DNA of 64,000 nt from an uncultured Tateyamaria sp. (GTDB lineage: Bacteria > Pseudomonadota > Alphaproteobacteria > Rhodobacterales > Rhodobacteraceae), in the NCBI RefSeq assembly GCF_947503705.1, contig NZ_CANNES010000009.1, forward strand, positions 1 to 64,000, read 5' to 3'. Position 1 is the stretch's first letter. Every line of letters begins with the position of its first letter. The position numbers and the translations under genes were made by a program. Under the pieces are notes generated by a model, which had not been told where the DNA came from, did no database searches, and was given only the letters and a program-made list of their open reading frames with translations. This document shows positions 1 to 64,000 of this stretch, one piece after another.

Positions 1-51
1 CAGATGCCCCAAGGTCTTCCTCTCTGCCATCGCTCTCGCCGCCATCGTCAT

Positions 52-546
52 CTATTGGCTATGAGTCCTGACCCTAGGATCAACCGACAGAAAACTGCGA
101 GCAAGTTTTGCTGCAGAGAATGGGTCAATAGCGCCGTCGGCGTCCAATGCTGTCGGCCAATTCGAAAAATCAAAGTCCTCCGCGGCTAGTGCAATTAGTG
201 AGGCGCCAGGTATTGTTGGAGTTAGTTCGACGCTTGGTAGGTCCCGGTACTCACCGGCCGCCATTGTGCCATGCGGAATCCCAAGTTCATCGTTTAGACC
301 TACAACGTACCCTTCCTCCATCCACAGAAGCCGTAGCTGCGCAGAAATTGGGAGATGCACACTTACCGTAAGTCCAGCCTCCTCGGGAATAATAATCTTT
401 TCAATCGAAAGGCGTGTTCGAATCCCTGCATGTGGGTCTAGCTTCGCGAGACCCATTGACTTTGTGTTTTCAACTGAAACCAGTTTAGGTATTGTGGTAT
501 GTCCTGATAAGATGGACAGTAACCCACCCTCAATCGCAGATTTCAT
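52..546 (-). CDS. Hypothetical protein, 164 aa
   Basis: I do not recognise this protein. It has no clear signal peptide or membrane segment and reads as a soluble, mixed alpha/beta protein. An AAAGGTC-like ribosome binding site sits about 10 bases before the ATG. It lies 30 bases downstream of the 85-residue gene at 577-834 on the same strand, so the two are probably one transcript. They could also be two parts of one disrupted gene, because the upstream product ends abruptly. The neighbouring recombinase remnant at 1266 suggests an accessory region. Confidence 0.5.
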   Translation of the reverse strand: MKSAIEGGLLSILSGHTTIPKLVSVENTKSMGLAKLDPHAGIRTRLSIEKIIIPEEAGLTVSVHLPISAQLRLLWMEEGYVVGLNDELGIPHGTMAAGEYRDLPSVELTPTIPGASLIALAAEDFDFSNWPTALDADGAIDPFSAAKLARSFLSVDPRVRTHSQ

Positions 547-576
547 ATCATGAAGGACCTTTTGAGGTGTTTGGTT

Positions 577-834
577 TCATATGCTTGGTCCGAACCCTAG
601 TTCGTCTAAACCAAGACAATACAGAAGGTCCCGCTTAGATGCCGGGCTAGCAGCCTTCAAGCGATGGTGTAGATTACCGCGATCGATTGGGCCCTTGTTG
701 AGAGATTTTCGCCCTTCGTTAAACAACCAAAGGAGCTCACCCTGCGACTCTGTTTTGACATTCGTCTTTATTGCGTCGACAAAAAAATTTATTCGTGTGA
801 AATAAGCCAATACTGGAGCAATCCTATCGTACAT
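577..834 (-). CDS. Hypothetical protein, 85 aa
   Basis: Short unrecognised protein beginning MYDRIAPVLAYF. The N-terminal part is hydrophobic and aromatic; the middle is basic and rich in Lys, Asn and Arg (EGRKSLNKG). It is the first gene of a probable two-gene minus-strand unit with the 164-residue gene downstream. No function can be proposed. It may be the N-terminal piece of a longer broken gene. Confidence 0.4.
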   Translation of the reverse strand: MYDRIAPVLAYFTRINFFVDAIKTNVKTESQGELLWLFNEGRKSLNKGPIDRGNLHHRLKAASPASKRDLLYCLGLDELGFGPSI

Positions 835-1265
835 TTTTTCCTCTATTTGTCGCTACACGGCTTCTATAATGAATACACTGAGCAGCGGTGCTTCGGAAGA
901 CATCACACGTTGTAGTTTGTTGTTGAATCCGCGACGCGGTCGCATCTATCAATACTTGAGCTCGTGTCGCGCTAGAAAACGGTAGAGTTACCTTAGTATG
1001 CGGTGCCATGTAACGGAGTCTGTGCGGGAGCCTCACATCGGTGAGCGCTTGGAAGTCTAAGTTGACCATGACAAGATCTAGGCGCAGGCTGCATGATCCG
1101 GGTGATTGCGGCACGTTTTCCTTGTATCGAACGGTTTACGCGGAAAGTAGCGAGTTCCACCCTTAGTCGATATTGGGTCCCATTATCGTTACCGCTGAAG
1201 CGGGCAATTTCGGCGCTCTGACCCGCCTGTGTTGAACTGGCTGAACTCAAGCAAAGGAGTTCAGC
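835..1265. other. Intergenic region, no recognisable gene
   Basis: About 430 bases between the divergent hypothetical gene (minus strand) and the recombinase remnant (plus strand). Open frames cross it, but none shows protein-like composition or a credible ribosome binding site. It presumably holds both promoters. I see no repeat or RNA gene in it. Confidence 0.4.
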
Positions 1266-2149
1266 ATGCCCGATCTCGATCACACCGCTTTCGTCAATTC
1301 TCGCCGCGACGAGCGCAGCCTCGGCCACCATATGCTTTGCGCCTACTCTCAGGATCTGCGCACTTTCGCGCGCTTCACCAAGGCGCACCAGCTCACCGAC
1401 CCGCTGTCGAAAGACGACATCCTCGCCTACCACCGGCATCTGCGCGACGAATTGGGCGCCAGGCCCGCGACTATCGAGCGGCGGCTGGTGACCCTCAAGT
1501 CGTACTATGCTTGGCGCGAGGATCGAAACAGCGCCCTGCCCTCCCCGTTTGCCGATGTCCATATCTCGGTGAGGATTCCGCGCCGCCTGCCGCGTCCCAT
1601 CGATCGAGACATCCTCAGAGCGGTTCTTCAAACCGGTGAACACGCAATCGCTGCACAATCGGCGCGAGGCGCAGACAACGCGGCGCCTACCTCGCAAGAT
1701 GCTGTTACGCTCTTTATCATCAAACTGCTGATCGTGACCGGGCTTCGGATCAGTGAGTTGACCAAAGTAAAGGTCCGCGACGTGTCGCAGGACGGCGGCC
1801 AGGTCCTCGTGCGAGGTAAAGGCAGCAAAGAACGGATCGTCTTTGTGCCGAACCGGAAGCTGCAGGAAGAGTTTAGACGCTACTGTCAGAAGCGTTCTGA
1901 AGACGGCTCCTTTGCGGCGCCGTTATTCCTCAACACGGTGGGACGTCGGCTCCGAGCGGCCACCTTCCGTAAGCGGCTGAGAGCACTTTCAAAACGCCTT
2001 GGCATCGACCCCCACCTGACCCCGCACCGGTTCAGGCACTCCTCGGGCATGCGAACCTCAAAACCACGGAAATCTATGTGCGGGTTTCAAACCATGCACT
2101 CCGACGAGCCTTGGAGCGAGTCGATGTGCTGAGCGAACTGCGGCAGTGA
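1266..2149 (+). pseudogene. Tyrosine recombinase (XerC/D-like integrase), broken by an out-of-frame deletion
   Basis: The first 258 codons encode a typical XerC/D-like recombinase: an N-terminal SAM-like core-binding domain (residues 15-100), the catalytic Arg in TGLRISEL (R161), the beta-hairpin Lys region GKGSKER, and HRFRH (H254, R257). Immediately after HRFRH the frame is wrong. The expected continuation LLGHANLKTTEIYVRV, carrying the last catalytic His and the Tyr nucleophile, is present from 2039 in another frame and ends at 2149. The stretch normally between these motifs (about 18-20 residues) is missing, so an internal deletion that is not a multiple of three removed it. As read, the product ends at 2132 with a nonsense tail and no catalytic Tyr. 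The start is supported by AAGGAG seven bases upstream of the ATG. Confidence 0.85.
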
Positions 2150-2573
2150 TGGCCCGAAGTTGTCGTTCATCTAGGCATCCTACGCTGCTTTGTAGCGTCC
2201 TCATAGCAGACATCCTGCAACCGACTTTCCGCCTGATGTATTACTAGCCTGCCTCGCGCTTGAAATGTTTTCTCGACCGTCAGAACCGCGTAGCGCAATG
2301 CACCTTGCGGTGTCTGTCTGACGCGCGACACGGCTGTGGACAGGACCTGCGCAGCCGCGAATGCACTTCGATTAAACGTGCGCCGACGCCATGTTGCGAA
2401 AGCGCTTGCAGACGTGGCGGGCGCACCGGATGTGGAACGCTTCAGCCTCGAAAGACCGCAGGGATCTGGCGACGTCGCAGTGACCAAGACCGGCGATGCG
2501 GGCCTTGTCCCGCAGGCCTCTTCCGGCAGGCTGATCATGATATTTCTTTCGGCATCCATGGTGCCGCGCTTGG
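2150..2573. other. Region without a supported gene
   Basis: About 420 bases between the recombinase remnant and the methyltransferase. Several frames are open on both strands, but each is rich in Arg, Cys and Pro in the way of non-coding GC-rich frames, and none resembles a family I know. It may hold decayed mobile-element sequence. I see no tRNA, terminal repeat or terminator here. Confidence 0.35.
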
Positions 2574-3389
2574 TCAGGCCACCGGCTTTCGTCCAATTCC
2601 GATCCATGCGGTTGCGCCCAACTTGGTCGGGAATGGCCCGGCATAAGAGTCGATGAAGCATACCGCGTCGTCACACAGCTTTTCCCATGCCGCCGCAGGC
2701 AAACGCGATCTCATGACCGCAATCGGCGCGCTTCCTTCAGTAAGACCGTGCCAAAGCCGGTCTGCTGACGCGAATTCAAAGCTGCGCTCAACTCGATGGA
2801 CGACAACGTTCTCGAAACCCGCCGTCCGCATTTCCGCCGAAAGAACGTTGGGGTTCTCCAACGAGCTGATGTCGTACTTTGGGGGTCGTCGCGACGGATC
2901 CAAACGCGTTATCGATTGCGCCATCACGTCGAACAAAGGACAAAGCGAAAGTTGCGCCCAGCTCGAGACACAGGCGGTCCCGCCGTCGCGCAACGTGCGA
3001 AACATCTCCGAATAGCCCTTTTCGCGATCAGGGAAGAACATCAGCCCAAACAGCGAGAACGCCGCATCGAATTGGTTGTCCTCGAACGGCAGGTCCTGGC
3101 CGTCCCCTTGGTGGATGGACACGCCGTCTAGGTTTCCGAGGGCCACGTTTCTTTCCAAAATCCGCAGCATGCGTGCCGAGAAATCTATCGCGCTGACACC
3201 CGCGCCGCGTTCAACAGGCAAAGTTGTGAACGTCCCGGGGCCACAAGCGATGTCGGCAACGTTTTGATCCGGTCGAATGTCGACCAAATCTAACGTGGCT
3301 GCCGCAAACTCCGAAAAAACAGGCTTGGCAGAAGCTTCATAGCCATCCGCCACGCGATCCCAAGGGTCGGCGTTACTCAAGTCGTTCAT
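2574..3389 (-). CDS. Class I SAM-dependent methyltransferase, 271 aa
   Basis: A UbiE/Methyltransf_11-type Rossmann methyltransferase. Motif I is VADIACGPGTFT (about residues 43-54), the acidic end of beta 2 is AIDFS, motif II is QGDGQDLPFEDNQFD, and post-II is the FRTLRDGGTACVSSW region. The C-terminal third probably forms the substrate pocket; the substrate cannot be told from sequence. It is soluble and cytoplasmic. It stands alone, with no close neighbour on the same strand. It is not closely related to the second methyltransferase at 4687. Confidence 0.85.
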   Translation of the reverse strand: MNDLSNADPWDRVADGYEASAKPVFSEFAAATLDLVDIRPDQNVADIACGPGTFTTLPVERGAGVSAIDFSARMLRILERNVALGNLDGVSIHQGDGQDLPFEDNQFDAAFSLFGLMFFPDREKGYSEMFRTLRDGGTACVSSWAQLSLCPLFDVMAQSITRLDPSRRPPKYDISSLENPNVLSAEMRTAGFENVVVHRVERSFEFASADRLWHGLTEGSAPIAVMRSRLPAAAWEKLCDDAVCFIDSYAGPFPTKLGATAWIGIGRKPVA

Positions 3390-3690
3390 GTCCAGTTGGC
3401 TCCGTTACGGTCTTCATGGTCCCAGGTTTGCGGCGTGACCCGCTTTCGGAACTGGTCATGCCCATTCACCCATACAGGTACCATCGCTTAAACCTAAACA
3501 GCAGCCATACACCGACAGATGAGCCTTGGGTCCTGCCTGGTCATTGGGGCGTACGTTTCACACCCCCTCCGATCCGCGTGTGCTGACCGAAGGCGACCAA
3601 ACCTCCGCCGTTCAAGCCATGCCGCTCAACTTTTGCTTAATCAACGACACCAAGCCTGCCCCTCTCACCCACCATATTTTTGACCGCTTC
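3390..3690. other. Intergenic region, nothing recognised
   Basis: About 300 bases between the start of the methyltransferase and the 3' end of the LysR gene, both on the minus strand. A 64-codon open frame on the plus strand (3526-3720) overlaps the LysR gene and has no protein-like features. The promoter of the methyltransferase should be here. Confidence 0.35.
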
Positions 3691-4599
3691 TTACGGTTGC
3701 CGTCGGCCCAACCGCTCTGAAAGCCCGCGAGCCACGGTATCAAAAACGACGCGGATCCGTCGGCTTGTCTGCAATTCACGGTGCGTCACTAGCCAAACCG
3801 GAAACTCAAGCGAGGGAAAATCGGCGAAGACCCTTTCGACCGTTGGCTCCGCCTCGCCGATGACCTCCGGCTGCATGGAGACACCGTATCCGGCCTTGAC
3901 CAATTCCCAAGCGACAACGCCATTGGCGCTGGACATGACGAAGCTCTCAGGTCGCACCGGGATGCCCATGTTGTGGAGCGGTGCCATCAGACGTTCCGGA
4001 TCTGCGTTGCCGACGAAATCGCAGTCGGCAATATCGCGCATACTCTCCGGGCGGCCTGCCCGATCAAGGTAGTCCGAGGTGGCATAAAGGTTGGCACGAA
4101 AATCGCCGAGATGCCGTGCGATCAGATCCGGCTGTTCGGGCCAGACATGACGGATCGCAATGTCTGCGTCACGTTCGGTCAGGTTCTCAAGTTCGCTCGA
4201 CGCGAGTATGCGAACCCGGACGCCAGGTGCGGTGTCGCGCAGCGGCCACAGCACGCTGGGCAGCACCGAAGCGGACAACAGATCGGTTCCCGTGACGGTC
4301 ACCTCCCCAGTGACATCTTGCGAGTTTACGTCGGCCACCATGGAAATCAGCGTGGCCGCTTCGCCCATTGCGCGAACATGGTCGAGGAGATTGCGACCCG
4401 CCTCGGTCAGTGTCAGTCCCCGAACGCTTCGCTCGACAAGCGTCACCCCAAGCGCCTCTTCCAACGCGCCGATCTGCCGGCCGATGGTCGGTTGAGTCGT
4501 TCTCAAAGCCCGGGCAGCACCACTGAACGAACCCTTCTCGGCCGTCGCGAGAAACGCGCGCACCTGGTTCCAATCAAAGGAGATCGCCTGCCAGTTCAT
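3691..4599 (-). CDS. LysR-family transcriptional regulator, 302 aa
   Basis: Standard LysR-type length and layout. There is an N-terminal winged helix (residues about 9-68, with TAEKGSFSGAARAL and TQPTIGRQIGALE as the helix-turn-helix) and a C-terminal periplasmic-binding-like effector domain from about residue 95. It is divergent from the methyltransferase at 4687 with an 87-base gap. An inverted repeat straddles its start codon, suggesting autoregulation. A near copy of that site lies upstream of the DUF6326/AhpD-like genes at 7842, so those genes may be in its regulon. The inducer is unknown. Confidence 0.92.
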   Translation of the reverse strand: MNWQAISFDWNQVRAFLATAEKGSFSGAARALRTTQPTIGRQIGALEEALGVTLVERSVRGLTLTEAGRNLLDHVRAMGEAATLISMVADVNSQDVTGEVTVTGTDLLSASVLPSVLWPLRDTAPGVRVRILASSELENLTERDADIAIRHVWPEQPDLIARHLGDFRANLYATSDYLDRAGRPESMRDIADCDFVGNADPERLMAPLHNMGIPVRPESFVMSSANGVVAWELVKAGYGVSMQPEVIGEAEPTVERVFADFPSLEFPVWLVTHRELQTSRRIRVVFDTVARGLSERLGRRQP

Positions 4600-4623
4600 A
4601 CATCTGCGTATAGCAAATGTATG
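4591..4623. promoter_or_regulatory. Probable LysR operator, divergent promoter
   Basis: CATACAT at 4597-4603 and ATGTATG at 4617-4623 form a perfect 7-base inverted repeat around the LysR start codon. Inside the same stretch CATAC-N6-GTATA matches the perfect CATAC-N6-GTATG palindrome at 7850-7865. From CCAGTTCATACA onward, about 21 of 25 bases agree between the two places. The repetition at a second promoter makes this more than a chance palindrome. Confidence 0.5.
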
Positions 4624-4686
4624 AAATTGGGCAATCTACCATTTTTCGCCGCACAGCTAAACGGTCTCCAGCATTGGAGACCCGCC

Positions 4687-5328
4687 ATGAACACCACCAC
4701 GTTGTCAAACCCTTCCGCAGCATTCTGGGATAAGACCGCCGCGAAGTATGCCGGTAAACCGGTCGCCGATCCCGCGGCGTATGATGCCAAGATCGACCGA
4801 ATCCGTGCGCTTCTACGAGCGGAGGATCGGATGCTCGAGATCGGGTGCGGAACAGGAAGCACCGCACTCAGGCTGGCCCCGGATGTCGCAGAGATCACCG
4901 CGACGGACATTTCAAGCCGAATGATTGAAATCGCAGAAGACAAACGCGTGTCCGCAGAGGCTTCCAATCTGAGTTTCGTCCTGGCTGATGCAAACGCAAG
5001 ACTGCCTGGGGCACCATTCGACGTCATTGCGGCATTTAGCCTGCTTCACCTCGTGGCCGATATGCCCTCCGTTCTAGCGTCCGTTCACGATCAGCTGAAA
5101 CCTGGCGGGGTGTTCCTGTCAAAGACCGTATGCCTTGGCGACGCTAGCGCACCACTGCGCTTCGTCGTTCGTGCCCTGGGCATGATTGGTGTTGCGCCGC
5201 CCGTGACAATCCTGAGCAGAGCCGAACTGAGCCGCGCGCTGGTCCGCGCAGGCTTTGATCTCGTCGAATGCCGATATTTCGGCAAGGGACGGCTGAACCC
5301 GTTCATCATCGCGCAACGCCCGAGCTGA
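4687..5328 (+). CDS. Class I SAM-dependent methyltransferase, 213 aa
   Basis: A small Rossmann methyltransferase. Motif I is MLEIGCGTGSTAL (about residues 48-60), the beta-2 acidic end is ITATDIS, and motif post-I is FVLADANARLPG. The C-terminal part ends in a hydrophobic strand region. The frame stays open far upstream through the divergent LysR gene. The ATG at 4687 is chosen because TTGGAGA lies about 10 bases before it and because the family starts at this point (AAFWDKTAAKYAGKPVAD). It is divergent from the LysR regulator and is probably its direct target. The substrate is unknown. Confidence 0.88.
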   Translation: MNTTTLSNPSAAFWDKTAAKYAGKPVADPAAYDAKIDRIRALLRAEDRMLEIGCGTGSTALRLAPDVAEITATDISSRMIEIAEDKRVSAEASNLSFVLADANARLPGAPFDVIAAFSLLHLVADMPSVLASVHDQLKPGGVFLSKTVCLGDASAPLRFVVRALGMIGVAPPVTILSRAELSRALVRAGFDLVECRYFGKGRLNPFIIAQRPS

Positions 5329-5397
5329 CCTCATGCGGCGGCAACCGTTGCGATCCCCCTGCGGCGACAAGCGCCAAAAAATACCGGAGCCGAAGAA

Positions 5398-6096
5398 TTG
5401 CGTAGCTTCACCCGATCCGAATGGACGTTTCTGGCGATTGTGGTCGTCTATTCCTTCATTCCGGCAGTCCTTGCACTTGTCCGGATACCCGAGCTTTTGG
5501 GCGGGCCGACGATCGTGCCGCCCAACCCGCGCGCGGTCATTGATCCGGTCCCGATCATCCTCCACATTCTGGCAAGCTCGTTCTTCTGCCTCGCGGGGGC
5601 GGTGCAGTTTTTGCCGAGCCTTCGCCGCGATCACCCCGCCGTTCACAGAGGACTTGGCCGTCTCTTGGCGGCAGCCGGCTGTATCAGCGCGTTGACAGGG
5701 CTCTGGATGACGACCTCTTACGTCTTTCCTGATGCCCTTCAGGGCCCGCTGCTTTATGGCGCGCGCGTCCTTCTGAGCCTTGCAATGTGCGCCTTGATTG
5801 TCTGGGCAGTGTTCGCGATCCGGGTTCGGAACGTCGCGGCGCACCGGGCGGCAATGCTGCGGTCCTACGCCATTGGCCAGGGTGCATCGACACAGACAGT
5901 ATTCTTCTTAGCAGCCATGGCCATTTTCGGTGCCGAGCCGCTGGGACTTTCGCGCGACGTCCTGATGGTCGCCGCATGGGTGCTAAATCTTGCGGTCGCA
6001 GAGGCATTCATCCGCCGTGCTGCGCCTCGACGCGTGTCACATGCTGCTGGACCGCAAGGGCACGGTCAGTTTCGTCACACGAAAGCTGAGAAATGA
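5398..6096 (+). CDS. DUF2306-type integral membrane protein, 232 aa
   Basis: A polytopic membrane protein with about six to seven hydrophobic segments. The conserved elements VHRGLGRL and a later AHRAAMLRSYA are typical of DUF2306 proteins. The family's function is not established. The start is TTG at 5398, preceded by CGGAG about 11 bases upstream; no ATG is available that keeps the first membrane segment. The stop overlaps the next start as ATGA (6093-6096), which implies translational coupling with the VTT-like gene downstream. Confidence 0.8.
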   Translation: MRSFTRSEWTFLAIVVVYSFIPAVLALVRIPELLGGPTIVPPNPRAVIDPVPIILHILASSFFCLAGAVQFLPSLRRDHPAVHRGLGRLLAAAGCISALTGLWMTTSYVFPDALQGPLLYGARVLLSLAMCALIVWAVFAIRVRNVAAHRAAMLRSYAIGQGASTQTVFFLAAMAIFGAEPLGLSRDVLMVAAWVLNLAVAEAFIRRAAPRRVSHAAGPQGHGQFRHTKAEK

Positions 6097-6869
6097 GAAA
6101 GCTTGACCCTCACACCCCTTTGTCCGCGCTTTGGCTGTTCATCCTGTCGAACATCATCTTTCGGGACATCCACCCATTCGTGCTGACGTCGCATCCCGCC
6201 ATGCGTACCGTCTGGACCGGCAAAGCGTCGATAATGACGCGTCACTGCCGAAAGATTGGCTTGGCCCTGTTGATCGCGGCGGCACTGTGGTTCCTGCTCA
6301 GCACGATTGGGATGTCATCGGCGCTTGTCGCGCGGCTTGAGACCGGGTTGCCCGTGGCATACGTCGGCTGGGCCGTTCTGTTGGTCTATGTGATCCTTCT
6401 TGCCATACCGTTCGTGCCGAGCGCGGAAATAGGCGTCGCAGTCATGCTGGCCCTTGGGTCGTCCATGGCCATTCCGGTCTACGCAGCAACCATTCTCGGC
6501 CTCACCATTGCTTTCGAAATCGGGCGTCTTGGGCATCGATACCGGCTCGGCGACGCCGGGGGTAAGGGTCTGCAAACCTCTGATGTCCTTACCATTCTGC
6601 AGGAGCGGTTCCGCGAACGGCCTGTCCTGCGGCGTATTCTGCGATTTCGCGGGCTGGCCGTGATTGTCATGATAAATATGCCGGGCAACACAGTCCTTGG
6701 CGGCGGCGGCGGAATCGCCATGGTGTTGGGCTACAGCCGGACGCTGACGTTCAGAGGCTTTTTTGCTTGCGCCGCGGTCGCGGTCGCGCCCGTGCCTGCT
6801 TTGTTTCTCGTGGCCGATACCATCGGCTTGGAAGCGTGGATGCACGAGTGGTTGGGGCGCTTTTCATGA
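6093..6869 (+). CDS. Membrane protein: DUF6326-like N-terminus joined to a VTT-like domain, 258 aa
   Basis: Residues 1-40 (LSALWLFILSNIIFRDIH) closely match the first 40 residues of the separate DUF6326 gene at 7989 (LAALWLFILLNIIFRDLH). After that the similarity stops. The rest (from about residue 48) is a multi-pass membrane domain with the pattern IPFVPSAEIGVAVMLALGSS and MINMPGNTVLGGGGG, which resembles the DedA/VTT (SNARE-associated) group of membrane proteins. An internal ATG at 6234 would start the VTT-like part alone but lacks a good ribosome binding site. The simplest reading is a fusion or a recombination scar between a DUF6326 gene and a VTT-like gene. It is coupled to the DUF2306 gene by an ATGA overlap. 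Confidence 0.65.
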   Translation: MRKLDPHTPLSALWLFILSNIIFRDIHPFVLTSHPAMRTVWTGKASIMTRHCRKIGLALLIAAALWFLLSTIGMSSALVARLETGLPVAYVGWAVLLVYVILLAIPFVPSAEIGVAVMLALGSSMAIPVYAATILGLTIAFEIGRLGHRYRLGDAGGKGLQTSDVLTILQERFRERPVLRRILRFRGLAVIVMINMPGNTVLGGGGGIAMVLGYSRTLTFRGFFACAAVAVAPVPALFLVADTIGLEAWMHEWLGRFS

Positions 6870-6904
6870 CAGCCGCCTCGTCCTGCGGCGGGCTCCGCAA
6901 CGGA

Positions 6905-7387
6905 TCAACTCTCCTTTTCCGGCAGGTTTGGTACAATCCTCACTTCGCGTATTCCCAGTTCAGGCGCGTCTTCGGGCACTATGGCGACTTTCAATTTCTG
7001 CCCCGTTGACCGATCGACGATCGAGATCGCACTTCCATGTTCCGCAAAATGCGCATCCCCCCATGCCATAAGGGCAAGCAGCGGCAGGCCAAAGCTTTGA
7101 CCAATGTCTGTAAGCGCGTATCCGTATCTGGTTCGAGAATTGCCTTCTCGGTAAGGTATCCGCTCAAGCATTTTTGCGTCGACCAGACGCTTGAGACGGT
7201 CCGTCAAAACCGATCGCGGGATGCCAATGTCCGCACGGAAGTCGTCATACCGCATTACTCCATAGAATGCCTCGCGCATGATCAGGATTGTCCAGCGATC
7301 CGACATGATGTCGGTCGCAAGGGCTGCTCCGCATTTGTCTATGGGGACAGGAGAATTGCGACGGTATTTGATATCTGAGTTTGACAT
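6905..7387 (-). CDS. HxlR-family transcriptional regulator, 160 aa
   Basis: A winged-helix regulator of the HxlR/MarR-like type. It has the family N-terminus with a single Cys (DKCGAALATDIMSDRWTILI), the recognition helix region RADIGIPRSVLTDRLKRLVDA, and the wing IPYREGNSRTRYGYALTDIG. HxlR proteins often sense electrophiles or oxidants through that Cys. It is divergent from a small membrane protein gene at 7440 across 52 bases, so it probably controls that gene and itself. It overlaps nothing real on the other strand. Confidence 0.9.
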   Translation of the reverse strand: MSNSDIKYRRNSPVPIDKCGAALATDIMSDRWTILIMREAFYGVMRYDDFRADIGIPRSVLTDRLKRLVDAKMLERIPYREGNSRTRYGYALTDIGQSFGLPLLALMAWGDAHFAEHGSAISIVDRSTGQKLKVAIVPEDAPELGIREVRIVPNLPEKES

Positions 7388-7439
7388 TCGGTTTCAGGTC
7401 CAATATGTGCTGGCTGAGTTCATAATAAGGTTTCAACCC

Positions 7440-7829
7440 ATGTCTGCAATATCGTTAATACTTACCGTAAAGATCGTGGTCACGGTCATTCTGGTGGCGG
7501 GGCCGTTCTTGCTTTTGCCCCGGCCCCGGCTTGAGACAATGACTGGTGTCTCCGCAACATCCGGGAGCCTTTTCAGGCTCTATGGTATGGCTGCTTCCGC
7601 ATTGCTCGTGGGCTACGGCGTGGGGCTCTGGCAAAGCATGAATGGCGAGTTTCCATGGGCAGCTGTGCTGATGGGTCTCGTGTCAAACGCTGGTGCCGCC
7701 GGAATTCTTGCTTTTGCCAGAACCGCTTCGTCACGCGTTTATGCAGTTATTTTCGGAACGATCGGTCTTCTTCTCATCTGGGCCGCGCTGTCTCCGACTG
7801 GCGCCATGCACCCGTTGCTATCGGGGTAA
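7440..7829 (+). CDS. Small integral membrane protein, 129 aa
   Basis: Four hydrophobic segments (about residues 3-24, 44-62, 70-90 and 98-118) and no recognised enzymatic motif. The start is the ATG at 7440 (MSAISLIL); the frame is open further upstream but overlaps the divergent HxlR gene. The position opposite HxlR suggests it is that regulator's target. Function unknown. Confidence 0.7.
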   Translation: MSAISLILTVKIVVTVILVAGPFLLLPRPRLETMTGVSATSGSLFRLYGMAASALLVGYGVGLWQSMNGEFPWAAVLMGLVSNAGAAGILAFARTASSRVYAVIFGTIGLLLIWAALSPTGAMHPLLSG

Positions 7830-7841
7830 GAAAACGTCGCT

Positions 7842-7866
7842 CCAGTTCATACACGTGCGTATGGCC
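7842..7866 (+). promoter_or_regulatory. Copy of the LysR-promoter site upstream of the DUF6326/AhpD-like genes
   Basis: CCAGTTCATACACGTGCGTA followed by TGGCC closely repeats the stretch at the LysR start (4591 onward). It contains the perfect palindrome CATAC-ACGTGC-GTATG. It lies about 125 bases before the DUF6326 start. Finding the same 25-base sequence at two promoters in one cluster indicates a shared regulator, most simply the LysR protein at 3691-4599. Confidence 0.5.
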
Positions 7867-7988
7867 GCTGTCCGTTTTTGGTCAATAGACTGTTCGCTGG
7901 CGCCGCAACAAAACGTGCATGTGAACCCAGAACGTCTCGACCCCGAACCTACAATCAACGCCCTTTCAGGCTGAAGAAAGACCACGAA

Positions 7989-8399
7989 ATGCGTCCTGTA
8001 GAAGCTCACCTCAAACTCGCCGCCCTTTGGCTTTTCATCCTGCTCAACATCATCTTTCGCGATCTCCACCAATTCGTGATGCCCGGCTTCCTCGAAACCG
8101 TGATGACAGGTCAGTTCAACGGCATGGAGATCACGCCGGAGTTGATGCTGATCGGCGGTGTGGTGGTCTCGGTGCCAATCTCCATGGTGCCGCTGTCACT
8201 TCTGCTGGAGCGGCGTTTCGCCCGGCCCCTCACCTTCGTCGCGGCGCTCATCACGACGGTCACCATGATCCCACCCGCACCCATCGACCTCGATGACGCG
8301 TACCACCTCGCTCTTCAATTGATCGCGATGTTGGCCATCGTCGTGGTTGCATGGCGGTGGAAACCGGCAGCGACCGTCGGCAACGCGCATTACTCTTAA
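7989..8399 (+). CDS. DUF6326-family membrane protein, 136 aa
   Basis: Small membrane protein with four hydrophobic segments. It begins MRPVEAHLKLAALWLFIL, and the charged motif NIIFRDLHQF follows the first segment. The ATG at 7989 is chosen because the family starts here; the frame is open upstream without support. It is followed 23 bases later by the AhpD-like gene, so the two probably form an operon under the LysR-type site at 7842. Its first 40 residues are duplicated at the front of the 6093 gene. Biochemical role unknown. Confidence 0.75.
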   Translation: MRPVEAHLKLAALWLFILLNIIFRDLHQFVMPGFLETVMTGQFNGMEITPELMLIGGVVVSVPISMVPLSLLLERRFARPLTFVAALITTVTMIPPAPIDLDDAYHLALQLIAMLAIVVVAWRWKPAATVGNAHYS

Positions 8400-8422
8400 C
8401 CCCAACCAAAACGGACAAACCC

Positions 8423-8857
8423 ATGACTGATACCAACGCAACTCTGATGCACGAAAAGAACCAACCCGAGGTATTCGGGCATCTCGGCAATACCCATGCA
8501 CTCATGGCCGATCATGGCCTGGATCATGCTCTGTCGACCCTGATCGAGCTTCGCGCGTCGCAAATCAACCAGTGTGCCTATTGTGTGGCCCTGCACCTCA
8601 ACCAAGCGCGCAAGGCAGGTGTTGCACAGGCAAAGCTGGACACGCTCGTTGTCTGGCGCGAAGTGGACCATTTCTCGCCATCCGAGCAGGCCGTTCTCGC
8701 CTGGACCGAAGCGTTGACCTACCTCGATCGGGACCAGGATCTGTCAGACCTCCGGCGGGATTTGCGAAAGCACTTTTCGGATGAAGAGATCTCGGTCATC
8801 ACGGCAGACATTGGCATGATCAGTCTTTGGAATCGGGTTCAGAAATCGAAGCACTGA
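8423..8857 (+). CDS. Carboxymuconolactone decarboxylase/AhpD-like protein, 144 aa
   Basis: An AhpD-like fold with the redox motif INQCAYCVALH (CxxC followed by the conserved His), which in AhpD-type proteins supports peroxidase or thiol-disulfide activity. The following helices match the family (QAVLAWTEALTYL; the C-terminal half is helical). The start is the ATG at 8423 (MTDTNATLMHEKNQ). It is downstream of DUF6326 and followed by a strong hairpin at 8886. It probably takes part in a stress or detoxification response; the substrate is unknown. Confidence 0.88.
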   Translation: MTDTNATLMHEKNQPEVFGHLGNTHALMADHGLDHALSTLIELRASQINQCAYCVALHLNQARKAGVAQAKLDTLVVWREVDHFSPSEQAVLAWTEALTYLDRDQDLSDLRRDLRKHFSDEEISVITADIGMISLWNRVQKSKH

Positions 8858-8885
8858 CCCTGCCCTGCCCAGCAAGTATAACGAC

Positions 8886-8919
8886 GACGGTGGTGCCCGG
8901 CTCTCCGGGCACCACCGTC
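8886..8919 (+). terminator. Perfect 15-bp hairpin after the AhpD-like gene
   Basis: GACGGTGGTGCCCGG (8886-8900), loop CTCT, then its exact complement CCGGGCACCACCGTC (8905-8919). The stem is very stable but no U-run follows, so it may be a terminator of weak type or an mRNA 3'-end stabiliser. It sits 28 bases after the stop of the AhpD-like gene and before the acetyltransferase. Confidence 0.6.
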
Positions 8920-8985
8920 TAAGCGCCGGGAAATATGCCCTCCGTGACCGGAGCTGGCCGCAGATGAACGCCGAAGGAGGCGACT

Positions 8986-9459
8986 TTGAAAAACGAAATC
9001 ACGTTCGCAAGGCTCACCGAAGTTGACCCCGCCGAAATTGTCGATCACATGTCCGACCCCAAGGTCGCCGAGCACATGCCACTTCTGAACTTTGAGTGGA
9101 ACGCCAAGGTTGCCGCTGGTTTTGTCGCCAAGAAGGAAGACTGCTGGACGCGCGACGGTCTTGGGCACTGGGCGTTTCTGGTCGACGGCAAATACGTCGG
9201 ATGGGGCGGGTTTCAGAAAGAAGGAGACGAGTGGGATTTCGGGCTCGTCCTGCGACCGGACTCATTCGGTCTGGGGCGGCGCATCACAAAGACGGCCATC
9301 GAGTTCGCCACGTCAGACGACCGCATTCCGTTTGTGACCTTTCTGTTGCCGCCATCTCGCAAGAACTTGAGCGCGCTTCGTAGACTAGGAGCAAGGCAAG
9401 TTGACGAGATCGAGTACGATGGGGAGAGGTTCCTCAAATTTCGTCTTGAAACAGCTTAG
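8986..9459 (+). CDS. GNAT-family N-acetyltransferase, 157 aa
   Basis: A GNAT fold of the RimJ/RimL-like type. The central strand is LGHWAFLVDGKYVGWGGF and the acetyl-CoA region is RPDSFGLGRRITKTAIEF. The C-terminal part is LPPSRKNLSALRRLGA, where the family has the N-x-x-S-x-x-x-x-x-x-L-G element. The acceptor is unknown. The start is TTG at 8986 because GAAGGAGG lies just upstream at good spacing. It is a single-gene unit after the hairpin at 8886. Confidence 0.85.
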   Translation: MKNEITFARLTEVDPAEIVDHMSDPKVAEHMPLLNFEWNAKVAAGFVAKKEDCWTRDGLGHWAFLVDGKYVGWGGFQKEGDEWDFGLVLRPDSFGLGRRITKTAIEFATSDDRIPFVTFLLPPSRKNLSALRRLGARQVDEIEYDGERFLKFRLETA

Positions 9460-9958
9460 CTGCAGCGCGAGATCGCAATGCTCTTGGTCGCACTTTCAAT
9501 CGCCTTCACCTCAGAGCGATAACGCAAAGCTTTACGGTCCAGCGAGACTCTGTCCCTTTGCGCACGCGACAACATCATAGGGTGTCCGTGGTGGGATCAC
9601 GGCCAACCTCGGAGCTAGAGCTGCATCTGATCGGAATTTTACTCGTGCTCAGCTCAGGACGGCCCATTGCGGACCTTGGCGAGGCAGTCAAGTGCCGCGC
9701 TGCAGCTTCACCAGACCGGACTTTCGCTGCGGGTGCATGATCTCGGTACCCTCGAACTCACACATCGCGGGACAATCCCGACATTGCTGTTTGGGCATGT
9801 TGCTGACGCAGCATTCTCTCGCTCGTGCAGCAACGTTTCGGCGCTGCGTAGCACATGTCGCGAGATTGGTCGTTCACGGGTGTTGGACTCGTCCACGCCT
9901 GAAACAAGCTTTCCGCCTGTAGTCGTTTAATTGAAAGAGTGAATGAGCGGTCGATCTT
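9460..9958. other. Intergenic region with a repeat remnant
   Basis: About 500 bases between two converging genes with no credible coding frame. Around 9752-9772 it contains TCGAACTCACACATCGCGG, almost identical to TCGAACTCACAGATCGCGG near 17257. This is a dispersed intergenic repeat described under the findings. The rest shows nothing I recognise. Confidence 0.4.
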
Positions 9959-11812
9959 TTACCAATCCCTCTCACTCAGCCCCAGCTTCTTGAGCCGTGA
10001 ATAGAGTGTGGTCGGTTTGATCCCAAGCAGTGCTGCTGCACCGTCTTTTCCAGCAACCCGGCCGTTTGCTTCTTTCATACAGGCAATGATGTTCGCTCTG
10101 CGGAAATGTTCTACATCAGCTTCCGTTAGCAACGCGGAAGTCGGCAAAGCACCTGGTACAACCTGGCTTTGGATCTCTACTTGTAACTTGTTGGCTTGTG
10201 AAACAATGGCACCGCGTTCAATCACGTTTGCGAGTTCGCGTACGTTTCCGGGCCAGTGGTAGTCTTGCAGCCTGCGCATTGCGCCTTCCGTTACGATTGG
10301 CAACTTGCGCCCGAGCCGTTTGCAAGCGATGCGCAGAAGGTGAGCTGTCAGTATTGGAATGTCTTCGGGACGATCTCGCAACGGCGGACAGAAAATGGGA
10401 AATACACCAAGGTGCAGCATCAAGTCTTGTCTTAAGCGGCCCGCCTGTACGTCGCGGTCAATGTCTCGGGTCGTTGATGCGATGATGCGCAGGTCAAGGC
10501 TACGGGCACGGTCATCCCCTAAGCGGACAACCTCACGTTTCTGAAGGGCATCAAGAAGGTGCCCTTGAACTTCCAAAGGAATGTCCGCGACCTCATCAAT
10601 GAACAAGGTTCCGCCATGCGCCAGTTCCAGTTTGCCTGGCCGATCTTTCAGCGCACCGGCGAAAGCGCCACGAACCTGCCCGAACAACTCGCTTTCGATA
10701 TTCTCGGGATTCACGGCCCCAGCCTTAAGATGGATCATGGGGCGGCGCTTGCGGCTGCTTTCGTCATGAACAGCGGACGCCACAAGAGACTTGCCAACGC
10801 CGCTTTCGCCCCGGATCAGAACGTTTGTGTCCGTCGGTCCTACAAGCTCGATCTGTTTGATGATCCCCTGTATCGCCTCAGAGCGCCCGATAATGTCGTG
10901 ATGAGCGCGTTCGATGTTGATAGCTTCCTGAAGGTACGCGTTTTCCTCTTCGAGCTGATCGCGAAGGGCCGCGACCTGATCCATCGCCTCGCGCAATTTC
11001 CGTTCGCTCTCCCAGCGTTCTGTTATGTCGCGAAAGATCACCACCGCGCCGACCAGCTGGGTGCCGTCATAGATCGGGGTCGAGACATATTCGACGCGGA
11101 TCGGTTTGCCATCCTTGCGCCAGAACACCTCGTCCTCGATCCGTTTCACCTGTTCAAATCGGAAAGACTGGTAGATCGGACATTCATGTGAGGGGTAATG
11201 CTCTCCGTTCAGGTGATGATGGTGGATCTTCGAATGGATATCATGACCGAGAAGATCCTCGTTGGTCCATCCGAGCATCTCTTGAGCGGCTCTGTTCACA
11301 AAGGTTGTCTTGCCATCGGCATTGACCCCATAAATGCCCTCGCCAGCGGCGTTGAGGATCAATTGGTTTTCACGTTCGAGATCTGAAAAGAAGCTCTGCG
11401 CCCTTTGCCATTCCAGCAAACCGCCATTGTATAGGTTGCCTGCAGCGGTGTCGACAGCGCGGCGTTCGAGGGTCTCAAGGTCCAGCATGTGAAGCAGCAG
11501 CAGGGGACTTCCTTCGTGGCGAATCGACCGCCCCGTGATCTCGCTGTTAAGGGGTTTTTGATTTGCGCTTTGCAGGGTCACTCGTCGTGTCCTTGCCACC
11601 CCCCGGTGCTCGACCTCAGTGAGGAAGACAACGAACATATCCAGTCCATCGGCGATGAACGGGGCGAAATTGGTACCCGTTAGATCGTCTGCAAGCAGTG
11701 ATTGAGCTTCTGCCGTCGTGGCCAGAATGAGATCTTGGCCAAGATCAATCAGAAGGGTCGGACCAAATGCCCCGGCAAGAAAAGAATCGTAAGATGTATC
11801 GGTATCGAGCAT
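9959..11812 (-). CDS. cynF: Sigma54-dependent activator of the cyanate operon (CynF-like), 617 aa
   Basis: Three-part activator. The N-terminal sensory region includes a PAS domain (about residues 150-265, GVNADGKTTFVNRAAQEMLG) followed by a coiled coil (270-305). The AAA+ domain (about 308-545) has Walker A GESGVGKS at 335-342, Walker B LFIDEV at 403-408, and the sigma54-contact loop reading GAFAGA (382-387) instead of the usual GAFTGA. A Fis-type helix-turn-helix is at the C-terminus (KDGAAALLGIKPTTLYSRLK). It is divergent from cynABDS; the same arrangement (cynF-cynABDS) is known in Pseudomonas pseudoalcaligenes. It probably binds the two TACGA-N4-TCGTA palindromes at 11848-11879. The signal sensed is unknown but may be cyanate or nitrogen status. 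Confidence 0.85.
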   Translation of the reverse strand: MLDTDTSYDSFLAGAFGPTLLIDLGQDLILATTAEAQSLLADDLTGTNFAPFIADGLDMFVVFLTEVEHRGVARTRRVTLQSANQKPLNSEITGRSIRHEGSPLLLLHMLDLETLERRAVDTAAGNLYNGGLLEWQRAQSFFSDLERENQLILNAAGEGIYGVNADGKTTFVNRAAQEMLGWTNEDLLGHDIHSKIHHHHLNGEHYPSHECPIYQSFRFEQVKRIEDEVFWRKDGKPIRVEYVSTPIYDGTQLVGAVVIFRDITERWESERKLREAMDQVAALRDQLEEENAYLQEAINIERAHHDIIGRSEAIQGIIKQIELVGPTDTNVLIRGESGVGKSLVASAVHDESSRKRRPMIHLKAGAVNPENIESELFGQVRGAFAGALKDRPGKLELAHGGTLFIDEVADIPLEVQGHLLDALQKREVVRLGDDRARSLDLRIIASTTRDIDRDVQAGRLRQDLMLHLGVFPIFCPPLRDRPEDIPILTAHLLRIACKRLGRKLPIVTEGAMRRLQDYHWPGNVRELANVIERGAIVSQANKLQVEIQSQVVPGALPTSALLTEADVEHFRRANIIACMKEANGRVAGKDGAAALLGIKPTTLYSRLKKLGLSERDW

Positions 11813-11847
11813 CCTTTTATGCGGTCAGCAAACGCACAAAGCCGCAA

Positions 11848-11879
11848 TACGAAATTTCGTAAATTACGAGTTATCGTAA
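11848..11879. promoter_or_regulatory. Two tandem palindromes, probable CynF upstream activator sites
   Basis: TACGA-AATT-TCGTA at 11848-11861 and TTACGA-GTTA-TCGTAA at 11864-11879 share the perfect form TACGA-N4-TCGTA. Their centres are 17 bases apart. They lie about 130-165 bases before cynA and 36-67 bases before cynF, a normal place for a sigma54 enhancer. A possible -24/-12 element at 11945 (TGGCGCG-N4-TTCA) lacks the conserved GC of the -12 part, so the promoter itself is not settled. Confidence 0.6.
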
Positions 11880-12010
11880 CCTTTTCGGCTGTCAACCTTC
11901 TGCATTGCACTGAAATTAATCGAAAAATCTATTTTTTGCGTTTTTGGCGCGTGCCTTCATTTGTCGATTTCTCGCTGCCAACATGATGGAAACAACAAAG
12001 AGGTTGCATC

Positions 12011-13393
12011 ATGTCTGTCAAATCACTTGGAAATCCCTTCTCGTCTAAAACCGATCTGCGACACGCTGCAGATTGTAGCTGCCACACCTGCAGCGCATCT
12101 ACGCCAGACACCGAAGACAGCATCGACCTGTCCACATCCGAAGGCATGATGGAGCGCGCTATTGAAAGCGCGATTGTGAGGTCGGTCTTCGGCCAAAGCG
12201 ACATCGGACGCCGGTCGTTCATGGGGATGATGGGCGGATCCACAATGGCCGCAGCACTTGCGTCAGTCTTTCCGCTGAATGAGGCGAAAGCCGCGATCCT
12301 CGATGAACTTGGACCGCCTGAGAAGACAGACCTGAACATCGGCTTCGTGCCGATCACCTGCGCCACCCCGATTATTATGGCCCAGCCTTTGGGTTTCTAT
12401 GAACGCTATGGTCTGAACGCTCAGGTGATCAAAACCGCCGGGTGGGCGGTCGCCCGCGACAAGTCTCTAAACGGAGAATACGACGCGTCGCACATGCTAA
12501 CGCCGATGCCTTTGGCGATGACGCTTGGTGCCGGGTCGGTTGCGGAACCCTACATTATGCCCGCTGTTGAAAATATCAATGGACAGGCCATCGTGTTGTC
12601 AAACGAACACCTTGATAAGCGCGATCCAAGCCAGTGGAAGGGTTTCACCTTCGGCGTGCCGTTTGAGTATTCCATGCACAACTTCCTGCTGCGCTACTAC
12701 GTGGCAGAATTCGGGCTCGACCCCGATGTCGACATTCAGATCCGCGTTGTTCCGCCGCCAGAGATGGTCGCGAACCTGCGAGCCGGTAATCTAGACGGCT
12801 ATCTGTCGCCTGATCCGTTCAACCAGCGCGCCGTCTACGAAGGCATCGGCTTCATCCATGTGCTGACCAAGGAAATCTGGGAAGGCCATCCATGCTGCGC
12901 TTTTGCCGCGCCGCTGTCATTCGCAACAGAATTGCCGAACACCTACGGGGCCCTTCTCAAGTCGATCATCGACGCGACGCAATACGCTTCGGCGGCAGAG
13001 AACCGCAAAGAAATCTCAGAAGCAATAGCGCCGACCAATTACCTGAATCAGCCCGTCACGGTGATCGAACAGGTCCTGACGGGAACCTACGCCGACGGCC
13101 TGGGCGAGGTGAAGCGCGTGCCTGACCGGATCGATTTTGACCCGTTCCCCTGGCATTCTATGGGCGTGTGGATCCTGACGCAGATGAAGCGGTGGGGCTA
13201 TATCGAAGGTGATGTGGATTACCGCGGCGTGGCGGAGCGGGTTTACCTTGCCGCTGACTGTAAGAAAGTGATGGAAGACCTCGGCTATGAGGCACCGGAC
13301 ATCACCTACAAGTCGCACACGATCATGGGCAAAACCTTTGATCCTGCGAAGCCGGAAGAATACGTCAGCAGCTTCCCAATCGGGAAAGGGTAA
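12011..13393 (+). CDS. cynA: Cyanate/nitrate-type ABC transporter substrate-binding protein, 460 aa
   Basis: Periplasmic binding protein of the NrtA/CmpA/CynA family. A long N-terminal region carries three cysteines (DCSCHTC, residues 21-27). A twin-arginine signal follows (GRRSFMGMMGG, Arg 67-68, with hydrophobic AAALASVFPL and a probable cut near AKA). The mature domain has the family blocks FVPITCATPIIMAQPLGFYE, MLTPMPLAMTLGAG, FGVPFEYSMHNFLLRYY and DGYLSPDPFNQRA. It should capture cyanate (or a related anion) for CynB/CynD. It is the first gene of the operon and lies 3 bases from cynB. A folded, Tat-exported precursor is indicated by the RR motif. Confidence 0.9.
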   Translation: MSVKSLGNPFSSKTDLRHAADCSCHTCSASTPDTEDSIDLSTSEGMMERAIESAIVRSVFGQSDIGRRSFMGMMGGSTMAAALASVFPLNEAKAAILDELGPPEKTDLNIGFVPITCATPIIMAQPLGFYERYGLNAQVIKTAGWAVARDKSLNGEYDASHMLTPMPLAMTLGAGSVAEPYIMPAVENINGQAIVLSNEHLDKRDPSQWKGFTFGVPFEYSMHNFLLRYYVAEFGLDPDVDIQIRVVPPPEMVANLRAGNLDGYLSPDPFNQRAVYEGIGFIHVLTKEIWEGHPCCAFAAPLSFATELPNTYGALLKSIIDATQYASAAENRKEISEAIAPTNYLNQPVTVIEQVLTGTYADGLGEVKRVPDRIDFDPFPWHSMGVWILTQMKRWGYIEGDVDYRGVAERVYLAADCKKVMEDLGYEAPDITYKSHTIMGKTFDPAKPEEYVSSFPIGKG

Positions 13394-13396
13394 GCC

Positions 13397-14230
13397 ATGG
13401 GCACCCTTTCCTTAAACCAACGCGCGGCTTTGTTGTCGGTCTTGATGTTGGTTGTCGGCCTCCTGATCTGGGAGGCCGCCATTCCTGCCCAAAAGGCTGC
13501 TGAAGAGTTGACGGAATACGAACGCCTGACCGGCGCGGGCTCGGCCAAGGCTGGCGTGCCGCCGCCCAGTCAGGTCATTGCCAAGGCATGGGAACAACTC
13601 AGCGACCCGTTCTATGATGCTGGGCCCAACGACAAAGGCATCGGCATTCAGATCGGCTATTCGATCTACCGTGTCCTGACCGGCTATTTCCTAGCCGCCT
13701 TGATCGCTATTCCCTTTGGGTTCCTGATCGGGATGAGCCAGGTGGCATACAAAGCCTTCAACCCGTTTATTCAGGTGCTGCGCCCGATCTCTCCGCTGGC
13801 ATGGATGCCGCTTGCGCTGTTCATCATTGGCGACAGTGAAGCCTCGGCGATCTTTGTGATCTTTATCTGCTCGATTTGGCCGATGTTGATCAACACCGCC
13901 TTCGGCGTAGCTGGCGTGCGTGAGGACTGGGTAAATGTCGCCCGAACCCACGAGCTGGGGCCAATCAAGACGGCCTTCTCGGTCATCCTGCCTGCGGCTG
14001 CGCCGACCATTCTGACCGGTATGCGCATCTCGATCGGCATCGCGTGGCTGGTAATTGTGGCGGCTGAAATGCTCGTTGGCGGCACTGGTATTGGGTACTA
14101 CGTGTGGAACGAATGGAACAATCTTGATCTGACGTCCGTCGTTTTCTCAATCCTCATGATTGGTGTGGTCGGCATGTTGCTCGACGCCATGTTCGGCCTG
14201 CTGCAGCGCCGTGTCACCTACGCCGAATAA
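13397..14230 (+). CDS. cynB: ABC transporter permease of the cyanate system, 277 aa
   Basis: A BPD_transp_1-type permease with one N-terminal membrane segment, a periplasmic loop rich in Ala and Glu, then five hydrophobic segments. The EAA-like coupling motif is in [20 protein letters not shown], close to the family consensus for contact with the ATPase. Its best relatives are NrtB and CynB. It is placed between the binding protein (3-base gap) and the ATPase (10-base gap), as in other cyn/nrt operons. Confidence 0.92.
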
Positions 14231-14240
14231 AGGAAGTTCC

Positions 14241-15146
14241 ATGAAACCGTACTTAAGTATCGAGAAACTAACCCAAAGGTTCCCGGATGGGAACGGTGGC
14301 GAGTTAACCGTTTTCGAAAACGCTTCCTTTGGGGTCGAAAAAGGCGAATTCGTGGTCATCCTCGGCCATTCCGGCTGCGGTAAGTCAACGATCATGAATA
14401 TCCTTGCAGGGCTGGCGGATCCGACAAGTGGCGTAGTGATTATGGACGGCACACAGGTCAAAGGCCCAAGCCTTGATCGTGGCGTGGTGTTCCAGAACTA
14501 CTCGCTGTTGCCATGGCTGACGACGCTGAAGAACGTCACATTCGGGGTCAAGGCGCGGCATCCCGAGTGGACCAAGCAGCAGGTCGAAGATCACGCTGCC
14601 AAGTTCCTTGCGATGGTGGGTTTGGAGGGGGATGTGATCCACCGCAAGCCAAGCCAGTTGTCGGGCGGCATGCGCCAGCGGGTGTCGATTGCGCGCGCCT
14701 TTGCAAACCATCCCAAACTGTTGCTGTTGGATGAGCCTTTCGGCGCGCTGGATGCTTTGACACGTGGGACCATTCAGGATGAGCTGCTCAAGATCTGGGG
14801 CCAGATGGAACAGACGGTGTTCATGATTACTCATGACATCGACGAAGCGATCCTGCTGGCCGACCGCATCCTGTTGATGACCAACGGGCCAAATGCACGC
14901 GTGGCGGAAAGTGTTGAAATCACAATCCCGCGCCCGCGCAACCGAACCGAAATCGTGGAACACCCCAACTACTACGCGATCCGCAATCATTTGGTGCAGT
15001 TCCTGGGCAAGCGATCAAAGGAGCTGGCCGGACAGCCAACGGAGGTAGGCCAGACCAATGCGCCTGAAACCGTTCGGATCGACCTGACAGAGCCTACAGA
15101 AGACCCCGAAGACAAACGACCTGCCCTGAAGGCCGTGAATAGCTAA
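14241..15146 (+). CDS. cynD: ABC transporter ATPase of the cyanate system, 301 aa
   Basis: A full ABC ATPase with Walker [10 protein letters not shown]-loop [11 protein letters not shown], signature LSGGMRQRV, Walker [13 protein letters not shown] and the switch His in MITHDIDEA. It is of the NrtD/CynD/TauB type. The C-terminal tail beyond residue 245 is acidic and Pro/Thr-rich and is longer than the minimal ATPase. The start is the ATG at 14241 with AAAGGAAG upstream; the same frame is open inside cynB but without support. Confidence 0.93.
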
Positions 15147-15163
15147 GACCGGAGGAGACCAAC

Positions 15164-15631
15164 ATGAAAGACCTCGTAATGACTGAGATGATGACCAAAG
15201 AAGACGTCACCGCCATGATCCTGTCCGCCAAGAAACAGGCCGGACTGACATGGGAAGAGATCGCCGAAAAGATCGATATGTCGCCGGTGTGGACACATTC
15301 CGCAGCAATGGGAATGAACGCGTTTCCGCCCGAAAAAGCCAAGTTGATGGTGGGTGTCATGGGCCTGCCGCAGGAAGCTGAAAGCGTCTTGGCCGAAAGC
15401 CCTACCAAGATTTGGGAACAAGCCGTGCCGACCGATCCCTGCATCTACCGTTTTTACGAAATCGTTGGCGTCTATGGCCCGACCCTCAAGGCGCTGATCC
15501 AGGAAAAGTTTGGTGATGGAATCATGTCCGCCATCGACTTCGACATGACTGTGACCCGCGTTGAAAACCCAAAAGGGGATCGGGTGAAGGTCGAGATGTC
15601 AGGCAAGTACCTTGGCTATAACAGCTGGTGA
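15164..15631 (+). CDS. cynS: Cyanase (cyanate lyase), 155 aa
   Basis: Cyanase converts cyanate and bicarbonate to ammonia and CO2 through carbamate. The protein matches the family in length (about 156 aa). It has the N-terminal helix-turn-helix-like domain (LTWEEIAEKIDMSPVWTHSA) and the catalytic C-terminal domain. The three catalytic residues are present at the same numbers as in the E. coli enzyme: Arg96 and Glu99 in YRFYEIVGVYG, and Ser122 in GIMSAIDF. It is the enzymatic output of the cynABDS operon; uptake and hydrolysis together yield nitrogen. Confidence 0.97.
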   Translation: MKDLVMTEMMTKEDVTAMILSAKKQAGLTWEEIAEKIDMSPVWTHSAAMGMNAFPPEKAKLMVGVMGLPQEAESVLAESPTKIWEQAVPTDPCIYRFYEIVGVYGPTLKALIQEKFGDGIMSAIDFDMTVTRVENPKGDRVKVEMSGKYLGYNSW

Positions 15632-15637
15632 TCCGCT

Positions 15638-16102
15638 ATGACCCGTATGCCAGTGCCCCCCTTTTCCTTTGACGATGCGGTCAAGAAAGTCCGCATGGCT
15701 GAAGATGCGTGGAATACGCGTGATCCTGAAAAGGTGGCGCTGGCCTACACACCAGACACAAAGTGGCGCAACCGCTCTGAATTCCTGAACGGTCGGGACG
15801 AGGTACGCGATTTTCTGACCCGCAAGTGGTCACAAGAAAACGGGTACCGGCTCATCAAGGAAATCTGGTCGCATGGCGATAACCGCATCGCCGTGCGCTT
15901 TTCTTACGAATATCACGACACGGATAACAATTGGTTCCGCGCACACGGCAACGAGAATTGGGAATTTGACGCTAAGGGCTACATGGCCGTGCGTCACGCG
16001 TCGATTAATGACGTCGCAATCGCAGAGTCGGAACGGCTGTTTCATTGGCCACACGGACCACGGCCAGTAGATCATGCTGGATTGTCGGATCTGGGTCTGT
16101 AA
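15638..16102 (+). CDS. DUF1348 (NTF2/SnoaL-like fold) protein, 154 aa
   Basis: A small cone-shaped alpha+beta (NTF2-like) protein of the DUF1348 group. It begins with [23 protein letters not shown] and continues with [20 protein letters not shown] and a strand pair [23 protein letters not shown]. The biochemical role is unknown. It follows cynS by 6 bases and is therefore the last gene of the cyanate operon; it might handle a by-product or bind a small ligand. The operon ends here, directly against a recombinase fragment. Confidence 0.85.
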
Positions 16103-16109
16103 AGAACCA

Positions 16110-16165
16110 GCCAGCTGGACAGCCCAAAGATCGCCAACTTTACGGTAAATTTCCGTAGCCTTTGG
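16110..16165 (-). pseudogene. Short remnant of a tyrosine recombinase C-terminus
   Basis: Read on the minus strand this stretch encodes ATEIYRKVGDLWAVQL, a near copy of AAEIYRKTGNLRAVQL in the intact recombinase just beyond it (16291-16923). The similarity breaks off on both sides: no LLGH or active-site Tyr follows, and the catalytic HSLRR does not precede it. Instead the repeat sequence around 16190-16225 comes next. It is a deletion remnant of a second copy. Confidence 0.65.
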
Positions 16166-16179
16166 ACGCTGACGCCAGC

Positions 16180-16250
16180 AGGCAGCGAGAAACTCGAATT
16201 CACAGGTTGGGCTCGGCACCGACCAACGCCGCGTAAGGGGCAGGCAGCCG
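16180..16250. repeat. Dispersed intergenic repeat, copy 1
   Basis: GAATTCACAGGTTGGGCTC near 16196-16214 matches GAATTCACAGGATGGGCTC near 17085-17103, with similar flanks (CAGCAGGCAGCGAGAAACTC against CACGCAGCAAGAAAACT). The two copies flank the intact recombinase gene at 16291-16923, one on each side. Confidence 0.5.
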
Positions 16251-16290
16251 CTTTGAGATGGCGAACGGCAGGACCGTTCGCCAAGTTGAC

Positions 16291-16923
16291 TCAAATATCG
16301 ATCCGCTCTGCGATAGTCAGTGCATCTTCGAGTTCGACGCCCAAATATCGAACAGTGCTGTCGACCTTTGTGTGGCCAAGCAGCAATTGGACGGCTCGGA
16401 GATTGCCAGTTTTACGATATATTTCCGCAGCCTTAGTTCTGCGCAACGAGTGCGTGCCGTAGCCGCTCGGCTCTAGGCCAATCGCGGTCACCCAATCGCG
16501 TACAATCCGGCCGTACTGACGCGTCGATATGTGTGGCAGGTCGTGGAAGCGGCTAGGGAACATGAAACGGCCCGCGAACATCTCAGGAGATTTGACCCAA
16601 ACCAGCACAGTCTCACGTGTATTTTCTGTTAGCTCGAACTGAACAGGTCGTTTGGTCTTGCTCTGGATCACGGAAACACGTTCCCGTACCTGGTCCTCTT
16701 TTACGAGATCGCTCACCTCAAGTCTGACTAAATCACAGCCGCGCAACTTGCTGTCGATGGCAACGTTGAACAAAGACAGAACCCTGAGATTGCCCGCTAG
16801 TTCTAGCCGTGTCCGGATTGCCCAGACCTGCTTCGGTAACAGCGGCCGCTTCTGACCAATGATCCGCCCTTTGTTCCAGGCCCTGCGTTTTGGGGTAGTT
16901 GCGGGAAGTTGGACTCTTGGCAT
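16291..16923 (-). CDS. Small tyrosine recombinase/integrase, apparently intact, 210 aa
   Basis: A short integrase consisting mainly of the catalytic domain. All catalytic residues are present: Arg61 (SKLRGCDLV), Lys89 (QSKTKRPV), His158 and Arg161 (THSLRRT), His184 (LLLGHTK) and Tyr193 (VRYLG). The start is the ATG at 16923 (MPRVQLPATT), the usual N-terminus of this small family; upstream codons run into repeat DNA. It lacks a full N-terminal arm-binding domain, so it resembles the solitary recombinases scattered in alphaproteobacterial genomes. A fragment of a sister copy lies at 16110-16165. Confidence 0.85.
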   Translation of the reverse strand: MPRVQLPATTPKRRAWNKGRIIGQKRPLLPKQVWAIRTRLELAGNLRVLSLFNVAIDSKLRGCDLVRLEVSDLVKEDQVRERVSVIQSKTKRPVQFELTENTRETVLVWVKSPEMFAGRFMFPSRFHDLPHISTRQYGRIVRDWVTAIGLEPSGYGTHSLRRTKAAEIYRKTGNLRAVQLLLGHTKVDSTVRYLGVELEDALTIAERIDI

Positions 16924-17380
16924 GATTTGCCCTCCGATCCTCCCTCCGTGCCCTGTCATCAGCACCGCGCTGACGGCAAAACATAGCATATGTTGAATGG
17001 CCGCTTTCTTCACAAACGAACATTGCCCTAGATGTGGCCATTGCAGCAATCTTCTTGCTGCGTGCGCACGCAGCAAGAAAACTGAATTCACAGGATGGGC
17101 TCACTGCCGCCGTTGGGGCCCGCGCAGCATGTTCGCACTCGGGGCGCGCCTGCACCTGCATGGACGGCCCAAAGCCGACATCTAGCAGCCAACTCAGATG
17201 CTGCGGTCGCAGCCCGCTTTGCGGTCATTCGCTGCAACAGCGAAATCTGGGTTGGTTCGAACTCACAGATCGCGGACTTTGCTGCCATCCATGGATTAGT
17301 TTTGAAGGTCCGCTTGTTCCAAGTCCGAAGTGGCGGAGACGTAAATCCACGCTTTAGACGCCGCAACAGTTAGTCAACTG
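16924..17380. repeat. Intergenic region made of repeat remnants
   Basis: About 450 bases without a supported gene. It contains TGGCCATTGCAGCA near 17034 (also near 18709), GAATTCACAGGATGGGCTC near 17085 (also near 16196), and TCGAACTCACAGATCGCGG near 17257 (also near 9752). At 17331-17341 the 11-mer TGGCGGAGACG equals the 3' end of the tRNA-Ser gene at 29992 in the same orientation. The mixture looks like accumulated debris of dispersed repeats, possibly with a recombination junction. Confidence 0.5.
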
Positions 17381-18670
17381 CTAACGTCTCATTTGCCGAG
17401 CCAGCAGCATCGCAAGAGCGACGGCTGATGCAAGGCCGAGGGTCCCAAAAATCCAAGCAATATCCACACCTTCCGTCTCGCCGATCGCGCCGAGGACAAG
17501 CAAACCGACCATCGCACCGAGTTGTTTCAGGAGCGACTGGACCGAAAGGATCGTAGAGCGACGGTTGTCCGGCGCATGAGCGTGCAGGATGCTTGCGGCA
17601 GGAGATTCTGAAAGCCCGAGCACCACGGAAAAAATGAGGAATATGGCGATAAACCCAATAAGCGACGCCTGCAGGGCGAGCGCGATTTGACAGACGATCA
17701 GCGCTGCAAGTACCGTCGCAAGCGTCACCGCGTGACGGCGACCAAACAGGCGACCCACCCGTCCAGCGAGGCTCGCGCCCACTGCAATCGCCAAAAAATA
17801 TCCTGCAGTCAAAAGTCCCACTATGGCCGCCGGGCGTTCGGGATCGAGCATGGTTTGCACGACGGTGGGCCAGAGCACCTCGACCGGATTGGTGGCGAAG
17901 AGCATGAGGGTCAGGATCGCGAGAAGCAGGAGGAGCGCACGGTGTGAGATCGCAAGCCGGGCACCATCGATGATCGTGCTCGGCACGGCGCGTATCTCAC
18001 GCAGAACGACAGCACCATACATCGGGCGCGCCGGTTCCCGGACCAAAAGGACCGTGTACACAATCACGCCCAGCGTGAGCAAAATTCCAGCAGCGTACGA
18101 CACGTCATAGACTGTGCGGCCAACCAATGGGTCGGACGGATCATTCCCAGCGACGAGGCCAGGTAGGAATCCGCCCACAATCGCGCCAAATCCGAGACCG
18201 GCGAAGTTTGCGGTCTGAGCGCGCGCGAGAAGGGGCTGGATTTCGACACCGGGCGCGCGTGCATGCAGTTCTTCGACATACCAAGCGTCCAGCGTTCCCG
18301 ACCGCAAGGCACGCCCCAAGCCGACCAATGCGAAAGACGCGGCCAGCGGCCAGAACGCGGCGGATGTTATGAACACAGTGGAGGCCATCAGGCTCGCAAC
18401 TGTCGCGATCAGAAAGACCGGCTTGCGCCCTACGCCATCGGCCAACCCGCCAAACGGCAATTCAGCGATCATGGCGACTGCGGCGTAGACGGCAAAGAGC
18501 GCGCCAATCTCACCAACACCCAAGCCGCGTCCTTGAAGGGCAAGAGCCGTTACGGCAACGATCACGCCCATGGCAAAACGGTCCAGAAACTGGTGTCCTT
18601 GAAAGAGATAGACATGCCGACGCACGGGCGTCGGCAGCTTTGCGAAGGGTAAATCTATATCGGACATCAT
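17381..18670 (-). CDS. Major facilitator superfamily transporter, 429 aa
   Basis: Twelve predicted membrane helices. The MFS signature loop between helices 2 and 3 reads GGLADGVGRKPVF, and a matching loop in the second half reads GRVGRLFGRRHAV. The N-terminal part has QFLDRFAMG, as in multidrug-type proton-coupled exporters. The substrate cannot be predicted. It is monocistronic, flanked on both sides by repeat-rich intergenic DNA. Confidence 0.9.
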   Translation of the reverse strand: MMSDIDLPFAKLPTPVRRHVYLFQGHQFLDRFAMGVIVAVTALALQGRGLGVGEIGALFAVYAAVAMIAELPFGGLADGVGRKPVFLIATVASLMASTVFITSAAFWPLAASFALVGLGRALRSGTLDAWYVEELHARAPGVEIQPLLARAQTANFAGLGFGAIVGGFLPGLVAGNDPSDPLVGRTVYDVSYAAGILLTLGVIVYTVLLVREPARPMYGAVVLREIRAVPSTIIDGARLAISHRALLLLLAILTLMLFATNPVEVLWPTVVQTMLDPERPAAIVGLLTAGYFLAIAVGASLAGRVGRLFGRRHAVTLATVLAALIVCQIALALQASLIGFIAIFLIFSVVLGLSESPAASILHAHAPDNRRSTILSVQSLLKQLGAMVGLLVLGAIGETEGVDIAWIFGTLGLASAVALAMLLARQMRR

Positions 18671-18732
18671 ATCTTGGAACGTCAGTCACAACGGAACAAA
18701 GCGCAATGGCCATTGCAGCACATTCCGTCGAA

Positions 18733-18924
18733 GCGGACATTTGTGCAGGACGCAGCGTTGGTACGTGTGGGCTCGCAGCCGCCATCGGATGCGGCGCAGC
18801 ATCTGCTCATCTTGGCCTCGGCGCGACGACGCGAGCGGCCCATAAAAGACATTCAGCGCCCAAGTGGGTTTTTGCAGTCGCAGCCCGCATACCCGCCATT
18901 GCGCAGTCGCCTTTGAATGTCTGC
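18733..18924. repeat. Possible MITE-like repeat, about 190 bp
   Basis: The element is bounded by GCGGACATTT (18733-18742) and its near complement GAATGTCTGC (18915-18924), 8 of 10 matched. Between them are several GCAGC/GACATT-rich segments (AAAAGACATTCAGCGC near 18845). It has no coding potential. Related fragments occur at 17030-17290. I recall similar GGACATT...AATGTCC intergenic repeats as common in Rhodobacterales, but that needs checking. Confidence 0.4.
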
Positions 18925-19054
18925 AAAGTATTTGAGGATCACCCGCAACCGCAGGGCGACGCGGCGTTTTGATGGTAAAGCGGACTTTAACTGCGCACTC
19001 CTTTTGATTTCTTGTTTTGATGCTTATCTTAGAGAAATTGCTTGGAGGATCAGA

Positions 19055-19402
19055 ATGGCACTAGTGATGGACATGGATGCGCAGAAGGCCGAGCTTTTGT
19101 TGCGTTCCGCCCTACTGGACGATGCGAGCAACATTGGAGAACGGCTGGCCGCATTAAGTGCCGACATCCGCGTTGAAGATGATGGCGAAGCGTGGATAAC
19201 GCTGGACATGGACCTTTGGCCCGAGGACAAAGATTCCCCACAGGCCGAGGCAATTGCAAAAATGCTTTGGCTGGAAATTGACTGGTCTTCGACCTCAGGA
19301 ACATTTCCGTTCGCATGGCCTGGTCTTGGTGAGCACTCGGACAAAACGACGACTTATTTCAAGATGGTACTTGATGCCTACGGTGGGCAGAAACCTGGCT
19401 AG
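19055..19402 (+). CDS. Hypothetical protein, 115 aa
   Basis: Small soluble protein. A Leu/Ala-rich helical N-terminal half is followed by acidic strands (DDGEAWITLDMDLWPEDKDS) and an aromatic C-terminus. I do not recognise the family. The ATG at 19055 has TTGGAGGA eight bases upstream, so the longer frame starting at 18917 is not used. It converges on the STAND ATPase gene (19534-23598) with a 130-base gap. Confidence 0.55.
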   Translation: MALVMDMDAQKAELLLRSALLDDASNIGERLAALSADIRVEDDGEAWITLDMDLWPEDKDSPQAEAIAKMLWLEIDWSSTSGTFPFAWPGLGEHSDKTTTYFKMVLDAYGGQKPG

Positions 19403-19533
19403 GGCGCCCAACGTTTGGCCCTTTGTCGACATTCATGCACTTGACCCAATGCTGCGGTGCGGCCCGTCAAAGGGGAACCACTCCCGGGGAAGCTCAGAGC
19501 AAAGGCAGTCCATAAAAACACACTTCGGCCCGT

Positions 19534-22500
19534 TTATTTTACATTCTCTCGCATTTGGTTCAATATGCCTTGGGCTTCACTGGCGTTGTTTATGGCAAGC
19601 ATTGGCAAAAATGCAGCCAGCAACTCTATTGCGAAAGAGGTAGATGGGTTGCGAGCCTCGGCAAGCGCGGCATTCACTTGTTCCTCGTGCAAGCCTGGCC
19701 GATTCAGTCGAAATCTCTGGCGTTCCCATACGAAAGTCCATCTTTGCACTAACCATGCACAAACTGCGGAGCCTGCTAGTCTAAATTCTTGCGAATGCTC
19801 TGCGATCTGAAGTGTTTTGAGCGCCAGAACGAATACCTGAATGGGCGAGAGCTTTTCAGAACTAACAGCGGCATCGACTGCTTGCCGCAACCAATCTGCC
19901 ATGTTTGAATAAAAGCAATTTTGTTGCCCCGGTGTTGATAGCCGATCAAGCACTTCAGGCTCGACAAAAAAACCAGAGCTTTCACGACACAATTCTATCA
20001 AGCAAGAGATTTTTTTGGTTTGATTATTGAAAACGCACAATGCTGCAAATAGCAAAGTTTGGCGTGCTGAATGATCTTGCATGGACTTCTGCTGATCGAG
20101 TGTCGCCGCTCGCATGGAGCCAAATGTCACCGCTTCAATGTTAAATGAGTCTTGCGGAATGTCGCATTGCTGCAAAAAAGCACCTGTAGTTGTCAAAGAG
20201 CGCATAGCATCATCGAACGCACCCAAATCCAATGCAGAAAAAGCCTTATGCATTTTCGCAGAGGTGAAAAGCAGTTCACCTTCCCGGACTTCACCTTTGG
20301 GCAACAGAGCATACAAATTGGTGGTTATCCCAACATCTAGCTCTGAAAAACATTCGACGCGGGCAAGCATGTACCAGGCCATTTCTATCGGCATAATCAT
20401 TTGTTGACCGATGTCTTTGTGGGGCTCCGGTTGGCTGACCATACCGGGATAAATGCGCGTTTCTTCACCATCACGGATATATTTCTGAACGCCTGTTGCA
20501 TCCTGCTCCAACCAAAGCAAAAGATGCCTAACGACAGCGTGGCAGTGAGCCGTACGCAAACTCCGGTCTGGGGGAAATTTGGTTACTTGGCCGAGCACGA
20601 CAGCAAAATCCCTTAAACATGTTTCCCTGTCTCCGCCCAACCAGCTTGCCAGTGCGGCATCGGCTAAGAGACCGACGTGCATAGGTTCCATGTCTTCGAC
20701 TTTACTTGTGTTCGCGGCTTCACTTGCGAACAGATAGTACTTGCGAGCAAGTTCGTACTGGCCCTCATTTTCCGCGCTGATTGCCGCTTGTCGCCCAAAA
20801 AAGGCTTTCTCCACGGGATTGAGCGAAGACTCGTTTTCGACCAGCATGTTAGCCACGGTGAGGCTGGCCGCGTGATCACCAGAAAGAAAAAGCACCTTCG
20901 CCTTTTCCCTTACCAACTCAGAGTTGGTTTCACCGTATTCGGTCAGCCCGCGTTCAATGGCATCGAGAGCACCTTGCTTGTCTGATCCATACTCATTTAG
21001 GATTGTGGACTGGTACTTGCAGCAGCAAACGGCAAGATCAACGTACCCCCAAGATATCGCCATTTCTTCCAAGCGCTGGAATAATGGCGCATGTACTTTT
21101 GCTTCAATTGTGTCCGCCTCGTGTTCTGCCAGCCACGCCGTAGAAACCAGCATATCGATTTCAAAGTCATTGTGCCGGTAGGCTTTCAAAAGTGTATCGC
21201 GGAAGTCCGCCGAGCATTGATGCAGAAAGCCAAACACACCTTCAAGATCGTCGAGCGTTTTCAAGCTGCGACATTGATTCAAGAACATGAAACCAGCAAC
21301 AGTTACCCCATCCATCTCTTGTTTAATGAAGCTCTCTCGAATTTCACTCGGGAGATTGTTGTCAGCTAAAAGGGCATCGAGTTTAACAATGATGTCGGTG
21401 AACTTTGCGCCCAAAGACTGCTTAGGCGTGATGAGAAGCAACTTGACGTAGATCATTAAATCTAGGGATGATCCGCGCTGCACTGGTTGGACAGCCTGCC
21501 CCTCTAGCTCAAACCGTTCATGGATATCCCAGAACCTCAAGCTGCTATCAGACTGCTGACTTGCCAGAAGCAATTGTGCACCTCGTAACATATGGCTCAC
21601 GGCTGGATCACTAGAATAAGCAGCTTGATCCGTTCTCATAAGAGTGAGGCTGTCTATGTGCGGTGCCAACGCTTCTAGGTCTTCATGATCCGCGCCGAAG
21701 ATCATCATGCACAGTTTCAGGAGTGCATCTTCATTACCTGCGACCCAAGCGGAAAACATGGCAGCGTTAACCTCACTGCCGTCAAATACGTTGCCTTGCG
21801 TAAGTGAGGCAGCAATGGCGTGGTGGATTTCTTTTTGCTCGGAATCGCTTAGGTTCTTTGTCGCGAAATTTGAAAGCAATGGTGATAGGTAGAACCTATC
21901 TGTCGCGTGTTGGTCTATCCAAGTTCCCGTAAGGCTATCGAAAACCGTCCCTGCATCGGAGAATGCGGGGGCCAAATGGGCCAAATCCAAAGCCAGCTTT
22001 CGTTTGAAACCTCCAATCTTAAGCGACAGTCTTTCCAACAAGTGCCGCGCGGTCTGCGGCAATTCTTCCAGCAAGCGTTGCCGCGTTATTCGCCTGACCT
22101 CCTCGACCTCCGGGTTGCCGACAAAAAGAGAATTTAGCGATGCCAATTCTGAGCTGGGCCACTCGGAGGTTTGCATACTTTGGATAGCAGCCACAGCCAA
22201 TTGAGGATGCCCGCCCCCAGAGATTAGATGGATATACTTTGCCCAGTTTCGTGATTTGACCCCCAAGCCCACCAAAATCTCTAAGATATCGTCCTCAGTA
22301 AAGTCACTAGTTTGGATACACACATCCGAACTGAGATTTTGGTCAAAAAGAAAATTGGCTGATGCCCTCCTAGGAGATGTGATGGTGACTGGCATTGAGG
22401 AATATTCGGCAGAAGCGAACACATACGCCAAATTTTCAGAAACGGTTGAAGTTAGCTCGCATTCCAGATCGTCTATTGTAAGTCCAGCGATCTGTGCGTG

Positions 22501-23598
22501 TAGAAGTTGACCGGCGATGTCTTCCAGAGCTCTAGCTACAAAATCAGCTCCTTTGCCTCGAAAGTTTACGGTGGCCCAATCTCCACCCCAGGCCTTAGCC
22601 GCTGCTCTCGCCGCGATAGTCTTGCCCATACCAGCGCCGCCGAAAATCCAGCACAAGCCTCGTTCTCTGGTGGTTTTGGTGATTTGCCCCATAAACTCTT
22701 CCCTAGACGCTAGCGCCTTGGGGATTTGGGCTGTATCAGCAGGACGCGGGGTCAATTCGGTTTTGTTTGACAGACGACCATCTGTCGGCACAACCGCAGC
22801 AAGCGCTTTGTTGATCAGCATGTTTTGCTGTTCAAGTTGATCACGACGCTGAACAACATGCGAGGCCGTCTCGAGAATTTCTTCAAGCGCATTTCGATCC
22901 ACGCAGCGATCATTTCGATCTGGCTCGGTCGCGACACGCAAAAGTTCCATCACGATACTCGAGACACAATTTTTTGCTTGGGTGTAAACGCCGCCTCGCT
23001 CAATGAGTAGTTTTGACACGTTAGCTTTTAATAGCTTTTCGAGTTGTTGGCTGTCCGGCGCGCCACAATCAAAGTGCACTCGTGCAAGCAGGTGAGCCCT
23101 CAGGTAGTCGTCGGAACTCTCGTTGATAAATGTATGAGTGCGGGTATCGAGATTTTTTCGACCCAATAGATTGCGAAGTTCCGAAAGGTCTCCAAAATTT
23201 GCAAGGCGTCGCCACTCTTGCAGTGTGGGCTTTCCGTCTATTTGATCTTCTGTTTTGCGCTCCAAACCAACGGTTGAAGTCGTTAGGTACCGCAAAGACA
23301 CTTGCAGCATGGGATTGTCGAGATGAAGTTCGACATAGCTGTCTATAGCGGCCAAAACGCCGGGCGAGTTTATCGTCACCCTGCTGCTTGTTTCCTTGAC
23401 CTGAACGGCTTTCAATGCATTGCCAGCGGCCATCAGATAATCTTCAGAGACTTCTAGCCAAATGACACCCTCAGGTGATCCCTTTATCCAAGCAAGGGCT
23501 GACTGATAGATCTGATAAACGTAGCCGCTTAGCGCGGCTACAGCGTCTCTCTTTGTCGTGCCTTTCGGGGGGAGGGCTGCCAAATATTTTCCGATCAA
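19534..23598 (-). CDS. STAND ATPase with N-terminal nuclease-like domain (Avs-type antiphage protein), 1354 aa
   Basis: Three parts are visible. Residues about 15-120 look like a Cap4/DUF4297-type PD-(D/E)XK nuclease: RDAVAALSGYVYQIYQSAL, then VIWLEVSED (Glu49) and AVQVKET (Gln66, Lys68). Residues about 295-480 form a STAND P-loop ATPase: Walker A IFGGAGMGKT (318-327), Walker B-like LTIDDLE (373-379), sensor TITSPRR and the GGGHPQL element (461-467). The long C-terminal part (about 500-1354) is helical and repeat-like, consistent with TPR sensor repeats. The order effector-STAND-TPR and the size are those of Avs proteins, which recognise phage proteins and then degrade DNA. The start is TTG at 23598; no ATG keeps the nuclease domain. 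It stands alone, beside a Fic gene. Family membership is inferred from architecture. Confidence 0.7.
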   Translation of the reverse strand: MIGKYLAALPPKGTTKRDAVAALSGYVYQIYQSALAWIKGSPEGVIWLEVSEDYLMAAGNALKAVQVKETSSRVTINSPGVLAAIDSYVELHLDNPMLQVSLRYLTTSTVGLERKTEDQIDGKPTLQEWRRLANFGDLSELRNLLGRKNLDTRTHTFINESSDDYLRAHLLARVHFDCGAPDSQQLEKLLKANVSKLLIERGGVYTQAKNCVSSIVMELLRVATEPDRNDRCVDRNALEEILETASHVVQRRDQLEQQNMLINKALAAVVPTDGRLSNKTELTPRPADTAQIPKALASREEFMGQITKTTRERGLCWIFGGAGMGKTIAARAAAKAWGGDWATVNFRGKGADFVARALEDIAGQLLHAQIAGLTIDDLECELTSTVSENLAYVFASAEYSSMPVTITSPRRASANFLFDQNLSSDVCIQTSDFTEDDILEILVGLGVKSRNWAKYIHLISGGGHPQLAVAAIQSMQTSEWPSSELASLNSLFVGNPEVEEVRRITRQRLLEELPQTARHLLERLSLKIGGFKRKLALDLAHLAPAFSDAGTVFDSLTGTWIDQHATDRFYLSPLLSNFATKNLSDSEQKEIHHAIAASLTQGNVFDGSEVNAAMFSAWVAGNEDALLKLCMMIFGADHEDLEALAPHIDSLTLMRTDQAAYSSDPAVSHMLRGAQLLLASQQSDSSLRFWDIHERFELEGQAVQPVQRGSSLDLMIYVKLLLITPKQSLGAKFTDIIVKLDALLADNNLPSEIRESFIKQEMDGVTVAGFMFLNQCRSLKTLDDLEGVFGFLHQCSADFRDTLLKAYRHNDFEIDMLVSTAWLAEHEADTIEAKVHAPLFQRLEEMAISWGYVDLAVCCCKYQSTILNEYGSDKQGALDAIERGLTEYGETNSELVREKAKVLFLSGDHAASLTVANMLVENESSLNPVEKAFFGRQAAISAENEGQYELARKYYLFASEAANTSKVEDMEPMHVGLLADAALASWLGGDRETCLRDFAVVLGQVTKFPPDRSLRTAHCHAVVRHLLLWLEQDATGVQKYIRDGEETRIYPGMVSQPEPHKDIGQQMIMPIEMAWYMLARVECFSELDVGITTNLYALLPKGEVREGELLFTSAKMHKAFSALDLGAFDDAMRSLTTTGAFLQQCDIPQDSFNIEAVTFGSMRAATLDQQKSMQDHSARQTLLFAALCVFNNQTKKISCLIELCRESSGFFVEPEVLDRLSTPGQQNCFYSNMADWLRQAVDAAVSSEKLSPIQVFVLALKTLQIAEHSQEFRLAGSAVCAWLVQRWTFVWERQRFRLNRPGLHEEQVNAALAEARNPSTSFAIELLAAFLPMLAINNASEAQGILNQMRENVK

Positions 23599-23911
23599 AA
23601 GTAGTTCTCGAGAGCCTACAACTTGTGGGCGTCAATTCAAGCCGAACTCCAAATGAACGGACATAACCTATTGCCAAAAGGGAAAGAGCATTTCTCGCTT
23701 GGCGTGCCGAACGAGGCCGAAGGTCGGCACCTATTGCCGCGACGTCCGCTTTGTGTGTTTGGAACTGGTTTGTCTCGCACTTGCGGCGAAAGTCGGCTTT
23801 CCGCCCTCTCTTCGGGCAAATCCAAGTTTCGGTGTCAGCAACGCTGCAACAGGAAGTATTTCAAAGACACGACGTGTAGGCGTATTCGAAAGTTTTTCAT
23901 ATCTGCTTGGG
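23599..23911. other. Intergenic region between Fic and STAND genes
   Basis: About 310 bases downstream of the Fic stop and upstream of the STAND gene. It should contain the STAND promoter. A long plus-strand frame crosses it and runs antisense through the Fic gene, but it is not protein-like. No terminator hairpin with a U-run was seen. Confidence 0.35.
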
Positions 23912-25012
23912 TTACACGTTCAACCAGTACCGCGTGTACCGGCGTTCGCCAGTGCGTGTGACCGCACCCATTTCAACGAGGTCCTGCAAGTCTCGGGTCG
24001 CCGTCGCCCGCGACGTCCCAGTGATCGAAATATAGTTCTCCGCACTCAGGCCACCTTTGAACCCGTCAGGCCCTTCCCGGAACATGCGCTCGATTACCTT
24101 GGCCTGCCTTTTATTCAACGCGTCGCGATACTGGTCGTAGAAATGCGCCTTTGCAATGAAGAAGCCCACGCGGTCCAAGGTAACCTGCTGCGCTTCCAGA
24201 ACTGCCTCTGCGAACCAGACCAGCCAAGGCGTGACATCTAGCGTTTTCTGGTGCCGCTCAAGCTGATCGTAGTAGTCCTTCCGCTTTCGCTCGATGGTGA
24301 AGGCGAGCGCGATGAGGCTCGGCTGCCCAATGTTCTGAGCCAGGGACTTTTCGGCCAGGGCCCGACCCAAGCGACCATTCCCGTCCTCAAATGGATGGAT
24401 GCTTTCGAAGTAGAGATGACTCAGGCCCGCGCGCGTCAATGCCAGCAAAGGCTTTTCCGCATCCGGCCCTGTCCGGTTGAACCAGTCGACATACCGTTCC
24501 ATCTCATCCGGAACCTTCGCAGATGGCGGGGCCTCAAAATGCACGACCGGACGATCAACACGACCCGAGACAATCTGCATGGCATCTTCGTGCTGCCGAT
24601 AGGGCCCGATGGCCTCCAAGCGCTTATCGAATGACAAGAGCATCTCGTGCCACCGAAACAGCGTTTCGTGCGTGAGAGGCTCGGCATAGGTCGAGTAAAC
24701 ATCGACCATCATCTCTGCCACGCCCTGCTCTCTGGGTTTGTTCGGATAGCTGTCCGGTTCCAATCCGAGATTTCGGCGAAGCGAGGATTGCACACTGCGT
24801 CGGTCCAGCATCTCACCCTCAATGGCGCTGGTTTTCATGGCCTCATCACTCAGCAGGTCGATGCGGAGTTGATCACGCTCTGCCGAATTGACATGCTGAA
24901 CGGCACCAAGAACTTCGCCTGACGACAGCAGGAACCGCTGCTCGAGTGGCGCAAGCTCTGCGTCGTCGTACCGGAAATCCGGCCAACCGGGGACCTGCCA
25001 GTTCCATGCCAT
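23912..25012 (-). CDS. Fic-family protein (class II) with C-terminal winged helix, 366 aa
   Basis: Fic proteins transfer AMP (or other nucleotides) to target hydroxyls. The catalytic motif is HPFEDGNGRLGR, complete with the His. The N-terminal inhibitory helix carries TSAIEGE, matching (S/T)xxxE(G/N) of class II Fic proteins, whose Glu blocks ATP until relieved. A DUF4172-like N-terminus (WNWQVPGWPDF) precedes it, and a winged-helix domain (SITGTSRATATRDLQDLVEMGAV) ends the protein. The latter suggests DNA binding, and three copies of GAGtTATAGAA lie directly before the start codon, so autoregulation is likely. It sits next to the STAND ATPase in a defence-like region. Confidence 0.93.
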   Translation of the reverse strand: MAWNWQVPGWPDFRYDDAELAPLEQRFLLSSGEVLGAVQHVNSAERDQLRIDLLSDEAMKTSAIEGEMLDRRSVQSSLRRNLGLEPDSYPNKPREQGVAEMMVDVYSTYAEPLTHETLFRWHEMLLSFDKRLEAIGPYRQHEDAMQIVSGRVDRPVVHFEAPPSAKVPDEMERYVDWFNRTGPDAEKPLLALTRAGLSHLYFESIHPFEDGNGRLGRALAEKSLAQNIGQPSLIALAFTIERKRKDYYDQLERHQKTLDVTPWLVWFAEAVLEAQQVTLDRVGFFIAKAHFYDQYRDALNKRQAKVIERMFREGPDGFKGGLSAENYISITGTSRATATRDLQDLVEMGAVTRTGERRYTRYWLNV

Positions 25013-25078
25013 GAGTTATAGAACTCCTTTCTATAGCTCACATATAGACCATTTTTGAGTTATAGAAGTCAATTCTAT
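25013..25078. promoter_or_regulatory. Fic promoter with repeated GAGTTATAGAA operator
   Basis: GAGTTATAGAA occurs at 25013-25023 and again at 25057-25067, and inverted as TTCTATAGCTC at 25029-25039 (10 of 11). A partial inverted TTCTAT is at 25073-25078. The first copy touches the Fic start codon and the AAAGGAG ribosome binding site lies within the array. This is the expected layout of an autorepressor site for the winged helix of the Fic protein. Confidence 0.6.
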
Positions 25079-25141
25079 GCCTCACGGCGAGAACGCCGTG
25101 TAGCAACCTGATACCCGTGGACCTCAATTCGTCATAAGCGG

Positions 25142-25178
25142 CCGACTGATTGAAAGTCAGAGCCCGACCGATTGAAAG
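25142..25178. repeat. Two direct repeats CCGACYGATTGAAAG
   Basis: CCGACTGATTGAAAG (25142-25156) and CCGACCGATTGAAAG (25164-25178) are 22 bases apart start to start. They lie between the Fic promoter and the 3' end of the ScpB-like gene. Their function is unknown; two turns of helix apart would suit a DNA-binding protein. Confidence 0.35.
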
Positions 25179-25221
25179 CGGGCGGCGTTACGTTTCCGAA
25201 GTTTACTGCATATTTCGGACA

Positions 25222-25821
25222 TCAAGGCTTCGATAGCTCCAGCTCCGGCAAGTCCCGCAGGCTCTGCAGATCAAACATCGTCAGAAACGTCTCCGTCGTC
25301 ACGAAGGTATGCGGCGCGCCGGGGCGCGGCGACCGCGGACCGCTGGCGATCAAGTCCTTGTACCGAAGCCGGGACAGCAAATCACGACTTACCTCCTTCC
25401 CGAAGATATCGGCGAGTCCAGCCCGGTCGATCGGCTGGTGATAAGCGATGGCGCAGAGTACCCCCATCTCCATTTCAGTGAAAGCCAGGGACTGGTCTGC
25501 AAGATCGGCGGCAGCCTTGATCGCGTCCGCAAACTGCGTCCGAGTGCGGAACATCCAGCCGCCAGCCACCTGCGCGAGTTCGTAGGGACGACCGGTCAGC
25601 TCGGCTTGAATGGCCTCGATCAGCATCTCGACCGAGGCCCCCTGCCCCACCACGCGGGCCAGATCGTCGCGGCCGACCGGCGACGCACTCGCGAAGAGCA
25701 CCGCTTCGATCCGCCCCATCCATTCGCGCCAGCGCAGCTCCTGTGGCAGGTCGTCGAGCTCCCGGTCAAAGACGGCGCCGCCTTCCTCCGCCGGTTTCCG
25801 TTTCCTGGTCGCAACATTCAT
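25222..25821 (-). CDS. ScpB-like protein, accessory copy, 199 aa
   Basis: Two winged-helix domains as in ScpB, the kleisin-associated subunit of the SMC condensin. The matching blocks are RIEAVLFASASPVGRDDLARVV, YELAQVAGGWMFRTRTQFA and MGVLCAIAYHQPIDRAGLADIFGK. The canonical scpB is normally next to scpA; here the partner is a DUF1403 gene that overlaps it by ATGA (25818-25821). This is therefore a second, accessory ScpB-like protein of mobile DNA, and its partner could be DUF1403 rather than ScpA. Confidence 0.8.
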   Translation of the reverse strand: MNVATRKRKPAEEGGAVFDRELDDLPQELRWREWMGRIEAVLFASASPVGRDDLARVVGQGASVEMLIEAIQAELTGRPYELAQVAGGWMFRTRTQFADAIKAAADLADQSLAFTEMEMGVLCAIAYHQPIDRAGLADIFGKEVSRDLLSRLRYKDLIASGPRSPRPGAPHTFVTTETFLTMFDLQSLRDLPELELSKP

Positions 25822-26771
25822 GATGCGATCCCGTAAAGCCGGAAGGTCGACCGCCCGGTCAGTTCCCGAGCGACACCCAACTCGACCAGACGGTCACAGA
25901 ACCGCCGCGCGGCGCGGGAAGTCATTGGGATCGAAGTGCCCCGAATGCGCGGCGAGAGCATCGAGGCGGGGACCACGGTATCCTCGGTCATGAACAGGTC
26001 TACTGCGGCCTCCGAACCCTTCGCCCTGAGTTTCGGCGCGACGGTGCGAAGGGCCTCGGCGCGGCAAGCATGGTCTCGCGCCAACCGAACGGTGACCTCG
26101 ATGGACTCGAGGATCCGCACCTGGACCGCTAGCTCGGCCCCCCGCCTTTCTTCGGTCAGGTTCAGCAGCGCCGCCTTTGCCAGTCGCTGCGCGGACACAG
26201 GCAGCACAGTCTTCCAGTTCAGCGTGCTCGCCAGGACGACATCGGATAGCAGGCAGGCGACCCGTTCCGCCCGGTCGTCGGTCTCGAGCACGGCGCGCAG
26301 GACGGCGCTGCAACCCGCCAATGGCCCGCGGGTTCGAGCCTGCTCCAGACCCACATCAAGCCAGATACCTACTTCGCCCGCGAACTCCGCTCCAACCAAG
26401 TCAGCGATCTCGCCCAGACCGCTTGTCCTCACGCGCACAACCTCGCGCCAGAACGCCAGGAGATCACCGTCCGGGCCCCGTGCCTCGCCCGGCGGCGTCA
26501 GGTGATAGGCATCGCGGATATCCGCCTTTCGCGCCAGGCGTCCCTCCAGTTTCGAGGCCGCTGTCGCGGCACTCAATGCCAGCCGGTTCGCAAGCAACCT
26601 CGCCGGCACGCCATGCCGCGGATCGGATACGAGCTGGTCGAGCACCGTCAGCGCCGCGCCTGACCGAAAGGCCACAGTTTCAAGGGTTTCTGCACGTGCG
26701 GAGGTGACCCAGGACGGCAGTTTCGGTAAAGTGTTCAGGTCGTCCGAGATGGGAGCGGGCTGGCATGTCAT
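25818..26771 (-). CDS. DUF1403-family protein, 317 aa
   Basis: A mainly helical soluble protein, rich in Ala and Leu, of the DUF1403 family, which is found in alphaproteobacteria, often on plasmids or islands. Typical blocks are VAFRSGAALTVLDQLVSD, RLALSAATAASKLEGRL and DAYHLTPPGEARGPDGDLLA. Function unknown. It is translationally coupled to the ScpB-like gene, implying a joint role, perhaps in DNA or chromosome handling. A palindrome TGGCATG-T-CATGCCA (26761-26775) overlaps its start codon and might be an operator. Confidence 0.8.
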   Translation of the reverse strand: MTCQPAPISDDLNTLPKLPSWVTSARAETLETVAFRSGAALTVLDQLVSDPRHGVPARLLANRLALSAATAASKLEGRLARKADIRDAYHLTPPGEARGPDGDLLAFWREVVRVRTSGLGEIADLVGAEFAGEVGIWLDVGLEQARTRGPLAGCSAVLRAVLETDDRAERVACLLSDVVLASTLNWKTVLPVSAQRLAKAALLNLTEERRGAELAVQVRILESIEVTVRLARDHACRAEALRTVAPKLRAKGSEAAVDLFMTEDTVVPASMLSPRIRGTSIPMTSRAARRFCDRLVELGVARELTGRSTFRLYGIAS

Positions 26772-27052
26772 GCCACAACACTAGACCCTCACGGCGCTTT
26801 CCGCCACCATATAGTGTATAAACCGCCCCACCCTGCGGCTCCCGGCTATGTCCAATAAGGTTGCCTTATCGGACGCTCTGCCCGCCGCAGATTGCTGCCG
26901 ATTTTCGTCTTGCAAGCCCACCGACGCGGGACAGTGTTGAAGCATTGAACCGTACTGATTATCGGGCCACCTGAAGGCCATTTCCGGTCGCTGGCGTGCT
27001 TTAGTTCCACACTCTCAATGACAACCAGCAAACCTTCCCCTAGCCTGGCGAA
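26772..27052. promoter_or_regulatory. Divergent promoter region with an inverted repeat at 26851-26873
   Basis: About 280 bases between the divergent DUF1403 and DUF3883 genes. TCCAATAAGG-TTG-CCTTATCGGA at 26851-26873 is a 10-base inverted repeat with one mismatch and a 3-base loop. It may be an operator or a mobile-element end. Nothing else is evident. Confidence 0.4.
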
Positions 27053-27889
27053 ATGTCGAGCCAAGCGTGGACAGATGCTGAAAATGACCTGATCGTCGGG
27101 GATTACTTCGCGATGCTGGCTGACGATGTGGCAGGCCGTCCCTACAACAAGGCCGAGCATCGGCGGCAGCTTCTGCCGCTCCTCAACAACCGTTCGGACG
27201 GGTCGGTTGAGTTCAAACATCAGAATATCAGCGCTGTGCTCAAGGGGCTCGGTGAGGTCTGGATCACCGGGTACAAACCGGCGTTCAACTTCCAGGCCAG
27301 CCTGGTCGACGCCGTCGCACGATGGCTGGCTATTAACCCCGGCTGGACGCACCGCACCCTTTCTTCCCGGCCGATGGAAGGCATGGCCGAGGCGGCGCAA
27401 CTCTGGGTCGGGCCTGCACCGACGTTGACCAACCAACCGCCGCCAGACGAGCTTGAGCAGATGCTCCACATCGCCAAGAAATTCGACGTGGCCGCGCGGG
27501 ATGAGCGCAACCGTGCCCTTGGCAAGGCTGGGGAGGAACGTGTCTTGAAGCACGAGCGCGACACGCTGACTACATCTGGGCGTGAGGATTTAGCGCGTCA
27601 AATCCGCTGGGTTTCCGAAGAAGACGGCGATGGCGCGGGCTATGATATCGCCAGTTTCGATGCAGATGGACGGCAGCGTCTCATCGAGGTGAAGACCACA
27701 AACGGGTGGGAACGCACACCGTTTCATATCTCCCGCAATGAGCTTGCAGTGGCAGATGAACGGCGCGAGGAATGGTGCTTGTTTCGCCTCTGGGACTTCG
27801 CACGGACGCCCAAGGCTTTCGAGTTGCGCCCGCCGCTTGATGCTCATGTGTCGCTCACGGCGACCAGCTTTCAAGCTAGCTTTCACTGA
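27053..27889 (+). CDS. DUF3883 (PD-(D/E)XK nuclease-fold) protein, 278 aa
   Basis: The C-terminal domain (about residues 150-255) has the DUF3883 pattern: GKAGEERVLKHERDTL, then WVSEEDGDGAGYDIASFD and RLIEVKTTNG. The Asp of GYDI and the Glu-x-Lys of IEVK form the PD-(D/E)XK active site seen in Mrr-like nucleases. The N-terminal part (EFKHQNISAVLKGLGEVWI, YKPAFNFQ) resembles the DNA-related domain that often precedes it. Such proteins are common in restriction and defence loci. It is monocistronic and divergent from DUF1403. Nuclease activity is inferred, not shown. Confidence 0.8.
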   Translation: MSSQAWTDAENDLIVGDYFAMLADDVAGRPYNKAEHRRQLLPLLNNRSDGSVEFKHQNISAVLKGLGEVWITGYKPAFNFQASLVDAVARWLAINPGWTHRTLSSRPMEGMAEAAQLWVGPAPTLTNQPPPDELEQMLHIAKKFDVAARDERNRALGKAGEERVLKHERDTLTTSGREDLARQIRWVSEEDGDGAGYDIASFDADGRQRLIEVKTTNGWERTPFHISRNELAVADERREEWCLFRLWDFARTPKAFELRPPLDAHVSLTATSFQASFH

Positions 27890-28363
27890 ATTGTTTTGAC
27901 GAGACATGGCCTGAAAGCAGCGCATCAATGGAGCGCGAGATAAAAGGGTTGCCGCATTCGGCACGCAACCGGTTGTGGTGACTGACTTAATTCAGCCGCA
28001 CCCCCTTACGTAATGCGGCGACTATACGGTTAAGGCCCTGACTTTGCGGGAATAGTTCAGCGGCACATTCCCCATGGGCGCTTTTTGCGGCGTCAAATTC
28101 AACGCAAAATCAGAAATTTAGGTGCCTTCAAGCGGCAAGGGTTGGAGGGTTACCGTGCGATTTCTTCATCAACATCAGACACCTAGGCACGTGTTGCCGC
28201 ACCTCTTTTATCTTGCAGTCTATCAGATGGTCCGTGTTCGTCGCCGCCTCTAATCAGTCTGCGTGTCTCGATCTGAAACTGCTCACCCTCCGATTTGCAC
28301 GTCGCAGCTTGTCGGACCGCGATGACGGGTGTTGAACCCTGCACAACGTGAGTAGGCGCCCCC
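27890..28363. other. Intergenic region, nothing recognised
   Basis: About 470 bases downstream of the DUF3883 gene and upstream of a small open frame. The base composition is lower in GC than the flanking genes. I see no coding frame, tRNA, terminal repeat or terminator. Confidence 0.35.
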
Positions 28364-28675
28364 ATGCTATTTGGCATGACGCCAACGCCTCGCATCCTTG
28401 GACCGTGCGCTCACCCGACCCAGTCGGTCGCGACCGCACGGATCGAGGCTGCACTCTTGAAGGTCGCCGCGCTGGTCGCGGAAGAACCAGCCTTCGCGCC
28501 GATCTTCGAGCGGTTGGAGGCAGAACTGGCCGCGGCCGTGAAGAAAGAGAAGCGGCTGTCGGAGGCGCAGCGTCGGGCGCGGGCGCTACTGGCTCAAAAG
28601 GCGATGCGGGCAACAAGTTCTGCGACATGTTCCAGCGATGCGCCCTTGCCGTATCGTTCCCGGTCGAGCCGATGA
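28364..28675 (+). CDS. Hypothetical small helical protein, up to 103 aa
   Basis: The middle of the frame (ATARIEAALLKVAALVAEEP, then FERLEAELAAA) is protein-like, helical and acidic/basic patterned. A second ATG at 28376 is as likely as the first. The C-terminal 15 residues are Ser/Arg-rich and overlap the convergent recombinase pseudogene, so the real end could have been altered by integration. Function unknown. Confidence 0.4.
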   Translation: MLFGMTPTPRILGPCAHPTQSVATARIEAALLKVAALVAEEPAFAPIFERLEAELAAAVKKEKRLSEAQRRARALLAQKAMRATSSATCSSDAPLPYRSRSSR

Positions 28676-29861
28676 CCGAAGAGGTCACGCCTGATCCGGT
28701 CGTCGATCCCGGCGGCGAGCATCCGGTCCTCGAAAGAGTGGCGCAGGGAATACATCGAGTGGCGCGGCGTCTCGAGTAGGCCGTTGGTGCGGAGGAACTT
28801 GTTCACGACTGCGCTGAGGGTCGCCCGATTGCGGTAACGCGGGAAGCCTTGAGGGTACTGCTTGAAGGCCTCGAGCGAGACACCCGTTAGCGGGATCACG
28901 CGGCGAGCGTAGTGGCTCTTCAACTGCCGTCCCTCCGCTTCGATGGAGATATGGGGAACGTTACAGTCGAGCCGGATCGTCTCCGCCGTCAGCGCCGCTC
29001 CTTCAGATGGGCGGTATCCGGTGTTGATCATCCCCAGCAGTAAAGCGCGCGCTTGCCCATTCAAGCCGTCCAGCGCACTGGGCGCGAGCAGCCGCGTCCT
29101 GATCCAGTCCTCGCTGAACGGCGGACGCGTCAGCTTCTCGCCCTCCTTGAAGGACAACTCGCCCAGCGGCAGCGTCAGCCCAAGCCGCTTCATCGTGTTC
29201 ACGGTCTTCAGAACATCGCCGAGGTGGATCAGGTCCTTGTTCGCCGAGTTTGCCGTGACCTCGCTCGCCTCGATCCGGTCGAGCCAGTGCTGGCGGAAGT
29301 CCAGCATGTCGTCGCGGGTGATGTTGGCGATCTCCTTGTTGCCAACGACCGCGACGAAGTTCTTCACCGCCTTCTTGCGTGGGGCCTCCCAACGGCGGAG
29401 CTGGTCTTCGCTCTTGCCGAGTGTCTTCTCCTTGGCGAGGCTCCAATAGAGCTCGAGTGCCTTGCTGACCGTGATGCGAGGTTCGGCGACAGTGCCGAGC
29501 AATGCGGCGGCCTCGACGGCATCGGGATGGTTCGCCGGGGCGGGGATCGCCTCGACGCGCTCGATGACATCCTCGACCGGCAGCCTGGCGACAGCCCCCG
29601 CATCCAGATACCGGAAGCCTCGAGCCCGGGCCAGGTCACGTGCGGCCTCGTAGCGCGCCTCCGCATCCGCGCTGTTCCCGGCCAAGCGCGCCTCCCAGGC
29701 CTCGATCATCTGGCTCCACGCCCGATCCGCCTTGCTCCGAGCGATGGTCTCCGAGTCGGTGTGAAGGCTGATCCAGACGGTTTCGCGCGGCTCGATACCC
29801 GATACCGGCGCGGCACGCGGCGGCGGAGGTGGAAAAGGCGGCCTCGTTTGGCAATGCTCAT
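28594..29861 (-). pseudogene. tRNA-Ser-associated tyrosine integrase with a single-base frameshift
   Basis: The open frame from 29709 encodes 371 residues of an island integrase: core-binding domain about residues 80-170, then the catalytic Arg in NTGYRPSEG, the box YSLRHSF, LFGHRL and the Tyr in RERYGKG. The natural N-terminus lies further upstream in another frame: MSIAKRGRLFHLRRRVPRRY from the ATG at 29861, which should continue as RGIEPRETVWISLHTDSETI. One G is missing in a G-run at 29798-29800 (CCC on the plus strand). Restored, the protein has about 422 residues. It is either a real inactivation or a sequencing error in a short homopolymer. Its place 130 bases from the 3' end of tRNA-Ser marks it as the integrase of an island. 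Confidence 0.85.
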
Positions 29862-29991
29862 GGCGGAGAAATCCCCCCTTTGTGTAGCAAAATGTGCAGC
29901 AAATCCAGCGGACCGAGAACCACCATCAGCGCGAAAACGCCGAATTTCGCCCTACTATCAGGCGATTATGAGATCACGATATTGAGGAAAA

Positions 29992-30081
29992 TGGCGGAGA
30001 CGAAGGGATTCGAACCCTCGAGACCCTTCCGGGCCTACTCCCTTAGCAGGGGAGCGCCTTCGACCACTCGGCCACGTCTCC
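29992..30081 (-). tRNA. serT-like (GCU): tRNA-Ser (anticodon GCU)
   Basis: Read on the minus strand it gives acceptor GGAGACG, D-arm, anticodon arm CTCCCCTGCTAAGGGAG with loop CTGCTAA (GCU), a long variable arm, T-loop GGTTCGAATCC, acceptor CGTCTCC, G and an encoded CCA. The 90-base length with a long variable arm is normal for tRNA-Ser. It reads AGC and AGU codons. An integrase gene lies directly beyond its 3' end, so it is the attachment site of an island extending toward lower coordinates. Confidence 0.97.
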
Positions 30082-30146
30082 GCTGACCCGTCTATCCAAG
30101 GCAAATCGGGAGGGCAAGGGGATTTCCCATGCCCCACCCGCTTTCG

Positions 30147-30314
30147 TTACATCAAACCTGACAGCGCATGGATCAGCGCCACAAGCATGGCACATGTTCT
30201 GGGGTACTTGCCGAACCCGGCCCAAAGGGCGAGCGCAGCAAAGATCAGGTTCAAGGCAGTCGCATCCGCCAGCACCAGGCTGACATGTTCGACCAAGAGT
30301 TGCAGATACCACAT
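30147..30314 (-). CDS. Small membrane protein, 55 aa
   Basis: MWYLQLLVEHVSLVLADATA and the following LNLIFAALALWAGF form two hydrophobic stretches of a small inner-membrane protein. The ATG at 30314 has AGGAGA 11 bases upstream, which supports it over the longer frame. It lies between the tRNA-Ser gene and the divergent HTH/TPR gene. Function unknown. Confidence 0.5.
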   Translation of the reverse strand: MWYLQLLVEHVSLVLADATALNLIFAALALWAGFGKYPRTCAMLVALIHALSGLM

Positions 30315-30480
30315 ATTCAGGTAATCTCCTGTAGATGCGGCGAGGCCCCGCCTAGGGTTAAGGCGTTGTCCGGACAGGTGTAATTTAGCGACGAGAGGGA
30401 TCAGCCGAGAGCACAGCGATGACACCGGAACACACCGGTCAAAACATCGCGTGACATCGGGGAGCAGCAGGTGACACCCA

Positions 30481-32100
30481 ATGACATTCAACGCTTGGGA
30501 AAACTTCGGTTACGCAGTCCGACAAGCGCGTCTCGATATGGGCTGGACTTTGCAAAAACTAGCCGAAGAAACGTTCGATGAAGGCTCTCGCAAAGGCTAT
30601 GTAAGCCAAGTCGAAAGAGGGTTACGCACTCTAAAGCCCGAAACCATCGACAAATTTGACCAAGCGCTGGACCTACCCAGCGAGATCGTCAAAGCGGCCC
30701 ATCTCGCACCGCCGCTCGCAAAAACCAGCGTGGATGAGGACAAACGGGATCACGACGCTGAACGCCTGCTGGTCAAAGCCGCCAAGGACGACAGCATCGG
30801 CCCGGTGGCAGAGGCGTTGCTGACCACCCTGGCCTATGAATTTGCGGGCGGGCAATATCGCGACATTCACACCGCCTATACCAGCCTGCGTCAGGCGCTT
30901 GAGGCCGCCGAAGACATCCGCAAGCGCGGCGAAATGCCCCCGGACAACACAGGCAGCCAATTGAACGCCGTAATGGCCGAAGTGGCCAAGCTAAACGATC
31001 TGGGCGCGCTTGAAGATGCCGATGCGCTGCTGGATGCCGAAGAAAAACGGATGCGCGAGGCGCATAAGACGGAGAAAGAGCGGCTCGACCAACAAGCCAA
31101 GGCGCTGTTGGACCGACGGCTCGACCAAGACCGCTTGCGCAACGACCCTGATGCAGCCGCCGCGCGGTTGATCAAAGACACTTTTCGCAAAGCGCCGCCG
31201 GGCGGAGTGTTCTGGGCTACAAATAGACTCATTCATAAATGGGGAGAAGACGGCGATGCAGCAGGCGACATGTTTGCTCTGCGTACGGCTCTTTGTATGG
31301 CAAAGGTAAATTATGAATACCGGAGCAAAGGTAAAAAAAACCTGGAAGCTGCTGCACTTCATACCCTGGCTAACTGTCACTACCGTATTGCAGAACGCTC
31401 TATCAGTTTCCGGCATTTGACTGTTGCAAAGAATGCGATTGAAGCCGCCCTTCGGAAAACCTCCAAGTCGAGTACGCCAGTGAATTGGTCCATTTCTCAG
31501 GACGCTCTTGCGATGATTTTCTTGGAAATGGGAGAGCGTACAGCCGACATCGCGATGCTTCGGGACGGAGTAGTGGCATCTCGTGCAGCTTTGAAAGCGG
31601 CCGTCAGTGAAAATGCAAGTGGACTGCAGCATTTCTGGAACAACTTCGGTAGCGCCTTGTCAAAACTCGGCGAATTTTCTGGGGCCAAAGAGCCACTGGA
31701 GGAAGCAGAAGACGCGCTGCGCACAGCTCTCTGTCTGAAAAACAAAAATGCTGAACCGTTGAACTGGGGGGCAACCCTAAACAACCTTGCCTTAGCTCAA
31801 CGATGGCTTGGCGAGATGAAGGGCGATTTGGCCAAATTGACAACGGCGCGCACTGGGTATGCTGCTTGCGAAGCTCTAGACCTTCAGGGCAAAGCGCCCT
31901 TCGATTGGGCCGTCCTGCAATGGAACATCGCCGACCTCGCCCTTGCGCGGTTCCGCCTTGATCCGGACCCGGCCCTGCTCGCCGAAGCCCGCCATCACGT
32001 CGCCAAGGCCCGTGCGTTTTTTGTGGATGGGTCAGATTATCAGACCGAGCGTTGTGATGAACTGCTGGGGCAGATCGACGCTGCCGATCCGGGCCGTTGA
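30481..32100 (+). CDS. XRE-type helix-turn-helix protein with TPR-like repeats, 539 aa
   Basis: Residues about 8-60 form an XRE/Cro-type helix-turn-helix (AVRQARLDMGWTLQKLAEET, GYVSQVERGLR). The rest is helical and repeat-like. It includes a coiled coil around 155-215 (DADALLDAEEKRMREAHKTE) and TPR-like units from about 260 onward (AALHTLANCHYRIAERSI, GATLNNLALAQRWLGEM). Such proteins can act as regulators that sense peptides or partner proteins through their TPRs. It is the first gene on the right side of the tRNA and belongs to either the island edge or the core. No target is evident. Confidence 0.75.
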   Translation: MTFNAWENFGYAVRQARLDMGWTLQKLAEETFDEGSRKGYVSQVERGLRTLKPETIDKFDQALDLPSEIVKAAHLAPPLAKTSVDEDKRDHDAERLLVKAAKDDSIGPVAEALLTTLAYEFAGGQYRDIHTAYTSLRQALEAAEDIRKRGEMPPDNTGSQLNAVMAEVAKLNDLGALEDADALLDAEEKRMREAHKTEKERLDQQAKALLDRRLDQDRLRNDPDAAAARLIKDTFRKAPPGGVFWATNRLIHKWGEDGDAAGDMFALRTALCMAKVNYEYRSKGKKNLEAAALHTLANCHYRIAERSISFRHLTVAKNAIEAALRKTSKSSTPVNWSISQDALAMIFLEMGERTADIAMLRDGVVASRAALKAAVSENASGLQHFWNNFGSALSKLGEFSGAKEPLEEAEDALRTALCLKNKNAEPLNWGATLNNLALAQRWLGEMKGDLAKLTTARTGYAACEALDLQGKAPFDWAVLQWNIADLALARFRLDPDPALLAEARHHVAKARAFFVDGSDYQTERCDELLGQIDAADPGR

Positions 32101-32278
32101 CCACCGCGCGCTGCGTTAACCCCATACCATACCGACGCCCGCACAGACGCGATACAGATGTAATACCGACATGGGTTTTCGACCCGAAACAGCCGTTAAC
32201 CTATTGAAACTGCTGGGACTGCGCCAGCTCAGGCCCAAAACCTCGCACGGCAGGTTCCCACCCCATTAACCACCAGGC

Positions 32279-33376
32279 TCAGGTGTTGAACAAGAAGTGC
32301 AGGACGTCCCCGTCCTTCACCACATATCCCTTGCCCTCGGCGCGCATTTTGCCGGCCTCTTTGGCCGCGCTCTCTCCGCCCAGCACAACAAAATCGTCAT
32401 AGGCAATCGTCTCCGCCCGGATGAACCCTTTCTCAAAGTCGCCGTGGATCACCCCCGCCGCTTTGGGCGCGGATGTGCCCGAAGCAATCGTCCATGCGCG
32501 GGCCTCTTTGGGGCCGACGGTAAAGTATGTCTCAAGATGCAGGAGTTCGTAACCGGCGCGGATCAGCCGGTCCAAACCCGCCTCGCTCAGCCCCATTTCC
32601 TCCAGGAACATCTGCGCCTCGTCGGGTTCCAACTGGCTGATCTCTTCCTCGATCTGGGCGGAAATCACCACATGGGAATTGCCCTGCGCCGCCGCCATTT
32701 CGGCCACCGCCGCCGAATGGGCATTGCCCTCGGCCGCCTCGGCCTCGCCGACGTTACAGACATACAAAACCGGCTTGGTCGTCAAAAGTTGCAGCATATT
32801 CCATGCCTTAAGATCATCTGCATCCACCTCGACCACACGGGCGGGCTGGCCATCTTCCAAAACAGCCTTGGCCGCCTCCAACAGGCGCACCTGCTGCACG
32901 GCTTCCTTGTCGCCGCCACGGACTTTGCGGACCAGGTTCTGCAAACGCTTCTCGATGCTCTCCAGATCGGCGAGCATCAACTCGGTCTCGATGGTGTCGG
33001 CATCGGCCACCGGGTCCACGCGCCCCTCAACATGGGTCACATCGCCGTCTTCAAAACAGCGCAAGACATGGGCGATGGCGTCAACCTCGCGGATATTGGC
33101 CAGAAACTGGTTGCCCAGGCCCTCGCCCTTGCTGGCGCCTTTGACCAGACCCGCAATGTCGACAAAGGTCATGCGGGTCGGAATAATATTCTTGGAGGCC
33201 GCAATGGCCGCCAACTTGTCGAGGCGGTCATCGGGCACGGCCACTTCGCCCACATTGGGCTCGATCGTGCAGAAGGGAAAGTTGGCCGCCTGCGCGGCGG
33301 CGGTCTTGGTCAGCGCATTGAACAGGGTCGATTTGCCCACATTCGGCAGACCCACAATTCCCATCTTGAAACCCAT
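32279..33376 (-). CDS. ychF: Redox-regulated ATPase YchF (Obg-like), 365 aa
   Basis: An Obg-family P-loop protein that prefers ATP and binds ribosomes. G1 is GLPNVGKST, G3 is DIAGLVKGASKGEG, and the NKxD position reads NVGE, as in YchF (ATP specificity). A central coiled coil is followed by the TGS domain (TYFTVGPKEARAWTIASGTS) at the C-terminus. The start at 33376 (MGFKMGIVGLP) matches the family and has AAAGGA upstream; the longer frame is unsupported. It is divergent from the PagL-like gene. Confidence 0.97.
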   Translation of the reverse strand: MGFKMGIVGLPNVGKSTLFNALTKTAAAQAANFPFCTIEPNVGEVAVPDDRLDKLAAIAASKNIIPTRMTFVDIAGLVKGASKGEGLGNQFLANIREVDAIAHVLRCFEDGDVTHVEGRVDPVADADTIETELMLADLESIEKRLQNLVRKVRGGDKEAVQQVRLLEAAKAVLEDGQPARVVEVDADDLKAWNMLQLLTTKPVLYVCNVGEAEAAEGNAHSAAVAEMAAAQGNSHVVISAQIEEEISQLEPDEAQMFLEEMGLSEAGLDRLIRAGYELLHLETYFTVGPKEARAWTIASGTSAPKAAGVIHGDFEKGFIRAETIAYDDFVVLGGESAAKEAGKMRAEGKGYVVKDGDVLHFLFNT

Positions 33377-33567
33377 CACGATCATCCTTTTCGCGTTTGA
33401 GCCGCTTCTAGCAGGACGGCCAGTAGGTGCAAGACGGCGACATCTGATGGGAAATCGGGGCCAAAAGCAGGGAAAGCAATTGAAAGGCAGGGCAAGAATC
33501 GGCCATGACTGCGCGGTGGCGCGATTGTCGGGCCACGGTTTCGATTGATTTACGCAGGAGCAACCGC

Positions 33568-34062
33568 ATGACACCCCTTCGCGTTGCTGTATTGGTTTCT
33601 TGTTTTGCCGTTTGCGCACCCGCTGTCTCCAACGCCCAGGAATGGACGTTTGGCCTCGGCTCCACCGATTACGGAGACGCGGGCACCGACAGCGCCGTCT
33701 TTGAGCTGGAATACAAGCACACCCCTTTCGTGCAACGGCGGGTCATGTCGCTGTCCTGGGGGGCCAATGCGTCGCTCTCGGCCGAAGGGGATGCCTTTGT
33801 CGGCGGCGGGATCTGGACGCGCTGGCAATGGGACAGCGGTTGGTTCATCGACAACAGCATCATGCCGGGCCTGCACTCCGAGGGGACCGCAGGCAACGAT
33901 CTGGGATCGGTCTTTGAAATCCGATCGCTTTTGGGCGTGGGGTATCAGTTCGACAATGGCAGCGCGATTTCGGCGGCCTTTACCCATAAATCCAATGCCA
34001 GCATCGCCACCGACAACCCCGGCATGAATGCCTATATCATTCGCTATCACATGCCGTTCTGA
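33568..34062 (+). CDS. PagL-like lipid A deacylase family outer-membrane protein, 164 aa
   Basis: A signal peptide (MTPLRVAVLVSCFAVCAPAV, cut near SNAQ) is followed by an eight-strand outer-membrane beta-barrel ending in the aromatic YHMPF. The PagL active-site element is THKSNAS, with His and Ser spaced as in lipid A 3-O-deacylases. The third catalytic residue, a Glu 14 positions after the His in Pseudomonas PagL, falls on Asn here (NPGMN), so activity is uncertain. It would act on lipid A in the outer membrane. It is followed by trpA after 60 bases. Confidence 0.8.
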   Translation: MTPLRVAVLVSCFAVCAPAVSNAQEWTFGLGSTDYGDAGTDSAVFELEYKHTPFVQRRVMSLSWGANASLSAEGDAFVGGGIWTRWQWDSGWFIDNSIMPGLHSEGTAGNDLGSVFEIRSLLGVGYQFDNGSAISAAFTHKSNASIATDNPGMNAYIIRYHMPF

Positions 34063-34122
34063 GGGCGCTTGCTTTTCCCGCGTCTCTGAGGCAGGTCAGG
34101 GCCGACCTAAAGGAGACGCCAC

Positions 34123-34917
34123 ATGACCACGCGCATTGACGCCAAATTCCAAGCCCTGGCCGCCGAAGGCCGCAAGGCGTTTGTGTCCTACATCATGGCG
34201 GGCGACCCGGACTTTGACCGCTCGCTCGAAATTGTGCGGGGCTTGCCTGGCGCAGGTGTGGACGTGATCGAACTGGGCCTGCCCTTCACCGATCCGATGG
34301 CCGATGGCCCCACGATCCAGCTGGCGGGGCAACGCGCGCTTGAGGGCGGCATGACCCTCAACAAGACCCTCGATCTGGCCCGCGCCTTCCGCGAGGGGGA
34401 CGACACCACGCCCATCGTGCTGATGGGCTATTACAACCCGATCTATTCGCACGGTGTTGACCGGTTTCTGACCGACGCCAAGGCCGCAGGCATTGACGGT
34501 TTGATCGTGGTGGACCTGCCTCCTGAGGAAGACAGCGAATTGTGCCTGCCTGCCCAGGCTGCGGGCCTGAACTTTATCCGGCTGGCCACACCCACCACGG
34601 ATGACAAGCGTTTGCCGCGCGTGCTGCAAAACACTTCCGGCTTTGTGTATTACGTGTCGATCACAGGCATCACCGGTGCGGCAGAGGCCGAGGCCGTAGA
34701 CGTGGGGCCTGAAGTGGCGCGGATAAAGGCGGCCACCGACCTGCCGGTCATCGTAGGCTTTGGCATCAACACGCCCGAAAAATCGCGGGCCATCGCCTCT
34801 GTGGCCGATGGGGCTGTGGTCGGCTCGGCCATCGTCAGCAAAATCGCGGCAGGCGACAGCACGGAACAGGTTCTGGCCTTCGTGAAATCCCTGGCCGACG
34901 GCGCGCACGCAGCCTGA
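34123..34917 (+). CDS. trpA: Tryptophan synthase alpha chain, 264 aa
   Basis: Cleaves indole-3-glycerol phosphate to indole, which is channelled to TrpB. It is a TIM barrel with [17 protein letters not shown] carrying the catalytic Glu and Asp, the phosphate loops [13 protein letters not shown] and [10 protein letters not shown], and SITGITGA. Length is normal. AAAGGAGA precedes the ATG. It is separated from trpB and trpF, which lie together at 47.5-49.8 kb. A hairpin follows the stop at 34923. Confidence 0.97.
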
Positions 34918-34922
34918 AGGAT

Positions 34923-34950
34923 GGCGTACCAACAGGTACGCCTTACGGGG
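34923..34950 (+). terminator. Hairpin with TTACGGGG tail after trpA (repeat family)
   Basis: GGCGTACC-AACA-GGTACGCC followed by TTACGGGG. Related hairpins with the same tail occur at 37465 and, reversed, at 54260. It lies between the converging trpA and cmk genes and may end transcription from trpA. Confidence 0.55.
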
Positions 34951-34955
34951 ATGAT

Positions 34956-35573
34956 TTAGCCCTTACGCTTTTGATCCACGACTGCGATGGCGGCGGCCAC
35001 CGCCTCGTCGATGGTCATCTCTGACGTGTCCAGAACATGCGCGGTCTCCGACGGTTTCAACGGGGCCGCCGCCCGCTCGCTGTCCCGCGCATCGCGTTCT
35101 TTCACATCCGCCAGCACCTGGTCAAAGGCGACGTCATCGCCGCGCGCCTGCAACTCCGCCCAGCGGCGTTTGGCCCGCACTTCGGCACTGGCCGTCACAA
35201 ACAGCTGCGCTTCGGCTTGCGGCACGATCACGGTGCAGATGTCCCGCCCATCCAGCACCGCCCCCCCGGCCCGACGGGCAAAGGCGCGCTGAAAATCCAG
35301 CAGGGCGGCGCGCACCTCGGGGATGACCGCGACCTTGCTCGCGGCCTGCGCCACATCGGCACTGCGCAAATCGGGGTTATCGAGGCCATCAGGCGTCAGC
35401 CCGCGCGCCGCGTCAATCGGGTCCACCCCGTGCAGCACCTGAATGCCCACTGCGCGGTAAAGCAGACCGGTGTCCAGATGTGCAAACCCGAAATGGGCGG
35501 CCACGGCCCGCGACACGGTGCCCTTGCCCGCAGCGGCAGGCCCGTCAATGGCCACTGTAAAAGGTTCGGTCAT
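34956..35573 (-). CDS. cmk: Cytidylate kinase, 205 aa
   Basis: Phosphorylates CMP and dCMP. P-loop [11 protein letters not shown], the CMP site [32 protein letters not shown] and the LID region [12 protein letters not shown] all fit the family. The ATG at 35573 overlaps the stop of the membrane gene upstream as ATGA, which fixes the start. It forms an operon with aroA and the membrane gene. In many alphaproteobacteria cmk lies before rpsA; here rpsA is 15 kb away. Confidence 0.95.
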
Positions 35574-36046
35574 GTCATCCTCCGACTGACGTGGGCTTTC
35601 CAAAAACAGATCGCGACGCTCAAAACAAGGCTGCCGACCTTGAGGCTGGTCAGAACTGAGGCTAGGGCCACCGCACTCAGGTCGCCATCCAACGCCCGAA
35701 CCAGAAACACCCCCTCGCCCAGATCGGCAACCCCGTAGGTCAGCGCCGCAAGCACACCAAAAAGGGATTTCAGGTGCAGTGACCAGAGCGCAAGAAAGGC
35801 GGCCAAGGCAATGGCCAGCGCCCGATCCGTCCCCGTCAGGACATCGCGATAGGCTGCGATGACGGCCTCCGACATCGTCGCGAAACAGGCGGTGAAATCG
35901 ACGGTATCATAGCCCCAGAATTGAGTTTCCGGCCCATAGGAACAGCCCAATTCCTGCCGCAACAGGGTGACCGAAAATACGCCCACCCACACGCCAAGGA
36001 TCGCCGCCGCAGCGCCCGTTCCGACAAGGGCCGCGCGGGGCACCAT
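35570..36046 (-). CDS. Integral membrane protein between aroA and cmk, 158 aa
   Basis: Four hydrophobic segments (about residues 6-28, 78-95, 97-115 and 128-148). The first loop ([20 protein letters not shown]) carries two cysteines that could form a disulfide on the outside. I do not recognise the family. It overlaps aroA upstream as TGATG and cmk downstream as ATGA, so all three genes are translationally coupled. No role in the shikimate pathway is implied by the sequence. Confidence 0.75.
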
Positions 36047-37392
36047 CAGCTGCGCGTCAGGCGCGCCCCGAGGGCCGTCATCAAAGGCTCAAAGATGGGG
36101 AAGGACGTGGCAATCGGCCCGCCATCATCGACAGACATCGGCGCATTGGTGGCCATGCCCATCACCATGAAGGACATGGCAATCCGGTGATCCAGATGGC
36201 TGGCGCAGGTAACGCCGCCCGGCACATTGCCATGGCCCAGCCCCGTGACGGTCCACCAGTCGGGACCGTCCTCGACGGTGACGCCCGCGGCGCGCAGGCC
36301 CACGGCCATGGCGTCGATCCGGTCGCTTTCCTTGACGCGCAATTCCTTGACGCCCGGCATATGGGTCTTGCCTTTGGCAAAACTCGCGACCACCGACAGG
36401 ACGGGGTATTCGTCGATCATGCTGGCAGCACGCTCGGGCGGCACTTCGATACCGTGCAGATCGGGCGAAAAGCGCGCGCGCAGGTCGGCCACGGGCTCGC
36501 CGCCTTCGGTCCGCTCGTTCTCATAAGTCAGGTCCGCGCCCATCTCGCGCAGGGTCTCGTAAAGGCCCGCGCGGGTGGGGTTCAGGCCGATGGTGGGCAC
36601 CAAAACATCCGATCCAGGCACGATGAGCGCCGCACAGACGGGAAAGGCGGCCGAGGACGGATCGCGGGGCACATCAATGTGCTGCGGCGTCAGTTCCGGC
36701 TGACCCTTGAGGGTGATGACGCGGCCCGCATCCGTGACTTCGGTGCTGATTTCGGCACCAAAGCCGGCCAGCATCCGCTCGGTATGGTCACGGGTGGCCT
36801 CGGCCTCGATCACCACGGTCTCGCCGGGGGCATTGAGGCCCGCAAAGAGGACGGCGGATTTCACCTGGGCGGAGGGGACAGGCACGGTGTAATTCACCGG
36901 TACAGGGTCCGCTGCCCCCACCAACGTCATGGGCAAGCGCCCGCCGGACCGGCCCACAGCCTGGGTGCCGAACAGGGCCAAAGGGTCCGTGACACGCGCC
37001 ATCGGGCGCTTGTTCAGGCTCGCATCGCCCGTGAACGTAGCCGAAATGGGCGAGGTCGCCATGACACCCATGATCAGGCGCACGCCAGTGCCCGAGTTGC
37101 CACAGTCGATGACCTGATCCGGCTCGGCAAAGCCGCCCACGCCCACGCCGTGGACGGACCATTTTCCGCCCCCGTGATTGGTGACCTCAGCGCCAAAGGC
37201 CTGCATTGCCTTGGCGGTATCCAGCACGTCCTGCCCTTCGAGCAGGCCGGTGATGGTCGTCTCGCCCACGCAGAGCGCACCAAGGATCAGGGCGCGGTGG
37301 GAAATGGATTTGTCGCCGGGCACATTGGCGGTGCCGGTCAGGGGGCCACAGGCCTCGGACATCATCGGGATTGGGTCACCGTGGCTGGACAT
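36046..37392 (-). CDS. aroA: 3-phosphoshikimate 1-carboxyvinyltransferase (EPSP synthase), 448 aa
   Basis: Joins shikimate 3-phosphate and PEP in the common aromatic pathway. Conserved elements are [15 protein letters not shown], the N-terminal half region [14 protein letters not shown] (LxxGNxGTxxR-type), the [10 protein letters not shown] loop and a C-terminal [27 protein letters not shown] ends the active site. Codon 97-type sequence GNSGTGVR has Gly-Thr-Gly rather than Gly-Thr-Ala, as in some class II enzymes. The start at 37392 (MSSHGDPIP) is supported by CAGGAA; the longer frame has no signal. Confidence 0.95.
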
Positions 37393-37464
37393 ATGCGCGC
37401 TCGTTCCTGGGGTCAGATTGGTATGGCGCACACCTAACCCAGCGTTTTGCGGACGTCCAGCGAT

Positions 37465-37490
37465 GGCGGACGACACGTCCGCCTTACGGG
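37465..37490 (+). terminator. Hairpin with TTACGGG tail between trmB and aroA (repeat family)
   Basis: GGCGGAC-GACAC-GTCCGCC followed by TTACGGG. It is the second member of the family at 34923 and 54260. It lies downstream of trmB and upstream of aroA; the tail is on the strand opposite to both genes, so a simple terminator role is doubtful for this copy. Confidence 0.45.
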
Positions 37491-37503
37491 CTATGTGGCG
37501 GGC

Positions 37504-38202
37504 CTAGCCCCGCCGCACAAAGGTCAGGTAATGGGGCGTGCGCCCCTCACGCAGCGCCTTTTGCTCATAACGCGTGCTTAGCCAATCATCCCACGGAATG
37601 CGCCAGTCGGCTGCGGTCTCGCCGGTCCAGTCAAAGCCCTGCTTTGGCACCTCTTCGAGGGTCTGGCGCACATAGTCGGGAATGTCGGTCGCCACACGCA
37701 GCATCGCCCCGGGTTTCATCACCCGCGCCAGCGGGGCCAGGTGCTCGGGCGTGACAAAACGGCGGCGGTGATGGCGCGCTTTGGGCCAGGGATCAGGATA
37801 CAGCAGGAAGGCCCGCGCAATACTGGCCGAGGGCAGCACATCCATCAGGTCGCGGGCATCGCCCGGATGCACGGCTAGGTTGGTCACGGCTGCACGGCGG
37901 ATCTTGCCCAAGAGCATGGCCACACCGTTGATGTAAGGCTCCGCCCCGATGATGCCGACGTCCGGGTTCTGGGCCGCCTGATGCACCATATGCTCGCCGC
38001 CACCAAAGCCCACCTCAAGCCAGACAGGCTTGCCGTCAAAAAGCGCGTCAAGGTCCAGCGGGGTCCGCTCCGGGTTGTCGTCCCAGGACACCGGGCCGGG
38101 CGAGAGATCGGCCAGATCCTCGGCCAGATAGGTGCGCTGGCTGTCCTTCAGGGTCTTGCCCTTGATCCGGCCATAAAAATTGCGATGGGGGCGTGTCGTC
38201 AT
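37504..38202 (-). CDS. trmB: tRNA (guanine46-N7)-methyltransferase, 232 aa
   Basis: Methylates G46 in the tRNA variable loop. The SAM-binding motif is WLEVGFGGGEH, the acidic residue is in IIGAEPYING, and the TrmB signature is LLYPDPWPKARHHRRRF. The Asp/Arg-rich catalytic region and the C-terminal YEQKALREGRTPHYLTF match the family. The ATG at 38202 (MTTRPHRNFYGR) fits the family start. It is followed by the hairpin at 37465 and then aroA. Confidence 0.95.
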   Translation of the reverse strand: MTTRPHRNFYGRIKGKTLKDSQRTYLAEDLADLSPGPVSWDDNPERTPLDLDALFDGKPVWLEVGFGGGEHMVHQAAQNPDVGIIGAEPYINGVAMLLGKIRRAAVTNLAVHPGDARDLMDVLPSASIARAFLLYPDPWPKARHHRRRFVTPEHLAPLARVMKPGAMLRVATDIPDYVRQTLEEVPKQGFDWTGETAADWRIPWDDWLSTRYEQKALREGRTPHYLTFVRRG

Positions 38203-38273
38203 GGCCGCGCGTTTAGCGCGGGCGGGCCGTGGGGGCAAGGTTGGAACGGCCCGGATGGATGAAGAGGACATAA

Positions 38274-38316
38274 GGGGCTCTGCCCCCGGCCTGCGGCCTC
38301 CCCCGGAAGTATTTTT
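38274..38316. repeat. Intergenic element GGGGCTCTGCCCC...CCCCCGGAAGTATTTTT
   Basis: A GC-rich hairpin (GGGGC-TCT-GCCCC, 38274-38286) is followed by CTCCCCCGGAAGTATTTTT. A sister copy is at 58491-58522 between ybeY and phoH. The element lies upstream of trmB and downstream of the MarR gene. I recall the CCCCCGGAGTATTTT element as frequent in Rhodobacterales genomes. Confidence 0.5.
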
Positions 38317-38371
38317 GGAACATGAAAATGGGGCGTGGTGCTCAGTCTGGTCCTTTAAGGCAGAGGCCGCC

Positions 38372-38821
38372 TCAGCCATTGCGCGCATTGTCGAGGTAAA
38401 TGCGCAGATCGGTCAGCACGGGCTTGATCTCGGTCAGGCGGTGCACGTCGAATTCGGTCATCATCTGCTGAAACTGCGCGCCCAGTTCCGCGATCACCTG
38501 GGCCCGCAAGGCGCGGCCGGCATCCGTCAGCCACACCGTCTTGGACCGGCCATCCTCCGGGTTCGGGCGCAGCTCCACCAAACCCTGGGCCTCAAGGCCC
38601 TTCAGGGTGTGGGTCATTGACGTCTTGGGGATCTGAAAGGCGCGCGCCATGTCGATGGGCGTCCGCCCATCGCCCACCCGGGTCAGGTGGTTCAAAACGG
38701 TGAAATGCGGCGCAATCAGCCCATGGGGCAGTCGCGCCTCCAACAGGGCGCGGCTGAGCTGTTCAAGGATGCCGATCTCGGTGAAGAAATCAAAGAAATC
38801 GGCGGGGGTGGTGTCAGGCAT
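38372..38821 (-). CDS. MarR-family transcriptional regulator, 149 aa
   Basis: A winged-helix dimeric regulator. The DNA-binding part is HFTVLNHLTRVGDGRTPIDM, then IPKTSMTHTLKGLEAQGLVE and the wing NPEDGRSKTVWLTDAG. N- and C-terminal helices form the dimer interface. It overlaps the nitroreductase-like gene upstream by 8 bases, so both are one transcript. It probably binds the inverted repeats between that gene and lldD (39977-40042). Confidence 0.92.
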   Translation of the reverse strand: MPDTTPADFFDFFTEIGILEQLSRALLEARLPHGLIAPHFTVLNHLTRVGDGRTPIDMARAFQIPKTSMTHTLKGLEAQGLVELRPNPEDGRSKTVWLTDAGRALRAQVIAELGAQFQQMMTEFDVHRLTEIKPVLTDLRIYLDNARNG

Positions 38822-39956
38822 TCACGATCTTGCTTTCCAAGGGCCAGCGGGGGCTTTGCCCAATGTCCGGACCATATCCGATCCGGGCAAACATTTGCAC
38901 AGTTCCGCCCTCCGGGGCCAGCCTGTCGTGCAGATCGGCATAGATCGCGGCCATTTCGGGATATTCCTGCAAACCCTGGCTCAGCGGCTGCATCCCCAGG
39001 CCTGCCCGCGCCGTGGCCAGGTTCAGGCGCAGCCAGTCGCGGCCCGCTTCAATCTGATCCGTGCGGGTGTTGCCGGGCGTGACCTGCCACAGGTGGCCCA
39101 TGGCCGTGTCGACATTGGCATAAACAGCCTTCAGCCCTTCGGTATAGGCCATCGACGTGCGGTCAAGCGCACCTTCGCGGGTAAAGGTGCCCGTCAGGGC
39201 CATAGCCTCGAACATCGGGCCGGTAAAGTCGATCCCATCGGGGTTTGCATCCACCTCGCGGCTGCCGATGCGAAACAGGTCAACGCTTTCCTTATAAGTA
39301 TGCGGCGTTTCAATCTCGATGCGCAGGGCCTCGCGGCTGATCTCTCGATAGGTGGCAATGTCCTGAGCCGCGACAGAGCCTGCAACGCGGGTCCGCTGTG
39401 CCACGGCCAGAACCGCATCCAGCGCCCCGGGGTCCACGGGGGCCTCGGTGTCAAAGGGCTCCTTCAGCGACCGGCGGTCCATCACATGCGCAAAGAGCGG
39501 GTCAGGCGCAGCCCCCGCTTGGGTGAAGCGGGCGACAGCCACCCGGCGGCTGTCCAGGCCTGTAGGGTCTTCGCCATCGGGAAACAGATCAAGCTCGACA
39601 CCATAGCCATCGTCGGCCGCCGCCAGCGTCATCAGCTCCAGAAAACAGCCCAGACCAACGGTGATCTGGCGATTAAACGGGTCCGTATGGGGCAAAAGAC
39701 GGGCGGTATCCACGCGCAAGGTGACCTCGCCCTCGGTGCGCAAATCCACCTGCCAGGGCTGCCGGTTATGCGGGTTGGGCGCCAGGATCGCATAGCTCAG
39801 CGCGCGCATCCGCGGCTCGCTATAGCCGCCCGCCGCAGTCCAGGGTTTCAGCGCGCTTTGCGGGGTCCGGGTCACGCCATAGGCGGCCACACCGCCTGCG
39901 GCCAGAATGGCGCCGCCGCCCAACAGGGCCAGGGTCTTGCGTCGTGAAAGGGTCAT
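38814..39956 (-). CDS. Tat-exported nitroreductase-like (Acg-type) FMN protein, 380 aa
   Basis: A twin-arginine signal (LSRRKTLALLGGGAILAAGG) is followed by a nitroreductase-fold domain of the Acg type: SYAILAPNPHNRQPWQVDLR binds FMN phosphate, and MDRRSLKEPF and the C-terminal GLGMQPLSQGLQEYPEM match. Acg proteins may sequester FMN rather than reduce nitro compounds. It would act in the periplasm after folded export. It shares a transcript with the MarR gene and is divergent from lldD. Confidence 0.85.
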   Translation of the reverse strand: MTLSRRKTLALLGGGAILAAGGVAAYGVTRTPQSALKPWTAAGGYSEPRMRALSYAILAPNPHNRQPWQVDLRTEGEVTLRVDTARLLPHTDPFNRQITVGLGCFLELMTLAAADDGYGVELDLFPDGEDPTGLDSRRVAVARFTQAGAAPDPLFAHVMDRRSLKEPFDTEAPVDPGALDAVLAVAQRTRVAGSVAAQDIATYREISREALRIEIETPHTYKESVDLFRIGSREVDANPDGIDFTGPMFEAMALTGTFTREGALDRTSMAYTEGLKAVYANVDTAMGHLWQVTPGNTRTDQIEAGRDWLRLNLATARAGLGMQPLSQGLQEYPEMAAIYADLHDRLAPEGGTVQMFARIGYGPDIGQSPRWPLESKIVNA

Positions 39957-39976
39957 GTGTTGCCTCCGATCATATC

Positions 39977-40042
39977 GTGCGATTTCGAACTACCAGACAG
40001 ATATAGAACGACATCGCACCAAACAAGTGCAACATCGCACTT
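39977..40042. promoter_or_regulatory. Probable MarR operators: repeated ATCGCAC and AAGTGC-N6-GCACTT
   Basis: ACATCGCAC occurs at 40011-40019 and 40032-40040, exactly 21 bases (two helical turns) apart. The inverse GTGCGAT is at 39977-39983. The second copy lies inside AAGTGC-AACATC-GCACTT (40025-40042), a perfect inverted repeat of MarR-operator size. The region is 20-90 bases before the nitroreductase/marR transcript. Confidence 0.55.
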
Positions 40043-40080
40043 TTCTCTGCGGCGAATTGCACGTTGCGTCAAATCTGCCT

Positions 40081-40105
40081 TATTGGTAAGCAAATATTAC
40101 CAATA
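40081..40105. promoter_or_regulatory. Perfect palindrome before the lldD-like gene
   Basis: TATTGGTAA-GCAAATA-TTACCAATA is a perfect 9-base inverted repeat with a 7-base spacer, ending 13 bases before the start codon. A TTGGT...ACCAA arrangement is typical of GntR-type (LldR-like) repressors of lactate genes, although the spacer is longer here. It would overlap the ribosome binding site or the transcription start. Confidence 0.5.
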
Positions 40106-40118
40106 TGAAGGTTTCAGC

Positions 40119-41285
40119 ATGCCCGTGATCACCAATATCGACGACCTCAAGCGCATCTATGCCCGCCGCGTGCCCAAGATGTTCTATGACTACTGCGAAT
40201 CCGGCAGCTGGACGGAGCAGACCTTCCGCGACAACTCCTCTGATTTTGACGATATCCGCCTGCGCCAACGCGTCGCCGTGGACATGACGGGGCGCAGCAC
40301 AGCCAGCCAGATGATCGGCCAGGACGTGGCCATGCCCGTGGCGCTCGCCCCTGTGGGCCTCACCGGCATGCAGCACGCCGATGGCGAGATGAAGGCCGCC
40401 CGCGCCGCCGAGAAATTCGGCGTGCCCTTCACCCTCTCCACCATGTCGATCAACTCGATCGAGGATGTGGCAGGGTTCACCAAGGCCCCCTTCTGGTTCC
40501 AGCTTTACACCATGAAGGACGAGGATTTCGTGAACCGGCTGATCGAACGGGCGCTGGCCGCCAATTGCTCGGCCCTCGTCATCACACTCGACCTGCAAAT
40601 CCTCGGCCAGCGGCACAAGGATATCAAAAACGGGCTCTCCGCCCCGCCCAAACTCACACCCAAAACCATCGCGAACCTCGCCACCAAATGGGGCTGGGGG
40701 ATCGAAATGCTCTCGGCCAAGCGGCGCGAATTCGGCAATATCGTGGGCCACGTCCAGGGCGTGTCGGACATGTCCCAACTGGGCGCCTGGACGGCGGAAC
40801 AGTTCGATCCCTCGCTCGACTGGAACAAGGTCGCCAAGCTCAAGGAACGCTGGGGCGGCAAGGTCATCCTCAAGGGGATCCTGGACGCGGATGATGCCAA
40901 AATGGCGCTCAAGGTCGGGGCCGACGCCATCATCGTGTCCAACCACGGCGGTCGCCAGCTCGATGGCGCGCTCAGCTCGATCCGGGCGCTACCGTCCATC
41001 ATGGAGGCCGTAGGCGACCAGATCGAAGTGCACCTCGACAGCGGCATCCGCTCGGGCCAGGACGTGCTCAAGGCGCTCGCGATGGGGGCCAAAGGGACCT
41101 ATATCGGGCGCGCCTTCATCTACGGGCTGGGGGCCATGGGCCAACAAGGCGTAACTGAGGCGCTACAGGTCATCCACAAGGAACTCGACACCACCATGGC
41201 GCTGTGTGGCGAGACCAATGTGAACGACCTTGGCAAACATAACCTGCTGATCCCAGAGGATTTCGAGGGGCGCTGGCAAAGCTGA
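40119..41285 (+). CDS. lldD: FMN-dependent alpha-hydroxy-acid dehydrogenase (LldD-like), 388 aa
   Basis: Oxidises L-lactate or a related 2-hydroxy acid, feeding electrons to the respiratory chain. The TIM-barrel FMN enzyme has YDYCESGSWTEQT, VALAPVGLTGMQHADGE, the FMN-binding ILKGILDADDA (Lys) and the catalytic SNHGGRQLDGA with His and Arg. The C-terminal DSGIRSGQDVLKALAMGA completes the phosphate site. It may be peripheral on the membrane. The start at 40119 (MPVITNIDDLKR) is supported by GAAGG. The sulfotransferase start overlaps its stop as TGATG. The exact substrate is not fixed by sequence. Confidence 0.9.
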   Translation: MPVITNIDDLKRIYARRVPKMFYDYCESGSWTEQTFRDNSSDFDDIRLRQRVAVDMTGRSTASQMIGQDVAMPVALAPVGLTGMQHADGEMKAARAAEKFGVPFTLSTMSINSIEDVAGFTKAPFWFQLYTMKDEDFVNRLIERALAANCSALVITLDLQILGQRHKDIKNGLSAPPKLTPKTIANLATKWGWGIEMLSAKRREFGNIVGHVQGVSDMSQLGAWTAEQFDPSLDWNKVAKLKERWGGKVILKGILDADDAKMALKVGADAIIVSNHGGRQLDGALSSIRALPSIMEAVGDQIEVHLDSGIRSGQDVLKALAMGAKGTYIGRAFIYGLGAMGQQGVTEALQVIHKELDTTMALCGETNVNDLGKHNLLIPEDFEGRWQS

Positions 41286-41875
41286 TGCTGGTCTGTTCGG
41301 CCGCGAACCTGGTCTTTCTCGCGGTCCCCAAAACGGGGAGCACGGCCATCGAAGTGGCGCTGATGAAACATGCCGACATCGTCTTTGGCAAAGGGCGCAA
41401 GCACATGACGGCCCGGCGCTACCACCAGATCATCGCGCCCTTCCTGAACGACACGCTGGGCGTGCGCCCGCAAACCATGGCCGTGATCCGCGACCCGGTC
41501 GAGCGGCTGCGCAGCTGGTACCGGTTCCGGCATCGCAGCGACGCAGAGCACAGCACGCGCCAGCTCAGCTTTGACGCCTTTATCCGCGATGTGATCTCGG
41601 ATAATCCCCCAACCCACGCCCAGGTCGGCAACCAGCACGACTTTGTCTGCGACAGCGACGGCACGGTGCTGGTCGACCACCTTTTTGCCTACGAACGGCA
41701 ACCGATCCTGCGCGATTTTCTCAGCAAACGGATCGGGGCCGCGCTGACATTCAAGGTCAAGAATGTCTCGCCCGATGTGCCCACACCGGCCTTGCCCGAA
41801 ACGCTCAACGCGTTGCGGAGCGCGCGGGCGGAAGAATTCGACCTTTACGACAAAGTGCGCAACGCCACTTACTGA
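41285..41875 (+). CDS. Sulfotransferase-family protein, 196 aa
   Basis: A small P-loop-like sulfotransferase. The PAPS 5'-phosphosulfate loop is AVPKTGSTAIE and the 3'-phosphate site is VIRDPVERLRSWYRF. It is short for a sulfotransferase but both binding motifs are present. The acceptor is unknown (carbohydrate or protein type). It is translationally coupled to the lldD-like gene and overlaps the convergent MFS gene by 7 bases. A functional link with lactate oxidation is not evident. Confidence 0.85.
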   Translation: MLVCSAANLVFLAVPKTGSTAIEVALMKHADIVFGKGRKHMTARRYHQIIAPFLNDTLGVRPQTMAVIRDPVERLRSWYRFRHRSDAEHSTRQLSFDAFIRDVISDNPPTHAQVGNQHDFVCDSDGTVLVDHLFAYERQPILRDFLSKRIGAALTFKVKNVSPDVPTPALPETLNALRSARAEEFDLYDKVRNATY

Positions 41876-43032
41876 GCAGCCCGCCGCGCCCCCAGCATCC
41901 GGGCCCACAGCGGCAGCAACACAGCTGCGACCACAAACAGGATCGCCGCGATCACGTAAAACGACACGCGCAGGCCAAACCCTTCGGCCACATAACCCAT
42001 GATGACGGGGCCCAGGAAAAACGCGGCATAGCCCAGGGCGGCGGCTTGGGAGATTGCAGCCAACCGGTATTTCGGTGGCACCGCCTGGCCCACCAGGCCG
42101 AGGGCCAGAGGGCCGACCACCGATGCGCCCAAACCACCCAGCAAAAAGCCGACAAAGGCCACCGGAATGCTTGGGGCCGCCCCTGCCAATGCCAGGCCAA
42201 AGCCGCCAATGCAGGACGCGATGACCATCACGCGCAAAGGCGGCCAGCCCGCGCCAAAGACATGCGCGCCCAAGCGGCCAATCGCCATGCCGATGGCCAG
42301 CAGCGCAGGGCCCATCGCGCCCTCTGCCGGGCCACCCGACAAGGTGCGCTCGATATGCAGGGCCGACCAACCCTCCGATGCGGCCTCGCCCAGAAAGGCG
42401 GCCAGAACAACCAGACCACCGACCCAGACCAGCAAAAAAGGCATGCCCGCCGCCCCCGCAATCTCGTCCTCGGGCAAGGCACGGCGATCGGGCAGCTTCA
42501 TCCAGAACATCAACGCACCAATGGCTACGGCCATGCCCGAAAACACGCCCACCGGGCCGATGCCCGCCTCGCGGGCTATACCGACCAACACGGCCGCCAC
42601 CGCATAGGCCACCGAAAACATCCCGTGGTTCAAATTCATCAGCGACGTGCCGGTCTCGGCCTCCGCCTCGCTCACTTCGGCATTGGCCAACACATCCGCC
42701 ACGCCCGACCCTCCTGCCGCCAGAAACAGGGCCAGGCCCACCAGAAGGGGGCCCTGCGACAGCCCCGCCAGCAAGAAGCCGACGACCATGGTCACGATGC
42801 CCAGCAACAACGCCCAGGCCCCCACCAACCGGTAGACCAAGGGGGCCAGCCACATGGCCATCAACGCGCCGGTCGATCCCATCAGCAACAAGGTGCCCCA
42901 AAACCCGTCGCCCACGCCCACCTGCGCCTTGATCACAGGCATCTGCGCCGAAAAACTGGCCCAGCCGATGCCAATCACCACAAAGCCCGCGAGGGCCCGG
43001 CGCGAGGCCACAAGATCGTCCCAAATCCGCAT
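41869..43032 (-). CDS. Major facilitator superfamily transporter, 387 aa
   Basis: About twelve membrane helices of the MFS type (YbjJ-like). The second-helix loop is MWLAPLVYRLVGAWALLLG, and the central helix 5 contains LNHGMFSVAYAVAAVLVG. The substrate is unknown. The ATG at 43032 (MRIWDDLVASRRALAG) is taken as the start; an ATG at 43107 in the same frame is an alternative. Neither has a strong ribosome binding site. It is divergent from rplY. Confidence 0.85.
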   Translation of the reverse strand: MRIWDDLVASRRALAGFVVIGIGWASFSAQMPVIKAQVGVGDGFWGTLLLMGSTGALMAMWLAPLVYRLVGAWALLLGIVTMVVGFLLAGLSQGPLLVGLALFLAAGGSGVADVLANAEVSEAEAETGTSLMNLNHGMFSVAYAVAAVLVGIAREAGIGPVGVFSGMAVAIGALMFWMKLPDRRALPEDEIAGAAGMPFLLVWVGGLVVLAAFLGEAASEGWSALHIERTLSGGPAEGAMGPALLAIGMAIGRLGAHVFGAGWPPLRVMVIASCIGGFGLALAGAAPSIPVAFVGFLLGGLGASVVGPLALGLVGQAVPPKYRLAAISQAAALGYAAFFLGPVIMGYVAEGFGLRVSFYVIAAILFVVAAVLLPLWARMLGARRAAQ

Positions 43033-43179
43033 GGGCAAGCGGTGGCATGCAGACCGCGCCGCGTCCAGCGCAAACAGAACGATTTTACTCTTTTCAACGC
43101 GCCCCATCCGGTCTAAGGACGCGGCTTCACGCGGGGTGACAGCCTTGGAGGCATCCCGCCCTAACTTTGGAGAATTATC

Positions 43180-43824
43180 ATGGCTGGAGAGATTCCTGAT
43201 CTCGAAGCTCTGGAACGGACGGGGACAGGCAAGGGCGCCGCTCGTCAGGCACGTCGTGCCGGCATGGTTCCAGGGATTGTATTTGGTGGCGACACAGATC
43301 CGCTGCCCATCAATCTGCCCTTTAACAAGCTGCTGAAAATGCTGAAGGCCGGCCGGTTCAAATCGACCCTCTTCAACATGAAAGTCGAAGGCCACGACGA
43401 CGTCCGCGTCATCTGCCGCGACGTGCAGCGTGACGTGGTAAAAGACCTGCCCACACACGTGGACTTCATGCGTCTGCGCCGCACCACCAAGATCAACCTG
43501 TTCATCGGCGTCGAAGTCGAAGGCGAGGAAATCTCCCCCGGATTGAAAAAGGGCGGCGTACTGTCGCTGGTTCGTCCCGAGGTGGAACTGGTCGTGACAG
43601 CGGGCGATATCCCCGAAAGCATCTCGATCGACGTCTCTGAGGCCGAAGTCGGCGACAGCATCACCATTTCGTCGGTGACCCTGCCCGCCGGTGCCAAGCC
43701 CACGATCGACCGTGACTTTGTGATCGCCACGATCTCGGCCCCATCGGGTCTGCGCTCGTCCGAGAACGAAGAAGGTGAAGACGACGCCGAAGAGGCAACA
43801 ACCGAAGAGGGCGGCGAAGAGTAA
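43180..43824 (+). CDS. rplY: 50S ribosomal protein L25/general stress protein Ctc, 214 aa
   Basis: Binds 5S rRNA. The N-terminal L25 domain ([20 protein letters not shown]) is followed by the TL5/Ctc beta-domain ([19 protein letters not shown]). An acidic low-complexity tail ([17 protein letters not shown]) ends the protein, as often in alphaproteobacteria. The ATG at 43180 has a GGAG ribosome binding site. A clear terminator follows at 43850, so it is monocistronic. Confidence 0.95.
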
Positions 43825-43849
43825 TCTTTGCCCCTTTCGGGATCAGATC

Positions 43850-43876
43850 AGGCCGTCCTTTCGGGGGCGGCCTTTT
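43850..43876 (+). terminator. Rho-independent terminator of rplY
   Basis: AGGCCGTCC, loop TTTC, then GGGGGCGGCCT followed by TTTTTC. GC-rich stem and a U-run 25 bases after the rplY stop. Confidence 0.85.
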
Positions 43877-43879
43877 TCG

Positions 43880-44193
43880 TGTCATCCGGGCTATTGGGGT
43901 ACAAAGGTTAACGTTTCCCGAACGTCCGGCCGCAAAGGTTAAGACCTGACAGAGTGTTAACGGCCGCAGTTCGGCCAAAACGTACAGTCTGGCCGCTAAA
44001 CTGCTCACTTCGCTGGAAACCTTTGTTCTAAGCGCCGTTTTAGCCCCCCGAAAACGCATATTTCATTCGCCAAACTGTACGTTTCCACCTTGCAGACCGC
44101 GCAAACCCCCAACGGACGCTGCGTTAACGCCGCGCCACTGGACCCGGCCCAGCGGCCCCCTTATGCTGCGCCGCAACACGTGCGGAGGATCTT
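43880..44193. promoter_or_regulatory. rplY-pth intergenic region with a distant inverted repeat
   Basis: About 310 bases. AAACGTACAGTCTGGC at 43978-43993 reappears inverted at 44069-44084 as GCCAAACTGTACGTTT (15 of 16), 75 bases apart. AAAGGTTAA occurs twice nearby (43908 and 43934). No coding frame. The pair may be binding sites for a looping regulator or the stem of a long RNA. The pth ribosome binding site GGAGG lies just before 44194. Confidence 0.5.
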
Positions 44194-44877
44194 ATGAAAC
44201 TGATCGTTGGCCTGGGCAATCCCGGCCCCAAATACGCGCGCAATCGCCACAATATCGGCTTTATGGCGCTGGACCAGATCGCGTCCGATCACGGTTTTCC
44301 CGCCTGGAAATCCAAGCATCAGGGCGCAGTCAGCGAGGGGCGCTTTGGTTCTGATCGCGCGGTCCTTCTCAAGCCCGAAACCTTCATGAACAAATCCGGC
44401 GACAGCGTCGGTGCCGCCATGCGGTTCTACAAGCTCGACGCGCAGGATGTCATTGTTTTACATGACGAAATCGACCTCGCCCCCGGCAAGGTTCGGTGGA
44501 AAGTCGGGGGCGGTCACGCCGGTCACAATGGCCTGCGATCCATCCACGCCCATATCGGTCCCGACTACGCTCGCGTCCGTCTGGGCGTCGGTCATCCCGG
44601 CCACAAGGACGCCGTGCCCGGCTTTGTCCTGCGCGACTTTCCCAAGGCGGACGAGGGCTGGCTCGACGATGTGCTGCGCGGGTGCTCCGACGGTGCACCC
44701 CATCTGGCGCGGGGCGACGGCTCGAAATTCATGAACGCGGTCGCCTTGCGCGTGGCCCCGCCCCGCTCCGGCACAGGCGAGAAATCTGTCGCGAAATCAA
44801 AGCCTTCAACCCCAAAACCTGAACCAGAACCCGACACGCGCAGCCCCTTTCAAAAGCTCAAAGACCGCTTTTCATGA
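44194..44877 (+). CDS. pth: Peptidyl-tRNA hydrolase, 227 aa
   Basis: Recycles peptidyl-tRNA dropped by ribosomes. The N-terminal signature LIVGLGNPGPKYARNRHNIG contains the catalytic His. KPETFMNKSGDSV, VLHDEIDLAPGK and GGGHAGHNGLRSI with the conserved Asn and Asp are present. A Pro/Lys-rich C-terminal tail (about residues 185-227) is longer than in the E. coli enzyme. GGAGG precedes the ATG. The stop overlaps the next start as ATGA. Confidence 0.96.
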   Translation: MKLIVGLGNPGPKYARNRHNIGFMALDQIASDHGFPAWKSKHQGAVSEGRFGSDRAVLLKPETFMNKSGDSVGAAMRFYKLDAQDVIVLHDEIDLAPGKVRWKVGGGHAGHNGLRSIHAHIGPDYARVRLGVGHPGHKDAVPGFVLRDFPKADEGWLDDVLRGCSDGAPHLARGDGSKFMNAVALRVAPPRSGTGEKSVAKSKPSTPKPEPEPDTRSPFQKLKDRFS

Positions 44878-45917
44878 GGCTCGTTCGGGCCTTTCAGGCA
44901 CAGGCCAAAACCTGCACCGGCATGGGCTCTCCCTTCATGGGCAGGCTCTTGACGATCCTCGCGGATCACTGGGACGCGAGCAGCGCCTTGGGTCAGAAAA
45001 TGACAACATATCAAGGGGATATCGGCCCAGCCGGGCATTCCCTCCCCCTGCGGATTGCGGGCGGTCTGCATGCCCTTGTCCTGCAAAACGCAGCGCCCGA
45101 GCTGACCGCCGTCTATCCGCCCAACATGGCCGATGATGCGGCACTTCGAAATGCAGCCCTCAACGCTTTGAAAACAAACGAGGATTTCCTTCTCGACTGG
45201 ACCCAAAGCCCGCCGCAAACCAACGAGGTGCGCCGAAGTGCAGCCCTGATCGCCATGGCCCAGGTCGCAGCCAGCCATTTCGACAGGCCCATCGTCCTCT
45301 CCGAACTGGGTGCCAGCGGCGGTCTGAACCTCATGTGGGATCGCTTCGCACTCGCCACCGGCACCACTACGTTCGGGCCGCCCGATGCCGTCCTGACCCT
45401 GTCGCCCAACTGGCAAGGGGCACAGCCTCCACAGGCTTCTCCACAGGTTGTGGATAGGTCAGGTGTGGACCTTAACCCATTGAATCCAAAGGACGGCGAT
45501 GAGCTCCTTAGGCTCATGGCCTACCTATGGGCGGATCAACCGCACCGCGCCGAGCTTACACGCGCCGCAGCCAGTGTCGTGGACACAAAAGTTGCGCGCG
45601 GCGACGCCATCGACTGGTTGGAAACGCGCCTGAACGCAGCCCCGACAGGTCACATGCACATGATCCAGCATACCGTGGCCTGGCAGTATTTCTCCCAAGA
45701 CGCCCAGACCCACGGCACCGCGCTGATCGAGGCGGCAGGCGCGCGGGCCACCCCGGACACGCCGCTGGCCTGGATGCAGATGGAGACAGACGGCCAAGGC
45801 GTCGGCGCGGCGCTGACACTCAGGCTTTGGCCCGGCGATCTGACACTCGATCTGGGGCGTGCGGACTTTCATGGGCGGTGGCTAAACTGGGCCGAACGGC
45901 CTGTTCATAACTTTTAA
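44874..45917 (+). CDS. DUF2332-family protein, 347 aa
   Basis: A cytoplasmic protein of the DUF2332 family, defined by LSELGASGGLNLMWDRF. Other blocks are SPFMGRLLTILADHWD and HTVAWQYFSQDAQTHG. The SELGASxGLN element resembles a SAM-binding loop, and a methyltransferase-like fold is possible but unproven. It is coupled to pth by an ATGA overlap. Function unknown. Confidence 0.8.
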   Translation: MRLVRAFQAQAKTCTGMGSPFMGRLLTILADHWDASSALGQKMTTYQGDIGPAGHSLPLRIAGGLHALVLQNAAPELTAVYPPNMADDAALRNAALNALKTNEDFLLDWTQSPPQTNEVRRSAALIAMAQVAASHFDRPIVLSELGASGGLNLMWDRFALATGTTTFGPPDAVLTLSPNWQGAQPPQASPQVVDRSGVDLNPLNPKDGDELLRLMAYLWADQPHRAELTRAAASVVDTKVARGDAIDWLETRLNAAPTGHMHMIQHTVAWQYFSQDAQTHGTALIEAAGARATPDTPLAWMQMETDGQGVGAALTLRLWPGDLTLDLGRADFHGRWLNWAERPVHNF

Positions 45918-45935
45918 GCACAGATGGGATAAAGC

Positions 45936-47105
45936 ATGAGCAATGTTCTGAAATGGCTGATCCGGGCGCTTTTGGCGTTGATAATTGCTGCTGCAGTTGT
46001 CGGGTTTTGGAAACGGGAAGAGATTGGCCGCCTGCTCGCGGTGAACTCGCTTTTCGATGCAGACCGGATTGTGAACAACTTTTCTAACATGGATGCCGCG
46101 TTCTTACACGTGGACCTCGCGCGCGGCGACAGCCCTGTCAGCCCCTTGCCCCAAGGCGCGCCGCTCACCATGCCCGAAGGCTATGACGCCTGGGTTCGCG
46201 ACCGCAGCGTGACCTCCATGCTCGTCCTGCAAGACGGCGAAATCGTGCACGAGGCCTATTACCAGGGCACCGGGCCAGACGATCTGAGGATCAGTTGGTC
46301 CATGGCCAAAAGCTATCTCTCTGCGCTCTTTGGCATTCTGGTCGAAGAAGGGCACATCGCCTCGCTGGACGATCCGGTCACGAAATACGCACCAATGCTG
46401 GCCGGGGGCGCTTATGAAAATGCAAGCGTTCTCAACGTCCTGCAGATGGCCAGTGGCGTCACCTTTGACGAGGACTATCTCGATTATAACAGCGATATCA
46501 ACCGGATGGGCCGCGTTCTTGCCTTGGGCGGCAAGATGGATGACTTTGCCGCCGCCCTTACCGAAAACTTTGCCACTCCCGGGGAACAATGGAAATACAC
46601 CTCCATCGACACCCATGTCGTGGGCATGGTCGCGCGCGGCGCGACGGGCCGGGGCATTGCCGATTTGATGCAGGAAAAACTGATCGCGCCATTGGCTTTG
46701 GAACGGGCACCTTACTACATCACCGATGGCGTCGGCGTTGCCTTTGTCCTGGGCGGGTTGAACGTGACCACGCGGGATTATGCACGCTTTTCCCAGATGA
46801 TCTTGCAGGACGGCATGTGGCAGGGCACGCAAGTGGTGCCCGCCGATTGGGTCGCGGCCTCCACCATCCCAAGCGCGCCGACGCAGCCCGGCAAGATCGG
46901 TTATGGCTATCAGTGGTGGATGCCAGTGGGCTCAGGCCCCGGCCAGTTCATGGGGCGTGGAATCTATGGCCAATACCTCTATATCGACAAGCAGGCGGGC
47001 GTTGTAATCGTCACTACGGGCGCAGACCGGCAATTTCGCGATCCGGGCGTAAACGACACAAATGTGGACATGTTCCGCCAGATCGTGGCGGCAACGAAAG
47101 GGTAA
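45936..47105 (+). CDS. Serine hydrolase of the beta-lactamase (class C/PBP-like) family, 389 aa
   Basis: Signal anchor at residues 8-24, then a soluble domain exported to the periplasm. The SxxK motif is SMAKS, with a family neighbour LFGILVEEGHIASLDDPVTKY. The tyrosine motif is YTS, and the GGLNVTTRDYARFSQMIL block is typical of esterase/beta-lactamase-like hydrolases. The KTG-like third motif is not evident (GRGIYGQ lies in that region). It may be a peptidase or esterase; resistance to beta-lactams is not implied. Confidence 0.85.
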   Translation: MSNVLKWLIRALLALIIAAAVVGFWKREEIGRLLAVNSLFDADRIVNNFSNMDAAFLHVDLARGDSPVSPLPQGAPLTMPEGYDAWVRDRSVTSMLVLQDGEIVHEAYYQGTGPDDLRISWSMAKSYLSALFGILVEEGHIASLDDPVTKYAPMLAGGAYENASVLNVLQMASGVTFDEDYLDYNSDINRMGRVLALGGKMDDFAAALTENFATPGEQWKYTSIDTHVVGMVARGATGRGIADLMQEKLIAPLALERAPYYITDGVGVAFVLGGLNVTTRDYARFSQMILQDGMWQGTQVVPADWVAASTIPSAPTQPGKIGYGYQWWMPVGSGPGQFMGRGIYGQYLYIDKQAGVVIVTTGADRQFRDPGVNDTNVDMFRQIVAATKG

Positions 47106-47109
47106 GGGC

Positions 47110-47478
47110 ATGGAGCCTGACGACAGCATAAACGTGCTTGGCACAGCGCTTGCAGTATGCGGCATGAACCCGGTAACCGGCTTTTTCCGCGATGGCCATT
47201 GCAACACCTGCGCCGCCGATCAAGGCAGCCACACGGTCTGCGCAGTCATGACAGCAGAGTTCCTCGCCTTCTCGAAATATGTGGGCAACGATCTGAGCAC
47301 GCCACGCCCCGAATACGGCTTTGCGGGGCTAAAGCCCGGCGACGCCTGGTGCCTGTGTGCCTCGCGGTTCTTGCAGGCCCATGACGAAGGGTGCGCGCCG
47401 CGCGTAAGCCTCGAGGCGACGCACAAACGCGCCCTCGAAATCGTCTCGCTTGAAGTGCTGCGCGAGAACGCCGCCTGA
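47110..47478 (+). CDS. DUF2237-family protein, 122 aa
   Basis: A small Cys-rich protein of DUF2237: LGTALAVCGMNPVTGFFRDG, HCNTCAADQGSHTVCAVMTA and GDAWCLCASRFLQA. The six to seven cysteines could bind a metal. Function unknown. The start is the ATG at 47110, 5 bases after the serine hydrolase gene. It converges on trpB with adjoining stops (47478/47479). Confidence 0.85.
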   Translation: MEPDDSINVLGTALAVCGMNPVTGFFRDGHCNTCAADQGSHTVCAVMTAEFLAFSKYVGNDLSTPRPEYGFAGLKPGDAWCLCASRFLQAHDEGCAPRVSLEATHKRALEIVSLEVLRENAA

Positions 47479-48726
<1,248 letters not shown>

Positions 48727-48787
48727 GTGGATTGCTCCTGAATGTCAGGGGTGTTGCCTAGCCTGCAAGCGGCGCCGGGGCAAGCGG

Positions 48788-49123
48788 TCAAAGGTCGCGG
48801 CAGAGCAGACGTGTCAGGATACCGATGCAGCTGGTTGCCGGGCCATTGCCCAATTGGGCAGACACCTGAGAGAACAGGACGTTGTCGGTGTACTCGACGC
48901 TGATCAGGTTACGGATCAGGCTGGCGCATTGCCGACGGCCCAGCTTGCAGGTGGCGACCAACATGCTCTCAACCGGGTCGGCAATCTCGTCGGCATTTGC
49001 CGCGTCAATCTGTTCCAGAACCTGCGCCTCGATCTGGGCCTCGACATCGGCCTCTGTCGGATTTGTGGCAAAGAGGATCGCGGCAAGGATGGCCGCAAAG
49101 CCTGCTGTGACAAGTATTTTCAT
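48788..49123 (-). CDS. Small exported or anchored protein between trpF and trpB, 111 aa
   Basis: N-terminal signal or anchor ([19 protein letters not shown]), then an acidic helical part ([16 protein letters not shown]) and a C-terminal half with four cysteines ([26 protein letters not shown]) that may form disulfides. Unrecognised family. It is coupled to trpF by an ATGA overlap (49120-49123). A direct role in tryptophan synthesis is unlikely. Confidence 0.65.
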
Positions 49124-49770
49124 TGCGCCGTGCCTTTTGCGTTTTCGATAAAGGAGGTGATCAGGCCCGTGTCCTTGACCCCGGGCGCGCTTTCCACGCC
49201 GGAACTGACATCGACCTGCTGCGCACCAGTGAGGCGCAATGCTTCGGCCACGTTGTCGGGGCGCAGGCCGCCTGCAAGCATCCACGGCACGGTAAATCGC
49301 CGCCCCGCCATCAACCGCCAATCAAAGGCCAGGCCATTACCACCGGGCAAATCCGCCCCCTTGGGCGGCTTGGCGTCGATCAGCAGTTGATCAGCCACGC
49401 GCGCATAGGCGTCGATGGCATCGAGGTCGCCAGCATCCGCCACGCCGACTGCCTTCATCACCGGCAGGCCGTACCGTGCCTTGATCGCTGCCACCCGCTG
49501 GGGTGTTTCGGAACCATGAAGCTGGAGCATATCAAGCGGAACGTTGGCCGCCAGATCATCCAGGAACGCATCATCCGCATTTACGACCAAAGCCACCTTT
49601 GCCAGCCCCGGCGGCACATCCACGGCCAGATCCCGGGCGGCATCTATGGCAATGTTGCGCGGTGATTTGGCAAAGAAAACAAAGCCCAAATATGCAGCCC
49701 CCGCAGCCGCTGCGGCGGCCACGTCTTTGGGCTGGCTGATGCCGCATATCTTGACCGAAACGGGGGGCAT
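49120..49770 (-). CDS. trpF: Phosphoribosylanthranilate isomerase, 216 aa
   Basis: TIM-barrel isomerase of the tryptophan pathway. The catalytic Cys is in [12 protein letters not shown], and the catalytic Asp is in the [15 protein letters not shown] block. [16 protein letters not shown] and [13 protein letters not shown] are conserved. Length normal. It lies 10 bases after lapA and overlaps the small-protein gene downstream. Confidence 0.95.
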
Positions 49771-49779
49771 GAGGGTGAC

Positions 49780-50130
49780 TTAGCTTGCTTCGTCCAGCAG
49801 GGCGAGGACTTCGTCCTTGCCTTCGTGCTTTTCACCCTTGAGGCGTTTCACTTCCCGCTCAAGGCGACGGACTTCGCGGGCATTGCGTGCATTTTCGGCG
49901 CGGATCGCATGTTCACGCATCCACTCCCAGACAAAGCCGACCAGCAGGCCGGTCAGGATGCCACCAAAGATGATGATGAACAAAGGCAGTTGGATTTCCG
50001 GCGCCACGGCAAAGAGACCAGCAATCTCGTTCGGCAACAGCTGCACCGTCACGAATCCACGGTTCGCCAAGGCGACCGCGATCAGGGCCAATGCAAAGAT
50101 GGCAATGCAGGCATAGCGGATGTAGCGCAT
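49780..50130 (-). CDS. lapA: LapA-family (DUF1049) membrane protein, 116 aa
   Basis: Two transmembrane helices (about residues 5-23 and 49-70) and a cytoplasmic coiled coil of charged residues (ENARNAREVRRLEREVKRLK). This is the layout of LapA/YciS, which helps regulate lipopolysaccharide synthesis with LapB in E. coli; the alphaproteobacterial role is less clear. It lies between ihfB (stop adjoining its start) and trpF. Confidence 0.85.
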   Translation of the reverse strand: MRYIRYACIAIFALALIAVALANRGFVTVQLLPNEIAGLFAVAPEIQLPLFIIIFGGILTGLLVGFVWEWMREHAIRAENARNAREVRRLEREVKRLKGEKHEGKDEVLALLDEAS

Positions 50131-50415
50131 TTAGGCTTTCCCGTTCAAACGATCCCGAAGCAGCTTGCCTGTCTTGAAGAATGGCACGTGCTTTTCCTCG
50201 ACCTCGACTGTCTCACCGGTGCGGGGGTTACGTCCAGTGCGGGCGTCTCGCTTTTTCACCGAGAACGCCCCAAAGCCGCGCAGCTCGACCCGGTCGCCCC
50301 GCGACATGGCATCGGTCACCTCGTCAAAGATGGTGTTCACGATCCGCTCGACATCCCGTTGATAAAGATGCGGATTATCGTCAGCGATCTTCTGGATCAG
50401 CTCGGACCGGATCAT
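50131..50415 (-). CDS. ihfB: Integration host factor subunit beta, 94 aa
   Basis: DNA-bending protein of the HU/IHF family. Conserved features are [20 protein letters not shown], the DNA-bending arm with [12 protein letters not shown] carrying the intercalating Pro, and [13 protein letters not shown]. The start at 50415 is the family start; the longer frame has no support. It is downstream of rpsA, as is usual in proteobacteria, but a terminator at 50667 separates them. Confidence 0.95.
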
Positions 50416-50666
50416 GGCGTACTCCCCCCGCGTTTTGCGAATTCTTTTGATTTTCCGACCCTGACTATAGGAACAATAGTGCCACTCGTGAATAGGAAGC
50501 CTTTGGCTCAAGCGGGTTTTTTCCACCATGACGGGCAACTGAATTGGTTTCTGGGCGGAATAATGTGCGTGGTGCAGGCGCGCCACCGCTTGGTCATGCG
50601 GCCCGGGCCGAATTCACGGGGAATTGATTCGGCCAATTCAGTCGATTGCCGCCGGGGTAATTGCAT

Positions 50667-50694
50667 AAAAAAAAGGGGCCCACATGGGGCCCCT
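50667..50694 (-). terminator. Rho-independent terminator of rpsA
   Basis: Read on the minus strand: AGGGGCCC, loop CATGT, GGGCCCCT followed by a run of T. It lies about 30 bases after the rpsA stop. Confidence 0.9.
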
Positions 50695-50725
50695 TTCGCA
50701 TCGTTCTAACCAGTGAGGTTGACGA

Positions 50726-52402
50726 TTATTCGTCGCCCTTGAGGGCCGCGCCGAGGATGTCGCCCAGCGACGCGCCGCTGTCGGACGAGCCGTACTGTTC
50801 CACGGCTTCCTTCTCTTCGGCAATTTCGCGCGCCTTGATCGACACACCCAAACGGCGGGTTTTGTTGTCGATGTTGGTGATGCGCACGTCGACCTTGTCA
50901 CCGACCGAGAAACGCTCGGGGCGCTGTTCGGCACGATCACGGGAAAGGTCAGAGCGGCGGATGAAGGATTTCATGCCTTCATATTCCACTTCTACACCGC
51001 CGTCTTCGATCGCCGTCACTTCGACCGTCACGATCGAGCCACGCTTCACGCCGCCAACGGCTTCCGCAAACTTGTCGCCTCCCACGCCCTTGATCGACAG
51101 CGAAATGCGCTCTTTCTCGACGTCCACTTCGGAGACGATGGCCTGAACCATGTCGCCTTTGCGGTAGTCCTGGATCGCTTCTTCGCCGCGCTGATCCCAG
51201 CTCAGGTCGGAGAGGTGCACCATGCCGTCGATGTCGCCGTCGAGGCCAACAAACAGACCGAACTCGGTGATGTTTTTGACTTCGCCTTCGACTTCCGTGC
51301 CCTCGGGGTGCGTTTCTGCAAACACTTCCCATGGGTTGCGCATGGTCTGTTTCAGGCCCAGAGACACGCGGCGCTTGGCACCGTCGATTTCCAGAACCAT
51401 GACTTCGACTTCCTGAGAGGTCGACACGATCTTGCCGGGGTGCACGTTTTTCTTGGTCCAGGACATCTCGGAGACGTGGACCAGACCTTCGACACCGGGC
51501 TCAAGCTCAACAAAGGCACCGTAATCGGTGATGTTGGTCACGCGGCCAGTATGGCTGGATTCCAGCGGGTATTTGGCGGCGACCAGATCCCATGGATCTT
51601 CTTGCAGCTGCTTCATGCCCAAGGAGATGCGATGCGTGTCCTTGTTGATCTTGATGACCTGCACCTTAATCGTTTCGCCAATCGTCAGGATTTCCGACGG
51701 GTGGTTCACACGACGCCATGCCATGTCGGTCACGTGCAGCAGGCCGTCTACGCCGCCCAGGTCAACAAACGCACCGTATTCGGTGATGTTCTTGACCACG
51801 CCATCGACAGTCTGACCCTCGGTCAGGTTGCCGATAACTTCGGCGCGCTGTTCGGCACGCGATTCTTCCAGGATGGCGCGGCGCGACACAACGATGTTGC
51901 CCCGGCGACGGTCCATTTTCAGGATCTGGAACGGCTGCTTGAGACCCATCAGAGGGCCCGCGTCACGCACGGGGCGCACGTCAACCTGGGAGCCGGGCAG
52001 GAACGCCACGGCGCCGCCCAGATCAACGGTAAAGCCACCTTTGACACGGCCAAAGATCGCGCCTTCGACGCGCGCTTCGCCAGCGTAAGCTGTTTCCAGA
52101 CGATCCCAGGCCTCTTCGCGGCGGGCCATCTCGCGCGAGATTACGGCTTCGCCTTTGGCGTTTTCGGCCGAGCGCAGGTACACTTCAACTTCGTCACCGA
52201 CGTTGATTTCTGGCGCTTCACCGGGATTTGCGAATTCTTTAAGCTCGACGCGGCCTTCCATCTTGTAGCCGACGTCGATGATGGCTTGGCCCGCTTCGAT
52301 TGCGATGACTTTGCCTTTGACAACTGTCCCCTCTTCGGGCGTGTCCATTTCGAAGCTTTCTTGCAGGAGGGCTTCGAATTCCTCCATCATTTTATCAGCC
52401 AT
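50726..52402 (-). CDS. rpsA: 30S ribosomal protein S1, 558 aa
   Basis: Six S1/OB-fold repeats of about 75 residues. The clear ones start at EGTVVKGKVIAIEAGQA, VEGAIFGRVKGGFTVDLGG, VDGVVKNITEYGAFVDLGG, TGRVTNITDYGAFVELEPG and VEGEVKNITEFGLFVGLDG, with a last one around IVTVEVTAIEDGGVEVEY. It delivers mRNA to the 30S subunit. The start at 52402 (MADKMMEEFEALLQE) fits alphaproteobacterial S1; the longer frame does not. Confidence 0.97.
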   Translation of the reverse strand: MADKMMEEFEALLQESFEMDTPEEGTVVKGKVIAIEAGQAIIDVGYKMEGRVELKEFANPGEAPEINVGDEVEVYLRSAENAKGEAVISREMARREEAWDRLETAYAGEARVEGAIFGRVKGGFTVDLGGAVAFLPGSQVDVRPVRDAGPLMGLKQPFQILKMDRRRGNIVVSRRAILEESRAEQRAEVIGNLTEGQTVDGVVKNITEYGAFVDLGGVDGLLHVTDMAWRRVNHPSEILTIGETIKVQVIKINKDTHRISLGMKQLQEDPWDLVAAKYPLESSHTGRVTNITDYGAFVELEPGVEGLVHVSEMSWTKKNVHPGKIVSTSQEVEVMVLEIDGAKRRVSLGLKQTMRNPWEVFAETHPEGTEVEGEVKNITEFGLFVGLDGDIDGMVHLSDLSWDQRGEEAIQDYRKGDMVQAIVSEVDVEKERISLSIKGVGGDKFAEAVGGVKRGSIVTVEVTAIEDGGVEVEYEGMKSFIRRSDLSRDRAEQRPERFSVGDKVDVRITNIDNKTRRLGVSIKAREIAEEKEAVEQYGSSDSGASLGDILGAALKGDE

Positions 52403-52962
52403 GTGGCGTCGGTTTCCTAACATCTTGTGTTTTTCGGGCCGTGCGGTTGTCTCCGCCGGTCTTGGGGTTCCATTGGTCAGGCATATCGCAAAACAAAGAG
52501 GGCCGGAGTTTCCGACCCTGCTCATCTCGATGTCTTGCGGTGTTTACACCTTAGCGACAGGCGCGCGTATAGCGGGGGTTGGGACGAAGGGCAAGGGTTT
52601 GGGATGTCGTCCCTAATTTCGGGCGCCTTTCCCCGTTTTTTACCGTCTGTCCCCGCGGGGACAACCCGTTCGGTGGGTTAGTGGTATTTCAATGATCTCG
52701 GGGATGCGCCGTGGATCAAGGAGATAGCGCACCGTGCGGTCCGTTAGCGCATGTTAACCACATATCTGGCACCCTGCTGCCCGAAGACGGGCGGTGGGAT
52801 CCATTGGGCTGGACACTGGCAATCTATATATGACACGCTGGGAGATGGCCAAAGTCCGCTTTGAGCCCAATGTGTCAGCTGCCGACAGCTTCAATGCTAT
52901 GGGCAGAAATGGGTTCGAGCAACACGACTGGCTTGACCCAAGATTAGGTTTTTGACACGTCA
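52403..52962. other. Intergenic region between rpsA and the Rieske-like gene
   Basis: About 560 bases upstream of two divergent genes. It should hold the rpsA promoter and leader. GTCCCCGCGGGGAC (52649-52662) is a 14-base palindrome. From about 52780 on the GC content drops noticeably and stays low through the next gene. No gene or RNA was recognised. Confidence 0.4.
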
Positions 52963-53577
52963 ATGGGAGCGCAGCTGGATCAAGAATTGCAGAGACCAAC
53001 CAACATGAAACAGTCTAACGCCCTATATTTTGCTACAGGCGGGATGTTGGTGCTAACGGTCGCAGTAGGGCTGTTCTTTCTGTTCCAAACAATGTCGCCT
53101 ACTGCAGACATTACCAGCGCTCCAAGAAATACCGTGTATACTCTAAACGTACAGGGTTTTGAACCCAGACAGACTGCAACGTATAGGCTTGACGGAGTGC
53201 CTGTGGTGGTTTGGCGAAGGAGTTTTGAACAAAAAGTTCAGGCTCTTGAGCTGCTGGGCGTCGAAATACGCGGAAACACCGAGCTTCTTGAGGAAGTTCG
53301 AAGGACCGACGAGATAGAAATCGAACCTGATCTCGTTTTGCATTTGGAATGGTTCGTTGTGAGTCCAATCAACACTGGCGGATATGGATGCGTTGTACTC
53401 GCGGGTGCCGGAGACTTGGGCGGCTTTTTCGACCCGTGCCAGGGCGTTCATTTTGATCTTTGGGGACGGGTCAAGTCCGGCCCCACTGAAGCGGACCTTC
53501 AAGTTCTGCCGTGGAACATTTCCGAGGATGCAAGCGTAATCACGGTGGATGTAGGCAATGCACCAAGACCGGAATAG
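52963..53577 (+). CDS. Rieske-fold protein lacking all [2Fe-2S] ligands (bc1 Rieske-subunit paralogue), 204 aa
   Basis: N-terminal membrane anchor (about residues 20-42, LYFATGGMLVLTVAVGLFF) followed by QTMSPTADI and GVPVVVWRRS, which align with the anchor and hinge of the cytochrome bc1 iron-sulfur subunit. The C-terminal cluster-binding region keeps the fold pattern but not the ligands. Box 1, normally CTHLGC, reads TGGYGC (138-143). Box 2, normally CPCHGSH, reads DPCQGVH (157-163). Both ligand Cys and both ligand His are lost, while the disulfide partners Cys143 and Cys159 remain. The twin-arginine signal is also absent. Low GC content relative to its neighbours suggests horizontal origin. 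An alternative start is the ATG at 53005. Function unknown; a structural, regulatory or decoy role near bc1 is possible. Confidence 0.75.
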   Translation: MGAQLDQELQRPTNMKQSNALYFATGGMLVLTVAVGLFFLFQTMSPTADITSAPRNTVYTLNVQGFEPRQTATYRLDGVPVVVWRRSFEQKVQALELLGVEIRGNTELLEEVRRTDEIEIEPDLVLHLEWFVVSPINTGGYGCVVLAGAGDLGGFFDPCQGVHFDLWGRVKSGPTEADLQVLPWNISEDASVITVDVGNAPRPE

Positions 53578-53628
53578 AAGAACTGCAAATCGTAAGGGAA
53601 AGGTCCGCTTGGTCCGCATAGCAGCCCT

Positions 53629-54171
53629 TCAGATTTCTTCGCCCCGTTCCTGCAACTCCTCAAACAGCTCCTGATAAATCCCGTTGCTGTCGCCACCGCC
53701 AAACACCGTGGCCCCGCCCGAATAGGTTTGGCCATAGGTGCGGGCCACGTTCACGGTCTGGATCAGGGCAGAGATCAACTGGTCCTTTTCCAACGGGCCG
53801 AGCGGATGGATGAAAACACCCCAGAGACGTCCACGGGCGACCGCGTAACGCGCATCAAGGGCCGTGTCGAAATTGGCCTGCATCAGGCGCATCAGCTCTT
53901 CCGTGGTCAGCCCCTGGGCGGAGCGGATCGGGACCATGGCGCGCATGCGGTCGGCCACAGGGTCTGCGACCACGATCACGGGGATGTCGTCGATGGTCAG
54001 CTCGATCATGTTGCCCGATGGCGTGGCCTCGGGGTCAATCGCCCGGATGATCTGGGCCAGGCGCAGCATTGTCATGCTCGGCTCGGCGGTTGGTTCGGGG
54101 TTGGGGGTGTCCTGGGCCACGGCGAAGGTGGCCAAGACCATGAGGGCGAGGGCAGGAAGGATACGGGGCAT
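53629..54171 (-). CDS. Exported YbjN-like protein, 180 aa
   Basis: Signal peptide (MPRILPALALMVLATFAVAQ), then an alpha/beta domain of YbjN/CesT-like character: LRLAQIIRAIDPEATPSGNM, DDIPVIVVADPVADRM and TTEELMRLMQANFDTALDAR. The C-terminus is Gly-rich then acidic. The start is the ATG at 54171 with AAAGGTG upstream. Function unknown; periplasmic chaperone-like binding is conceivable. It converges with the Rieske-like gene. Confidence 0.7.
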   Translation of the reverse strand: MPRILPALALMVLATFAVAQDTPNPEPTAEPSMTMLRLAQIIRAIDPEATPSGNMIELTIDDIPVIVVADPVADRMRAMVPIRSAQGLTTEELMRLMQANFDTALDARYAVARGRLWGVFIHPLGPLEKDQLISALIQTVNVARTYGQTYSGGATVFGGGDSNGIYQELFEELQERGEEI

Positions 54172-54259
54172 GGGGGTCACCTTTCATCTGACGTGATGAA
54201 AGGCTAAGCCCTGCCGCATTCAAATGCCACGCACCCTTTGGTGAACGGCTGTAACGCAT

Positions 54260-54287
54260 CCCCGTAAGGCGCACTTATGTGTGCGCC
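54260..54287 (-). terminator. Hairpin with TTACGGGG tail after metK (repeat family)
   Basis: On the minus strand GGCGCAC-N6-GTGCGCC is followed by TTACGGGG. It directly adjoins the metK stop and matches the hairpins at 34923 and 37465. Here the orientation fits a metK terminator. Confidence 0.55.
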
Positions 54288-55469
54288 TCAGACGGCGGCC
54301 TTGAGCGCGTCGGCCAGATCGGTGCGTTCCCAGCTGAACCCGCCATCCGCGTCCGGTGCCCGGCCAAAGTGGCCGTAGGCCGCAGTGCGCTGATAGATGG
54401 GACGGTTCAGCGACAGATGCTCGCGGATGCCGCGTGGTGTCAGGTCCATCACCGATGCCACGGCGGCTTCGATGTCTGCATCCGCCACTTGGCCGGTGCC
54501 GAATGTGTCGCAATAGATCGACAGGGGCTTGGACACGCCAATGGCATAGCTGAGCTGGATGGTGCATTTCTCTGCCATCCCTGCCGCCACAACGTTCTTG
54601 GCCAGATAGCGCGCGGCATAGGCCGCCGATCGGTCCACCTTGGTCGGGTCTTTGCCCGAGAACGCGCCGCCGCCATGGGGGGCCGCACCGCCATAGGTGT
54701 CGACGATGATCTTGCGCCCTGTCAGGCCTGCATCCCCGTCCGGGCCACCGATGACGAATTTACCCGTGGGGTTCACGTGCCATTCGGTCTCGTCCGTGAT
54801 CCAGCCTTCGGGCAGGACTTCGTGGATATAGGGCGCCACCAGGGCGCGAATGTCGGCGCTGGTCAGGGCCTCGTCCAGGTGTTGGGTGGACAGCACGATG
54901 GAGCTGACGCCCACCGGCACGCCGTCGCGGTAGACCACCGAGAGTTGCGACTTGGCGTCGGGGCCAAGGGCCGGTTCGGTCCCGTTCTTGCGGACCTCGG
55001 CCAGACGGCGCAGCATGGCATGGGCATAGTGGATGGGAGCGGGCATGAGCGCGTCGGTCTCGTTGGTGGCATAGCCGAACATGATGCCCTGGTCGCCTGC
55101 CCCCTCGTCCTTGTCATCCGCCGCATCCACGCCTTGGGCGATATGGGCGGATTGCTCGTGCAGCAGGTTGGTGATTTCGCAGGTTTCCCAGTGAAACTTG
55201 TCCTGCTCGTAACCGATGTCCTTGATGCAGGCGCGAGCGATGTCCTCGATCTGCTCCATATAGTCGTGCAGCTTGTCCTGGTCGCTCAGGCCCACTTCGC
55301 CGCCGATCACAACACGGTCTGTGGTGGCAAAGGTTTCACAGGCCACACGTGCCTCTGGCTCTTCTGCGATAAAGGCGTCAAGGACGGCGTCCGAGATACG
55401 GTCACAGACTTTATCCGGGTGGCCCTCGGAAACGGATTCCGAGGTGAAAGTGTAATTCTGACGGGACAT
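54288..55469 (-). CDS. metK: S-adenosylmethionine synthetase, 393 aa
   Basis: Makes SAM from methionine and ATP. The signature elements are [16 protein letters not shown], the loop [29 protein letters not shown] (P-loop) and the [16 protein letters not shown] block. Length normal. The start at 55469 is directly downstream of a SAM/SAH-type riboswitch that covers the ribosome binding site, so translation is probably feedback controlled. Confidence 0.97.
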
Positions 55470-55472
55470 GTG

Positions 55473-55530
55473 CGCTCCAATGAAATGTTCGCCCGTCGCG
55501 TCAGGAAGCCGTTGCAACAGGATCGGGATG
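55473..55530 (-). promoter_or_regulatory. SAM/SAH riboswitch in the metK leader
   Basis: On the minus strand the leader reads GCAACGGCTTCCTGACGCG, then ACGGGCGAACATTTCA and TTGGAGCG, a few bases before the metK ATG. The AACGGCUUCCUGRCG core and the UGGAGC that doubles as ribosome binding site are the hallmarks of the SAM/SAH riboswitch of Rhodobacterales, whose pseudoknot hides the ribosome binding site when SAM is bound. The element begins at the end of lnt. Confidence 0.85.
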
Positions 55531-55532
55531 CT

Positions 55533-57047
55533 TTACGCGTGTGGTTCGCCCGCGTCAATGCCACCACTTTGCCGCAGCCGGGCGCGTGTCAGAACTGCGG
55601 CCACCAGCCCTAAAAAAAGCAGGACGGCCCAAGGTGCGTCGCCGGTGCGGCTATAGATTGTCGGTGGCGCGGGTGCGGGCAGTACCGCGTCCAGATATCC
55701 CGCCATGTTGAGCCCCAGCGCCGCGGTGACCCGACCGTTGGGGTCGATCACGGCAGAAATGCCCGTATTGGCCGCGCGGATCATGGGCAGGCCCTGTTCG
55801 ATGGCGCGCATACGGGCTTGCGCCAGGTGCTGTTGCGGGCCGGATCGCGCCCCAAACCAGGCATCATTGGTCAATTGCATCAAGAAGGTCGGCCGCTCCG
55901 GCGCACCGCCCACATCATGGGCAAAGACCGCCTCGTAGCAGATCAGAGGCAAGGCCCGACCCAGCGCGCCAAAGTCGAGCAAGCGGGCCCCGGGCCCGGC
56001 GGCATATCCCCCTTCGGCGCGCGCGGCCAGGCCGCCCACTTCGATATGCCTGAAAAACCATTCGAACGGCATGTATTCGCCAAAGGGGACGAGGTGATGC
56101 TTGTCATAGGTCTGGGTGACCTGCCCCGCTGCGTCCAGGACCACAAGGCTGTTGAAATAGTCGCTGAACTGCCTGCGTTGGATGCCCAGCACCACAGGCG
56201 CGCCGCGCGCGGCCTCGGTTATGGCGTCAAAGACGACCTGGGCGTTTTCCACCAGATAGGGCAGCGCGGTTTCCGGCCAGACCACCAGATCGGGGACCGG
56301 ACCGGCCGCCGTAAAATCAATCTGCCGGTTTACAAAAACGGGGACGCGCGAGGGATCCCATTTTTCATCCTGCGGCGCGTTGGGTTGCACCAGCCGCACT
56401 GTGTGGGCCGTTAGCTCGGCCTTCGGAGCCATCACCGGAAGCACGAAGAGGCTGACGCACGCAGCCGCAACCGCGATCCTGAGGGCCTTCCAAGTCCGCG
56501 ACGCAATCACAGCGGCCAGCGCCGCCATGGCCAGCATGACGCCGTGCGGCCCACCCCAGGCAAGCCCCTGCCCCGCCAGACCATCCACCAGAGCCTGTGG
56601 GGGGGCCGCCCAAGGGAAGCCGGTAAAGACATAGGCCCGGAGCATTTCCACCCCGGCCCAGGCAAAGACCAGCACCCATGCCTGCCCGCCCGCCCAACGG
56701 GCAAAGGCCAGCGCAAAGGCCCAGAATGACCCCAAGAGCAGAGCCAGCAAGACCAGCGCAAAAGGGGCCATCCACCCGGTGACCGCCGCATCCACCTGAA
56801 ACGGTTCGGTGATCCAGGACAGGGTTGGCGCGAAATAACCAAACCCCAAGGCCCAGCCCCTGATCAGGGCGCCGCGAACGTTCTGAGCGCCGCGCAAAAG
56901 CGCAAAGCCTGCCAAAAGCGGAACGAGGATAAGTACGCCAACGGAAAGCGGCGCGTGGGCCATTGACCCCACCGCTCCTGCGGTGATCGCCAGGAGCAGA
57001 TGCGCCCAGGTTGGCCACCCTGCCATGCGGGTGGCGGGGTTGATCAT
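55533..57047 (-). CDS. lnt: Apolipoprotein N-acyltransferase, 504 aa
   Basis: Adds the third acyl chain to bacterial lipoproteins. About seven membrane helices precede and one follows a periplasmic nitrilase-like domain. The catalytic Glu is in VVWPETALPYL, the Lys in YDKHHLVPFGEY and the Cys in LICYEAVFAHD. It overlaps corC by 4 bases upstream and is followed by metK. Confidence 0.95.
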   Translation of the reverse strand: MINPATRMAGWPTWAHLLLAITAGAVGSMAHAPLSVGVLILVPLLAGFALLRGAQNVRGALIRGWALGFGYFAPTLSWITEPFQVDAAVTGWMAPFALVLLALLLGSFWAFALAFARWAGGQAWVLVFAWAGVEMLRAYVFTGFPWAAPPQALVDGLAGQGLAWGGPHGVMLAMAALAAVIASRTWKALRIAVAAACVSLFVLPVMAPKAELTAHTVRLVQPNAPQDEKWDPSRVPVFVNRQIDFTAAGPVPDLVVWPETALPYLVENAQVVFDAITEAARGAPVVLGIQRRQFSDYFNSLVVLDAAGQVTQTYDKHHLVPFGEYMPFEWFFRHIEVGGLAARAEGGYAAGPGARLLDFGALGRALPLICYEAVFAHDVGGAPERPTFLMQLTNDAWFGARSGPQQHLAQARMRAIEQGLPMIRAANTGISAVIDPNGRVTAALGLNMAGYLDAVLPAPAPPTIYSRTGDAPWAVLLFLGLVAAVLTRARLRQSGGIDAGEPHA

Positions 57048-57931
57048 TCGGCGGCGTCCCGTCCCTGCAAACGCACCCGCAACCGTTTGATCCGCCGTGG
57101 GTCTGCGTCGATCACTTCGAATTCGGGGCCGTCGGGATGCGGCACAACCTCGCCCCGCGCAGGCACGCGGCCCGCCAGCATAAAGACAAGGCCGCCCAGC
57201 GTGTCGATCTCTTCTTCGTCCACGTCATCATGGGTGGTCAGCGAGATGCCGATCTCTGACTCGAACTCGTCGAGCGGGGTTTTGGCAAGCGCCAGATAAC
57301 AACCTGTCTTTTCCCGGGTGAAATGCGCACCTTCGTCGACGTCATGTTCATCCTCGATCTCGCCCACGACCTGTTCGATCAGGTCTTCGATGGTCACCAA
57401 TCCGTCCACCCCACCATATTCGTCGATCACCAGCGCCATGTGCCGCCGCTCGGTCTGCATCTTGGTCAGCAAGACGCCGATGGTCATGGACGGAGGCACA
57501 AAGAGAAGCGGGCGCACTTCGGACTTGAGGTCGAAATCCTTGCCGCCGCCGTTAAAGCCGTGGCGCAGGGCGATGTCCTTGAGGTGGGCAAAGCCAAGCG
57601 GTGTGTCGATGGTGCCTTCAAACACCGGTAGCCGCGTGTGACCGCTTTCGCGGAAATTGGCGACCAGTTCGTCCAGCGTCGAGGTATCGGGAACGGCGTT
57701 GATGTCCGCCATGGGCACCGCGACATCCTCGACGCGCATCCGGCGCAGATTGATCATGCCGTGGCTTTGGGGGCGCGGCGCGCCTTCCACGGGCGCTTCG
57801 GCTTCGGTGTCAGATGGGCTGAGCGCGCCAATCACGCGCGCAAAGAATCCACTGTTTTGTGACGTGTCACTCGTGTCATTGTCTGACTGCGCGCGGGGCG
57901 CTGCGCCAGACGATCCGTCGTTTTCGCCCAT
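57044..57931 (-). CDS. corC: CorC/HlyC-type CBS-domain protein, 295 aa
   Basis: A cytoplasmic member of the CorC family without the membrane DUF21 domain. Two CBS domains are at about residues 65-125 and 130-190 (RVEDVAVPMADINAV, LVIDEYGGVDGLVTIEDLIE). A CorC_HlyC (transporter-associated) domain is at the C-terminus (TLGGLVFMLAGRVPARGEVV). It may regulate Mg/Co transport or, by gene order with ybeY and lnt, cell-envelope or RNA functions. The ATG at 57931 has an adjacent AGGAG. Confidence 0.93.
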   Translation of the reverse strand: MGENDGSSGAAPRAQSDNDTSDTSQNSGFFARVIGALSPSDTEAEAPVEGAPRPQSHGMINLRRMRVEDVAVPMADINAVPDTSTLDELVANFRESGHTRLPVFEGTIDTPLGFAHLKDIALRHGFNGGGKDFDLKSEVRPLLFVPPSMTIGVLLTKMQTERRHMALVIDEYGGVDGLVTIEDLIEQVVGEIEDEHDVDEGAHFTREKTGCYLALAKTPLDEFESEIGISLTTHDDVDEEEIDTLGGLVFMLAGRVPARGEVVPHPDGPEFEVIDADPRRIKRLRVRLQGRDAAE

Positions 57932-57984
57932 TGGCTCCTGTCCAGTTGTGAGGCGCAAATGCGCCCCCGACCATATCCGTGACC

Positions 57985-58479
57985 CTAATATGGGTCAGGC
58001 AACCCCATGCTGCCAAGTATCTTGACCTCTAACGCTTCCATCCGCGTGGCATCAAGGTCACGAATGTGATCATAGCCCAGCAAATGCAGCGTCGCGTGCA
58101 CGATCAGGTGCGTCACATGGTCCGCAAGCGGTTTGGCCTGCTCTGTCGCCTCGCGGGCGCACGTATCATAGGCAATGGCGATGTCGCCAAGGCTGTAGGT
58201 GCCGGAGGGGTCGGGATGCGGTTTTTCCGGTGCAGCCCCGTCCGTTTCGGAGGCCAGGTCATCTTCGGGCCAACTGAGCACATTGGTGGCTGTGGGCTTG
58301 TCCCGGAAATCCGCGTTGAGCTTGGCGATACGCGCGTCGTCGCAGCCCAGGATAGACAGTTCGGCGCGCGCCACCTTTTGATCCGCCAGCACGGCCCGCA
58401 CGGCGGGTGTCGCCAATCCAATCAGGTTGGCCGTGGCCCAACGCGGGTCTTCGATCAGGATGTCGATGTCGTGTGGCAA
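57985..58479 (-). CDS. ybeY: Endoribonuclease YbeY (rRNA maturation), 164 aa
   Basis: Zn-dependent RNase involved in 16S rRNA processing. The metal site is [15 protein letters not shown] (HxxxHxxxxxH). [10 protein letters not shown] and [14 protein letters not shown] are conserved. The start is TTG at 58479 (then [13 protein letters not shown]); no ATG is available at this point and there is no strong ribosome binding site. Translation may depend on coupling with phoH upstream. Confidence 0.93.
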
Positions 58480-58490
58480 GTGTCAGAACC

Positions 58491-58522
58491 GGGGGCCAGC
58501 CCCCGGACCCCCGGAGTATTTT
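58491..58522. repeat. Intergenic element GGGGGCCAGCCCCC...CCCCCGGAGTATTTT
   Basis: GGGGGC-CA-GCCCCC (58491-58504) followed by CCCCCGGAGTATTTTC. It is a sister of the element at 38274-38316. It occupies most of the gap between phoH and ybeY. Confidence 0.5.
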
Positions 58523-58536
58523 CGAAGAAAAGAAGA

Positions 58537-59529
58537 TCAGGACGGTGTCGTGTCGGCCTCGTACGCCTCGATGATCGCGGCCACAAGTGGATGCCGCACC
58601 ACGTCTTTGGAGGTGAAATAGTTAAACCCGATCTTGGGCACAGATTTCAGCAACCGTTCCGCATCCGACAGCCCCGAGGGCACGCCGCGTGGCAGATCAA
58701 TCTGGGTGCGGTCGCCGGTGATCACCATGCGCGAGCCTTCGCCGAGCCGGGTCAGAAACATCTTCATCTGCATGGTGGTGGCGTTTTGCGCCTCGTCCAG
58801 CACCACGAAGGCGCGGCTGAGTGTGCGACCCCGCATGAAGGCGAGCGGCGCGATTTCGATGGTTTTCTCTTCTTTCAGCTTGGCCAGTTGCTTGCCGGGC
58901 AGAAAGTCATTGAGCGCGTCATAAAGCGGCTGCATGTAGGGGTCGACTTTTTCCTCCTGGGTGCCGGGGAGGAAGCCCAGACGCTCGCCCGCTTCGACCG
59001 CAGGGCGGCACAGAATGATCCGGTCGACCTGACCCGAGATGAACATGGACACGCCCACAGCGACAGCCAGATAGGTTTTGCCGGTGCCTGCGGGGCCGAT
59101 CCCGAATGCCATTTCATTGTCGAAGAGCGATTGAACATAGGCCTTTTGCGCGTCTGTGCGCGGCTCGACCAGTTTCTTGCGGGTCTTGATTTCGATCCTG
59201 TTGCCGACCGGCATTTCCAGCTGATCGCCCTGGCGCGCGCCGGTATCCGCCTCTGAGGCACCCATGCGCAGTTCGCGGTCGACATCGGCGGGCTCGACCT
59301 CTTTGCCCGTTTCAAGGCGCAGATAGAGGGCGTTCAGCACTTCGCTTGCGCGCTTTTGCGCAGCCTCTTCGCCCATGATCGCCAGCACGTTGCCACGTCG
59401 GATGATCTGGACCTCTAGGGCCGTTTCGACAGCCGTCAGATGCGCGTCATAGGGGCCGCACAAGTCGATCAGCAGTCGGTTGTCTGGAAATTCAAGAACC
59501 ACTTCGGTCGGCGGTTGATCTAGGGTCAA
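58537..59529 (-). CDS. phoH: PhoH-family ATPase, 330 aa
   Basis: A PhoH-like P-loop ATPase. Walker A is GPAGTGKT, Walker B is FVVLDEAQN, and the blocks IILCRPAVEAGERLGFLPG and GDRTQIDLPRG are typical of the family. A KH-like N-terminal region (DAHLTAVETALEVQIIRRGN) precedes it. The start is TTG at 59529 with AGGAG 8 bases upstream, which gives the family N-terminus; the frame upstream is nonsense over the lipoprotein gene. It is probably an RNA-handling partner of YbeY, its downstream neighbour. Confidence 0.93.
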   Translation of the reverse strand: MTLDQPPTEVVLEFPDNRLLIDLCGPYDAHLTAVETALEVQIIRRGNVLAIMGEEAAQKRASEVLNALYLRLETGKEVEPADVDRELRMGASEADTGARQGDQLEMPVGNRIEIKTRKKLVEPRTDAQKAYVQSLFDNEMAFGIGPAGTGKTYLAVAVGVSMFISGQVDRIILCRPAVEAGERLGFLPGTQEEKVDPYMQPLYDALNDFLPGKQLAKLKEEKTIEIAPLAFMRGRTLSRAFVVLDEAQNATTMQMKMFLTRLGEGSRMVITGDRTQIDLPRGVPSGLSDAERLLKSVPKIGFNYFTSKDVVRHPLVAAIIEAYEADTTPS

Positions 59530-59614
59530 TATCTGCTCCTGTTGCGATATTCCTGAACCGTGGCAAGTTCGCGGGGCAGGTGCAACTGCCCCGCCGCTGA
59601 TTTCGTACAATTCA

Positions 59615-59652
59615 AACAAAAAAGGCCGGAGCGTGCTAAACGCTCCGGCCTT
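59615..59652 (-). terminator. Rho-independent terminator after the lipoprotein gene
   Basis: On the minus strand a perfect 12-base stem AAGGCCGGAGCG, loop TTTAGCA, CGCTCCGGCCTT is followed by TTTTGTTTG. It ends the OmpA/lipoprotein transcript and leaves phoH to its own promoter. Confidence 0.9.
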
Positions 59653-59674
59653 GGAATGGGCTGACGACGGGCGA

Positions 59675-59980
59675 TCAGTTCGGATCCCGCACCGTGGAGC
59701 CGCCTTTGAAGTCACCAACGGTCTGCGTGGGCTCGGCCACACCGGAGCATACCGGTTTGCCGTATTTGTCGAGCCGTGCCGACAGATACCCTTCGACGCC
59801 ATCGTCGATGATCCAGTGATCGCAGCCGTTGGGGTCCACCCAGATCCCGGCCTGAAGCTGGCTGAGGTCCTTGCGGTCAAAGCCCCGGTCGATGGTCTTG
59901 TTGGGCGGATAGCCGTCGCCGCATGCAGCCAGGCCAAGGCCGCCGATCAGCAGCACAGGGACGAATTTTAACTTGGTCAT
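59675..59980 (-). CDS. Small lipoprotein with IWVDPxGCxHW module, 101 aa
   Basis: A lipoprotein signal with lipobox (LLIGGLGLAACGDG, Cys at about residue 20). The module IWVDPNGCDHWIIDDGVEGY, ending about 14 residues later in GKPVC, is almost the same as one in the OmpA-type gene directly upstream (12-base gap). The two Cys of the module could form a disulfide. Function unknown; co-transcription and the shared module suggest that both proteins bind a common partner at the outer membrane. Confidence 0.8.
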   Translation of the reverse strand: MTKLKFVPVLLIGGLGLAACGDGYPPNKTIDRGFDRKDLSQLQAGIWVDPNGCDHWIIDDGVEGYLSARLDKYGKPVCSGVAEPTQTVGDFKGGSTVRDPN

Positions 59981-59992
59981 GATAGGCGTCCC

Positions 59993-60589
59993 TTACTGAA
60001 TACAGATGATTTCGACACGGCGGTTCTTGGCCATGCCAGCCGCAGTGTTGTTGGCCGCTGCAGGCAGCCGTTCGCCATACCCGCGCACATCCGCGATGCG
60101 TGCACCCGATTGGGCCGCGATGGCCGCCACGGCGTTGGCCCGGTTGAGCGACAGGCGCAGGTTATAGGCATCGCTGGCGCGGCTGTCGGTGTGGCCGGTG
60201 ATAATATAGCTGGTGGCACTCGCGCTCTGGAAGAACTCGGCCAGGCGTTGTTTGCCGGCCTTGTGGATACGGTGGCTGTCGGTGGCAAAGAACTGGTCGG
60301 AGTTCATCACACCGCACAGGTTGCCCCGGCGGCAGACCGGGATGCCTTTGCGGTTCGTGTGGGGTGTCATGTACCCTTCGGCTCCGTCGTCCATCACCCA
60401 GTGTTCGCACCCGTCCGGGTCCACCCAGATCGTCGGGATATATTGCCCGCCGTCCCGGCCCTGTTGCGATCGCGTCTGGCCGAAGGCCTGCGCGTCCACG
60501 CTGACGGTCATCAATGACGTCAATGCCACAGCGGAGGCAGCCGCCACGACCATAAACTTGTTCACTGTTCGGGAATACAAATTCGCCAC
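59993..60589 (-). CDS. OmpA-family peptidoglycan-associated protein with the same module, 198 aa
   Basis: A signal peptide (VAAASAVALTSLMTVSVDAQ, cut near QAFG) is followed by the module TIWVDPDGCEHWVMDDGAEG, ending in GIPVC, and then an OmpA_C domain (TSYIITGHTDSRASDAYNLR, RADVRGYGE-type region) that binds peptidoglycan. The start is GTG at 60589 with AAAAGGGA upstream; earlier starts lack a signal. A CtrA-like site is upstream at 60675. It is the first gene of a two-gene unit with the lipoprotein. Confidence 0.85.
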   Translation of the reverse strand: MANLYSRTVNKFMVVAAASAVALTSLMTVSVDAQAFGQTRSQQGRDGGQYIPTIWVDPDGCEHWVMDDGAEGYMTPHTNRKGIPVCRRGNLCGVMNSDQFFATDSHRIHKAGKQRLAEFFQSASATSYIITGHTDSRASDAYNLRLSLNRANAVAAIAAQSGARIADVRGYGERLPAAANNTAAGMAKNRRVEIICIQ

Positions 60590-60674
60590 AGCCCTGTCCC
60601 TTTTGTTGTTGGTCCCCCGCAAAAGCCGCCAACATGTCTGAAAGAGACCGACCCTTGCCGTTATTGAGGCGAGG

Positions 60675-60690
60675 TTAAGGAAGTTTTAAC
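60675..60690. promoter_or_regulatory. CtrA-like site TTAA-N7-TTAAC
   Basis: TTAAGGAAGTTTTAAC has the TTAA-N7-TTAA(C) form of CtrA boxes. It lies about 86 bases upstream of the OmpA-type gene start. CtrA controls many envelope and motility genes in this order. This is a single motif match. Confidence 0.35.
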
Positions 60691-60790
60691 GTTCTGTGAA
60701 GGGATTTTCACCATATATTGTGTCTAAATTCGGGGCAGTTACCAAAGAACACGGGTCTGAATGCCCGCCAGAGTGGTTTAGTCCCGCGGA

Positions 60791-62113
60791 TCAGAGCAAT
60801 TGGCCGGCAAGCGAGTTGGTGCCCGCATCAACGATTCTGACCGACGCGATCTCGCCCACGTTCACCTTTGCATCGGACACGTGGACAGCATGCAGGTATT
60901 CGCTTTTGCCAACCATCTGCCCTTCGAACCGTCCGGGCTTTTCGAACAGCACCTTGACGTCCCGTCCGACCATTCCATCCTGAATGCTGCGCTGCTGGCG
61001 CGTGATCAGCGCTTGCAAACGTTGCAACCGGTCATCTGCCTCGGCCGCATCGACCTGTGCCCGCTCGGCCGCAGGCGTGCCGGGCCGGGTCGAATATTTG
61101 AACGAATAGGCATAGCCGTAATTGACCTCTTCCACCAGATCGAGGGTCGCCTGGAAATCGGCCTCGGTTTCTTCGGGGAAGCCCACGATGAAATCGCCGG
61201 ACATAAGGATATCTGGCCGCGCCGCCCTGATCCGTTCAATCAGGCGCAGATAGCTTTCTGCGGTGTGGCTGCGGTTCATCCGTTTGAGAATCTTGTCGCT
61301 GCCCGACTGGACCGGCAGATGCAGGTACGGCATCAGCTTGGCACAGGTACCATGCGCCTCGATCAGGTCATCACTCATATCGTTGGGATGGCTGGTGGTG
61401 AAGCGGATGCGTTCCAGCCCATCCACCTTGTCCAGGTCCCAGATCAGCTTGGCCAGCGTATAATCTGACCCGTCAGGCCCCGCGCCGTGATAGGCGTTCA
61501 CATTCTGGCCCAGCAGGGTGATCTCGCGTACGCCCCGTTCCACCAGGTCGCGCGCCTCGTCGAGGATGCGCGCGGCGGGGCGGCTGACTTCGGCGCCACG
61601 GGTATAGGGCACCACGCAAAAGGCGCAAAACTTGTCGCAGCCTTCCTGCACAGTCAGAAATGCCGAGGGCGCGCGGCGGGCCTTGGGGCGGCCCTTGAGC
61701 TTTTCGAACTTGTCTTCTTCGGGGAAATCCGTGTCGAGGGCTTTTTCGCCGGTGCGGGCTTTGGCCTCCATCTCGGGCAGGCGGTGATAGCTTTGCGGGC
61801 CGACCACGAGGTCAACGGCAGGCTGGCGGCGCATGATCTCTTCGCCCTCGGCCTGCGCAACGCAACCAGCGACACCAATTTTCAAATCGGGGTTCGTCGT
61901 CTTGAACTGCTTGAGGCGACCCAGTTCGGAATAGACTTTCTCCGCCGCCTTTTCCCGAATGTGGCAGGTGTTGAGCAGGATCATATCCGCGTCGTCCGGC
62001 GTTGCCGTTTCGACATAGCCCTGCCCGCCCAGCGCTTCGGCCATGCGTTCGCTGTCGTAGACGTTCATCTGGCAACCATAGGTCTTGATGAAGAGCTTTT
62101 TCGGCGTCGTCAT
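60791..62113 (-). CDS. miaB: tRNA-2-methylthio-N6-dimethylallyladenosine synthase, 440 aa
   Basis: Radical-SAM methylthiotransferase acting at A37 of tRNAs. It has an N-terminal UPF0004 domain with three Cys ([35 protein letters not shown]), the radical-SAM CxxxCxxC motif in [17 protein letters not shown], and a C-terminal TRAM domain. Length and order are normal. Start ATG at 62113. Confidence 0.97.
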
Positions 62114-62228
62114 GGCGTGTGTCCGGGGCTGTTGGGTCAGATCGCGGCTCTATCAAGAAGGGCTGCGGCTTGCAATGCACCCAAGATTAACCGATTTTGT
62201 GCAAAACACCTGGCACAGGGTTCCATTG

Positions 62229-63095
62229 ATGCAGTTCGACAGTCTGACAGCTTTTGCCAAATCCGATGAAGCCGTGCCCAAAAAGGGCCCGGTGGCCATT
62301 GTGCTGGTCGAGGACGATGTCGAGGTCGCCACGACCTTGCGGCACCATCAACAGGCGGGCTTTCGCCACCTGATCGCGTTTATGCCGCCCGAGTTCGAAT
62401 TGCCCCGGGATCTGACCGATACGGTGACCCGGATCGACTATGACGCAACGGTCGAGGAGGCGCTGGAAACGGCCGTAAACGGTGTAATCGCGGTTGTGCC
62501 CGCGGGCACCTGGATGTTCTACTGCTACAATGCGGAATACCTCTTTCACCCGTTTTGCGAGACGCGGACGGTGGGCGAGATGCTGGCCTTTCACACCGAA
62601 GAGCGGCGTGATGCCATGCTGACCTATGTGATTGACCTTTATGCGGATGATCTGTGGGAATGCCCCGATGCGGTGTCGCTTGACCGGGCGCATCTGGATC
62701 GTTCAGGCTATTATGCGCTTGCCCGACCCGATGCGCATGGGCACCCCAAAGAACGGCAGTTGGACTTTTTCGGTGGCCTGCGCTGGCGTTATGAGGAACA
62801 CGTGCCTGCCGCGCGGCGCAAGATTGACCGGATTGCCCTGTTCAAGACCAAGCCCGGCCTGAAACTGCGCCCTGATCACACCTTTGATGATGAAGAATAC
62901 AACACCTTTGCCTGTGAATGGCACCATAATATCACGGCGGCCATCTGTTCTTTCCGCACGGCGAAGGCGTTGAAACTGAACCCTGGCAGCACCTTTGATA
63001 TCGAGACGTTCAAATGGCATAATTCGGCGCCGTTTGAATGGCATTCGCGGCAATTGCTGGATTTGGGATTGATGGAACCGGGGCAATGGTTCTGA
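62229..63095 (+). CDS. Glycosyltransferase-like hypothetical protein, 288 aa
   Basis: A cytoplasmic protein with a Rossmann-like start (VAIVLVEDDVEVATTLRHHQ) and a middle AVVPAGTWMFYCYNAEYLF. The second half has KIDRIALFKTKPGLKLRPDH and EYNTFACEWHHNITAAICSF, which I associate with proteins annotated in this order as family 2-like glycosyltransferases. A DxD-type motif is not obvious, so the activity is uncertain. It starts at the ATG 62229 and is divergent from miaB. Confidence 0.6.
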   Translation: MQFDSLTAFAKSDEAVPKKGPVAIVLVEDDVEVATTLRHHQQAGFRHLIAFMPPEFELPRDLTDTVTRIDYDATVEEALETAVNGVIAVVPAGTWMFYCYNAEYLFHPFCETRTVGEMLAFHTEERRDAMLTYVIDLYADDLWECPDAVSLDRAHLDRSGYYALARPDAHGHPKERQLDFFGGLRWRYEEHVPAARRKIDRIALFKTKPGLKLRPDHTFDDEEYNTFACEWHHNITAAICSFRTAKALKLNPGSTFDIETFKWHNSAPFEWHSRQLLDLGLMEPGQWF

Positions 63096-63127
63096 GGGAA
63101 CACACCGCCCCGGTCTGAACTGAGCCC

Positions 63128-64000
63128 TTAGGAGGCTTTCGGCTCTTCGAGCTCTTCCGGGGCCTCGACGGGGGCTTCAACGGGCGTCGCTTCGACATCC
63201 ATCACGTCATTCGCCACGCCAGCCAGGCCGTTTTCCAGGCTTACGCCCAGTTCTTTGCCTAGCGCTTGCATGGCGGGCATTTGCAGGGCCATGCCCAGCA
63301 CAGAGTCGAGGGCCTGGTTCACCGGCGTGCCGGATGTGCCGCCACCGCCTGCCGCACCGGGTTGGCCCATGCCGGTCACCTGATGGATCTTGATCGAGTC
63401 GATCTTTTCGGCGGGCTTGACCATCTCCGCGATCATGGCAGGCATCGCCTCCAGTTGAGCCAGGCGGACCTTCATCGCGATGATTTCCGCGCTCAATTCA
63501 TTCTCGGAATTTGCGATGGCTGTCTGACCTTCGGCGGTGGCCAGCAGGTCGGTCTTTTTCGCAGCGGCCCGCACGGTCATCGCGTCGGCATCCGCCTGTG
63601 CCTCTTCCAATTTGGCTGCGGCGCGGTCGGCGGCTGCCTCTTTCTCGGCGGCGGCGGCCAGACGAATGGCGGTGGCTTGGCGTTCGGCCTCTTTTTCGGC
63701 CTCGATCAGGGCAATTTCCTTGGATCGCTGCGCTTCGGCCACGGCACGGGCCGTTTCGATGGCCTCGGCGGCCTTTTTGGCCTCCGCCCGGGCGTTGTCG
63801 GCTGAGGCGCGAGCCTGGCTTTCTTCCTCCGATTTGCGAGCCACGATGATGGCACGCTCCTGATCGGCGACCTCCAGTTCGCGTTCATTGGCGATCTCCG
63901 CCTCGCGGATGGTCCGCTCGCGGTTGATCTCAGCGGCGCGGACCGCGCGTTCGCGTTCGATGCGGGCTTCTTCCTTGGCCCGATCTGACGCTTCCTGATT
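63128..64000 (-). CDS. Flotillin/YqiK-family protein, C-terminal part, cut by the window end
   Basis: The frame is open to the right edge (5' end missing). The visible 290 residues are a long Ala/Glu-rich coiled coil (AKEEARIERERAVRAAEINR, REAEIANERELEVADQERA, AEAQRSKEIALIEAEKEAER) followed by a Gly-rich linker and an acidic Pro/Glu tail. The repeated EA(R/E)-type heptads and the AAAEKEAAADRAAAKLEEAQ block are typical of bacterial flotillins of the YqiK type, which are membrane-anchored scaffolds. The missing N-terminus should carry the membrane segment and SPFH domain. Confidence 0.85.
   Translation of the reverse strand, partial: NQEASDRAKEEARIERERAVRAAEINRERTIREAEIANERELEVADQERAIIVARKSEEESQARASADNARAEAKKAAEAIETARAVAEAQRSKEIALIEAEKEAERQATAIRLAAAAEKEAAADRAAAKLEEAQADADAMTVRAAAKKTDLLATAEGQTAIANSENELSAEIIAMKVRLAQLEAMPAMIAEMVKPAEKIDSIKIHQVTGMGQPGAAGGGGTSGTPVNQALDSVLGMALQMPAMQALGKELGVSLENGLAGVANDVMDVEATPVEAPVEAPEELEEPKAS

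Follow-up and report, generated by a model that had tools for sequence, protein, structure and literature searches.

Why does a bacterium that owns an intact petA carry a second Rieske gene whose product has lost every ligand of the [2Fe-2S] cluster? The question is raised by a gene in the window, the whole stretch of 64,000 nucleotides from an uncultured Tateyamaria sp. that was analysed here. An earlier note, made from the letters alone, had described the product as a membrane-anchored Rieske paralogue with both disulfide cysteines kept, and had proposed that the gene was acquired and is held by selection. We show here an accessory Rieske-type family with a predicted anchor and fold, no cluster ligands, purifying selection and differing loci. 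That selection still shapes an extra, mobile Rieske copy without cluster residues suggests a decoy or a structural part, not an electron carrier. The literature is cited below from excerpts of the papers concerned.

The window gene and its product

The features of the locus are collected in Table 1. The earlier note had opened the reading frame at the ATG at 52963, which we replace by the likelier start at 53005 on the basis of upstream DNA compared with relatives at other loci; the ATG at 52963 is unconserved against the upstream DNA of a relative with 68% identity. With the start at 53005, six residues precede the LY of the anchor. The proposed homology to the bc1 Rieske protein extends across almost all of the sequence (E 1.9e-14 for TIGR01416; matches to Rieske chains in the PDB begin at E 1.8e-15). 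The TIGR01416 score of 54.1-54.4 bits lies below the curated cut-off of 97.4 bits for PetA, and a Pfam search of the long form of the protein, at E up to 10, gave no match.

Table 1. Coordinates of the features at the locus of the cluster-less Rieske gene
Feature	Position	Strand	Remarks
Stretch missing in congener G008, holds the gene	52595..53628	.	G008 has about 60 bp here, with the flanks shared; insertion or replacement
Promoter-proximal conserved region	52931..53004 (approximate limits)	+	Common to G479, G422, G212; other neighbours
In-frame upstream extension of the Rieske paralogue ORF	52963..53004	+	Start in the earlier note; unconserved in relatives
Cluster-less Rieske paralogue	53005..53577	+	190 aa plus stop; best-supported start; TIGR01416 match
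Predicted N-terminal membrane anchor, residues 3-30	53011..53094	+	Model helix H3-30; without RRxF(L/I)
Neck, ADI to conserved P of the head	53110..53163	+	18 residues versus 15
Degenerate box 1 TGGYGC	53374..53391	+	No ligand Cys or His; disulfide Cys retained
Degenerate box 2 DPCQGVH	53431..53451	+	Asp for the ligand Cys, Gln for the ligand His; disulfide Cys retained
Short interspersed repeat	53603..53617	+	26 bp past the stop; 1 mismatch to probe

All four [2Fe-2S] ligands are replaced in the window protein (0/4) and both disulfide cysteines are present, as had been claimed. The original reading of the boxes holds for the missing ligands and fails for the length of box 1, which with its context reads INTGGYGC and exceeds that of canonical PetA by one residue; the first ligand cysteine therefore falls on N or on T according to where the gap is placed.

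The idea that the fold was kept agrees with a structure comparison, in which the AlphaFold2 model of the window protein (pLDDT 77.7) appears Rieske-like, with Z 11.7 and rmsd 3.6 over 118 residues to 1rie. The model of a member of the second clade described below, clade B (pLDDT 71.0), gave Z 14.6 and rmsd 2.6 over 123 residues to 2a06_R. The AlphaFold2 models are predictions from nine sequences and are silent on partners.

The GC content of the gene is indeed lower than that of the window (0.511 versus 0.590), and its position is isolated in that no pet gene adjoins it. Its neighbours, by names read from their sequences, are an rpsA-like gene and, at the opposite flank, a 183-aa ORF and a metK-like gene, all unrelated. 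The window genome (G000; 4.43 Mb, 31 contigs) has a canonical petA with its ligands, directly followed by petB (named from its sequence), on another contig (C1).

Size and distribution of the family

Profile searches found at least 24 cluster-less Rieske genes in 23 genomes of Rhodobacteraceae, the family to which the named relatives of the window gene belong; member counts are lower bounds, and in many genomes the searches scored the best 8 candidates. Members reach at least 139 bits and the best other match 105.8 bits, among the matches listed. A single-sequence scan of genome contigs found no relative, and a profile scan of genome contigs gave 8 loci. The window gene is thus no lone degenerate copy, the alternative that the earlier note had put forward; yet two of the 24 genes have an in-frame stop.

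Presence is sporadic. Among 20 genomes of its own genus, its own included, only the window genome has the gene; the other 19 gave PetA-like matches, of which 18 have an identity of 30-34% and the remaining one is split in two. A relative with 69% identity belongs to another genus and came from a family-wide draw of 394 genomes, about one per genus, in which at least 7 hold a member. Members were found in 11 of 54 genomes in what we take to be the genus of Ruegeria atlantica HKCCA5752 and in 5 of 25 in the putative genus of a Shimia assembly. A Shimia assembly (G426) carries two members at separate loci (L106 and L107), one of clade A and one of clade B. In a class-wide draw of 385 genomes (5 of the own family), none outside the family exceeded 80.0 bits among the matches listed. 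Eight hosts (G000, G212, G097, G170, G426, G442, G479 and G495) have a second, canonical-type match among the matches listed.

Several known origins were tried and rejected. The 14 members scanned belong to no known family by Pfam, PHROGs or PADLOC, with four single stray Pfam matches at E 0.086-0.2. As regards a phage origin, two scans of a viral contig collection found no relative. As regards a plasmid origin, 17 of the 20 records listed, from 83 matching plasmid records, are annotated as petA and 3 are unannotated, all below 34% identity. Separately, a 'Bacteriophage sp.' record from faeces (MT835550.1:15791-16249) has an unannotated Rieske-like match at 27%, which may be bacterial sequence filed as phage.

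Ligands, disulfide and selection

The loss of ligands is shared by all members and is clade-wide (0/4 ligands in 24/24 members), and members would accordingly appear to hold no cluster. The ligand alignment comprised 23 members and 77 distinct canonical PetA, with the 24th member added separately. The position of the box-2 ligand Cys is taken by Asp in 18 of the 23 members and by Glu in the other 5, and that of the box-2 ligand His is never His; the H-x-D that follows the latter is invariant (23/23). The Tyr adjoining H-x-D, which we take to be Tyr165 of the Rieske protein, is Phe in 18/23 members. According to an excerpt of PMC10715153, the cluster loses a hydrogen bond when Tyr165 is changed to Phe.

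The members fall into two groups by their cysteines. Clade A (17/24, including the window's) has exactly two cysteines in the head domain, both at the disulfide positions, whereas the 7 members of clade B have neither disulfide cysteine, G442 having a single Cys elsewhere. No member has only one of the pair (0/24), and none has a Cys between EW and the disulfide position (24/24 sequences). This both-or-none pattern fits a disulfide, but it may also reflect a single historical loss. The earlier claim that selection has kept the disulfide therefore does not hold throughout the family: with both cysteines lost in 7/24 members, the disulfide is not what selection keeps in all of them.

A first tree sets 14 members apart from 55 canonical PetA as a single clade with support 100/100; this tree comprised 14/24 members (G495 was left out and nine were found later) and 55/77 canonical sequences, its bootstrap was unsettled, and the branching order among members is unsure because of long branches. 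In a second tree of 16/23 members, 13/77 canonical sequences and 12/39 sequences of the Rieske family f26, the 16 members again form one clade (support 100/99). For the canonical set, three sequences that have no PSAD motif, though ligand-bearing, were kept apart from the 80 counted; for the Tat and hydropathy comparison duplicates and X-containing sequences were dropped, leaving 77, which are related and not independent, so that the p-value of that comparison does not stand for a probability.

Purifying selection was found in all 18 pairs with unsaturated silent sites, close ones included (dN/dS 0.16-0.32, bootstrap intervals at or below 0.60); two stopped copies, the deleted copy and G1192 stood outside this test. 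The window gene is open and gives dN/dS of 0.16-0.19 with three relatives, in line with the view that it is not simply decaying, and a pseudogene reading is ruled out by the open frame and these values. In all, 21/24 members are open and full-length. The two stopped copies and one member with an internal deletion of about 19 residues indicate that the gene can be lost.

Mobility and neighbourhood

The gene looks acquired, as had been suspected: its site is empty in the congener G008, and elsewhere the unit of promoter and gene stands beside other genes. The window gene has about 70 bp of upstream and about 50 bp of downstream DNA in common with G479, G422 and G212. Because this flanking DNA is shared despite different neighbours, promoter plus gene seems to be the spreading unit. 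In the window (52403-53631) and among congeners, the rpsA-like gene and the 183-aa ORF are separated by a spacer that is a variable insertion site and measures 264-1258 bp at 7 measurable loci, the own one included (11 were unmeasurable). A short repeat lies beside 4/15 members examined, three of clade A and one of clade B: 26 bp past the stop of the window gene, and 29-43 bp past the gene in G479, G325 and G212 (the last a weak match with 3 mismatches). It is not abundant in the own genome, where a DNA search gave 3 weak matches. Among the families listed, no neighbour family beyond the Rieske gene itself recurs in more than 4/15 neighbourhoods, which speaks against a conserved partner gene.

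Other members offer further observations on their surroundings. In Ruegeria atlantica (L104:9112-16558), copies of an element of about 75 bp, in the same orientation among those found, separate lone low-GC genes on either strand in a cassette-array-like manner, and the cluster-less Rieske gene adjoins the first copy. The downstream flank is the same in 7/9 Ruegeria members compared (L143-L149), which suggests a preferred site. An ispG-like gene adjoins members of both clades (G589, G495, G170; L110, L111, L061), in differing orientations.

Anchor, Tat motif and neck

The strict Tat motif RRxF(L/I) occurs in 0/24 members versus 77/77 distinct canonical PetA. Clade A has mostly lysines in its place (KKDFLYYATGG in G422 versus RRDFLYYATGG in canonical PetA), and in 5/7 members of clade B MRR persists, though its context is shifted. 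Nor is the strict motif found in every Rieske protein with its boxes, since some of those in f26 carry KR (KRDFLK in L206) or RRxxL; a looser Tat motif fits 38/39 f26 sequences. The mean hydropathy of the anchor is 1.93 in members versus 1.36 in canonical PetA and exceeds the canonical median in 22/24 members, with two Shimia members below it. The Gly+Ala fraction of the anchor is 0.23 (15 members) versus 0.37. According to an excerpt of a review (PMC7317946), most bacterial Rieske proteins have a single helix that is Tat-inserted, and lysine substitutes poorly in the motif. The h-region of Tat signals is described there as lower in hydrophobicity and higher in glycine, and hydrophobic signals that have no RR as still able to take the Tat route to a reduced extent. 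In eukaryotes, RR-type motifs do not track the presence of Tat (excerpt of PMC6251230). With these two excerpts, the RR kept in 5/7 of clade B and the departures in f26, the loss of RRxF(L/I) is no proof of leaving Tat.

The anchor itself is unchanged in length, with 27 residues from LY to D in 24/24 members and 77/77 canonical sequences. The neck from D to P has 18 residues in 23/24 members (20 in G097) versus 15 in 77/77 canonical PetA; in f26 (n=38) it has 15 residues in 33 sequences, 16 in 3, 19 in one and 14 in one. The extra residue of box 1 is found in 24/24 members. Compared by sequence only, NPSADV agrees with the canonical consensus better than any other region (65%; next best 52%), and the anchor outside it matches at only 31%. 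G097 is without the P-[ST]-A-D-V motif, and in members the Pro loop and the tip loops are changed.

A possible decoy in the Rieske slot and its alternatives

We tentatively favour the reading that the protein, being cluster-less, sits as a decoy in the place of the Rieske subunit of cytochrome bc1, with its head parked at Qo; it is a possibility, and its mechanism is pieced together from sequence. A protein without a cluster would no longer need Tat and could be inserted by Sec/YidC, and the clade-A members, the window's included, would form a single disulfide in the periplasm. The kept anchor length and P-[ST]-A-D-V motif suggest, indirectly, that the protein may still take the Rieske slot. 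Its head would be unable to carry electrons, and such a head on a neck three residues longer would turn the protein into a natural decoy or plug of the Qo site in a subset of bc1 complexes, where it might throttle or shield quinol oxidation. The whole chain, that is, a mobile single-gene decoy that is inserted by Sec, assembles into the host bc1 and parks its head at Qo by its longer neck as a plug or dial of Complex III, is doubtful as a complete account.

For the decoy we count the absence of ligands in every member, the clade support of 100/100, the dN/dS values, the predicted fold, the anchor of 27 residues and the match of NPSADV, together with the loss of the Tat motif and the anchor hydropathy, the cysteine pair of clade A and the drop in turnover of a laboratory mutant, 2Ala (excerpt of PMC4583038). 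Against it we count the poor match of the anchor outside NPSADV, the absent motif of G097, the changed Pro and tip loops, the lost disulfide of clade B, the full turnover kept by the mutant 1Ala (same excerpt), the limited bearing of the motif loss on the export route, the low hydropathy of the two Shimia anchors and the neck length of f26, which varies from 14 to 19. The three extra neck residues could partly extend the first strand, and rarity and 3/24 damaged copies point to a dispensable function; both count against the decoy.

The members may instead have left bc1 as neofunctionalised membrane-anchored periplasmic proteins, in which the Rieske fold would be a scaffold for another partner or ligand and H-x-D with Asp/Glu a new site. 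The exchange of the box-2 ligand Cys for an acidic residue in all members aligned, the invariant H-x-D, the stand-alone loci, the long branches and the changes of tip and Pro loop speak for such a history. However, the fixed anchor length and the mostly retained P-[ST]-A-D-V would be unexpected if contact with bc1 were gone, and no neighbour family among those listed recurs in more than 4/15 neighbourhoods; we consider this reading somewhat less likely than the decoy. A cluster-free Rieske protein could also be a structural stand-in that lends stability to bc1, to a supercomplex or to Complex I under a shortage of intact PetA, a role proposed for the deranged bc1 of the acidophilic Acetobacteraceae Acidocella/Acidiphilium (excerpt of PMC10715153) and in keeping with the predicted fold and anchor length; it is improbable here, as the slot is not empty in a genome with canonical petA followed by petB, and the gene is present only sporadically. 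That the gene is selfish or decaying and spreads by recombination next to short repeats with little host function, as the stopped and deleted copies, the single-gene insertion in the window and the repeat beside 4/15 members (one a weak match) might suggest, is even harder to credit in the face of dN/dS below 1 in 18/18 pairs, close ones included and damaged copies and G1192 outside the test, and of the 21 open, full-length members.

The decoy, if it does bind bc1, would provide a cluster-free probe of half-inactive bc1 dimers. PMC4330944, in its excerpt, deals with asymmetric bc1 mutants. Even without bc1 binding, the members that lost their ligands have lost the Tat motif as well, and one clade also its disulfide. 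Since these losses coincide, a single family would allow tests of how the protein is exported and of what the disulfide does in a Rieske fold that has no cluster.

Comparison with known systems

In the open-licence literature we found no account of a cluster-less Rieske family of Rhodobacteraceae, nor of an accessory, mobile, cluster-less Rieske clade without Tat motif beside an intact petA-petB. The nearest relative is PetA (TIGR01416), with which the window member shares full-length homology, a single N-terminal anchor of identical length, the predicted Rieske fold and the disulfide cysteines. It differs from PetA in the four replaced ligands, the score below the cut-off, the absent RRxF(L/I), the neck longer by three residues and box 1 longer by one, and its gene lies outside petABC and is extra to an intact petA.

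Such a protein is not unheard of, since Degli Esposti et al. 2023 (PMC10715153), in the excerpt, report a deranged ISP of Acidocella in which three or four ligands are missing and both disulfide cysteines are retained, as in the window protein. The Acidocella ISP is the PetA of a deranged bc1 according to that excerpt, whereas the window gene stands alone in a genome with its own ligand-bearing petA and then petB. In our data, L202:917-1540 of family f26 is a PetA before a petB-like frame that has lost three of four ligands and has kept SRRGFL and one ligand Cys; it fits the published Acidocella type and is presumably Acidocella. L202 groups with its own family f26, and a joint clade with the members has p-AU 0.020, which disfavours a common origin with the deranged f26 ISP on the strength of one long-branched sequence. 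As L202 groups apart from the members, loss of ligands with a kept disulfide probably happened at least twice.

The longer neck has its parallel in Rhodobacter capsulatus PetA, in which one or two added alanines detain the head at Qo on a scale of milliseconds or seconds, with turnover of 140 per s in the wild type, 144 (full) in 1Ala and 4.2 in 2Ala (excerpt of PMC4583038). Like these mutants, the members have a longer stretch between anchor and head. The 1Ala and 2Ala proteins of that excerpt are laboratory mutants with an intact cluster, whereas the members have three natural extra residues and no ligands; if they do bind bc1, they would be a natural counterpart of the laboratory Rieske neck mutants.
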